A program made the position numbers and the translations under genes. From assembly GCF_900009135.1 (NCBI RefSeq), contig NZ_LT797686.1:1-42500 (forward strand): a stretch of DNA of 42,500 nucleotides, read 5' to 3'. This document shows positions 1 through 42,500 of the stretch, in pieces. Within the stretch, counting starts at the first letter, position 1. Each line of letters starts with the position of its first letter. This stretch comes from Planktothrix sp. PCC 11201. GTDB taxonomy: Bacteria; Cyanobacteriota; Cyanobacteriia; Cyanobacteriales; Microcoleaceae. The notes beneath the pieces were generated by a model that worked only from the letters and a program-made list of their open reading frames with translations, was not told the DNA's origin and searched no databases.

Positions 1-63
1 TAGGGGTTTGGTCTCCAAACCCAGGCGCAAAGAGGGTTTGGAGACCAAACCCCTACAGGTTTT
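1..63. repeat. Palindromic repeat, head-to-head double copy
   Basis: Two copies of a short GC-rich palindromic repeat face each other: TAGGGGTTTGGTCTCCAAA at the left and its reverse complement ending in CCAAACCCCTACAGG at the right. The right-hand copy (27-63) is close to the reverse complement of the copy at 1854-1890. A related copy lies near 16958-16985. In RNA each unit folds into a strong hairpin. This is a dispersed cyanobacterial-type repeat. The window edge cuts the left side, so the full unit is not visible. Confidence 0.75.
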
Positions 64-100
64 TATCACAAATCATTTTCCGGTGTTCCCTAGTGCCATA

Positions 101-574
101 ATGTCTATATTAACTATATCCTCCGAACAGATTCAACTGATTTGTACCCACGCCGAACAAACCTACCCCCAGGAATGTTGTGGGTTATTAATGGGTGAAA
201 TTAACGAAAATAATCATAAAATTACAGTAGAGATTATTCCAACCGAAAACGCTTGGAATTCTGAAACTGCTAAAACCTTTGAGGAAGTAGAAACCACCGA
301 TATACCCGTTACCTCTGAACGTCGGTTTACGATTTCTCCTCAACAAATGATTCAAGCTCAAAAACAAGGTCGCGATCGCAATTTAATCATAATAGGTATT
401 TATCATTCCCATCCCGATCATCCCGCTATTCCCTCCGAATTTGATCGAGTTTGTGCTTGGTCAGACTATTCTTATATTATTATTTCTGTAGAAAAAGGAA
501 AAACCACCGACCTACAAAATTGGAGTTTAGATCAGAATCATCAATTTCAAGCTGAACCTTTAATCAGAGATTAG
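101..574 (+). CDS. M67 family JAMM metallopeptidase (Mov34/MPN/PAD-1)
   Basis: A 157-residue single-domain JAMM protein. The zinc motif is complete: the pattern HxHx7SxxD reads HSHPDHPAIPSEFD, and a glutamate lies upstream in the PQECCGLL segment. Bacterial JAMM proteins of this size (Mec+/QbsD type) trim residues after the GlyGly of ubiquitin-like sulfur carriers so that an E1-like enzyme can activate them. The next gene is such an E1, 87 bp downstream on the same strand, which supports a shared sulfur-transfer role. No carrier gene lies between them. The frame stays open upstream to position 8, but that stretch is a palindromic repeat, so the ATG at 101 (MSILTISSEQ) is the likely start. The substrate is unknown. 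Confidence 0.85.
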   Translation: MSILTISSEQIQLICTHAEQTYPQECCGLLMGEINENNHKITVEIIPTENAWNSETAKTFEEVETTDIPVTSERRFTISPQQMIQAQKQGRDRNLIIIGIYHSHPDHPAIPSEFDRVCAWSDYSYIIISVEKGKTTDLQNWSLDQNHQFQAEPLIRD

Positions 575-661
575 CCAATCTTCCCGATCATCAGCTACAA
601 TATATAATTTTGATGACCCAAACCCCTAACTGGGACGGTTATATTTTTTGTCAAAATTGCT

Positions 662-1834
662 ATGCTAAATCCGAATCTGGATGAAATCCAGTTAACGAAA
701 GACGACTACGAACGGTACTCCCGCCACTTGATTTTACCAGAAGTCGGTCTGGAAGGTCAGAAACGCTTAAAAGCGGCGAGTGTGCTTTGCATTGGAACCG
801 GGGGACTAGGTTCGCCCTTACTGCTCTATTTGGCGGCGGCGGGCATTGGACGCATTGGAATTGTTGATTTTGATGTGGTGGATACCTCCAACCTGCAACG
901 CCAAATTATTCACGGGACAGCTTGGGTGGGGAAACCCAAAATTGAATCGGCGAAAAACCGGATTTTGGAAATTAACCCCGCTTGTCAAGTTGACCTCTAC
1001 AATACCCGCATCAGTTCAGAAAATGCCCTCGACCTGCTGCGACCCTATGATGTGATTGTAGATGGAACTGACAATTTCCCGACCCGATATTTGGTGAATG
1101 ACGCCTGTGTGTTGCTGAACAAACCCAACGTCTATGGGTCAATTTTCCGGTTTGAAGGTCAAGCAACGGTCTTTAACTACCAAGACGGGCCCAACTACCG
1201 AGATTTATACCCCGAACCCCCACCTCCAGGAATGGTGCCCTCCTGTGCAGAAGGCGGGGTTTTAGGCATTTTACCTGGAATGATTGGCGTAATTCAAGCC
1301 ACAGAAACCGTTAAAATCATTCTGGGTCAAGGACGAACTTTAAGCGGACGTTTGTTATTATATAACGCTTTAGAAATGACGTTCCGGGAGTTAAAATTAC
1401 GTCCTAATCCTGTTCGTCCGGTAATTGAAAAATTAATTGATTATGAACAGTTCTGCGGAATTCCGCAAGCACAAGAACAGGAGGCAAAACAGAAAATGGA
1501 TATTCCTGAAATGACGGTTCAGGAACTGGAAAAATTACTCGGTAGTGGGGCGAAGGATTTTGTATTAATTGATGTGCGTAATCCCCATGAGTATGAAATT
1601 GCTAAAATTCCGGGTTCGGTGTTAATTCCTTTACCCGATATTGAGCAGGGAAAAGGCATTGAACAAGTTAAAGAATTGTTAAATGGTCATCGTTTAATTG
1701 CCCATTGTAAATCGGGAATGCGTTCAGGAAAAGCATTAGGGATTCTCAAAGAAGCTGGGATTTCAGGAATTAACCTTAAAGGTGGAATTCTGGCTTGGAG
1801 TCGAGAAATTGATGCTTCAGTTCCCGAATATTAG
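662..1834 (+). CDS. moeB: MoeB/MoeZ-type adenylyltransferase-sulfurtransferase with C-terminal rhodanese domain
   Basis: A 390-residue E1-like enzyme. Residues 1-265 are the ThiF/MoeB domain, with the nucleotide-binding loop GTGGLGS at 45-51, DGTDN at 134-138 and the conserved cysteine in MVPSCAEGG (C195). Residues 280-390 are a rhodanese domain with the active-site loop HCKSGMRSG (C349). Family members adenylate the C-terminal glycine of ThiS/MoaD-like carriers and transfer sulfur from the rhodanese cysteine. The Zn-binding CxxC pairs of E. coli MoeB are absent, as in MoeZ-type proteins. Together with the JAMM gene upstream it resembles the carrier-processing and activating pairs known from actinobacterial cysteine synthesis. 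Whether it serves molybdopterin, thiamine, cysteine or tRNA thiolation cannot be decided here. Confidence 0.92.
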   Translation: MLNPNLDEIQLTKDDYERYSRHLILPEVGLEGQKRLKAASVLCIGTGGLGSPLLLYLAAAGIGRIGIVDFDVVDTSNLQRQIIHGTAWVGKPKIESAKNRILEINPACQVDLYNTRISSENALDLLRPYDVIVDGTDNFPTRYLVNDACVLLNKPNVYGSIFRFEGQATVFNYQDGPNYRDLYPEPPPPGMVPSCAEGGVLGILPGMIGVIQATETVKIILGQGRTLSGRLLLYNALEMTFRELKLRPNPVRPVIEKLIDYEQFCGIPQAQEQEAKQKMDIPEMTVQELEKLLGSGAKDFVLIDVRNPHEYEIAKIPGSVLIPLPDIEQGKGIEQVKELLNGHRLIAHCKSGMRSGKALGILKEAGISGINLKGGILAWSREIDASVPEY

Positions 1835-1853
1835 ATTGCATTGATTTGTGATC

Positions 1854-1890
1854 AAAACCTGTAGGGGTTGGGTCTCCCAACCCTCTTTGC
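1854..1890. repeat. Palindromic repeat copy between moeB and ligA
   Basis: This copy reads AAAACCTGTAGGGG followed by TTGGGTCTCCCAACCC and TCTTTGC. It is nearly the reverse complement of positions 27-63 and abuts the ligA stop codon. The GGGTTGGG/CCCAACCC stem could act as a two-way transcription stop between the converging moeB and ligA genes. That role is inferred. Confidence 0.7.
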
Positions 1891-3993
<2,103 letters not shown>

Positions 3994-4047
3994 TTAACCT
4001 CCCTTTCTCAATTAGGAATTACCTTTTTTTTGATCAATTTTGAGTTT

Positions 4048-5001
4048 CTATAAATTTAAACCCGTTAATTCAAAGGATTTTTGATCATTTGAATCGCTCC
4101 CTTTATTCTGATCATTTCGGATTCCGCCATTGACTTCAGCCGGAAATTGATTAATTCCCTGTAAAATTCGAGATTCATTTTCCACTTGAAATACATTGGC
4201 GTAAAGGTTAGCCACAATCTGTTTTCCTTCTTGGGTTAATTCCAAATATTTCAGTGCCGCCGGAATATAAGGAAACACTCCATTCCAGTAAAATTTAGCA
4301 TAATTTCGCCGTAAATCCCCGGGAGTTTTATAGCCTAAAACTTTGTTAGTTCCCACTTCTTCAAACTCATAAAATAGGGAACTAATCTTTTTCAAATACC
4401 GGGGATCACTGAGTTGACCAATCAAATCAGCAGCCCGGGCTAGTCCCGAATAATTATGTCGATCTTGATGGGTTTCATCAGCAGGAACAGGAAAACGAGT
4501 CAACTCAATATTCCGTTTAATTTGTTCAGCATCAATTAAATTATGCCCTCCAAATCGTTCATCAATTACTAACTTTCCCCGATCAACATGATAAGGAGTT
4601 AAACTAGCCGATGTAGCACCCACCGAAATTGGCACAATCCCATCCCCAATTCCCGTCGCAAATAAACCCACAGATTCTTGATCTTGCCGACAAACACCCT
4701 TCACATAGCCAATATCATGACACAGTAAAGAAATGATAAAATGTAACCAGTCTTCGGTCGTAACTCCACCTTCCCGAATATGTTTTCCGCGTAAAATTTC
4801 CTGTCCCACTAACGTCACTAACATGGTATGCTCAACGTTGTGGTAAAGAGCGTCACAATTGGCAATATTTTCCAGTGCCATTGTTCCGGCCCAGGCAATA
4901 ATTTCAGGGTAGTTGGGTTTAAACCCGCCGTAAGTCCGACGATATCCAGCTTGTAATTGCTGAACAAAGACATCAATTAGAATCGCTGTGGCATTAATCA
5001 T
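4048..5001 (-). CDS. HD-domain metal-dependent phosphohydrolase, unknown substrate
   Basis: A 317-residue soluble protein with an HD signature: YHNVEHT (H54, H58), CHDIGY (H95, D96) and a late aspartate in ARAADLIGQLSD. These residues bind the divalent metal in HD phosphohydrolases. No PAS, GAF or other partner domain is seen. The last 30 residues are polar, low in complexity and rich in N, S and K. Similar stand-alone proteins are common in cyanobacteria but the substrate is not known to me. It lies upstream of ligA on the same strand with a 108-bp gap, and diverges from the RTX gene at 5143. Confidence 0.8.
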   Translation of the reverse strand: MINATAILIDVFVQQLQAGYRRTYGGFKPNYPEIIAWAGTMALENIANCDALYHNVEHTMLVTLVGQEILRGKHIREGGVTTEDWLHFIISLLCHDIGYVKGVCRQDQESVGLFATGIGDGIVPISVGATSASLTPYHVDRGKLVIDERFGGHNLIDAEQIKRNIELTRFPVPADETHQDRHNYSGLARAADLIGQLSDPRYLKKISSLFYEFEEVGTNKVLGYKTPGDLRRNYAKFYWNGVFPYIPAALKYLELTQEGKQIVANLYANVFQVENESRILQGINQFPAEVNGGIRNDQNKGSDSNDQKSFELTGLNL

Positions 5002-5142
5002 AACTTATTAGTTAAATAAAGTGCTACAGACCAGATAATTAGCTATCTAGTCATGGGTTTCAAGGCTTAAACTAATTATATTCGATTAATCCTTTGTCCC
5101 TGTATAGGCAAAATTTCAGATCAACCTAGTTTTGAACCTATT

Positions 5143-5994
5143 ATGACATCTGCATTTGATCCGAATTTAGTTTTTTTGTTATACGACAACACCTTACCTG
5201 GGGACACCTTGACCAATGGTAACACAACGGTTCCCGGAGGTGATAGTACCGTTTCTGGTAATACGGGGGGAAACAGCAGCTTGAGTGGAAACCAGATTCC
5301 CCAAATCACTGATACCTTGGGTGCTAGTCTGACGGGAACTGCGGCTGCGGATATTATGCGAGGAAATATCGGCCGCGACAGTTTGTATGGCGGCGGAGGT
5401 GGAGACACAATTTTTGGTGATGACGGCGAAGATTTAATCGATGGGGAAGCTGGAAATGATTATATTAATGGGAATCAAGGTCGGGATTCTATTCTCGGTA
5501 GTGATGGGGATGATACCCTGTTTGGAGGGAGAGGAGCAGATACTTTAGAAGGTGGCAATGGCAAAGATTTACTGTCGGGAAATAACGATAATGATCTGTT
5601 GACCGGAGGGGATGATAATAATAATACCCTGTATGGTGGAGCCGGAGATGATTGTCTGGTTGGAGGAAATAAAGATGATTTTTTATCCGGCGATCGCGGT
5701 CAAGATATTTTAGTCGGGGGTGACGGAAAAGATACTTTCTTTATTTCGGTTAATTCTGGCAGTGGAAATCCGGCTTTAGCTGATATTATTTTAGACTATA
5801 ATCAAAATGATGATGTCATTTTGCTACCCAACGATTTGACCTTTAGTAAATTAAAATTTGAAACAGATAGCTTGAATGGAGTTAACGGTTTATTAATTCG
5901 GACAGATGATCGAGATAACCCTACTTACCTAGCGTTTATTCCTGGTTTTACAGGCAATTTAACATCGGGAAATTTCAAATCTCTACCGCAATAA
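5143..5994 (+). CDS. RTX-type calcium-binding repeat protein
   Basis: A 283-residue protein built on glycine- and aspartate-rich nonapeptides of the RTX kind (GGxGxDxUx), from about residue 65 to 205, for example [19 protein letters not shown] and [11 protein letters not shown]. In this family the repeats bind Ca2+ and fold as a parallel beta-roll after secretion. The N-terminal 60 residues are Ser/Thr/Gly/Asn-rich. The C-terminal 75 residues ([26 protein letters not shown]) form the usual RTX tail, which often carries an uncleaved type I secretion signal. No Sec signal peptide or enzymatic domain is visible and no export genes are nearby. The target and role are unknown. A second RTX gene lies 1.2 kb downstream on the other strand. 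Confidence 0.85.
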
Positions 5995-6038
5995 ATTCTA
6001 GGATAAAACCACCTTTTAGGACAGGAAATTTAATAATA

Positions 6039-6944
6039 ATGTACGGGTTTCTCAACCTTAATAAATCTGCCGGATTCACCTCCCATGACTGTGTGGCGCG
6101 AGTGCGTCGAATCTTAAAATTAAAACGGGTAGGACACGCGGGAACCCTCGATCCCGCAGCTACAGGAGTATTACCAATGGCCCTGGGAAAAGCCACTCGT
6201 TTATTACAATTTCTCCCCTCTAATAAAGCCTATCATGCTAAAATTAAATTCGGTGTCACAACAACCACCGATGACTTAGAAGGAGAAACCTTAACCGTTC
6301 AATCTGTACCCGATTTACAACTTGAACAAATTCAAGCAATTCTCCCTCAATTTATTGGTAAAATTGAACAGATTCCCCCTATTTACAGTGCAATTCAGGT
6401 TCAAGGAAAACGCCTATATGATTTAGCTAGAAAAGGAGAAATTATTGAAGTTCCCAGTCGAACAGTAGAAGTTTTTGATCTGAAAATTCTTAACTGGTAT
6501 CCGGGAGAATTTCCCGAATTAGAAATTGCGATCGCCTGTGGTTCAGGAACCTATATTCGCTCCATCGCTCGGGATTTAGGAGCTATACTTAATACCGGAG
6601 CCACCTTAGCTAATTTAATTAGAACCCAAAGCAGTGGTTTTGATTTAGAAAATAGTCTAACCTTGGAAACCTTAGAAACCCAGGTTCAGGAGCAAACTTT
6701 TTCTCCCCTATCCCCCACAATTGCCTTAAATCATTTAACAACAATTATCCTAAATTATGAATCAACAAAACGCTGGTTTCAAGGGCAATCTATTGTTATG
6801 GATAATTATATAATAGAAGATCATCCCGTCAGTGTCTATGATCAAAATAACCAACTCTTAGGAATAGGAAAATTAATCGAAACTCCCGATCAAATTCTCC
6901 TCGCTCCTCAAGTTGTTCTGACTGAAAACCAACCATTTTTTTAA
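6039..6944 (+). CDS. truB: tRNA pseudouridine(55) synthase TruB
   Basis: A 301-residue enzyme that isomerises U55 in the T-loop of tRNAs. The catalytic motif [14 protein letters not shown] with its aspartate is near residue 40. [16 protein letters not shown] and [14 protein letters not shown] are further conserved family segments. The C-terminal part (about residue 225 onward) is a short PUA-like extension. The length is normal. The ATG of yidD follows the stop codon after one base, so the two are almost certainly co-transcribed. One HIP1 site lies at 6528. Confidence 0.97.
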
Positions 6945-6945
6945 T

Positions 6946-7173
6946 ATGATTAAAACCCTATTTATTACCCTAATTAGAGGCTACAAACTTTTAATTTCTC
7001 CCCTATTTCCCCCCGCTTGTCGCTTCCACCCCACCTGTTCCCAATATGCCATTGAAGCCATAGAAACCTTTGGAGTTATTCCAGGAAGTTGGTTAGCTCT
7101 CAAGCGAATTTTACGCTGTCATCCCTACCATCCAGGGGGGTATGATCCCATTCCTCCTAAACCCGAAGATTAG
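6946..7173 (+). CDS. yidD: Membrane protein insertion efficiency factor YidD
   Basis: A 75-residue protein with the YidD pattern: a hydrophobic N-terminal amphipathic helix ([20 protein letters not shown]), the cysteine-rich core [15 protein letters not shown] and the ending [16 protein letters not shown]. It is a peripheral inner-membrane protein that helps YidC insert membrane proteins. Usually it lies in the rpmH-rnpA-yidC cluster. Here it is fused in transcription to truB with a one-base gap. Confidence 0.95.
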
Positions 7174-7192
7174 ATTAGGCCGTTAAATAAAT

Positions 7193-7216
7193 AAAAAAAG
7201 GGTAGTTGTCTACCCC
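7193..7216 (-). terminator. Rho-independent terminator of the RTX gene
   Basis: On the minus strand a GGGTAG/CTACCC stem with a four-base loop (7200-7215) is followed by seven T residues (7199-7193). It lies 28 bases after the stop of the minus-strand RTX gene. The plus-strand side is not followed by a T run, so it works mainly for that gene. Confidence 0.75.
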
Positions 7217-7243
7217 TAATTCTGAATTACTACAAGTCAAGAC

Positions 7244-8149
7244 TTAGAATAGTTCAAAGTCACTGGCTTTCAGAGCAGGATTATTGACAAATGTAGCTAC
7301 TTCTTGTGCAACACCACCAGTGACGAAGTATAACTTTCCGGTGTTGGTGTCATACTGCAGTTTAGTTGCACTGCCAGGATTAGCAGGATTGAAGCCAGGA
7401 AGGGTGTCGAATTCAGTGGCTTCTACAGTGACACCCAGGGCAGAGAACACACTAGAAGATAAGGCAATCTTGTCTGATCCCGATACGAAATCAACCACTA
7501 CGTCAGCATTAGCACTGCCAACTTGAGTAAAGGCGAAGGTATCACTTCCGGCATTACCAGATAGGTTGTCATTGCCTTTGTCTCCAGTAATGAAGTCATT
7601 ACCGTCTCCACCAGCAATTACATCATTTCCTTGACCACCATAGATGGTATCGTTTCCGGCACCACCATAGAGGCTGTCATTACCCTGTTCACCCCAGATG
7701 ATATCATTGCCTTCACCACCATCAATTAGGTCATTTCCTTCACCACCACCAAGGATATCATTGCCAGCACCACCGGAAATCGTATCGCTTCCTAGGTCAC
7801 CAAAGACGGTATCATCTCCATCACCACCATAGATCAGGTCATTGCCAGCACCTCCAGCAATGAAGTCTTTGCCTCCTAGACCATAGATGGTGTCATTTCC
7901 TGGGTTCCCGTAAAGTTCATCGGTATCGGTGTTGCTACCATAGATCAGGTCATCGCCATCGAAACCATAAATAACAACAGGAGCCGCGGCTCCAGCCGAT
8001 AGAGTATCGCTAAGGCCAGCACCTTGAATTAACTTGGTGTCAGCCGTACCTGAAATGCTATTAGCCTTACCTGGGACACCATTTTGGGCAACTCCGCCCC
8101 CTGCTAGTGTTACTGATGTTACGCCGCTGGATGTTACTACTTCAGACAT
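7244..8149 (-). CDS. RTX-type calcium-binding repeat protein
   Basis: A 301-residue protein with regular RTX nonapeptides from about residue 70 to 210 (GGAGNDLIYGGDGDDTVFGD, GGEGNDIIWGEQGNDSLYGG). The repeats are much more regular than in the RTX gene at 5143, with a typical beta-roll capping segment FAFTQVGSANADVVVDFVSG. The tail (LQYDTNTGKLYFVTGG, NNPALKASDFELF) matches the family's usual C-terminus and probably carries the type I secretion signal. A GAGGAG ribosome-binding site lies seven bases before the ATG. No enzymatic domain is seen. The repetitive DNA here is protein-coding, not a CRISPR array. The gene ends in its own terminator. Confidence 0.9.
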   Translation of the reverse strand: MSEVVTSSGVTSVTLAGGGVAQNGVPGKANSISGTADTKLIQGAGLSDTLSAGAAAPVVIYGFDGDDLIYGSNTDTDELYGNPGNDTIYGLGGKDFIAGGAGNDLIYGGDGDDTVFGDLGSDTISGGAGNDILGGGEGNDLIDGGEGNDIIWGEQGNDSLYGGAGNDTIYGGQGNDVIAGGDGNDFITGDKGNDNLSGNAGSDTFAFTQVGSANADVVVDFVSGSDKIALSSSVFSALGVTVEATEFDTLPGFNPANPGSATKLQYDTNTGKLYFVTGGVAQEVATFVNNPALKASDFELF

Positions 8150-8804
8150 TTAAGTGCTCCTCACTTGAGTTAAATAATGTTAGCGTTTTGATTTTTTGGG
8201 GATTCTACAATAGGAACTTAGTTACTGGTAGCTTTAGAATTAAACTTCAAATTACCAGAGATTCCAGTCGTTCAATGAACACCACGCTCAGTTTATCCTA
8301 AAGAGAACAAACAATCCAGTGCATTTTAACAGAAAAAGGGACGATGTTGGAAATTGAACAAAGTCCATCTCTTGTAGGTGCAAACAATGGTTTGACACCG
8401 CCGACTAGAACCCATTGGAGTGAAGCCAAGCACCCGTCAGTAATGAGTAAAAAAATATCGTATCAGCTTAACAGAAGTGTCAAGAAAATAGCAAGAGATT
8501 GAAAAATTTCTATTTTGGCGTTAAATGCACACAACCGGAATATGCCCTGATCTCACATCCGTTCTTGGGTTCGGCTAAACTACCTATCGCTTGATGTGAA
8601 ATGATTGACCGCCCGACGGTAGCAAAGGAGTCGTGGATACAAGGGTTTTTTGACACCCTTGTTTAGAACTGTCTTCCTGGCACCGACCTAGAACCGGACG
8701 TAAGAACAATCTGGCTTCTCTGACTCACCTGGCGATTGAGAAGTTCCCAACAGAATCACCATTTTATTTAGGAAAACCGAATTGATTGATCTGAATCGGC
8801 TAAA
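8150..8804. other. 655-bp spacer between divergent genes; hairpin and one small ORF
   Basis: This spacer separates the divergent RTX and beta-helix genes. It should hold both promoters, but I see no clear -35/-10 pair. It contains a possible 52-codon ORF (8344-8502, listed separately) and a perfect 8-bp stem, ACAAGGGT/ACCCTTGT (8639-8662), with a T-rich loop. The stretch 8540-8760 is less AT-rich than a usual spacer and may encode a structured RNA. I recognise no known RNA family. Confidence 0.5.
8344..8502 (+). CDS. Possible small protein, 52 residues, unknown
   Basis: An ATG at 8344, preceded by AAGGGACG, opens 52 codons to a TGA. The product would begin MLEIEQSPSLVG and end in a basic stretch, QLNRSVKKIARD. 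It has no recognised domain, signal or membrane segment. Length and weak context make chance a serious alternative. Confidence 0.2.
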   Translation: MLEIEQSPSLVGANNGLTPPTRTHWSEAKHPSVMSKKISYQLNRSVKKIARD

Positions 8805-9902
8805 ATGCTTGAAGTTAAACGAATCCCAGCGATATCTATGTCACATCAACAGGAGCCGATGCAACGATTAATTTTACTCTACCAAGGGAATCGACACCCC
8901 AGCCCCCAGGGGTTAAGAGGATGGGCAACGATCATTTTAGGATTAGGGCTGATATCAGGAATGGGAAGTCCTGTTTTGGCTCATATCCCAGGGACTAGGC
9001 CCAATCCCCCATTAATGTCCCAAAATTTGGCTCAAAATTCAATTATTTATATCGATCCCAATACTGGACGTGATAGCGAAACTTCTACGGGAAGTCAAAC
9101 TGGCCCCTATCGTTCGATTACCTATGCGCTGCAAAGGGTTCAATCCGGTACAGTGATTCAACTTAACCCAGGTACCTACAGTCAGGAAACCGGAGAAGTG
9201 TTTCCGATATCCCTGAAAGATGGGGTGACATTGCAAGGAGATGAAGCCACCAATGGACAAAATACGGTGATTATGGGTGGAGGAAATTTCGTTAGCCCTA
9301 CTTTTGCACGACAAAATGCCACAATTAAAACCCAAGGAAATAGTCAAATTATCGGGGTCACAGTTACTAATCCCAATACTAGAGGAACGGGTTTATGGAT
9401 AGAATCTTCTAGTCCTGTAGTCAGTGGCTGTACGTTTATTGAGAGTAAGCGGGATGGGATTTTTATTACTTCTGAAAGTAATCCTAAAATCCAGAGTAAT
9501 ATATTCACTCAAAATGCTGGAAATGGGATTTCAATTGCCCGTTCAGGAGCGGGAGAAATTCGGAATAATGTTTTTCAAAATACCGGATTTGGGATTTCAA
9601 TTAATGATGATGCTTCTCCTACTATTATCGAAAATAAAATTATCGAAAATCGAGATGGAATTGTGATTTCTCACCAGGCTAAACCTATTTTACGAAATAA
9701 TTTAATTGAAAATAATGAACGAGATGGAGTGGTTGCGATCTCTCAAGCTCAACCAGATTTAGGCACAACCGCCAGTCCTGGTCAAAATATTATTCGGACT
9801 AATGGTCGCTATGATGTCTATAATGCCACCCGCGGTTATACTATCACCGTGATTGGAAATGAAATCGATCAAACCCGGGTCTCCGGTGCAGTAGAGTTCT
9901 GA
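8805..9902 (+). CDS. Exported right-handed beta-helix (DUF1565-type) protein
   Basis: A protein of up to 365 residues with an N-terminal signal-like hydrophobic stretch (LRGWATIILGLGLISGMGS followed by PVLAH), then a DUF1565-type segment (YIDPNTGRDSETSTGSQTG, TYALQRVQSGTVIQLNPGTY) and about eight rungs of a parallel beta-helix (GIFITSESNPKIQSNIF, GISINDDASPTIIENKI, GIVISHQAKPILRNNLIENN). Such folds occur in pectate-lyase-like and other surface or carbohydrate-related proteins. No catalytic site can be named. The start is uncertain: ATG codons at 8805, 8838 and 8859 are in frame, the last with AGGAG just upstream. All keep the signal-like segment. Confidence 0.8.
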   Translation: MLEVKRIPAISMSHQQEPMQRLILLYQGNRHPSPQGLRGWATIILGLGLISGMGSPVLAHIPGTRPNPPLMSQNLAQNSIIYIDPNTGRDSETSTGSQTGPYRSITYALQRVQSGTVIQLNPGTYSQETGEVFPISLKDGVTLQGDEATNGQNTVIMGGGNFVSPTFARQNATIKTQGNSQIIGVTVTNPNTRGTGLWIESSSPVVSGCTFIESKRDGIFITSESNPKIQSNIFTQNAGNGISIARSGAGEIRNNVFQNTGFGISINDDASPTIIENKIIENRDGIVISHQAKPILRNNLIENNERDGVVAISQAQPDLGTTASPGQNIIRTNGRYDVYNATRGYTITVIGNEIDQTRVSGAVEF

Positions 9903-9913
9903 AAACAAAAAGC

Positions 9914-9936
9914 CAGCTTCCAACTGAGGGAAGCTG
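9914..9936. terminator. Bidirectional rho-independent terminator
   Basis: The stem CAGCTTCC/GGAAGCTG (9914-9921 and 9929-9936) lies just after the beta-helix gene. A T-rich stretch follows on the plus strand and GCTTTTTG follows on the minus strand. It can end both that gene and minus-strand transcription. Confidence 0.75.
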
Positions 9937-9980
9937 ACCTTCATATTTTTATATGTAGATTTGTTATGTTTAGGGTCTTT

Positions 9981-10045
9981 ATAAAAGCTGACCCCATTTG
10001 AGCGATTAAATCGGATTTATGCTTAAGGTCTGATAAAAGCTGACC
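9981..10045 (+). repeat. Direct repeat ATAAAAGCTGACC
   Basis: The 13-mer ATAAAAGCTGACC occurs at 9981-9993 and 10033-10045. A shorter version (AAGCTGACC) lies in the terminator at 9931-9939. The spacing of about 52 bases suggests a decayed tandem duplication. Confidence 0.6.
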
Positions 10046-10166
10046 TCAATTGATTAACTATATATAATCATGCCAGGGATCAAGGCAAAACCTTGATTTC
10101 TTAATATTTTTTTTATTTTCTTTTGTTTGCGTCTTGTGTCGGTAGATTGAGAAATATGTAGTTGTG

Positions 10167-10463
10167 TTACTTTGGGCCTGATGGACGGCGACTGGCCTTT
10201 TGTTCCCAACGAAATAAGCCCACCATCAGGGCTACCACTCCCACCTGTAGGGCCAGGTTTGGTAAGGCCGAGGCAACATTCCGTCCGGCTAACAGTTGGG
10301 CGAAAAACACCACCGCACCAATAACACCCGAGGCTCCAAAACCAATATAAATAAATTGTCGTAAACCCCGATAAGGAGCCACGGCTTCCGCCTTCAAACG
10401 GGCATATTGTTCAGGACTCAGTTGGGAGTTTTGTTGAGAAGGATTTGATTTAGGAGTTGTCAT
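10167..10463 (-). CDS. LPA1/Rep27-like membrane protein (DUF3493 type)
   Basis: A small protein of 98 residues from the ATG at 10463, or 106 if the ATG at 10487 is used. It has the conserved opening LSPEQYARLKAEAVAPYRGL followed by two predicted membrane spans (FIYIGFGASGVIGAVVFFAQ and LALQVGVVALMVGLF), and ends in a basic tail. This matches the two-span domain of the plant/algal LPA1/Rep27 proteins, which help photosystem II assembly. The cyanobacterial stand-alone version has no firmly established function, so a role in PSII biogenesis is inference. Neither start has a convincing ribosome-binding site. It follows the DUF445 gene on the same strand with a gap of only 13-37 bp, so the two are probably co-transcribed. 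Confidence 0.75.
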   Translation of the reverse strand: MTTPKSNPSQQNSQLSPEQYARLKAEAVAPYRGLRQFIYIGFGASGVIGAVVFFAQLLAGRNVASALPNLALQVGVVALMVGLFRWEQKASRRPSGPK

Positions 10464-10500
10464 ATCAGTTGTCAGTTTATTACCCATTACCTATTTTTAT

Positions 10501-11733
10501 CTATCTTAATATTAACAAAATTGTCTGAAATAACCCGATTATAACACCTAAAATTCCCCCTAAATTAACAATCGCCTGTAATTCACTTTTGACGATACCA
10601 TTAATAGCAGCTTCCATATTTTCAGGAGAAGTTTCCTTGACTCGATTAATAATCACCTGATCGATGTTCAAAATCGGAATAACTTGAGCCATAATTTTTT
10701 CTATATCTCGTTCTAAATACCGTTCTAAAATTAAAGCTAATTCCTGACTGACTAATTCTAAAGATGTATTCATCACGGGAGAACTTTGTAGCCGTTTTAA
10801 AATCCAATTTGAAACATTATCCCAATCGATCGATTGACTTAACTCTTGAATCACATCAATACCTTGTTCTTGAATATAGGTTCTCACGGCATCTCCCATA
10901 GTTTTTCTTAACTGTTTGACGGTGGAAACAGGTAAATTTTGTAACGATATATTTTGTAACCACTCTTGTAGTCTTCCTCGTAATCCTAACGATTTAATTA
11001 ATTCGGTTAATCGTCGATTAGTTTCCTCCTTTTCATCTAAACAAAAAGTTCTTAAACGAGTTAAACTATTTCTTAATCCTAATAAATTTGCTACCACCCA
11101 ATAGGTGCCAGTGCTTTGTTCACGGAATCCTTCATCAATAATTGAAATATTTTTATCCGTGAGGAAATCAATTAAAGCCTGTCGCAATATTTCTGGAGTT
11201 AATACCACCTCTAAAAGCCATTTAGATAACTGTTGTGATTGTTGATCATTTAATTGAAATTCTAATAAAACTTGGTCAAAAATTTGATTAATTTGAGGAG
11301 CTAAAAAGTCATCTTTTCTGGCTAAAACCCTTAAAATTCTAGGTAAAGACTCTCCAATAAAATCGCGTAAAATTCCCGCTAAAATTTTAGCGGTTTTGGG
11401 TTCTGTATCCGCTTTAATTTGATCTAAAGCCAGTCTCAGAAACCAACTAATAGCGGCTTGCATCCGTTCAGTTTCGAGCAAACGACGCGCTAATTTTTGC
11501 AATTCTTCGGGAGTCAATAAAGACCCCATAATGGTATCAGAAATTCGTTTAGCTAAACGCTCTTGATTTCTAGGGATCAAACCGGGTGTAAACGGAACCC
11601 TTCGGCCATAAATCTGTATAGATCGATAGGGACGAAATAACATTTTAATGGCTAAATCATTGGTAAAATAGCCAATAATTCCACCCACTATTGGAGGCGT
11701 AATTAAAACCCACTGTTCAGAAAAATTGACCAT
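10501..11733 (-). CDS. DUF445 family membrane-associated protein
   Basis: A 410-residue protein of the DUF445/YheB type. The N-terminus has a membrane span followed by the hallmark [20 protein letters not shown] and [17 protein letters not shown]. The centre is helical and coiled-coil-like. The C-terminus is a second span ([19 protein letters not shown]). Members are predicted to tether at the membrane. The function is unknown in cyanobacteria. Its first 17 bases overlap the end of menG, and the LPA1-like gene follows, so menG-DUF445-LPA1-like looks like one transcription unit. Confidence 0.88.
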
Positions 11734-12493
11734 TCTTATCGTAGCAGCCCACTAGGAAACCATTTGGCGCATTATTGCCTATTGCAGTGTTCCCTTTAGT
11801 TATTACTAATACCCCCATCATACCGCTTGCAATTGGGTAATGTGTTGCGGTTGAAAAGCCTGCTTGCTGTGCTAACCGAACTTGTTCTGTGCCGATCGGA
11901 AATTGATCTAAACTGGGGTTAATATAAGCATATTCTTCTCGAAGCCCGAATTGTTCAGCCGTCCGAACCACAAACTGCTGTAAATACCAATGTTGAAAAG
12001 TACGCAAGAGGGAACCCGCAGGGCGGTGAAAATCCAAAATCGCAGCTTTTGCCCCGGGTTTGAGTACCCGATGGAGTTCTTGAAGACTGCGGGGAATATC
12101 TACAACATTCCTTAAACCGTACCCCATGGTGGCACAGTCAAAGGTGTTGTCTGGAAACGGCAATCCCAATACATCCGCTTCTATCCAGGAAATCCCAGCT
12201 GTTGGAATGGTAAAAGGTCGGGGTCGATGCTGGGCAATTTCCAATTGACAACTGGAAAAATCGATCCCAAACACCTGTCCCGGCTCTCCCACCTGTTGTG
12301 CTAATAACAGCGCTAAATCTCCACTTCCACAACATAAATCCAAAGCGGTGTCTCCGGGTTTAGCCCCACTCCAGCCCACGGCCATTTTTTTCCAGATCCG
12401 ATGTTGGCCTAAACTTAACCAATCATTTAACTGATCATAGACCGGGGCGATGCGATTAAAAATCTCTTGAATCGGGTTATTTTCCTGAACCAT
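11717..12493 (-). CDS. menG: MenG/UbiE family quinone C-methyltransferase
   Basis: A 258-residue class I SAM methyltransferase. Motif I is [16 protein letters not shown], motif II is [15 protein letters not shown], and [17 protein letters not shown] and [16 protein letters not shown] are family signatures. In cyanobacteria this enzyme adds the ring methyl in phylloquinone synthesis (photosystem I cofactor), acting at the membrane on a prenylated substrate. Family members usually stop shortly after the GVLVxTK motif. Here about 25 further residues (starting GNTAIGNN) run into the start of the DUF445 gene. The REC-GAF gene lies upstream on the same strand. Confidence 0.93.
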
Positions 12494-12565
12494 TCCTCTA
12501 GTTACCTGTTACCTGATGCCACAATTGGCCATTGTCTGTTCCCTGCTTCAAATTGAGTTTAGAGA

Positions 12566-13507
12566 TTAATGTCCTAGGCTAATTAAAGCCAAAGCGATTT
12601 GTTGAGCCACTAAATGAACCGTTATCAAATCATCAGGACTCATCTGACAAGGCTGTTTCCATTGTACTGATAATAGACCGATTAGTTGTTCCCGATAGGT
12701 AATGGGAATATTGATATGGGCTTGAATTCCCGAACTTTGATAGTGAGCCAGAGTAGCTAAGGCGGGATCGATTGTAATATTAATCGATGCTTGTACCGTT
12801 CCGGTGGTTATGGTTTCCTGAACTAAAGGATCAATCTCTAACCAGTTTTCCACAACACCCGTGGAACTATAATGACCTTCTGTAGAAGTTAAGCGATTGT
12901 CTTTAATTTGTTGCAAAATACAAACATCGGCTCGGAACTGGGATGCGACGGCTGTACATAAGGTAGTGAATAAACTTTCTAAGGTCGTCGCCACTTGGGC
13001 AGCTGCCATAATCGTTGCTAACAGTTGGGTTTGAGCCTGAGCACGATTGAGTTCGGCGGTGCGTTGGTTCAGCAATTCATAGGTTTGGGCTGCTCTTTCT
13101 ACAACGGCTTTGAGTTCATTGGGATCCCAGGGCTTGGTAATATATTTGTAGACCTGTCCCGAATTGATGGCATCCACCAAGTCCTCAATATCTGTAAATC
13201 CGGTCAAAATAATTCGCACGGTATTGGGGAACTCCGGTACAGTTTTGCTAAGAAACTCCGTACCTTTCATTTCTGGCATTCGCTGGTCGGAGATAATCAC
13301 CGCCACTTCGCCTTCGGCCGCCAAAATTTCTAAAGCCTGACCCCCGCTTTCCGCCTTAAATACATTAAAGTTACGTCGAAATGTACGATAGAGCAGATCT
13401 AAATTATCCGGCTCATCGTCAACAACCAACATCTTAGGCTTTTTGGGTCTCTGATGGTTCATGAGTTGGCGCTTAACACTTTCTAGTTGGGGAATTTCAA
13501 CTTCCAT
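12566..13507 (-). CDS. Response regulator with receiver and GAF domains
   Basis: A 313-residue regulator. The receiver (residues 25-140) is intact: acidic pair D30/D31, phosphoacceptor D74 in SDQRMPEM, T102 and K125 in YITKPW. A short coiled coil (about 140-165) leads to a GAF domain (about 165-310, with VCILQQIKDNRLTSTEG and NIPITYREQLIGLLSVQWKQ). There is no DNA-binding or GGDEF/EAL/HD output, so it probably acts by protein contact or a small ligand bound by the GAF domain. Receivers of this DQRMP...YKYITKPWDP subtype are common in cyanobacteria. No cognate kinase is adjacent; the nearest is at 23743. Confidence 0.88.
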   Translation of the reverse strand: MEVEIPQLESVKRQLMNHQRPKKPKMLVVDDEPDNLDLLYRTFRRNFNVFKAESGGQALEILAAEGEVAVIISDQRMPEMKGTEFLSKTVPEFPNTVRIILTGFTDIEDLVDAINSGQVYKYITKPWDPNELKAVVERAAQTYELLNQRTAELNRAQAQTQLLATIMAAAQVATTLESLFTTLCTAVASQFRADVCILQQIKDNRLTSTEGHYSSTGVVENWLEIDPLVQETITTGTVQASINITIDPALATLAHYQSSGIQAHINIPITYREQLIGLLSVQWKQPCQMSPDDLITVHLVAQQIALALISLGH

Positions 13508-13554
13508 CTATACCGATACTTTTTGAAGAACGTTTAATAAATGTCAGACACAAA

Positions 13555-13573
13555 GCCCCATTACTTTAGGGGC
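13555..13573 (-). terminator. Possible terminator of the TPR gene
   Basis: A GCCCC/GGGGC stem with a nine-base loop is followed on the minus strand by TTTGTG. It lies about 155 bases beyond the TPR stop codon and 48 bases before the REC-GAF gene. The short stem makes this weak. Confidence 0.35.
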
Positions 13574-13678
13574 AACGGTGCTACCTGCCTATTTTTCAAG
13601 TGTGTTCGGGTGCATACCGATAAATTTGCCCCCTTTTCTAAGTGGGATATCAGGTTGGTTAATCCATTTTTTGTAAGA

Positions 13679-13694
13679 GCGAGGCACGCCTCGC
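13679..13694. repeat. Short GC-rich palindrome
   Basis: GCGAGGC-AC-GCCTCGC is a 7-bp perfect inverted repeat in an AT-rich spacer, followed by CCCCAC. It looks like a dispersed REP-like unit of the kind often found between cyanobacterial genes. Confidence 0.5.
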
Positions 13695-13729
13695 CCCCAC
13701 AGAGTTTATAGCAGGGGAAGACATTCTGG

Positions 13730-14257
13730 TTATAAAGAACCGAACCACACTAACCCGCCACTGATTAACAGTACGATGATTAAAGCAATCTCCAAAAATT
13801 GATTGTCCTGGCTCTTGACTCCATCCAAGTTATTTATAACCGGCGGAACCGAGGACTTGGGAATAGACCGAACGGTCGCAGCCGAATTGTTTTGAGATCG
13901 GGAATCTCCTTGGACATCCAGATGATCCAAATCAGGAATTTTTACAAATCCCTCTGGATCAATATAGAGTTTAGGAGCTTCTAGGACTTCGAGTAAACGA
14001 CGAGCCTGTTGACGAGTGCCAGTATTCGGATGACGAGTCAACTGTTTGCATAGAGCAATCGCATCTTGCCTAAGACCCGAGGCTTCCAAGGCGGTGACTA
14101 ACCACATTTGGATCTCTCCACCCAGACGGGAATTGGGTTCCACAGCCCGACTAGCCTGTTCTAAATATTGAACTGACTCTCGGTAACGCCCCCGTTCAAA
14201 GGCAAACTGACCCGCTTGATATGCAATTTTAACCTGGTCTAAGGGTTCTTGAGCCAC
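13730..14257 (-). CDS. TPR protein with C-terminal membrane anchor
   Basis: A 175-residue protein. Residues 8-95 form two to three tetratricopeptide-like helix pairs (AYQAGQFAFERGRYRESVQYLEQA, split here by its length into helix one AYQAGQFAFERG and helix two YRESVQYLEQA; then MWLVTALEASGL, DAIALCKQL). A polar linker follows, and the last 20 residues are a single membrane span (LEIALIIVLLISGGLVWF) ending GSL. This is the layout of a tail-anchored scaffold facing the cytoplasm. The function is unknown. It starts 12 bases after the ssb stop on the same strand and is probably co-transcribed with ssb, which makes its expression downstream of the intron. Confidence 0.75.
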   Translation of the reverse strand: MAQEPLDQVKIAYQAGQFAFERGRYRESVQYLEQASRAVEPNSRLGGEIQMWLVTALEASGLRQDAIALCKQLTRHPNTGTRQQARRLLEVLEAPKLYIDPEGFVKIPDLDHLDVQGDSRSQNNSAATVRSIPKSSVPPVINNLDGVKSQDNQFLEIALIIVLLISGGLVWFGSL

Positions 14258-14269
14258 GGTTTTCCTTAC

Positions 14270-14568
14270 TTAAAACTCATCATAGGTATTCCGAGGTGCG
14301 CCCTCATCCGAATCGCGCTTAGAACCCAATAAATCCAACTCATCAACCCGAATGACGGGTTTTGATCGTTGAGTTCCGGTATTACGATCTTGCCAATACT
14401 CAAACTTTAACACCCCTTTAATCCCAATTAAACTACCCTTACGGACATAGTTCGCTGCAACTTCTGCTGTTTTTCCCCAAATTTCCAAGTTAAACCAATC
14501 GGGCTGATCCGTTTTTCTCGTCCGACGGTTAACCGCCAAAGTTAAATTACAGACAACACTACCGGACT
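14270..14568 (-). CDS. ssb: Single-stranded DNA-binding protein, exon 2
   Basis: This is the 3' part of ssb, interrupted by a group II intron. In frame it begins with the last two bases of a split codon, then SGSVVCNLTLAVNRRT, WFNLEIWGKTAEVAANYV and GSLIGIKGVLKFEYWQDR: the OB-fold of a short cyanobacterial SSB. Joined to exon 1 (16750-16813) it gives 363 nt, 120 residues and a stop, with no mismatch in frame. SSB coats single-stranded DNA in replication and repair. A naive start at 14539 (MAVNRRTRK) would give only 89 residues without the first OB strands and should not be used. The tail ends NTYDEF, a weak form of the acidic SSB tip. Confidence 0.93.
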
Positions 14569-14610
14569 ATTACAGTCGATAGAAACGTCACCGTTTCCAC
14601 CTCTGGTTCA

Positions 14611-14644
14611 GAACCGTGCGTGAAAGTTTCCCCTCACACGGCTC
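14611..14644 (-). ncRNA. Group II intron domain V
   Basis: The 34-nt hairpin starts GAGCCGTGTGAGGGG, turns through a GAAA-type loop and returns TTTCACGCACGGTTC. It carries the catalytic AGC triad in its 5' strand. It lies 30 bases past the maturase stop codon, and domain VI plus the 3' splice site follow. Confidence 0.9.
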
Positions 14645-14674
14645 CTCAATGACTTGGCTAGTTACAGTACCTAT

Positions 14675-16102
14675 TTATGTGTTCAATGTCGCAGCAGTTT
14701 TGATTTTACTTTTTTGGTGTTTCTCCAGAATAGACTTGTTATCCTGGGTACAGAATATCCAGCCTAATCCTCTGTTGACCCCCCAGTATTTCGAGACGAC
14801 TTCGGTGTTATTTTGTCCGCGCCCCCTTCTGCTTTTTGCCCATCCTAATAATTTATGAAAGATGATGCTATCTATTTTATTGAAAGTTTCCTTGCTTGTT
14901 ACCGTTGAGTAATATGCTGCCCATTCCCTGATTAGAGGATTGAGTGCGTTAATTACTTGTTCTTGGCTTGAAGTATGGTTCCTTTCCAATAAGTCATCAA
15001 TCTTCCGTAGATGTTTTTGAATAGCTTCTTTACTGGGTTTTATGAGCGTTTTATATCCCCTTTTTCCTTCAGTCCCACCAACTGACCCACTTTGTTTATC
15101 ACTACATGGGTATTGTCGGATATTAAAACCGAGGAAATCAAATCCCGTATTTCCTTCATGTGATTTGAAGGTGTGAGTAATTTGGGTTTTACTGGCGGTT
15201 ATTCCCATTTCAGACAACCATTCTTCTATAACTGTTTTGGCTTCTAAAATTACTTCCAAGTCTTCATCCATGATCACAAAATCGTTAGCGTACCTGACAA
15301 AACTGATTGCTAGTTTTTGACTGGTTTTTCCGATTCTTCTGGAGAATTTGTTAGTAAGAATTTCTTCTAGGCCATGTAGGGCAATATTGGCTAATAATGG
15401 CGAGATTACCCCATCTTGGAGAGTTCCTTCTTCCGTCAGAAATAGGTTATTACCGTCCATTACTCCAGATTTTAACCAGGCTTTCACCTGTCTTCTGAAG
15501 GTTGAGGAGGTTTGTAATTTCTCCAACAGTTTTGAATGGTTGATTGGGTCTGAACACTTTTCAATATCAGCATCTAGCACATACTTGGGTTTTTGTGCGA
15601 TGTCATTGAAAATTGTCGCTATAGCGTCGCGTGCCGACCAACGGGGTCTGAATCCATAAGAGTTTGGCTCAAATTTTGCTTCCCACTCTGGTTCTAGTGC
15701 CAGTTTCATTAGGGCTTGTTTTGCTCTTTCTTTCATCGTAGGTATGCCCAGAGGTCTTTTTTCCTCTTTGCCCGGTTTTGGTATCCTTACCCGGTTTTTG
15801 GGTTGGGATGCGTCATTAAATCGCAACTCCTGGGCTAATTTTATTTTCTGGTAATTACGCAGACGTTTTACCCCGTCTGCCCCAGATTTATTGTTACCCT
15901 GATTATCTTGAGTTACTTTTCTGACGGCCAAAATTTTGCCATACCACGAATGGGTCAACAGCCTTTGTAACCTATGGACTGCTTTGACATCACCACGTTC
16001 AGAGGCTTGATAGATTCTCTTTTGGAGCTTGAAAACGGATCTCTTGGCTTTTGCCCAGTTTATCGTTTCCCATTCATACATCGGTTGATTAACCGTGTCC
16101 AT
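14675..16102 (-). CDS. Group II intron maturase, reverse-transcriptase motifs degenerate
   Basis: A 475-residue intron-encoded protein. The RT domain spans about residues 55-330 and domain X (maturase, ...LREWAAYY-type motif at IREWAAYYSTV) about 355-430. The RT signatures are altered: the family's KCFD is KCSD (residues 182-185), PQGG is LQDG (228-231) and YADD is YAND (271-274). The first aspartate of the paired catalytic site is thus lost. The protein ends soon after domain X, and the C-terminal HNH endonuclease of full-length cyanobacterial relatives is absent. The frame has no stop or frameshift, which suggests selection for the splicing (maturase) role. Loss of reverse transcription and mobility is inference. 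Confidence 0.9.
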   Translation of the reverse strand: MDTVNQPMYEWETINWAKAKRSVFKLQKRIYQASERGDVKAVHRLQRLLTHSWYGKILAVRKVTQDNQGNNKSGADGVKRLRNYQKIKLAQELRFNDASQPKNRVRIPKPGKEEKRPLGIPTMKERAKQALMKLALEPEWEAKFEPNSYGFRPRWSARDAIATIFNDIAQKPKYVLDADIEKCSDPINHSKLLEKLQTSSTFRRQVKAWLKSGVMDGNNLFLTEEGTLQDGVISPLLANIALHGLEEILTNKFSRRIGKTSQKLAISFVRYANDFVIMDEDLEVILEAKTVIEEWLSEMGITASKTQITHTFKSHEGNTGFDFLGFNIRQYPCSDKQSGSVGGTEGKRGYKTLIKPSKEAIQKHLRKIDDLLERNHTSSQEQVINALNPLIREWAAYYSTVTSKETFNKIDSIIFHKLLGWAKSRRGRGQNNTEVVSKYWGVNRGLGWIFCTQDNKSILEKHQKSKIKTAATLNT

Positions 16103-16749
16103 GACTTTTGTACCCTGACTTGATTGTCTATCTCCAAATCATTGTGATTCCGTCAGCATATCCTTTAGCTTTCCTAAAGGCGTTAGCTTCTGAATCAATC
16201 TCCCTTCTCGGTATCATGCGGCTGACTACCTGCTCAAGCTTCGACCTTCGGTGAGAGATTACCGAGAAGTTATCTCGTTCCTAATTCCTGCTTTGCGATG
16301 AGGTTAGAGTCCTGCTATCCATCGGGTTTCTGTGGGGATGCCTCTGGGTCAAATTTCGAGTTGCCCAGCCCAAATCCCTTGCCTTTTGGCCCAGCCGATA
16401 ACCTATGTAGGCTGTTATCAATAACGGTGGTTCAGTCACAGGTTCAGTTCCCTTACTCATGCTCATCTGGGCTAGAAGGGGTTCCCTAATAGGTTTAGAG
16501 TTACCTCCGTTATGCCCCGCTTCACCAGTTTGGTAGTCATCCTCCCCAGTGGGGGCATTGCTTCGTCTTGCATCTAAACGGTGGGAATTGAATTGGTGAA
16601 GATTTTGTTAAGATTTGGATTGTACTTAACATTTCTTCAATATCTCACCCACTCAGGAATTAAGTTGTCAAGGTTCTGTAGTTACCTACGTTTCCTTGCA
16701 AGCGTCACACCATCAGGGTTTGATGGCTTTCCCACTTAACGAGTCGCAC

Positions 16750-16813
16750 CGAAATATTTGACTTCTGGGTCGCCACCAGCGCGACCAACCAATGAAACAA
16801 TATTTAGGCTCAT
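16750..16813 (-). CDS. ssb: Single-stranded DNA-binding protein, exon 1
   Basis: This exon holds the start codon and 21 codons plus one base of ssb: MSLNIVSLVGRAGGDPEVKY followed by F and the G of a split codon. The LNxVxLVGRxGxDPEVKYF pattern is the first OB strand of cyanobacterial SSB. Splicing to exon 2 gives KYFESGSVV. No strong ribosome-binding site is visible before the ATG. The product is 120 residues, the usual size of the short cyanobacterial SSB. Confidence 0.92.
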
Positions 16814-16957
16814 AAGACAATGATCATGGAATAGTGGAAACTGAAGGTCTTCAGACCTTGGATGAAACCCAGGAATTAATGGAAGTAAATTCCTAGTATC
16901 TTTAAATTAATAACACAGTTGCCTACACCCAAGCACCGAATATTACTGAAGCTTTTT

Positions 16958-16985
16958 GGGTGGGGAGACCCCGCCCCTACAGGGA
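16958..16985. repeat. Palindromic repeat copy
   Basis: GGGTGGGGAGACCCC followed by GCCCCTACAGG is a diverged copy of the repeat at 1-63 and 1854-1890, sharing the GGAGACC centre and the CCCCTACAGG end. It lies between ssb exon 1 and the kinase gene. The kinase frame reads back through it without stop, so it could be mistaken for coding. Confidence 0.65.
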
Positions 16986-17087
16986 TTTTATTTTTATGAG
17001 CCTCTATTTTTGTTGCTTTCGTGTCTGGAGTGCTATTATTATCACAGGTTTTCAAATTTTCAACCTAGATCTGGGTTCTCGATCAAT

Positions 17088-19124
17088 GTGAGTTATTGCC
17101 TTAATCCTAAGTGTCCAAATCCAACTGATCCGGCAAACGAGAATCGGCGCACTTGCTGTCAATGTGGCTCAGAACTTTTGCTGGAAGGACGGTATCGTGT
17201 GATCAAACAACTGGGAGGAGGAGGTTTTGGCAAAACATTTGAAATTGATGATCAAGGCAAATGTAAGGTTGTAAAAGTTTTATTAAAAAACCATCCTAAA
17301 GCTGTCGCTTTGTTCAAACAAGAAGCGAAAGTTTTGAGTCAGCTTAATCATCCAGGAATTCCTAAAGTTGATCCCGATGGCTATTTTACCTATCTTCCCA
17401 AAGGGAGTGACGAAGCCCTTCACTGTTTAGTGATGGAGAAAATTGAAGGGCTAAATTTACAGGACTGGATGAAGGAACGAAAAAAAGAACCCATCAGTCA
17501 AGAACACGCTTTGGAATGGTTAAGACAACTAACTGAGATCCTGGAGCAAGTTCATAATTTGCAATACTTCCATCGGGATATTAAGCCTCAGAATATTATG
17601 CGGAAACCCAATGGACAATTAGTATTGATTGATTTTGGAACCGCCAGGGAAGTTTCGGGAACCTATATCGCTAAGGTAGAACAGGGGCAAAATGTAACTG
17701 GGATTGTTTCCCCTGGATATACACCCCCAGAACAAACGAATGGGAAAGCTGTTCCTCAATCCGATTTTTTTGCCCTGGGACGAACTTTTATTTATTTATT
17801 AACGGGAAAACCTCCCACTGCTTATCCAGAAAATCCTCGAACTGGAAAGTTATTATGGCGAAAGGGCGCGCCCAATCTTTCTGATCAATTTGCGGGAACT
17901 ATTGATTTTTTGATGGCTCCTTTTCCGGGTAATCGCCCTCAGACTCCACAAGCAATCTTGAAATGTTTAGAAGATATTAGACCTCTAGGTGAGGAAAAAG
18001 AAGTTCCCCCGTCTTCCCCCACGGGCAAAAAGCAAGTCGAGCAAAACTGGAATAGTTGGTTTAATTTTTCTATTCCTAGACTGACATTTCCTAAAATTCA
18101 GCTTAAATATTTCTGGGTTTTGGGAACATCCTTAATGGTATTAACTGGAATTTATACACAGGTTGATGGTTATATCCGTTATGGATTTATTCCGGCTAAT
18201 CCAATTTTAATTTTGAAAGGGTTGCCAGGCAGTATTTTTTTAGAGAGCTACGAACGAGCCGTTGGTGAAATTTATGCTATTGTCATTAGCCCCGATAATA
18301 AAACCCTGGCTGTGGGGAGTTTTGGGGCAATTAAAATTTGGGATTTAACAACAGATGTCAAACCACGAACAATTCCAGCCCATTCCAGTTGGGTCAAAGC
18401 CTTGGCTATTAGTCCCGACGGTAAAATTATAGCCAGTGGTAGTAATGATAAAACGATTCGTCTGTGGGGTTTGAAGAATGGAAATAGAATCCGAACGATT
18501 GAAGGACATACTGAAGGTGTAAATATAGTTATTTTTAGTCCTGACGGTCAGACCTTAGCTAGTGGCAGTGACGATAAAACGATTCTCCTTTCGCCTTTAA
18601 ACACAGGATCTCGACAATTCAAATTTGCGGGTCATGAAGGCGCAATTCAGGCCCTGGCATTTAGTCCCGATGGTCAAACCCTAGCCAGTGGAGGTTCAGA
18701 CCAAACAATTCGGTTATGGAATTTGGAAACAGGAACTCGCAAGCGGAGTATCTCAGGTCATGAAGGTACTGTTAATGCCCTGGTTTATCATCCAGACGGT
18801 AAAACCCTAATCAGCGCTGGTGATGATGGCACTATTCGGCTATGGAAACCAGATACGGGGGAACAAAAACAGGTCTGGAGAGCTAATAATAATCCTGTGA
18901 AGTCATTGGCGATCACCAAGGATGGTAAAACTTTGGTTAGTGGAGGTGATAGTGTGATTATTTGGGATCTAAAAACGGGCAAAAAACTGGCAACCCTATG
19001 GGGTCATGACAAGCCAATTAATGCTTTAGCAGTCAGTTCAAATGGCGAAGTTGTTGTTAGTGGCAGTGAAGATAAAACTATTAAAATTTGGCGCATGCCT
19101 CAGTCAGTTATTAGTAAAAAGTAA
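17088..19124 (+). CDS. Ser/Thr protein kinase with WD40 beta-propeller
   Basis: A 678-residue kinase of the cyanobacterial Hanks type. It opens with a four-cysteine zinc-ribbon-like motif (CLNPKCPNP...CCQCG), then the kinase domain (about residues 30-300) with GGGGFGKTF, the catalytic loop FHRDIKPQN, DFGTAR and the P+1 region GYTPPEQ. A single membrane span (FWVLGTSLMVLTGIYTQV) follows, then seven WD40 repeats (HSSWVKALAISPDGK, HEGAIQALAFSPDGQ and others) forming one propeller, probably outside the cytoplasm. I chose the GTG at 17088 (reading as MSYCLNPKC) because that is the usual start of this family and the upstream frame is repeat DNA. The substrate is unknown. Confidence 0.9.
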   Translation: MSYCLNPKCPNPTDPANENRRTCCQCGSELLLEGRYRVIKQLGGGGFGKTFEIDDQGKCKVVKVLLKNHPKAVALFKQEAKVLSQLNHPGIPKVDPDGYFTYLPKGSDEALHCLVMEKIEGLNLQDWMKERKKEPISQEHALEWLRQLTEILEQVHNLQYFHRDIKPQNIMRKPNGQLVLIDFGTAREVSGTYIAKVEQGQNVTGIVSPGYTPPEQTNGKAVPQSDFFALGRTFIYLLTGKPPTAYPENPRTGKLLWRKGAPNLSDQFAGTIDFLMAPFPGNRPQTPQAILKCLEDIRPLGEEKEVPPSSPTGKKQVEQNWNSWFNFSIPRLTFPKIQLKYFWVLGTSLMVLTGIYTQVDGYIRYGFIPANPILILKGLPGSIFLESYERAVGEIYAIVISPDNKTLAVGSFGAIKIWDLTTDVKPRTIPAHSSWVKALAISPDGKIIASGSNDKTIRLWGLKNGNRIRTIEGHTEGVNIVIFSPDGQTLASGSDDKTILLSPLNTGSRQFKFAGHEGAIQALAFSPDGQTLASGGSDQTIRLWNLETGTRKRSISGHEGTVNALVYHPDGKTLISAGDDGTIRLWKPDTGEQKQVWRANNNPVKSLAITKDGKTLVSGGDSVIIWDLKTGKKLATLWGHDKPINALAVSSNGEVVVSGSEDKTIKIWRMPQSVISKK

Positions 19125-19165
19125 CCCGCGTAAGAGTCTATGTGATTATTAACCAATATATGCAA

Positions 19166-19206
19166 TAAAAAAAATAGAGAGAAAACCAGAGTTTCTCCCT
19201 ATTTTT
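19166..19206. terminator. Bidirectional terminator between kinase and porin genes
   Basis: An A-rich run leads into a stem formed by AATAGAGAGAAA and TTTCTCCCTATT with a short loop, followed by a T run. It separates the converging kinase and porin genes and can serve both. Confidence 0.8.
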
Positions 19207-19235
19207 GGTTGATGAATCGATTAAGTTATAACCTT

Positions 19236-21185
19236 TTAGAAACGGAATTGAGTCCGCAAAGTTCCGACCACGATTGTATTGTTGTTGCTATTGTGATCGG
19301 GGTTGGTTACGACATAAAAACCAGGAGTAATGGCGATGTAGTCGTTGATGGGATAGCGGTAGAAACCTTCAATGTGAATGGAGGTATCTTTATCTTCCAA
19401 AGCACTGATATCATGGCTGGTTACTTGAGGAGGCATACCGACAATTAAGCCACCCAAGCCACCTTCTTTCAGGATATCAGGGAATGCCAAAGAAACAGCC
19501 CAGTTAATAATGGTCGCACTGTCATTACCACCATTCTTTTGGTTGGCCCAGGTGGAACCAAACCAGCCACCCAACTCAAAGTTTTTGGAAATCCGCCAGT
19601 TGCCTTGTAACCCTACGTTTTCGCTGGTTGTAGCATTCTCACCAAAAGGTTTATTGGCAATCCAACTTCCTGTGCCTCCAGAGACAAACACACTACCATT
19701 GGTGAAGTAGCGGTGGTTATACTCTAAACCGATACCAATATTAGGATTGGGTTTAAACACCAATTGCAGACCTGTGGTATAGCCACCATTGAAAACACCA
19801 TTTCCTTGGCTGGCAAACTCGGCTCGATCCGTGAGGTAGCCTAAATTGACTTTAAACTGATCACTGAAGGCATATTTCAGACCAACCCCAGTTCCATCTG
19901 GGCCACGGAAGGTTGTCGGGTTATACCGACCAAAGCGGGAAAGCGCCCCATCCCCAGAACCACCAAAAGGTGTTATGGAGTCATAGATATCATCACCGTT
20001 AAGACCCTTAGCTCCAATAAAGACATTGCCTTTACCATTACTGATAGGGTAGCGGTAGTACAATTCATCCAATACGACACCATTGTCGACACCATCGATG
20101 GCGGTACGACTCATCAAGGTATTGGTGATATTGAAGGCAGACAGGTTAGGAATAGATTGAGCCTGTAAACGAGTTCTCAACAAATCCTGACCTGTGAAGC
20201 TGGTATCAAAGTTTAAACGGGCGCGGTAGCCAAAATAGGCTTCCGTGGGATCACTATCCTGGTGAGCGAACTGACCCACTACGTTATAAGTAGCCCGATC
20301 TCCGGCGGCGTCTCCACCCCAGAAGATGACTTCTCCACGCAGTTTAGTAGTGGTAGAGAATTGATTAGCTTCTAATTCGGCGGTTCTAGCTTCTAAGGCA
20401 TAAACACGACCGCGCAGAGTGGCTAATTCCGCCGCAAATTCTTCTTGTAACCGTTGCAGAACGGCTAAATCTTCCCGGGTGACTAAATTGGCTACAGACG
20501 CCGCAATTAGTTCGTTAACCCGTTCTAAACAGGCATTTAAACCCGCCGCAAACTCAAAACGAGTCATGGCCCGGTTGCCTTTGAAGGTTCCATCGGGATA
20601 ACCCGCGATACAACCATAGCGTTCAACCAAGGATTGCAAAGCCTGGAATGCCCAGTCTGTGGGTTGAACGTCCGATAATTGAGAAACTGAAGTGACTTGC
20701 TCTAGGGCATCGGCAGCTTCAGAATATTCGTTAATTTTTTCTAAGCCTGAGACGCTGGTTTCGCTCGGCTCGGTCGATGACATCTGAGCCACTTGGAACT
20801 CAGAAGCTTGAGCAGTTTGTAGTGGGGCCGAAGCCTCTGAAGTTGAGCTGTTTAACTGTTGAGCCGTGGCAACAGTCTGCGGTTTGTTTTCGTTTGTAGC
20901 CTCACCATTGACTAAATTGGTGGCTTCAACCGGAACATCAGGGGTCAAAGACAGGGCGAGTTGCTCTGTCTTTGACTCGGAATTGGCTTGATCTTGCAAC
21001 TGAGTATCATGTCCAGAGGTCGGAACTGCACGGGCAGCTTCGACGGTGACGGTTGCCATATCTGTAGCATTTGCCAATTTCTCCGATGGAGCCTCAGTTG
21101 CTAAGGCTGCATTAGTTAAGAGAATAGCCGCTCCCAGAATGCCTGGACTATGCTTTAGAGTGTTCAATAAAACTTTGTTCATCAT
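19236..21185 (-). CDS. Iron-uptake-type outer-membrane porin with SLH domain
   Basis: A 649-residue cyanobacterial major porin. It has a signal peptide (MMNKVLLNTLKHSPG, then ILGAAILLTNAALA), a long Ala/Thr/Glu-rich linker, an SLH domain (about residues 170-225: LSDVQPTDWAFQALQSLVER, CIAGYPDGTFKGNRAMTRFE) that binds the cell wall, a coiled coil (about 245-275) and an OprB-type 16-strand barrel to the final LRTQFRF. The terminal phenylalanine is the usual outer-membrane assembly signal. Related proteins conduct ions and are linked to iron uptake. ATG codons at 21182 and 21185 are both possible. The longer frame from 21224 adds residues before the signal peptide and is unlikely. Confidence 0.92.
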   Translation of the reverse strand: MMNKVLLNTLKHSPGILGAAILLTNAALATEAPSEKLANATDMATVTVEAARAVPTSGHDTQLQDQANSESKTEQLALSLTPDVPVEATNLVNGEATNENKPQTVATAQQLNSSTSEASAPLQTAQASEFQVAQMSSTEPSETSVSGLEKINEYSEAADALEQVTSVSQLSDVQPTDWAFQALQSLVERYGCIAGYPDGTFKGNRAMTRFEFAAGLNACLERVNELIAASVANLVTREDLAVLQRLQEEFAAELATLRGRVYALEARTAELEANQFSTTTKLRGEVIFWGGDAAGDRATYNVVGQFAHQDSDPTEAYFGYRARLNFDTSFTGQDLLRTRLQAQSIPNLSAFNITNTLMSRTAIDGVDNGVVLDELYYRYPISNGKGNVFIGAKGLNGDDIYDSITPFGGSGDGALSRFGRYNPTTFRGPDGTGVGLKYAFSDQFKVNLGYLTDRAEFASQGNGVFNGGYTTGLQLVFKPNPNIGIGLEYNHRYFTNGSVFVSGGTGSWIANKPFGENATTSENVGLQGNWRISKNFELGGWFGSTWANQKNGGNDSATIINWAVSLAFPDILKEGGLGGLIVGMPPQVTSHDISALEDKDTSIHIEGFYRYPINDYIAITPGFYVVTNPDHNSNNNTIVVGTLRTQFRF

Positions 21186-21345
21186 CTCAATTCTCACACC
21201 GACACTTAAAATACCACAAAGCAAGGGAGTCCCCAGCTCGACTGAACCAATAGTATCATATCTTAACTAGAGTTTTTCCAGAGTCAAGTGGGGGAACAAA
21301 AGTTAAGACTGGTTTTTTACCGGATTCAATCGGTATAACCCAGAC

Positions 21346-21774
21346 TTAGAGAGGGTTTGGCTTTTCCAAAATAGGTTGATAATTTATCCGTCGAATTGCG
21401 ACTAATGAGGGTTTAGGGGGATCGTTGGGTTGCTTACCGGGCCAGTTTGAACCCAAAGGAACTTGACGAGTTTGGATAAATTCTTCCCTTTGGGTGGTTT
21501 GTACAGCAAAGGAGAAACCAAAGGGAATTATTGCCATACAGACCCAATAAATCTGTGCCATCTAAGGGTTGTTGGTTGTCGCTTAGACGGCCTGGGGCAA
21601 CGGGCTGATGCTGTTGGCTGGTGGCAATATCCGAACCATCCATAAATTCCCGAGCGCATCAAGGGCTAAATTATCGGGGTTGGAAAATCCTAAACCCCCT
21701 TGGGTGACTTCTCCTCCGGTGGCGACCATTTCCCATCGAAAGGTCATCAATCGAACAAAAACCGGGAAAGCTAA
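21346..21774 (-). pseudogene. Decayed PhoX-like (DUF839) phosphatase, C-terminal remnant
   Basis: Three reading frames together recall the C-terminus of the DUF839/PhoX alkaline phosphatase family. Frame one gives FRWEMVATGGEVTQGGLGFS and NPDNLALDALGNLW. After a frameshift, frame two gives GLYGNNSLW. After a second shift and an internal deletion of roughly a hundred residues, frame three gives FAVQTTQREEFIQTRQVPLG and NDPPKPSLVAIRR. The N-terminal two thirds of the gene are missing. The remnant lies between the porin and the pentapeptide gene. The family assignment comes from recalled sequence patterns; the frameshifts are seen directly. Confidence 0.7.
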
Positions 21775-21944
21775 TCAAAATAAATAAATTTCCCTCCTAT
21801 AAAAAGGTCAAACTATTTCGGGTTACTGTTTCTGCCAACAGAACGGAATATGTAGCCACAAATGCTTTAAATCAGTCTTCAATAGATGAAGTCATCTTTC
21901 ACTTGATTACTTCTTTGATATACACTGAAAATTAGAATAAAAAG

Positions 21945-21961
21945 CCGTCGCTCAACGACGG
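21945..21961. terminator. Hairpin upstream of the pentapeptide gene
   Basis: CCGTCG-CTCAA-CGACGG is a perfect 6-bp stem, flanked by AAAA on the left and GGTTTTAAACCCATTTTT on the right. It could be a terminator or a dispersed repeat of the same general kind as those at 27475 and 28098. Confidence 0.5.
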
Positions 21962-22018
21962 GGTTTTAAACCCATTTTTCTGATAAAGGATTTGATTGTA
22001 AAGTGGAGCGGTAAACAG

Positions 22019-22513
22019 ATGATCAGACTTGGGAAATTCATGGTTTTAATAGTGGCTACAGTGCTATTGGCTTTTCCTGTTCCCTCCTGGGCGACAAACA
22101 ATCCAGCCCATCTGTTTTTTAGTCATAGTTTGCTACAGGGACGAGATTTTTCTAATCAGTCTTTACCTGCGGCTGAATTCGCTAATTCCAATATGGAGTT
22201 AGCTAAATTTGATCATTCAGATTTAGAAGGTGCTATTTTTAGTAAAGGGATTCTAACGAAAGCCAGCTTAAAACAAGCAAATTTAACTTATGCAATGTTA
22301 GATCAAGCTGATTTTACCGAAGCTGATTTAAGTGATGCGGTATTAGTTGAAGCATTATTTTTAGGATCAACCTTTCGTCATACAAAAATTACGGGTGCTG
22401 ATTTTAGCGATGCCATACTAGATCGAGAACAAATTCGACAATTGTGTGAAGTTGCCAGTGGGGTAAACTCAACTACTGGGGTAGCAACTCGTTCCTCTTT
22501 GGGATGTCGATAA
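22019..22513 (+). CDS. Exported pentapeptide-repeat protein
   Basis: A 164-residue protein with a signal peptide (MIRLGKFMVLIVATVLLAF, then cleavage after PSWA) and about twelve pentapeptide repeats of the A(D/N)LxX type from about residue 45 to 135 (DFSNQSLPAAEF, DLEGAIFSKGILTKASL, ADFTEADLSDAVL). These fold as a right-handed quadrilateral beta-helix. The tail holds two cysteines (LCEVASG...LGCR), which may form a disulfide. Similar proteins are found in the thylakoid lumen. The function is unknown. GGAG lies ten bases before the ATG at 22019, so this start is preferred to the TTG at 21992. Confidence 0.85.
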   Translation: MIRLGKFMVLIVATVLLAFPVPSWATNNPAHLFFSHSLLQGRDFSNQSLPAAEFANSNMELAKFDHSDLEGAIFSKGILTKASLKQANLTYAMLDQADFTEADLSDAVLVEALFLGSTFRHTKITGADFSDAILDREQIRQLCEVASGVNSTTGVATRSSLGCR

Positions 22514-22528
22514 ACCTGATAAAACCCA

Positions 22529-22572
22529 GGGAAATAATCCTATTGTGATTAAGAATTTTTGGGTTATTTCCC
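22529..22572. terminator. Terminator between converging genes
   Basis: GGGAAATAA (22529-22537) pairs with TTATTTCCC (22564-22572) across a 26-base loop containing AATTTTTGGG. It lies 16 bases after the pentapeptide stop and 100 bases before the PRK-like stop. Confidence 0.5.
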
Positions 22573-22670
22573 CTAATTTCAAACTCAATATAAACTCACT
22601 GTATTTTGATATAATCAATAATAATTTCTCCTGTTAAAGAAATTTTACTCAACTCAAAATTACAGTTTAA

Positions 22671-23603
22671 CTAAACTAATTTAGTCGCTTTAATCATGTG
22701 ATAGGCAATTAATAATTGGGTTAAAGCTAGGGGATAACTTTGTATGATTTCTCCGGTTGTACCCGCTAAAATTCCCAAATTTTGATTACCTCCAGAACTA
22801 CAGAAATTTTTCAAACTTGGTAATTCATTACAAAGCATCATTTCTAATGCGTTGACTTGTTCTAGGGTGGCGTGACTATCAATTTCTAGGACATCTACTG
22901 GTTTACCCATATCTCGATCTAATCCCAGACGCACAGTTTCAATATGATGACCACTTTGTTGATCTAAAATTTCACTAAAATCTGGATGGGGAATGGTCGG
23001 ACGCAAAACTAAACGCACGTTCAAATTAATTCCATTTTCATCACCATCTGGATGATAAAAGGTAACAACTACATCGGCTGATTTTCGTTGAGGACGAATA
23101 AATGCTTCTGAGTCAGGTTCTCTTTGTTTTAAGGCAAGAATTACATCTTCTTCGCTGTAACCCCGTTTCATTGTATCTCGTTTAATTTTCCATTGAGATC
23201 GTAGGGATTCAGGAGGAGCTAAATAGACTTTAACATCATAATTATCCCGAATTCCACGGGTAGAATAACCCAGTAAACCTTCCACGATTACAAACCGATT
23301 GGGTTTAATATATTCAGGAGGTTCAAAAGTTCCATGATGATGATTATAAATCGGTTTTAGAATCGGTTGTCCTGTTCTTAATAAAGTTAGATGTTGCTGC
23401 ATAATATCCAGATAGTTACAATCTGGATTTAAAGCCGTGATATCCATTTCGGCACGTTGTTTACGATCATAACGATGATAGTCGTCAGTACAAATTACCG
23501 TTACATTTTCTTCACCCAAGACTTGAGCAATTCCTCGTGTCAAGGTTGTTTTTCCGGCGGCACTGTCTCCAACAATACCTAAAATAATCGGGCGATGTGT
23601 CAT
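22671..23603 (-). CDS. Phosphoribulokinase/uridine-kinase family protein (PRK paralogue)
   Basis: A 310-residue P-loop kinase. The Walker A is GIVGDSAAGKTTL. TDDYHRYDRKQRAEMDITAL and YNHHHGTFEPPEYI match the substrate-binding segments of phosphoribulokinase, and VIVEGLLGY is the Walker B-like strand. Calvin-cycle PRK in cyanobacteria has GDSGCGKST with the redox-active cysteine in the P-loop. Here that position is alanine, so thioredoxin control of that type is not expected. A second, distinct PRK-like protein is common in cyanobacteria and its substrate is not established. The ATG at 23603 has GAGG six bases upstream and is preferred to the upstream start at 23645. Confidence 0.82.
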   Translation of the reverse strand: MTHRPIILGIVGDSAAGKTTLTRGIAQVLGEENVTVICTDDYHRYDRKQRAEMDITALNPDCNYLDIMQQHLTLLRTGQPILKPIYNHHHGTFEPPEYIKPNRFVIVEGLLGYSTRGIRDNYDVKVYLAPPESLRSQWKIKRDTMKRGYSEEDVILALKQREPDSEAFIRPQRKSADVVVTFYHPDGDENGINLNVRLVLRPTIPHPDFSEILDQQSGHHIETVRLGLDRDMGKPVDVLEIDSHATLEQVNALEMMLCNELPSLKNFCSSGGNQNLGILAGTTGEIIQSYPLALTQLLIAYHMIKATKLV

Positions 23604-23742
23604 CTCAAACCTCATGCAAAAATTGACGGCAGAAACTCGACTCAAAGTTTTAAACTACTTCCCAAAAAATGGGAATTAATATAAATTAGACTCATACTAA
23701 CATGATAGATGCGACTTGATAAAATCGGGTGTCTTGATTTCT

Positions 23743-25536
23743 CTATATTTTCTCAGGGGATATTTCTGGTGATGAGCCTAGGTCAACGGTCAGTGAAGAT
23801 CGCAAAGAAGCATTAAAAGTTGACCCATATCCAACCTGACTTTTCAGTAATTTTAAATCCCCTCCCATCATTTTGCAAAAATGACGACTAATGGCTAAAC
23901 CTAATCCCGTCCCTCCGTATCTGCGGGCTGTTGAATTATCCGCTTGAATAAAAGCCTCAAAAACATATTTTTGTTGCTCTTCAGGAATCCCAATCCCCGT
24001 ATCTTGAATACAAAAATTAATCTGATAATGTTGTAAAGAATTAGAAGTTAAATTTCCGGGATTTAAAGAATCTAAAGGGGGATCAATTACTTCACGGGTT
24101 ATAGTTAATGTAATTTGACCTTGCTGTGTAAATTTTGCCGCATTGCTAAGTAAATTAAATAAAACTTGCCTCACCTTTGTTGAGTCAGAATAAATAAGAT
24201 TTAAACCAGGATCGTAATTGAGAATTAAAACATTATCATTCTGATTAACTAAGGGTTTAACCGTAGAAACAACACTTTCAATTAAATCTTTTAGATCAAA
24301 AGTTTCTAAATACAATTCCATGCGTCCGGCTTCAATTTTTGATAAATCCAAAATATCATTAATTAAAGACAGTAAATGTTTCCCTGCTGTATTGATCATT
24401 TCTAAATCCGTGACGAATTCATCCTGACCTAAATCTTTTGCGTCTTCAGCCAGCATTTCACTATAGCCTAAAATAGCGTTTAAAGGTGTTCTTAACTCAT
24501 GACTCATATTAGCTAAGAATTGGCTTTTTGCCAGGTTAGCAGATTCGGCTGAATTCTTTGATTGTTCTAACTGCTGAGTGCGTTGGTCAACTTGTTCAAT
24601 TAAGTAGTTAACTGAGTTAGCTAAGGAATAGATTTCATGAATATTAGTCTGGGAAGAAACTCGAAGATTATAGTTAGACTCCTGGGCAACTTGTTCCGCT
24701 ACTTGCTGTGTCAAACTTAAAGGCTGAGTAATTGAATGGGTGGTTTTTATAGCTGTGAGTACAGAAATCAAAACTGATAAAAATGCACTAATTACAATAA
24801 TTAAATTTTGTAAATTTCGAGCATTTTTCATCGAAATTTCACTCATTTTTTCCTGTTTTTGAGCTTCTTTTAACCAATCTTTTAGCTGATTATTTAGCTT
24901 TTCCAAAGTTTGAATAGATTGCTGATTAGATAATAATTTTAATGATTCATAAACTCCTTGATTTTTTGAATTTTCCGATAAATTAGGTGAAATTTGTTTT
25001 AAGGTATTAACGGTTTTAACATAAGTTTTTAAACTATCTTTATAGGTTATGAAAAATGATTTTACAACCGTTGGTTTCGCCACTAACCAGCTGGGATTTT
25101 GATCGATAAAATCTTCAATTTGAACCACAAGCTGTTCAATTTCAGTTAAGTTATGGCGGATATTTTTTTGCTCCTGATTCCAAATTTTAGCCTGATCTGC
25201 AGAAGATATTAAGTGATAACTTTGCAATTGTATATTGAGAACTGCTGTATTAAAGTGATTGAAAAGTTGTGCTTGTCGGTGAGCATCAGATAATTGGTAG
25301 TAGGCTTGTTTTTGGTAAATATCCGCCAGTAGTAATCCCGTAATTGAACCGATAAAACCAATAGCAATGGCTAAAAAATAGCCATACCCAATTTTTTGAT
25401 AAATAAACCAACGATACCCCGAATGCTTATTCCATCGAAAGGGATTATGTTGTCTGATATAATCCTTGAAAGAATTGGCTACAAAGATTTTAGTATCTTG
25501 GTTCGTTGCGTTAGATTTTAAGTCTTCAGATGGCAT
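23743..25536 (-). CDS. Membrane sensor histidine kinase
   Basis: A 597-residue hybrid-free sensor kinase. Two membrane spans (about residues 50-75, GYFLAIAIGFIGSITGLLLA; and 243-263, LIIVISAFLSVLISVLTAI) flank a helical periplasmic sensor domain. A HAMP linker, a coiled coil and HisKA follow (FLANMSHELRTPLNAILGYS, phosphorylated histidine). The HATPase domain has the N box NLLSNAAKF, G1 DTGIGIPEEQ and G2 GGTGLGLAIS. No receiver domain is present. The sensor region (DAHRQAQLFNHFNTAVL...) resembles four-helix-bundle sensors, and the ligand is unknown. No response regulator is adjacent, so its partner cannot be named. Confidence 0.92.
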   Translation of the reverse strand: MPSEDLKSNATNQDTKIFVANSFKDYIRQHNPFRWNKHSGYRWFIYQKIGYGYFLAIAIGFIGSITGLLLADIYQKQAYYQLSDAHRQAQLFNHFNTAVLNIQLQSYHLISSADQAKIWNQEQKNIRHNLTEIEQLVVQIEDFIDQNPSWLVAKPTVVKSFFITYKDSLKTYVKTVNTLKQISPNLSENSKNQGVYESLKLLSNQQSIQTLEKLNNQLKDWLKEAQKQEKMSEISMKNARNLQNLIIVISAFLSVLISVLTAIKTTHSITQPLSLTQQVAEQVAQESNYNLRVSSQTNIHEIYSLANSVNYLIEQVDQRTQQLEQSKNSAESANLAKSQFLANMSHELRTPLNAILGYSEMLAEDAKDLGQDEFVTDLEMINTAGKHLLSLINDILDLSKIEAGRMELYLETFDLKDLIESVVSTVKPLVNQNDNVLILNYDPGLNLIYSDSTKVRQVLFNLLSNAAKFTQQGQITLTITREVIDPPLDSLNPGNLTSNSLQHYQINFCIQDTGIGIPEEQQKYVFEAFIQADNSTARRYGGTGLGLAISRHFCKMMGGDLKLLKSQVGYGSTFNASLRSSLTVDLGSSPEISPEKI

Positions 25537-26018
25537 CAGCCTATACTCCCATTCCCTCCCATGTTACGTTTGACTAAAGAACATTTTCTTGGTTCATCTT
25601 GTTAAACCTTAACCCTTAGATTTTCAAGTCATATAACCTTATCTGGGTTTGACAGAACCCATTTTGAGTTTAGGGTTTGACCCCCTAACTACAATTGTGA
25701 CATGGGTTTGTTATTGTTACTACTGTTCTCAGTCATTAAATATAGCAACCGTCAAGGTAGTTAGGACAATTTAGAAGCTGTCATCCAGCCAGAAAGCAGC
25801 GAATCCATATCCTAAGTGTGATGGCAACTGCTTTAATTCAATAAAAATGTGAAAAACCCTCCAGATTTTACTGAAGGGTGATAAGACAGCAATATTAAAT
25901 ACTTTAGTGGGTTTAAAAATCAGTAGCGGTTTTCCCGAACCCGACGGGAGCAATTTTTTTGGCAAACCGACCCCTGGCTGTCACCATCATTAACCTCAGC
26001 CACAAAAAATGGTAACTA
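25537..26018. other. Spacer between metK and the histidine kinase
   Basis: 482 bp, AT-rich, with the metK terminator at 25856-25879. The kinase promoter should lie at 25540-25750, but I see no convincing -35/-10 pair. A 64-codon minus-strand frame (25771-25965) covers the terminator and is not credible. Confidence 0.5.
25850..25879 (-). terminator. Rho-independent terminator of metK
   Basis: On the minus strand ACCCTTCAG and CTGGAGGGT form a nine-base-pair stem with one G-U pair and a six-base loop, followed by TTTTTCAC. It lies about 140 bases past the metK stop. Confidence 0.7.
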
Positions 26019-27278
26019 CTATCCAAGGGCAGCAACAGGTTGCAGTAAGGCTGCTTTGAGTAATTCCGCCTTATCGGTTTTCTCCCAGGGTAAATCTAAG
26101 TCTATCCGACCTAAATGACCATAAGCAGCCAAATCTTGAAAGAAACGACCCTTCCGCAGACCGGGTAATTTTTGTAAATTAAACTCTTGAATCATTCCCG
26201 CCGGACGCAATTCAAAGTTGGCTTGTACAGCTTCAAGCAATTTGTTTTCATCCACCTTAGATGTTCCAAAGGTTTCAATCAAAATGCTCACGGGTCGAGC
26301 CACCCCAATTGCATAGCTCAACTGAACTTCACACTTATCCGCTAACCCCGCAGCCACAATATTTTTCGCCACATAACGGCAAGCGTAAGCCGCGCTGCGG
26401 TCTACTTTCGTGGGATCTTTCCCTGAAAACGCCCCACCACCATGACGGGAATAGCCACCATAGGTATCGACAATAATTTTGCGACCCGTTAACCCAGAGT
26501 CCCCTTGAGGGCCACCAATTACAAATTTACCCGTTGGGTTCACCAAAAAGCGAGTTTGGTCATCGGGTTTGACGGCAATATCCTCAAATACAGGTTGAAC
26601 AACAGCAGACCAGAGATCGGCTTTGATTTTTTCTTGTACTGCCGCTGCATCGGTAATATCCCCAATCGTCTCGGTATGTTGAGTCGAGACTAGAATAGTA
26701 TCAATTCCCACGGGACGATCATCTTCATAGATCACGGTCACTTGGGTTTTACCATCAGGACGTAAATAGGGGAGTGTCCCGTTTTTCCGTACCGCTGCCA
26801 ATTGCCGAGCAATCCGATGGGCTAAACTGATCGGCATGGGCATCAGTTCTGGGGTTTCATTGCAGGCAAAACCGAACATAATCCCCTGATCCCCGGCACC
26901 AATCGCATCAAGTTCTTGGTCGCTTAACAGTTCTCTGGCTTCGTGGGCTTGGTTTACCCCCTGGGCAATATCGGGAGACTGTTTATCTAGGGCAATTAGA
27001 ACGGAGCAGCTACTTGCAGAAAAGCCGTTATCTGCATCAACATAACCAATTTCCGCAATTTTTTTCCGAGCTAAATCAATATAGTTAATTTGCGCGTTGG
27101 TGGTAATTTCACCCGTGATCAATACTAAACCCGTATTGACAACCACTTCCGCGGCCACACGGCTTTTAGGATCTTGAGTTAATAAGGCATCTAAAATCGT
27201 ATCGGAAATTTGATCGCAGATTTTATCGGGATGGCCTTCAGTCACGGATTCAGACGTAAACAGGTAACGGCGAGACAA
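26019..27278 (-). CDS. metK: S-adenosylmethionine synthase
   Basis: A 419-residue enzyme making SAM from methionine and ATP in the cytoplasm. It shows the family signatures [15 protein letters not shown] near the N-terminus, [10 protein letters not shown] in the middle and [19 protein letters not shown] late, with the C-terminal KADLCEVQ-type region ([19 protein letters not shown]). Length and motifs are normal. It supplies the methyl donor for enzymes such as MenG. It starts [17 protein letters not shown] with AGGAGG-like bases just upstream (GAGGAATGATT). No SAM riboswitch is seen in the 300-bp leader. Confidence 0.97.
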
Positions 27279-27580
27279 TAATCATTCCTCCTTGTATTCG
27301 AGTGAGATTGATTCAGTAGAACCGGATTGAAATTACACTACTACAGCATCATCTCTTAATTCTCATCAAATCCGCAAGTTCACTTTCACCGATCAGACGG
27401 ATTCTATTATAGAAAGTTGCGACGATCAGCAATTATACAGGGGTTATTCCCAATTTACTGAAAATTATGGGTTTAAAGCCCCGCCCTTGAGCCGAGTGGA
27501 GGGCGGCTTTGGTAGCCAGATTGTCAATGTTAAAACTCAAATTGTTTTAAGAATCCCCGTCGCCATATTCGCCCAGAGTA
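27279..27580. other. Spacer between frp and metK with palindrome and direct repeat
   Basis: 302 bp. It holds a GC-rich inverted repeat in which AAAGCCCCGCCCT (27475-27487) pairs imperfectly with AGGGCGGCTTT (27500-27510). Next to it lies a copy (27529-27559) of a 31-bp sequence repeated at 29344-29374. No gene is seen. Confidence 0.55.
27529..27559 (+). repeat. 31-bp direct repeat, copy 1
   Basis: GTTAAAA, four variable bases, then AATTGTTTTAAGAATCCCCG. The second copy lies at 29344-29374 in the same orientation, with 29 of 31 bases equal. The two copies flank frp and ocp. Weaker similarity extends to the left of both copies (GAGTGG...GGCG). Confidence 0.75.
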
Positions 27581-27910
27581 TCAAATACGGGCAATAGCGG
27601 CTATCTTAGTCAGCTTATTTGTGTTGAGTCCATCTAGTTCATTAAGATCTAGCCAACCCTCTTTAACCAAACTGGCAAAAATAAAAATTAGTCCTGAATA
27701 TTCATAATCATATTTGCCATCTATATTGTGTCTTCTAGCACTTAAAAAGTCGTGCAAACGCCAGATATCATCAATTTCTACAATCGCACTTGATTGTTTA
27801 CGAACTTCGTCTATCAAAGCCTTTATTTCTCGTTTATAAGCCATATCAAAGGCAGCTTTAGCTACTTCTTTTTCTGCTTCAGACCATTCAATCTCATTTA
27901 CTTGCATCAT
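27581..27910 (-). CDS. frp: Fluorescence recovery protein FRP
   Basis: A 109-residue all-helical protein matching cyanobacterial FRP: EAEKEVAKAAFDMAYKREI, then DDIWRLHDFLSARRHNIDGK, then FASLVKEGWLDLNELDGL. The residues needed for OCP interaction in Synechocystis are conserved at the same numbers when counted from M1: W50, H53, D54 and R60. FRP binds the red form of OCP, detaches it from the phycobilisome and speeds its return to the orange form, ending photoprotective quenching. ocp lies 235 bp upstream on the same strand, with a terminator-like hairpin between them, so frp probably has its own promoter. A start one codon later (MQVNEIEW) is equally possible. Confidence 0.95.
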   Translation of the reverse strand: MMQVNEIEWSEAEKEVAKAAFDMAYKREIKALIDEVRKQSSAIVEIDDIWRLHDFLSARRHNIDGKYDYEYSGLIFIFASLVKEGWLDLNELDGLNTNKLTKIAAIARI

Positions 27911-28065
27911 TACTAAAGTTAAAAGGTTTATTAATCAGAACTTACACAAGCATAATTAGGCTTATGTTTATTAAATCGCACCAACATGGAAAATAAAAAC
28001 TATTGATTATCTTCCCTTTTAAACCACAGGTTAAAATACACTATTTATTAAAAAATAGACTCTAA

Positions 28066-28088
28066 AAAACCCACACAATTAGGGTTTT
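28066..28088. terminator. Terminator-like hairpin after ocp
   Basis: AAAACCC and GGGTTTT form a perfect 7-bp stem with a nine-base loop, about 60 bases after the ocp stop. Its arms supply the T tract in both directions. Confidence 0.6.
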
Positions 28089-28097
28089 GTCTGGGTG

Positions 28098-28119
28098 GCA
28101 ACGGGTTTAAACCCGTTGC
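28098..28119. repeat. Perfect 22-bp palindrome
   Basis: GCAACGGGTTT followed by its own reverse complement AAACCCGTTGC. It lies between ocp and frp, 26 bases past the ocp stop. It is a dispersed repeat or a large hairpin in the ocp 3' region. Confidence 0.8.
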
Positions 28120-28145
28120 TATATTAAATTAGATTCGTTTATTAA

Positions 28146-29105
28146 TTAACGAACTAAATTTAACAACTCTTTAGGTGATGCTAACAAGTCAATTGCCACA
28201 AAGAAAATTTTATTTTCAGGACTTAGCAAAAATCTCCAAGCCATATTCATGCCCACACCAGCACCAAACCAAGGAGTTTGCACTTTACCAGTTACTTTGA
28301 TTTGGGTATAACCACCATCTGCGGGTTCTGTTACGCCTCGCTCTGGAATCAACTTGAGATTCTGACACTCTTCTCGGAAAAATCGAAGAACAGCATCTTT
28401 CCCCACAATTGGTTTCTGAAAAGGAGGTTGAAGCGCGCCATCGGGGGTGAATAACTCAATCAGCACCTCAAAGTCATTGGCGTTCATGTTATTCATGTAG
28501 TTGAGAACCGTGGGATTATCAACGCCTTCGATAGTAACTTGAGTCCGTTGTGCCATATCTTTAGGAACAACCACAGGTTCAGAAACTCTCTGAAAACTAT
28601 CAGACTTACTTGTATCAAATCCCATGTCAACAACGCAATTGCGTAAAACAGTGATTTGTTGACCTGATTCTAGTGCTTGAATTGCTTGCAGTACAGAAGC
28701 TGCATTAGCTGATAGCTTATATCCTGATGGAATTGGAGCGACAATTCCTTGAGCCATCCATTCCCCAAGCTGATACCAAAAACCTAGCTTAATGTTGGCA
28801 GTCCAACTACCGTAAGCCCGTGAAATTGGTGTATCGGTTCGGTTTGCCAAATCACACATGACCTGTGTTTGTTCTTGGAAAGACATTTGCCGAATTTGAT
28901 TCATCGTTATTTCAGCAAACTGCATATTAGCCGCGCCTAAAGCAGCAACGGTAATTGTTTTACCCATTTCCAGGTAAGCAAACCAGATTAATGCCAGTTG
29001 ATCTTCAGCATTAAGTTGATTGAAGCGGGCGATGGTAGCGGGTACTACGTCAGCAGTTAAAGTATTTGGAAAAATCCCACGGGCTGAATCGACTGTAAAT
29101 GACAT
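28146..29105 (-). CDS. ocp: Orange carotenoid protein OCP (OCP1 type)
   Basis: A 319-residue photoactive protein that binds a ketocarotenoid and, when activated by blue light, docks on the phycobilisome to quench excess energy. The N-terminal helical domain (residues 1-165) holds the carotenoid pocket residues W41, Y44 and W110. The C-terminal NTF2-like domain (about 195-315) holds Y203 and W290, which match Y201 and W288 of the Synechocystis protein and bond to the carotenoid keto group. R155 and E246 match the interdomain salt bridge. With frp next to it this is a complete OCP1 system. No carotenoid ketolase gene is in the window. Confidence 0.97.
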   Translation of the reverse strand: MSFTVDSARGIFPNTLTADVVPATIARFNQLNAEDQLALIWFAYLEMGKTITVAALGAANMQFAEITMNQIRQMSFQEQTQVMCDLANRTDTPISRAYGSWTANIKLGFWYQLGEWMAQGIVAPIPSGYKLSANAASVLQAIQALESGQQITVLRNCVVDMGFDTSKSDSFQRVSEPVVVPKDMAQRTQVTIEGVDNPTVLNYMNNMNANDFEVLIELFTPDGALQPPFQKPIVGKDAVLRFFREECQNLKLIPERGVTEPADGGYTQIKVTGKVQTPWFGAGVGMNMAWRFLLSPENKIFFVAIDLLASPKELLNLVR

Positions 29106-29343
29106 AAAGTAAATTCCAGACTAAAATTTGGACAAAAACCAATTCTGAGTTTCAAAACAGGGGATGAACTTTAACAGAACATGATCTTAAAATTGCTCAT
29201 GTTTTGACTATAGCACACAAATCTTAAAGAAAGTACAAAAATCTTTACATAAATTTTCAGACAACATTACGATCTTTGCGAAAAGTAGTCGCAAAATTAG
29301 GGTTAGATCCTAGTCGAGTGGGTAGAGGCGTTTTGATATCGCC

Positions 29344-29374
29344 GTTAAAAGTCCAATTGTTTTAAGAATCCCCG
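29344..29374 (+). repeat. 31-bp direct repeat, copy 2
   Basis: The second copy of the repeat at 27529-27559. It overlaps the last codons of the HAD gene: on the minus strand GGGGATTCTTAA encodes the terminal GDS and stop. The repeat thus sets the end of that protein. Confidence 0.75.
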
Positions 29375-30150
29375 AATACTCCTGGGAATGTCAAGCTCTT
29401 AATTTTCAATTGATCCCAATCGGAGATCACCACCGTCGCCCGATTTAGGTGTTTAGGGTTGGATTGGTTCCAAAAAACCCCGACACAACCCGCAGCCCCA
29501 GCCCCGAGCGCCATATCAATATCTCCTTGAGCATCCCCGACCATTAAAGTATGGGCGGGATCAACCCCAAGGGCTTGACAAGCATTCAGGAATAAAATCG
29601 GATCGGGTTTTGTCGGGCCGCCATCTACCCCCTGATGAAATTTAATATAGGGTTCTAGCTGATGGTGGGTGACAAATTTTTGGACTTCAGCCGTTGGAGC
29701 CGCCGACACAATGCCTAGCTTTAACCCTGCATCGGATAGGGATTTGAGGGTTTCTAAACCCCCGACAAATAAGGTCGAAGGGGGGCTAGATTTCAAATAT
29801 TGATCCGCATCGGCAAAAGCACGATGGGCAATATTGACCGACTCTAACCATCCTCGTCCAGTTTCCGCAATATAGGCCGCCGCCGCAATTTCATTTTCCC
29901 GTCGGCTACCCACGGCCATTAATCCTGTAGGGTCAAGGGTATCTCCTTGAACACCAAACGCCATTAATAAAGGTTCTCCGACGCCTGGAATTTGAGCATC
30001 AATTAAACGCGATCGCTTTTGAGCTAAATTTCTCAAGAAATCCGCAGAATCCTCTAAGGTTCCATCCTTATCGAAAATAACCGCTTCAATATTCTTAAAG
30101 GTAATATTCTGAACTTCTAGGGTAACCAACCTCAAAAACTCCTGATTCAA
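29362..30150 (-). CDS. HAD-superfamily hydrolase, phosphoglycolate-phosphatase-like
   Basis: A 262-residue HAD-IA phosphatase. Motif I is VIFDKDGTL (nucleophile and general acid aspartates), motif II VSAAPT, motif III GGPTKPDP and motif IV MVGDAQGDIDMALGAGA. A helical cap lies at about residues 45-120. The fold fits small phosphorylated metabolites such as 2-phosphoglycolate, but the substrate cannot be assigned. It follows rpsA on the same strand across a terminator. The last three codons come from a dispersed repeat. Confidence 0.88.
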   Translation of the reverse strand: MNQEFLRLVTLEVQNITFKNIEAVIFDKDGTLEDSADFLRNLAQKRSRLIDAQIPGVGEPLLMAFGVQGDTLDPTGLMAVGSRRENEIAAAAYIAETGRGWLESVNIAHRAFADADQYLKSSPPSTLFVGGLETLKSLSDAGLKLGIVSAAPTAEVQKFVTHHQLEPYIKFHQGVDGGPTKPDPILFLNACQALGVDPAHTLMVGDAQGDIDMALGAGAAGCVGVFWNQSNPKHLNRATVVISDWDQLKIKSLTFPGVFGDS

Positions 30151-30182
30151 TTTTTAATAGGATTTCTAATTTGTTTATGATA

Positions 30183-30212
30183 AAAAAAAAGAGGGATAAT
30201 CCCCCTTTTTGT
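30183..30212. terminator. Bidirectional terminator after rpsA
   Basis: A run of A residues, the imperfect stem GAGGGA/TCCCCC and then TTTTT. On the minus strand the hairpin is followed by nine T residues, 20-45 bases past the rpsA stop. Confidence 0.8.
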
Positions 30213-30228
30213 CTTGATGGGTTGAAAC

Positions 30229-31275
30229 CTATACTCCGTCAGCCACAGGTTCAACATCTTCTTCAATCGCAGAAGGAATATCTTCTTCAATCGCAGAAGG
30301 AATATCTTCCTCAATCGCAGAAGGAATATCAGCTTCATCGAGTTCCGTTGAAACTTCTTCCGTCGTGGCTCCCTGGCCTGCCGCCAAAAGTTTTTCACGG
30401 AATTTGGCTGCCATTTCCTCGGCTTTCTCATAAACAAGCTGAGGGTTTTTAACCATAGCTCCTGGTTCGGGTTCCAGTTGTTTTGTCGAAAGGGAAATCC
30501 GACCTCGATCTGCATCTAGGTCAATAATCATGACTTTAACTTCATCATTGACATTGAAAACACTATGGGGTGTGTCAATGTGATCGTGAGAAATCTCTGA
30601 AATGTGGAGCAGACCACTCACGCCACCAATATCAATAAACGCCCCGTAAGGTTTAATTCCTCTAACGGTTCCTGTTACCACTTCACCCACTTCTAAGCGG
30701 TTCATCTTCCGCTCAACTAAAGCCCGACGATGGCTTAAGACAAGACGATTGCGATCCTCATCAACCTCTAGGAATTTTAAGGGTAATTCTTCAGCAACGA
30801 GTTCTTCTTTAGGTTTGCGCGTACTAATATGGGAGCCTGGAATAAAGCCCCGCAATCCTTCAATCCGAACCAAAGCGCCGCCTCGGTTTGTGGCAAAGAC
30901 TTGAGAACGGACGGTAGCATCTTCGGCTTGCAGTTGGCGAACACGCTCCCAAGCCCGCATATACTCAATGCGACGAATGGAAAGAGTTAATTGCCCATCT
31001 TCGTTTTCATCGGTGAGGATGAAAAACTCACGGGTCTCATTAGACTGTAATACTTCATCAGGACTTTCCACCCGATTAATTGACATTTCTTGTAGTGGAA
31101 TGTATGCTGCGGTCTTAGCGCCAATGTCAATCAGAGCGCCCCTTGGCTCCAGACTAAAAACTGTCCCCGCCACTACGTCACCGGGACTAAAGTGATAGTC
31201 GTATTTATCGAGTAAGGCGGCAAAATCTTCGTGGGTGAAGCCCACATCTTTTGGTTTTGTTTTCTGATTGATCAT
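30229..31275 (-). CDS. rpsA: 30S ribosomal protein S1
   Basis: A 348-residue cyanobacterial-size S1 with three S1 RNA-binding domains: about residues 32-100 (GDVVAGTVFSLEPRGALIDI), 118-185 (TNRGGALVRIEGLRGFIPGS) and 198-270 (GEVVTGTVRGIKPYGAFIDI, DVNDEVKV-like VNDEVKVMIIDLDADRGRIS). It is shorter than the six-domain E. coli S1. The acidic C-terminal tail contains three tandem copies of the octapeptide EDIPSAIE, encoded by a 24-bp DNA repeat (30256-30327). S1 recruits mRNA to the 30S subunit. The 760-bp region upstream probably holds a long leader and promoter. Confidence 0.96.
   Translation of the reverse strand: MINQKTKPKDVGFTHEDFAALLDKYDYHFSPGDVVAGTVFSLEPRGALIDIGAKTAAYIPLQEMSINRVESPDEVLQSNETREFFILTDENEDGQLTLSIRRIEYMRAWERVRQLQAEDATVRSQVFATNRGGALVRIEGLRGFIPGSHISTRKPKEELVAEELPLKFLEVDEDRNRLVLSHRRALVERKMNRLEVGEVVTGTVRGIKPYGAFIDIGGVSGLLHISEISHDHIDTPHSVFNVNDEVKVMIIDLDADRGRISLSTKQLEPEPGAMVKNPQLVYEKAEEMAAKFREKLLAAGQGATTEEVSTELDEADIPSAIEEDIPSAIEEDIPSAIEEDVEPVADGV
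30256..30327 (-). repeat. Three tandem 24-bp repeats inside rpsA
   Basis: Copies at 30256-30279, 30280-30303 and 30304-30327. The first two are identical and the third differs by one base. In frame they encode SAIEEDIP-type octapeptides in the acidic tail of S1. The unit length is a multiple of three, so copy-number change keeps the frame. Confidence 0.9.
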
Positions 31276-32033
31276 GCGAGTTTTATCCTAAAGTTGCTCC
31301 TATTAAATGGTTGTTTTGCAGTAAGCGCTCTTGTTTTTGATCATGACCGATAGGGTCAATATTTCGCTTTTTCGATCAAAACTACTGCTGACTCGACATC
31401 GTTAGTACCACTGAATACCTGTCCAAGACAGAAAAAACGAGCATTACCACGTCCAGTCAATTTTACACTCCCACTCTTACATCGCGATTGACGCAAAAGG
31501 AGAGTCTTGTTTCAAAGGGTCTGTCTAGTCTTAGATCATCTCTGCCCTAAAAACCGCATCCAGATTCTTTTACACAAGCATTTGTCTAAAGCCCACTGAC
31601 TGTCCGACAGCAGACCCAAAAACCTTAACTATACTCCGACTTCTCGTTTATCAATTGTGTCGCCCCTGTGATCAGGTATTTATATTTCGGCTGGACATTT
31701 TTTGAATACCGAGAATCGCTAATCTTGCCGATCTTGGCACAGTTTGGTAGATTAGCTTTCCTATCCTATCATTTTTTTTCGATTTTGGATCATTTTTTAG
31801 GTCGCAACGCACCTGCCGTTAAGTCGATCAACTGCAACGGGAGTCAGGAAAGCTCCGACCGAAACAAAATTAGTGCTGATCTCTAGGTCATTAACTGGAT
31901 ATCAGACGAATGCCGATACTTCTTCGTTAACTTTTGTTTTTTTGTTTTGATATGTAGGCAATATATATAATACCGTCCCTGAGTTATAGCATAAACTAGA
32001 GACTGTTAGCAAACTAACGACAGGTGATTGATC
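31276..32033. other. 758-bp spacer upstream of rpsA
   Basis: This spacer separates nrdR from rpsA, both on the minus strand. No ORF is credible. On the minus strand an AT-rich block near 31940-31975 (TATTATATATATTG) could hold the -10 region of an rpsA promoter, which would give a leader of over 600 nt. This is inference. I recognise no known RNA element. Confidence 0.4.
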
Positions 32034-32606
32034 TTAATGTTGAGATCCGAGTAGGGATGCAGAACACAGAGAAGCGGAGGCATCCATTGATGAATTCTCA
32101 CAGGCACAGACAGAATCTTCTTCTGCAACGAGTTCTAACTCTTGAGCATGATCATTACCCGTTTCAAAGTGATTCAAAGCTTCTGCAAAGTCTCGAATCC
32201 CTTGAAATTGTCGATAAACCGAAGCAAATCGGACATAAGCCACTTCACTCAAGGATTTAAGTCGGTGCAAAACCAATTCTCCAATTTCCTGGGTGGGAAT
32301 TTCTCGTTGGGAACGTTGTTGCAGTTCCGCTTCAATTTCATCAATAATTGATTCTAAATCCGTAGCAGAAAGTCCTGTTTTTTCACAAGCTCGAACCATT
32401 CCTCGCAATAACTTGGAACGGTCAAAGGACTCCCGTTTTCCATCCCGCTTCATCACCGTAATCGGAACAAATTCAATCCGTTCATAGGTGGTGAAGCGAT
32501 GCTGACACTGAAGACATTCTCGCCGTCGCCGAATGCTTTTACCCGATTCAGCAGCACGGGACTCAAGAACTCGACTATTCGTATATTGGCAAACTGGACA
32601 CTGCAT
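32034..32606 (-). CDS. nrdR: Transcriptional repressor NrdR
   Basis: A 190-residue regulator of ribonucleotide reductase genes. It has the N-terminal zinc ribbon MQCPVCQ...[13 protein letters not shown] with four cysteines, then the ATP-cone domain ([20 protein letters not shown] to [13 protein letters not shown]) that senses ATP/dATP. The core ends at about residue 150. A further 40 residues, acidic at first and then Ser/Ala-rich, form an extension that ends [11 protein letters not shown]. No ribonucleotide reductase gene is in the window. It follows psbT on the same strand with a 250-bp gap. Confidence 0.95.
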
Positions 32607-32692
32607 AATTAACGTCCTTTGAGCGGTTGTTTCACTGAACAGTTGTTTTCCGATCAGCGATTACAAAGCACAGCCTTTAACTCTTTAACATT

Positions 32693-32831
32693 CCAATACC
32701 GAGTTATGGGTACTCAGGGTTTTTATTTAAACTGATGAACACCCGAATCCCTGGGAAAAATTTAGGGGTATCTGGTTTCCCCCTGTGTAAAAAGCATTAA
32801 ACCAACCTTAAACCCCATAACTCAGTATTGG
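32693..32831. repeat. 139-bp element with 18-bp terminal inverted repeats
   Basis: CCAATACCGAGTTATGGG (32693-32710) and CCCATAACTCAGTATTGG (32814-32831) are inverted repeats with one mismatch. The 103 bp between them are non-coding, with a shorter inner repeat (CCCTGGGAAA...TTTCCCCC). No target duplication is evident. It may be a MITE-like unit or a long hairpin in the psbT-nrdR spacer. Confidence 0.6.
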
Positions 32832-32856
32832 AGTGGACGAAGATGCTCTAATTTAG

Positions 32857-32952
32857 TTATTTACCAATCCGAGGCGGTTCCCGGAAGGCAATTGCAAAAA
32901 AGAGAACTCCCAAAGCCAATGTCAAAACTAAGATGTAAGCAACACTTTCCAT
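32857..32952 (-). CDS. psbT: Photosystem II protein PsbT
   Basis: A 31-residue single-span protein beginning [19 protein letters not shown] and ending FREPPRIGK. This is a clear match to PsbT, a small subunit near the PSII dimer interface that stabilises the acceptor side (QA region). It lies downstream of psbB on the same strand, the conserved psbB-psbT order. A strong hairpin in the 228-bp gap may reduce read-through from psbB. The gene is too short for length-filtered gene calling. Confidence 0.96.
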
Positions 32953-33092
32953 GTCAATTTTCCCTAAACCTATTGTTTTATAACAGTCTACCATTGAGAG
33001 AGTGAACTACCCACTGGATTTAAACCCACATTACCAGTTTTAGAACTTAGAAAAAAATGATCAACTTCGATCAATCAATTCCACATAAAGAA

Positions 33093-33128
33093 AGAGTTGG
33101 AAACTTCATGAATTAAAGTTCCAACTCT
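33093..33128 (-). terminator. Terminator-like hairpin between psbB and psbT
   Basis: AGAGTTGGAA (33093-33102) and TTCCAACTCT (33119-33128) form a perfect 10-bp stem. On the minus strand it is followed by TTCTTTATG. It lies about 55 bases past the psbB stop and so partly separates psbB from psbT, or it stabilises the psbB mRNA end. Confidence 0.65.
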
Positions 33129-33180
33129 GTTGAAAATTAGGGTTTACAAAAATACCCCACAAGCTCGAACTAGAAATATC

Positions 33181-34710
33181 CTAGACGGTCTTTTTAACAC
33201 GAGTGGTTTTGTCACCCACTTTCTGGAATAGACCCCACTCCACTTGTTCTTCGAGATCGGCTTCTACCCCAGCAAACACATCCCGGAAGATCGTCCGAGA
33301 ACCGTGCCAAATATGACCAAAGAAGAACAATAATGCAAAGCAAGCGTGAGCGTAGGTGAACCAGCCCCGGGTACTCGTCCGAAACACACCGTCCGATCCC
33401 AAGGTTTCCCGATCAAACTCGAAGGGTTCCCCTTGTTGGGCTAAACGAGCGTATTTCTTGACGGTAGGCGAATCCTTAAAGGTTTTGCCATCTAAGTCGC
33501 CACCATAGAAACTAACCGTTACCCCAGCTTGTTCAAAGCTGTAGCGAGATTCAGCCCGACGGAAGGGAATATCAGCCCGAATCACACCGTCTTTATCCGT
33601 GAGAACCACGGGGAAGGTTTCAAAGAAGTTAGGAAGACGACGAACGGATAATTCCCGTCCTTCAGAATCTTTGAATACGGGATGACCCAACCAAGCTTTC
33701 GCAATACCATCGCCGTTATTCATCGGGCCGACCCGGAATAAACCGCCTTTAGCGGGGCTATTGCCCACATAGTCATAGAAGGCAAGTTTTTCAGGAATTT
33801 TTTCCCAAGCTTGAGCGTAGCTATCCCCACGGGCAACACTAGACTGTACCCGGCGTTGAATTTCCTGTTGGAAATAACCACTATCCCATTGATATCGGGT
33901 AGGGCCAAACAGTTCAATGGGGGTAGCAGCAGAACCGTACCACATGGTTCCCGCCACGACAAAAGCCGAGAAGAACACGGCGGCAATACTACTGGATAAG
34001 ACGGTTTCAATGTTCCCCATCCGCAGGGCTTTGTATAACCTTTGGGGCGGACGAACAGACAGATGGAACAGACCCGCAATAATCCCCACAACTCCAGCTG
34101 CAATATGGTGAGCCACAATTCCCCCCGCATTGAACGGGTTAAATCCTTCTGGCCCCCAAGCGGGTGCAACGGGTTGAATACTGCCTGTAATGCCGTAGGG
34201 ATCGGATACCCACATTCCCGGGCCAAATAAACCCGTTAAGTGGAATGCTCCGAAACCAAAGCAAAGCAGACCAGATAAAAACAGGTGAATCCCAAACATT
34301 TTGGGCAAATCCAAAGCGGGTTCGCCTGTTCGGGGGTCGGTAAACAGTTCCAAATCCCAAAAGACCCAATGCCACACGGCAGCGAGGAACAGTAAACCAG
34401 ACAGAATGATATGAGTAGCTGCTACTCCTTCAAAAGACCAAATCCCCGGGTTAGTTACTGCTTCTCCGGTGAGGCTCCAGCCTCCCCAAGATTGAGTGAC
34501 TCCTAAGCGGGCCATGAAGGGCATGACGAACATCCCTTGACGCCACATCGGGTTGAGGACGGGATCAGAAGGATCATAAATTGCGAGTTCATAAAGGGCC
34601 ATAGATCCAGCCCAACCTGCCACCAAAGCGGTGTGCATCAGGTGTACAGAAATCAACCGTCCCGGATCATTGAGAACGACTGTGTGTACACGATACCAGG
34701 GTAGTCCCAT
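33181..34710 (-). CDS. psbB: Photosystem II CP47 reaction centre protein PsbB
   Basis: A 509-residue core antenna protein, full length. The start [20 protein letters not shown], the six hydrophobic spans with chlorophyll-binding histidines ([59 protein letters not shown]) and the large lumenal loop between spans five and six are all present. CP47 binds chlorophyll a and passes energy to the D1/D2 core in the thylakoid membrane. AAGGAG lies ten bases before the ATG. The leader region contains relic insertion-sequence ends (34749 onward). psbT follows downstream. Confidence 0.98.
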
Positions 34711-34748
34711 TGACTACGCTCCTTCTAGTTGATAATGGTTACTTTTTT

Positions 34749-34945
34749 TTGACAATCCCCGCTCTAAAGAGACGAGGATTCTTAATTGAGCGACTGACCT
34801 TTAAGCACTATGTCCTTGTGGCAGTTCTTAAACCTCCTAACCGTACTACTGTACTAATTACAAAGTCTAAGTCACAGCTACCCCAGAGGGTCTATCTCTA
34901 CTCATCTTACTACGATACAAGCCTAGAGTTCGGGCCTGTGTCGCC
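34749..34945 (-). mobile_element. Relic IS200/IS605-type right end in the psbB leader region
   Basis: On the minus strand, CAGTCGCTCAATTAAGAATC is followed by a hairpin (GAATCCTCGTCTC/GAGCGGGGATT) and the end TTGTCAA. This layout is typical of the right end, with the guide-RNA scaffold, of TnpB-carrying elements in cyanobacteria. No coding part survives. It ends about 40 bp before the psbB ATG. The family call rests on pattern memory and on likeness to the second relic at 35098. Confidence 0.45.
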
Positions 34946-35353
34946 CTACTAAATTAATTGAACCAAATTATTTATTTTCTGGTATAGAGAATTAAGTTGA
35001 TTCTCTAGTTGTTTTAAGAGTTTTTGCTCCTCTTTGTCCAGTGCTTTTTGACATTTTCATGTCTAAAGGGACTGAGATTTTCAAGAGAGCAGTAATTTTG
35101 ACATCCTCACCGTCCTAAAAGTGCGGCGATTCCTAAACCTCACGATTTAGGTTTCTGCTTCTTTGCAACTGCCTCCACCCTCAAAAAGTCTTGGTCTTAC
35201 GTTCGCTCCACAGACTATCCCCGCAAGTCCTGCGGTTCTTAGTGACCATCTATATTCTAATATGAAAGATGTCCAGGAAGTTAGGGGTTTTAGACCCAAT
35301 TTTTCGATAATATCACGAACGCTGACTACAATTAATCCCACACGGACTATAGA
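34946..35353. other. Spacer upstream of psbB with relic mobile DNA
   Basis: The stretch holds the second relic IS end (35098-35245) and otherwise AT-rich DNA, presumably with distal psbB promoter elements. A minus-strand frame near 34970-35065 (KALDKEEQKLLKQLENQL) is short and has no credible start. I see no intact gene. Confidence 0.45.
35098..35245 (-). mobile_element. Relic IS200/IS605-type element: tnpB tail and right end
   Basis: On the minus strand, about 32 codons read SLRTAGLAGIVCGANVRPR and then KEAET-stop. This resembles the C-terminal tail of cyanobacterial TnpB proteins after their zinc finger. It is followed at once by a hairpin segment starting GGAATCGCCGCAC and ending GGTGAGGATGTCAA, which parallels the GAATC...TGTCAA end of the relic at 34749. 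The rest of tnpB is missing. Confidence 0.5.
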
Positions 35354-35680
35354 CTATAGGCTTTGGTTGGTTTGACATTCAGTTGTAGCACTGGCTAAAC
35401 GTTCTAGGACTTGTTCCGCCGTAATTAAGCGGGTGAGAACCACTTGACCAATGGTGTTGGAGGAGTCGGTAATTGTGGCGATGTCTGGCCTAACTTCTAA
35501 CATCAAGACAGAATCTTCCACCCGATACAGCCACATCTTTTCTTGTTGATTCTGATCCCAAAGACACAGATCCATTCTTTGAATTTCTGGTGGACGGCGA
35601 CGCAGAGCTTGATCCCACAGACCCCCTACTCCCCAGACTCGTCCAATTGTCCATCCATCGGTTAAAAAAAAGTATTTCAC
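35354..35680 (-). CDS. Conserved hypothetical protein, probably cyanobacterial
   Basis: A 108-residue soluble protein that I do not recognise. It starts MKYFFLTDGWTIGRVWGVGG, is rich in tryptophan (six residues in the first 55) and has a beta-strand-like middle (KMWLYRVEDSVLMLEVRPD) and a helical C-terminus (TAEQVLERLASAT). No signal peptide, membrane span or catalytic motif is seen. It lies upstream of psbB on the same strand across 640 bp of relic-rich spacer, so a link to photosystem II is not shown. Confidence 0.65.
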   Translation of the reverse strand: MKYFFLTDGWTIGRVWGVGGLWDQALRRRPPEIQRMDLCLWDQNQQEKMWLYRVEDSVLMLEVRPDIATITDSSNTIGQVVLTRLITAEQVLERLASATTECQTNQSL

Positions 35681-35919
35681 AGACTTCCTTAAACGAACTG
35701 ACTTTGGTTCCGATTTTTTAGAATACCGCGAAAAGATATATCGTTCTCAATTCAGGGGTAAAATTTTCCTAGGTCAAGATCTTAGATCGGTAGATGCCGA
35801 ATCAATCAAACAGTTTTTCTGTTTTGACGTTTTTAGTTTGAGGCTGATATTTTTTCTACTAAATTGACAGCTTCAAATATCTCTGTAAGAATTTAATTAA
35901 CTATTTACTTATTTTAATC

Positions 35920-36591
35920 ATGAAAAATTCCTATTATTTAGTTCGGTTATACCAATTGTCGGGTTCTGCAACTATGATGTCCTATTTTTTGAAGTTTGTT
36001 AATCATCAAGTTCCAAATCAAAGTTTATCTCGGTTAATCTTCCTGGTTTCGATTTTATTATCAACCACAGGATTAATATTAATTGATAGTATCGGAGCTT
36101 TATCTCAAGAACATCCGGGTTGTTTTCTAAAAACAAAAGCTGGACAGGTTATATCTTTAAATGAAGTTTGTGTTTTTCCGCAAATCGATCCAAAAACTGC
36201 GGTCTCTCCCCTGTCAACACCGGGGGTTCATCAGGCCAAAATTATTAGAAGACAAGGTGGAATTCCTGTCATACAAGTAATTTTTAATGATCAAATTCCT
36301 TTTGAAATGTTGGTAGATACTGGAGCAAGTGGCACGGTTATTACTTCTGCGATGGCGGAACTCCTAGGGGTGATTCCCATCGGGCGAGGTAAAGCGGATA
36401 CACCTAGTCAAAAGGGAGTTGAATTTGAAATAGGTTCAATTCAGACTCTTAATGTTGCTGGAGCTATCAAAAATAATCTGACCGTTGCGATCGCTCCAGC
36501 TTTGGATGTGGGTTTACTGGGTCAAAATTTCTTGAGTGGATATGATGTGACTATTAAGGAAGACGTTGTTGAATTTCGATCCAGAACTTAA
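35920..36591 (+). CDS. Retropepsin-like aspartyl protease, membrane-anchored or exported
   Basis: A protein of up to 223 residues. A hydrophobic N-terminal segment (LIFLVSILLSTTGLILI, about residues 47-63) is a signal anchor or signal peptide. The C-terminal half is a single retropepsin-like domain: catalytic LVDTGASGTVI, then the hydrophobic-hydrophobic-glycine turn in VGLLGQNFLSGYDV. As in retroviral proteases, such one-domain enzymes must dimerise. The physiological substrate is unknown. ATG codons at 35920, 35974 and 35977 are in frame. The first is tentatively used, although none has a strong ribosome-binding site. One HIP1 site lies at 36487. Confidence 0.82.
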   Translation: MKNSYYLVRLYQLSGSATMMSYFLKFVNHQVPNQSLSRLIFLVSILLSTTGLILIDSIGALSQEHPGCFLKTKAGQVISLNEVCVFPQIDPKTAVSPLSTPGVHQAKIIRRQGGIPVIQVIFNDQIPFEMLVDTGASGTVITSAMAELLGVIPIGRGKADTPSQKGVEFEIGSIQTLNVAGAIKNNLTVAIAPALDVGLLGQNFLSGYDVTIKEDVVEFRSRT

Positions 36592-36600
36592 TCTATTAGT

Positions 36601-36644
36601 CATCAGTTATTAGTCATTAATTAATAGTCATTAATTAATAGTTG
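36601..36644 (+). repeat. Short AT-rich tandem repeat
   Basis: AGTCATTAATTAAT occurs twice in tandem, with further TTAGTCAT-like units to the left. It is low-complexity DNA after the protease gene. Confidence 0.6.
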
Positions 36645-36672
36645 TCAGTGGCAGAAATAGCCGTCAACTTCT

Positions 36673-36702
36673 AAACAGTTAACTGATGACTGTTAACTGT
36701 TT
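36673..36702. terminator. Hairpin between converging protease and creatininase genes
   Basis: AAACAGTTAAC (36673-36683) and GTTAACTGTTT (36692-36702) form a perfect 11-bp stem with an eight-base loop. It ends one base before the creatininase stop codon and can terminate transcription from both sides. Confidence 0.7.
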
Positions 36703-36703
36703 G

Positions 36704-37447
36704 CTAATTATTCAGGAAATCTAAATAGGTTTTACTTAATTCCTTGACAGCTAATTCATAAAATTGTTGACCATGTTCCGGGGTAGCTAAGGCGGGGTTA
36801 GATCCCATCCGACCATCGGGATAGTGTTGGCGAAAATCCTCTGAGCCATAGATAGGATATCCAGAAGCCACTTCTGGTGTCAGGAAACCCTGTTTAATCG
36901 AATCAGGATAAACATATTGTGTCAGAGCTACTTCGCTGGGCGTGGCGTGGGAACCTTCTTGATCGCCATAGAGTTCTTTTGCTAATTTATAAACTGAGCC
37001 ACACATAAACCAATTGCCGATTTGACATTTGACTTGATGGGCTTTGGGTATATTAATATCAGCTAAATTGCTATAGGTTTCAGAAAAAGCTGCTTTCAGG
37101 GTAGCAATATTTCCCCCATGTCCGTTAATAAAAAAGTAGTGAGTGAACCCAACTTTAGATAAACTTGTGATATAATCATTGATTACCTGAATTAAAGTTG
37201 TCGGTCGCAGACTGATAGTACCTGGAAAAGCCGTGTGGTGTAATGCCATGCCAACATTGATAGTCGGGCTAACTAAGGCATTGGTTGCTTCTCCTACTCC
37301 CTTGGCGATTGCTTCGGCGCAAATCGCATCAGTGCCGATCAATCCGGTTGGCCCATGTTGTTCTGTGGAACCAATAGGAATGATAATACCGCCGGAGTGG
37401 GTTAGGTAAACTTCTACTTCTTGCCATGTACTCAGATGTAGTAACAT
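36704..37447 (-). CDS. Creatininase family protein
   Basis: A 247-residue metal-dependent amidohydrolase of the creatininase fold. The metal-site motifs are intact: IPIGSTEQHGPTGLIGTDA (Glu, His, Asp), HHTAFPGTISL, FFINGHGGN and the later glutamate in GSHATPSEVALTQY. Family members cleave cyclic or linear amides such as creatinine, or N-formyl groups in flavin pathways. In cyanobacteria the substrate is unproven. It stands alone on the minus strand, converging with the protease gene. Confidence 0.88.
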   Translation of the reverse strand: MLLHLSTWQEVEVYLTHSGGIIIPIGSTEQHGPTGLIGTDAICAEAIAKGVGEATNALVSPTINVGMALHHTAFPGTISLRPTTLIQVINDYITSLSKVGFTHYFFINGHGGNIATLKAAFSETYSNLADINIPKAHQVKCQIGNWFMCGSVYKLAKELYGDQEGSHATPSEVALTQYVYPDSIKQGFLTPEVASGYPIYGSEDFRQHYPDGRMGSNPALATPEHGQQFYELAVKELSKTYLDFLNN

Positions 37448-37966
37448 TATGTTATGTTAAGTTAAGTTAAACAACTTTAAAATTTCAGATTTGCTCTTAT
37501 TGTATCTGAGTCGTCTGTTCACCAAATAAAAACAAAAGTTAAACCGATTATATAAATTGACCCCTTGGTAACCCAAAAGACGACCCGTTCAAAATTTTGA
37601 TTTGATTAGAATAATTTAACCATAAGATTACCCTGGCTTTACCTTGTGTTAACCTTCTCCTAATACTATGAAGCTGTCGACCATATTCAGATTTCCAACA
37701 ACCAGGCAAATTGAGCGTGAACAATGCTTAAAAACCTAGAACCGAGGCTAAATCAGGATGAGTCTAGCGACCCCCCAACAAAATCGGGGGTTGGATTTCC
37801 CTTCGCAGTCCGATATCGGTCGTCTCTATGTGAAGGGATTCGTAACGGAGAACATAATTACGTTGGATGGTTGACACTGGACTAACTCCTCAGAATGTCG
37901 AGTTGCTCGTGGCGACAATAGCCAGTTTCAACAACTTATACTCATCCAACCCACAAAAAATTTTTT
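37448..37966. other. 519-bp spacer upstream of the OmpR-type regulator
   Basis: Divergent promoters for the creatininase and regulator genes are expected here. The right half (37690-37966) is richer in G+C than the left and can fold: CCCCC/GGGGG at 37772-37790, and GTCGAGTTGCTCGTGGCGAC near 37896. This suggests a structured 5' leader for the regulator. No known riboswitch or ORF is recognised. Confidence 0.4.
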
Positions 37967-38707
37967 ATGTTTTCTCCTGAATTAAGCAAGAGTCCTTACC
38001 GTTCTGATGTAAGACAAAATGGCCATATCTTACTTTTGGAAAACGAACAGCCTTGGCGAGAAATGCTTTCCCTAGCTCTGGAAGAACAGGGTTATCGGGT
38101 TACGGTGACATCTGATGGGCGGGATGCCCTCCCCTCAATCCAAAACCATAATTATCCCGTCGGTGATTTTCCATTTAACCTTTTAATTATGGACTCGATC
38201 AACGGTTTAGATCTGTGTCGTATGTTACGACATCAGGGAAATTCCGTAGCCATTTTAATTATTGGGTTGCGGGAGAGCGCGAATAATTCGGCTTTTTATT
38301 TAGAAGCAGGAGCCGACGACTATTTAACTAAACCCTTTGGAATGCGGGAGTTTATGGCGCGTTGTCGGGCTTTAATGCGACGAAGACGCTATTGTCAACT
38401 GCCAGAGCCAGTCATGCTGCAATATAAAGAAGTAATTTTGTATCAAGAAGAATGTCGGGTTCTGGTTCGTGGTCAAGAGGTGAAACTATCTCCTAAACAG
38501 TTTCGTTTACTAGAGTTATTTCTGAGTTATCCGCGGCGAGTTTGGTCACGGGAACAATTATTAGACATAATTTGGGGACAAGATTTCATCGGGGATAGCA
38601 AAACTGTTGATGTTCATATTCGCTGGTTACGCGAAAACCTAGAATTAGATCCTAGCAAACCCGAATATGTGATTACTGTTCGGGGGTTTGGCTATCGATT
38701 TGGATAA
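37967..38707 (+). CDS. OmpR/PhoB-family response regulator with degenerate receiver
   Basis: A 246-residue regulator. The receiver (residues 20-138) keeps the phosphoacceptor D76 (LLIMDSING) and K122 (YLTKPFG). The usual acidic pair is E25-N26 (ILLLENEQ), and the conserved Thr/Ser is replaced by G100 (LIIGLRES). The C-terminal winged helix (about 150-245) is complete: LSPKQFRLLELFL, PRRVWSREQLLDIIWG, SKTVDVHIRWLRENLE and the final TVRGFGYRFG. Mg2+-dependent phosphorylation may therefore be weak or absent, as in some cyanobacterial atypical regulators such as the NblR type. The targets are unknown and no kinase is adjacent. Confidence 0.85.
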   Translation: MFSPELSKSPYRSDVRQNGHILLLENEQPWREMLSLALEEQGYRVTVTSDGRDALPSIQNHNYPVGDFPFNLLIMDSINGLDLCRMLRHQGNSVAILIIGLRESANNSAFYLEAGADDYLTKPFGMREFMARCRALMRRRRYCQLPEPVMLQYKEVILYQEECRVLVRGQEVKLSPKQFRLLELFLSYPRRVWSREQLLDIIWGQDFIGDSKTVDVHIRWLRENLELDPSKPEYVITVRGFGYRFG

Positions 38708-39165
38708 AGTTGGATGAATTTTTAGACCGTTTAATTTTCCTGATCAATATATTTTGAATATATCCCCTAACCCTCTATACTCTGAGTATAGAGGGAATGT
38801 TTTTTGATGTTAAATATATACTCTTTAAACAAAGGCAAAAATCGCTATAGGGTTTAAAAGCAGGGGTATTGATCAAAATTAAATAGCCCTAATCTCAATA
38901 AGTCAGTAAACAAAATTAATTACATAACTATAAAATAATAATTTATAATAAAAATCGAATTTATGATCCAGATCTCTCAATGGTGGCGAGGAAAGTTTCT
39001 CAAATTATTAGATTAAGCTAGATATAACACTTTTGTAGTTTGTTTTTTGTCGCTATCCACCCAGCGCCCCTATCAGGCAGGATGTCGTACTTCCCACTGC
39101 GATTGAGTTAAATCGGGAAAAAACCTGTCCTGACCCCCAGTTTTAACAGATCATATTACTTTAAG
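38708..39165. other. Spacer between the regulator gene and tRNA-His
   Basis: 458 bp. It holds the regulator's terminator at 38771-38805. The rest is very AT-rich, with ATAATTTATAATAAAAATCG near 38935. No gene is seen. Confidence 0.5.
38771..38805 (+). terminator. Strong rho-independent terminator
   Basis: CCCTCTATAC-TCTGA-GTATAGAGGG is a perfect 10-bp stem, followed by AATGTTTTTT. It lies about 63 bases past the regulator's stop. Confidence 0.9.
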
Positions 39166-39239
39166 GGCGAACGATGGGACTCGAACCCACGAGTGGAGGA
39201 ACCACAATCCTCTGCCTTAACCACTTGGCTACGCTCGCC
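39166..39239 (-). tRNA. trnH: tRNA-His (GTG anticodon)
   Basis: On the minus strand the cloverleaf reads GGCGAGCG, a D-arm with GCCAAGTGGTTAAGGC, anticodon stem-loop GAGGATTGTGGTTCCTC with anticodon GTG, T-arm TGGGTTCGAGTCCCA and acceptor CGTTCGCC. The first G is the extra G-1 that pairs with C73, the hallmark of histidine tRNA. CCA is not encoded. Confidence 0.95.
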
Positions 39240-39335
39240 GTACAATTTTTAAATTTAGCACAGGATCAGAAAAATGGCTAGGGGGTTGAGCAAAAAAAAT
39301 AAAATTTGCTGATCCTAAGCTGACCAAGAGCCACA

Positions 39336-39929
39336 TCAAGAGGCTTCCTGATCAGAAAAAACCCCCAATAAAGCATACCGAGCGATCACCAAACAAGTTC
39401 TGGCTTGTTCAATCTCGGATAACTCAGACCAACTCGCTCCTTCCAGGATAGTCGAATTCGATCCTGCTCCATCCGGTTCTGCTCCTCGCATCGCATAAGC
39501 AAAAGGACGGGCTAAAACCTGCAAATCATCTTCTGGCCATTCGGGTAATAGTTCCTGAACACACTCAACTAATTGATCAGCTAGGGACAAACTTTGGGAA
39601 GAAACCTGTTCAGTAATACGGGTGACCACTTGTACCAAACGATTTAACAACTCATCAGGTATTTTTTCTGCAAAGCGTTTTAATAAAGATGTTTGTAAAT
39701 GGGTCGCTGACCACAATTGATTAATTTGGCTCATTAACCGTTGAGAGCTTTGCGCCAGTTCCGCTTCAGTAAACACCGCCACAATAGAATTCCCCGCCTC
39801 CTGCTCTACAAAATAGGCTTCAGCCTCTATTGTATAAGGATTCCAGGGATATAGTAGATCATGGGGAAATAGATCATTGAGTAAATCCCATTCCGCTTGA
39901 ATTTCTGGATTGTTAGCATCGTTAATCAT
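39336..39929 (-). CDS. Conserved hypothetical protein, probably cyanobacterial
   Basis: A 197-residue acidic soluble protein that I do not recognise. It opens MINDANNPEIQAEWDLLNDL with FPHDLLYPWNPYTIEAEAYF, followed by a mainly helical body (LLKRFAEKIPDELLNRLVQV, LADQLVECVQELLPEWPEDD) and a helical tail (EQARTCLVIARYALLGVF). No signal peptide, membrane span or catalytic motif is seen. It lies between tRNA-His and the rRNA operon, transcribed away from the latter. Confidence 0.7.
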   Translation of the reverse strand: MINDANNPEIQAEWDLLNDLFPHDLLYPWNPYTIEAEAYFVEQEAGNSIVAVFTEAELAQSSQRLMSQINQLWSATHLQTSLLKRFAEKIPDELLNRLVQVVTRITEQVSSQSLSLADQLVECVQELLPEWPEDDLQVLARPFAYAMRGAEPDGAGSNSTILEGASWSELSEIEQARTCLVIARYALLGVFSDQEAS

Positions 39930-40485
39930 AACCGTGGCCTTGATTGATCAAAATATCCGTTAGTTTAGCTTCAATTTTGCCCCCGAGAAATAGAGCATCA
40001 TCTGCTAAACCTATATATAAGTCCAACACCGATCACCTATTCATCGAAGCCTTTGTCTCAAACGGCTTCTCCCTCAGCAATCAACGCAAAATTGATATCT
40101 GCTTCCCCCAGCTACAGTAACACCTATAAAAATTCCGTAAGCCACCAAAAACCCGTAAAAAACCCAATTAGGGATTTATCTTTGACTAATCTCCAGGGAA
40201 AAGAGGCTCAAACGCCTAAATAGCAAGGGTATGCAAAGTCGAAAAAAAAATTCCCAAAAAGGGTTGACATCTTGAGAAAAGACTGATAGATTTATAAAAG
40301 TGTCGAAAAACAAAGACACACCGAACCTGGACAACTAAAGAGTTTGAAAGCCAAGTTAAAACATTCTTAATCTCGTTATTAAAGAATTGATTCTTAATCA
40401 GGGAGTTTAACACAAACTTTCTGAAAAAGCAAAAAATTCTAAAACTTTGAGAAACAAGTTTTAGAGCCAAAACAACAGATTCTTC
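39930..40485. other. rRNA operon upstream region and leader
   Basis: 556 bp upstream of 16S. It contains a likely promoter (40264-40292) and the 5' arm of the pre-16S processing stem (40323-40376). A minus-strand frame at 40216-40545 runs into the 16S gene and is not coding. Nothing else is recognised. Confidence 0.6.
40264..40292 (+). promoter_or_regulatory. Candidate rRNA operon promoter
   Basis: TTGACA (40264-40269) is followed after 17 bases by TAGATT (40287-40292), a perfect -35 and a fair -10. It lies about 190 bases before the 16S start, upstream of the 5' processing arm, as expected for an rrn promoter. Confidence 0.55.
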
Positions 40486-41976
<1,491 letters not shown>

Positions 41977-42306
41977 TAGGGAGACCTACTTTTGAGTTGA
42001 GTGTTGAATCCAACAAATATAGCACCCTCAAAAGTCATCCCAGGTCGTTACGAGAAGAATGAAAAACAAACAGACGCTTTCAAACTCCGAAGTCCGGTTC
42101 CAAACCTAGGACAATTCAGCACCTAGCTTCTCTGAAAAGAAGCCAGAATGCTGGACTACCAAGTCCAGACAGAACCTTGAAAATTGCAGAGAAACAAAAA
42201 CTGGCAGTAGTTCGTAGTTGGAACTTCCAGCCGAGGGAAAGGAAACTAACCCCAGGTTGAGAGAACTAATCACAAAAGAACAGAAAATCTCGAAAAAAGA
42301 GAAAGT
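41977..42306 (+). other. 16S-23S internal transcribed spacer without tRNA genes
   Basis: About 330 nt. It shows the usual cyanobacterial landmarks: the D1-D1' helix opening GACCTAC and closing CCCAGGTC, the D2 block CTTTCAAACTC (42077-42087), D3 GGTTC, a box-B helix (CAGCA...TGCTG, 42117-42155) and a box-A-like GAACCTTGAAAATTGCA. No tRNA-Ile or tRNA-Ala cloverleaf is present, although many cyanobacterial operons carry one or both. Confidence 0.85.
42050..42100 (+). ncRNA. 3' arm of the pre-16S processing stem
   Basis: Four blocks pair in antiparallel order with the leader: ACGAGA and AAGAATG (42050-42061) with CATTCTT and TCTCGT (40362-40376); CTTTCAAACTC (42077-42087) with GAGTTTGAAAG (40340-40350); GTCCGGTTC (42092-42100) with GAACCTGGAC (40323-40332, one bulged base). 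Together they loop out 16S RNA for RNase III cleavage. Confidence 0.8.
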
Positions 42307-42500
42307 GGTCAAGATAGAAAGGGCTGACGGTGGAAACCTTGGCACACAGAGGCGAAGAAGGACGTGGCGACCGACGATAAACTCCGGGGAGCTGGAAGCG
42401 AGCAATGAGCCGGAGGTGTCCGAATGGGGCAACCCAAAAACAGCCCACCGAATCAAATAAGTGGGCATGAGCGAACCGGGCGAACTGAAACATCTTAGTA
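42307..42500 (+). rRNA. rrl: 23S ribosomal RNA, 5' part
   Basis: The 5' end of 23S rRNA: GGTCAAGATAGAAAGGGCTG, then ACGGTGGAAACCTTGGCACA and GAAGGACGTGGCGACC, all typical of 23S domain I. The gene runs off the window edge. The exact 5' end is estimated. Confidence 0.93.

Follow-up and report, generated by a model that had tools for sequence, protein, structure and literature searches.

The window analysed here is a stretch of 42,500 nucleotides from Planktothrix sp. PCC 11201, in which a gene for single-stranded DNA-binding protein (ssb) is split by a group II intron that encodes its own protein (IEP). The features of the locus, all on the minus strand, are as follows.

13730..14257, minus strand: TPR-protein gene, directly downstream of ssb, a marker of the orthologous locus
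14270..14568, minus strand: ssb exon 2, running from base 2 of codon 22 to the stop (Pfam SSB, 5.7e-20)
14270..14539, minus strand: spurious 89-aa ORF with a TTG start, below the cyanobacterial ssb cut-off
14569..16749, minus strand: group II intron, 2181 nt, GUGCG...AU (conserved ends of same-site relatives; Rfam RF00029)
14569..14646, minus strand: intron domains 5 and 6, with the predicted branch-point A at 14576 (RF00029 and consensus fold)
14675..16102, minus strand: IEP, 475 aa, with RVT_N, RVT_1 and GIIM and without the HNH region (Pfam)
15281..15292, minus strand: reverse transcriptase (RT) active-site motif YAND replacing YADD, Asp 273 to Asn (alignment to the YADD of solved RTs)
16353..16358, minus strand: predicted EBS1, CGAAAT, with six Watson-Crick pairs to IBS1
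16755-16750, minus strand: IBS1, ATTTCG, the last six bases of exon 1
16750..16813, minus strand: ssb exon 1, covering codons 1-21 plus base 1 of codon 22 (joined translation)

The ATG at 16813 opens a frame of 21 codons and one base. Next comes GTGCGACTCG, with which group II introns usually begin; CGACTGTAAT closes the intron at 14569, and the ssb frame picks up again at 14568. The insertion is of phase 1 in codon 22, and joining the 64-nt exon 1 to the 299-nt exon 2 regains a GAG codon and gives 363 nt, that is, 120 codons and a stop, encoding a 120-aa SSB with the C-terminus YDEF. Without splicing, the frame of exon 1 would run into a stop after four further codons. A preliminary description of the locus had proposed these exons and the removal of 2181 nt to leave a continuous protein, and its coordinates proved exact. 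Against NF005674, the NCBIfam model for cyanobacterial ssb (cut-off 161), the spliced SSB passes with 203.1 bits and the 89-aa ORF fails at 139 bits. The remark in the same description that standard annotation would call an 89-residue SSB with a false start is therefore right, and ssb is mis-called wherever exon 1 is overlooked.

We compared the locus across ten genomes of the genus, that of the window (G000) among them. The gene is split in four (G000, G002, G004 and G009) and uninterrupted in five (G001, G003, G005, G007 and G008; 119-120 aa), and in G006, which is 73% complete, a paralog-type match was found but no canonical ssb. All five intact alleles cross the junction gap-free, with 71-80 of their first 90 bases identical to those of the window. 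The comparison with uninterrupted genes of related strains thus matched the predicted junction and ruled out a chance match of exon 1. The TPR gene lies 3' of ssb in all three other split alleles and all five intact alleles, and the upstream kinase gene is next to ssb in only four of the eight other genus alleles examined.

The genome-wide search for a second ssb, which had also been proposed, gave a divided answer. No second canonical ssb was found in G000, G002 or G004, but the window genome does contain one divergent SSB-family gene (G000:C6:826817). This paralog scores 38.7 bits against the ssb cut-off of 53.95, and a second match of its type occurs in 10 of 10 genomes of the genus. Since it is divergent, below the cut-off and present genus-wide, it seems unlikely to serve as a back-up ssb, and its score and its presence beside intact ssb genes led us to reject it as the true ssb. 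G009 also carries an intact ssb (L016) that is only 61% identical, which confines the statement on second canonical copies to the three genomes named. Intact ssb copies, 54-63% identical to that of the window, also accompany the split gene in G158, G162 and G189.

The presence of the paralog would suit a different history, in which ssb was recently disrupted and is now a pseudogene, the intron and its IEP are decaying, and the cell lives on the paralog or on a plasmid SSB. Changes at nine near-invariant positions of the window IEP, described below, point the same way, and polyploidy, raised in part of PMC8919778, could tolerate a broken copy. However, the spliced ssb contains no frameshift or stop, and its dN/dS of 0.05-0.12 against the five intron-free alleles indicates strong purifying selection. 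Intact ssb and the paralog type occur together in the genus, and the member in the window genome scores below the ssb cut-off. The IEP ORF has no stops, where simulation gave about 10 at 0.18 neutral changes per base and about 3 at 0.05. On the dN/dS and the open frames we rejected a pseudogene, and recent disruption appears extremely unlikely. The dependence of the host on splicing, as first suggested, is supported by the sequence and by the purifying selection on the spliced gene, and splicing would yield the 120-aa SSB that the cell would need.

The intron RNA has several of the features expected of a group II intron. Rfam Intron_gpII (RF00029) matches 14646-14569 on the minus strand with 62.1 bits (gathering score 40), and the match ends exactly at the predicted 3' splice site. 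The GTGCG...AT ends are common to the same-site relatives and agree with the group II ends 5' GUGYG and 3' AY. A consensus fold of domains 5 and 6 from 11 same-site introns comprises 28 pairs, nine of which show pair-keeping changes on both sides and one of which is broken in 2 of the 11. The 3' strand of domain 6 holds an unpaired GA, and its A is base eight counted back from the intron 3' end. EBS1 sits in a loop conserved among the 11 same-site introns. It forms six pairs with IBS1, G-U allowed, in 10 of the 11 same-site introns with the motif, the Hydrococcus intron having one mismatch; the G027 intron is without the EBS1 motif. G002 combines IBS1 ACTTTG with EBS1 CGAAGT, compared with ATTTCG and CGAAAT in the window; elsewhere CGAAGT pairs with ATTTTG or ATTTCG via G-U, and the covariation of EBS1 and IBS1 is weak. 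A search for IBS2-EBS2 found no consistent EBS2 across introns. The intron ribozyme would splice the pre-mRNA, aided by its own 475-aa protein.

The window IEP is close to cyanobacterial IEPs and, among solved structures, closest to 6me0, a 'maturase reverse transcriptase' (E 2.4e-83), which we take to be the TeI4h protein. The two Asp residues of YADD and the Asp of motif A are the catalytic residues of RT. Alignment to the solved RTs 6me0 and 6ar1 places positions 273 and 274 at YADD and D179 at the motif-A Asp. Position 273 corresponds to the first Asp of YADD and is Asn in the window, and the Asp triad (179, 273, 274, window numbering) is thus broken by D273N. In total, nine changes fall at positions at least 95% conserved in other IEPs, including F184S, G230D and D273N; the protein also shows G154R, R155W and a two-residue gap. 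The protein scores 280.8 against an NCBIfam equivalog cut-off of 300. It ends short of an HNH-like C-terminal region that 9 of 13 same-site relatives have, judged by the presence of Cys-x2-Cys towards the C-terminus. RT residues have changed in this protein while GIIM has been kept. The preliminary description was silent on both the lost catalytic residue and the missing endonuclease region. Together, the Asp to Asn change, the other RT changes and the missing endonuclease suggest that the IEP of this lineage probably no longer copies or cuts DNA, that the intron is probably immobile, and that the IEP is kept as a maturase only.

Mobility could still persist if the YAND motif and the missing endonuclease were tolerated and the IEP remained an active RT. 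Introns without an endonuclease domain can move, according to parts of PMC4424553 and PMC8919778, and TeI4h, with YAGD, has very low but measurable mobility in the experiments covered by part of PMC2882425. Against this, the solved RTs have the first of the two YADD Asp residues where the window IEP is changed, and F184S, G154R, R155W, G230D and the two-residue gap add to this loss. Only one copy of the IEP family was seen in the window genome. We consider continued mobility very unlikely, and loss of RT activity the probable state of the window IEP.

To place the intron among its relatives, we scanned named genomes with the four IEPs of the genus and took the best 80 of 305 confirmed loci, counting duplicate loci once (L046=L013, L044=L140, L047=L143, L048=L137, L049=L139, L051=L125). 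Each of the top eight among these 80, at 74-78% identity, sits in ssb at codon 22, as in the window. They come from UBA11370, two Symploca, P. rubescens, Oscillatoria S11, UBA8803, Hydrococcus rivularis and Limnofasciculus; the contig ends before exon 2 in the two Symploca, and the Hydrococcus intron lies in a divergent ssb whose exon 1 match is weak. With the window, G004, G009, G205 and G158 they make up 13 complete codon-22 IEPs, which exclude the partial protein of G162 (88 aa). In a tree of 95 proteins, built with 78 of the 79 other IEPs (a short one was omitted) and without the G266 fragment, the 13 form one group with SH-aLRT support of 91, or 96 without the long-branched G205. Their next neighbour, L053, lies near codon 50 of a divergent ssb.

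Split ssb genes were found in at least 24 of 291 genomes of the order, with at least 15 splits at or one base from codon 22, at least 12 near codon 50 and at least three genomes with both. These counts are lower bounds: 27 of the 291 genomes, mainly those with weak matches, were re-searched, together with four of the eight that had none. The second split site of G230 was read from the last bases of its contig, and contig ends cut ssb in G162, G179, G193, G230 and G266. A strict junction pattern occurred in at least 5 of 386 genomes across the phylum and revealed introns without an ORF; this count is also a lower bound, because a junction one base off is missed. Such same-site invasion in other cyanobacteria, and the other stages of decay described below, went unmentioned in the preliminary description.

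Distances between the introns and their host genes disagree in both directions. Between G004 and G009 the IEP dS is 0.07 compared with 1.07 for ssb, and the intron is 95.7% identical compared with 78.9% for ssb, which suggests recent horizontal homing. Between G000 and G002 the order is reversed (IEP dS 1.10, ssb dS 0.36), and the introns of the window and of P. rubescens were therefore probably gained separately. On these grounds we rejected the idea that the genus inherited the intron vertically from one insertion. Judged by their sequences, the codon-22 ssb introns are a site-specific family with signs of recent horizontal homing.

The catalytic triad D179-D273-D274 is broken in 5 of the 13 codon-22 IEPs compared with 2 of 82 other IEPs (Fisher 4e-4), a test that takes account neither of relatedness nor of the fact that the comparators were picked by similarity; four of the 82 come from other ssb insertions. 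The changes are D273N in the window, D273N with a gap in motif 4 in Limnofasciculus, D274N in G002 (P. rubescens; motif YADN), D179H in G205 and D179R in G158. No two of these five RT-dead IEPs are sisters in the tree, in which several nodes are weak and the long branch of G205 meets the outgroup. The HNH-like region is absent in four of the five. In the IEPs scanned, Pfam HNH was over the cut-off in one of two motif-bearing proteins and just under it in the other, and was absent in three truncated ones.

Each of the 13 codon-22 IEPs has an uninterrupted ORF of at least 474 codons. In a codon model the window branch had an omega of 0.127 against a background of 0.097, and omega = 1 was rejected (p 3e-15). 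Estimated by part, the five RT-dead branches gave point estimates of 0.09-0.22. On the window branch the RT part (0.120) and the X part (0.116) are similar, so nothing points to the maturase part alone being retained. This branch carries about 0.6 neutral changes per base, and much of it may predate the insertion because the ssb dS to G002 is only 0.36. The low omega of the window branch may therefore largely reflect the mobile period.

Selection following a shared loss of RT appears clearer in two other cases. Genus g57 is represented in the order scan by eight genomes, and all of them carry a 1375-1469-nt intron near ssb codon 50, with an open ORF of 200-227 aa. The three of these eight proteins that were scanned match RVT_N (E 4.4e-18 or better) and GIIM (E 5.2e-6 to 2.5e-4, over the cut-off in two of the three), and none of the three contains RVT_1. 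In a profile comparison, the C-terminal part of six of the eight sequences matched domain X of seven IEPs with a probability of 94 (E 1.4e-7). Omega for this helper protein is 0.29 in the N part (p 7e-12), 0.32 in X (p 9e-11) and 1.27 in the linker (p 0.09); a cruder pairwise count gave 0.65 for N, where synonymous changes are few, 1.10 for the linker and 0.27 for X. In G087 the g57-type helper is the sole GIIM match in the genome.

In the second case, G148 and G288 have a codon-22 ssb intron of 739-740 nt with no open stretch of more than 44 codons, and the two exons are the only ssb matches in these genomes. Its identity to the Hydrococcus intron is 80.6% across 648 nt and reaches 92% in the final 88 nt of this ORF-less intron. 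G148 has one GIIM protein, with YAHD replacing YADD, whose own intron lies between genes by the ORF list. Its ortholog in G288 also has YAHD (dN/dS of the pair 0.24), and G288 has seven further GIIM matches. Our guess is that the YAHD protein of G148 serves the ORF-less ssb intron in trans.

A similar arrangement could hold in the window, with the intron spliced in trans by the protein of another intron and the window IEP left to drift. Eight other GIIM proteins, 41-51% identical over their best matches, are encoded in the window genome and could help splicing in trans, and the ORF-less ssb introns of G148 and G288 occur in genomes that hold other intron proteins. The window IEP, however, keeps an open ORF and shows no sign of neutrality, and in mobility tests reported in part of PMC2882425 one cyanobacterial IEP was strongly specific for its cognate intron, the other IEPs of that study being less so. 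Splicing in trans in the window is unlikely, though less so than continued mobility. We hold it highly probable that the window contains an ssb-specific intron of a homing family, inserted between the first and second bases of codon 22 in the one canonical ssb found, that this intron is spliced with the help of its IEP and is probably immobile, and that the IEP acts as a maturase only, presumably under selection for that function since the loss of RT activity. The cell probably keeps this protein only to splice an ssb that would be essential.

Introns in bacterial housekeeping genes are already known. The recA gene of Geobacillus kaustophilus reportedly contains a group II intron, and the dnaN and ribonucleotide-reductase genes of Trichodesmium contain introns. 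These resemble the ssb intron as group II introns in bacterial replication and repair genes, and differ in their host genes. As summarised in part of PMC4424553, bacterial introns lie mostly outside housekeeping genes, and some lie inside them, particularly in cyanobacteria. Passages of PMC8919778 describe intron-bearing cyanobacterial genomes as carrying mostly CL-type introns, with polyploidy as a possible reason, and splicing of a Trichodesmium twintron in vivo is recorded in part of PMC4649490.

The closest parallel is TeI4h of Thermosynechococcus elongatus, which part of PMC2882425 places in a putatively essential, single-copy gene (tRNA-Ile) of a cyanobacterium, again with an altered YADD and, in its case, low mobility. 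In contrast, its host is a tRNA gene in one genome, whereas the window intron is in a protein gene and belongs to a same-site family spanning several genera, where several branches have lost catalytic residues and HNH has gone as well. ORF-less derivatives are common in the T. elongatus genome, according to the same partial source. O.i.I2 of Oceanobacillus iheyensis, like the window intron, lies in a protein gene (RadC) and has an open IEP ORF without YADD; in the part of PMC4424553 that treats it, this 2015 review calls RT-degenerate bacterial IEPs rare and names O.i.I2 as the only known bacterial case. It is of ML class and a single case, unlike the 5 of 13 proteins at one site in ssb. MatK of the chloroplast trnK intron, also treated in part of PMC4424553, has lost RT motifs, kept domain X and splices an essential gene; it is organellar and serves several introns, whereas the ssb intron is bacterial and present or absent within one genus. 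The word ssb is absent from the main texts of PMC4649490, PMC8919778, PMC4424553, PMC12702839 and PMC4853749. We recognised no ssb intron in the openly licensed literature, although one may stand in the supplementary tables of intron surveys, which were outside the search, and the RT-less mini-maturase was not found in the literature searched. What appears new against this background is the gene invaded, the recurrence at one site, how many of the IEPs are RT-dead and, above all, the RT-less helper.

Collectively, we are inclined to view cyanobacterial ssb as a natural series in which homing introns enter repeatedly and lose mobility stepwise while the host keeps them spliceable. Its stages would be an IEP with RT, X and HNH; loss of the Asp; loss of both Asp and HNH, as in the window; a mini-maturase of about 200 aa with RVT_N and X and no RT domain left; and an ORF-less intron, for which an RT-dead protein retained at another locus may act in trans. 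We read this comparison of sequences as mobile introns repeatedly converted to splicing-only introns in an essential bacterial gene. If true, bacteria would offer a parallel to the route that led to MatK and host-borne maturases. The passage from selfish group II introns to splicing-only introns with host-kept proteins has been argued mostly from organelles, where the steps are old. At ssb several steps seem to coexist in free-living bacteria, intron-free alleles from within the genus serve as controls, and some intron-bearing strains have collection numbers (Planktothrix rubescens PCC 7821, Hydrococcus rivularis NIES-593). The RT-less mini-maturase, as the sole GIIM-domain match in one genome, could show the minimum size of a protein that supports splicing.

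In all eight genomes that the order scan covered for genus g57, the intron near ssb codon 50 contains an open reading frame of 200-227 aa. The encoded mini-maturase of g57 combines RVT_N with domain X and lacks an RT domain, and its ORF is under purifying selection. The mini-maturase loci are:
L128, L129, L130, L131, L135, L136 and L138
L048:8503-9111 (Oscillatoria S11)

Several ssb genes hold two introns. In Limnofasciculus (L051:2954-7547), two group II introns stand in tandem, and the exon between them is one nucleotide long (a G, position 5380); here the upstream intron probably needs to be removed before the other intron can see its IBS1. The UBA8803 gene (L049:7885-10243) has one intron at codon 22 and another around codon 57, which makes a third insertion site. 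Two introns are likewise found in Oscillatoria S11 (L048) and in UBA11370 (L044), the second of the latter being interrupted by the contig end. In the intron-protein tree, the nearest neighbour of the window intron's family is an intron (L053:5246-7762) that interrupts the divergent ssb of a Synechococcaceae MAG at about codon 50. A different intron, of 1160 nt and with no match to the intron protein, was found in genome G027 (L126:2346-3505); its insertion point lies 1 nt 5' of the codon-22 site.

Genes neighbouring ssb in the window appear ordinary:
16956-19124, protein kinase fused to WD40 repeats
19236-21224, OprB porin with an SLH domain

In genomes G148 and G288, the only ssb found is split at codon 22 by an ORF-less group II intron of 739-740 nt belonging to the window intron's family. 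Both genomes also encode a conserved intron protein with the motif YAHD, which looks RT-dead judging by that motif:
L144 and L145, ORF-less codon-22 ssb introns
L146:2599-4299 and L147:2848-4548, YAHD intron protein
The YAHD protein is the sole GIIM protein in G148, where it is a candidate trans maturase.
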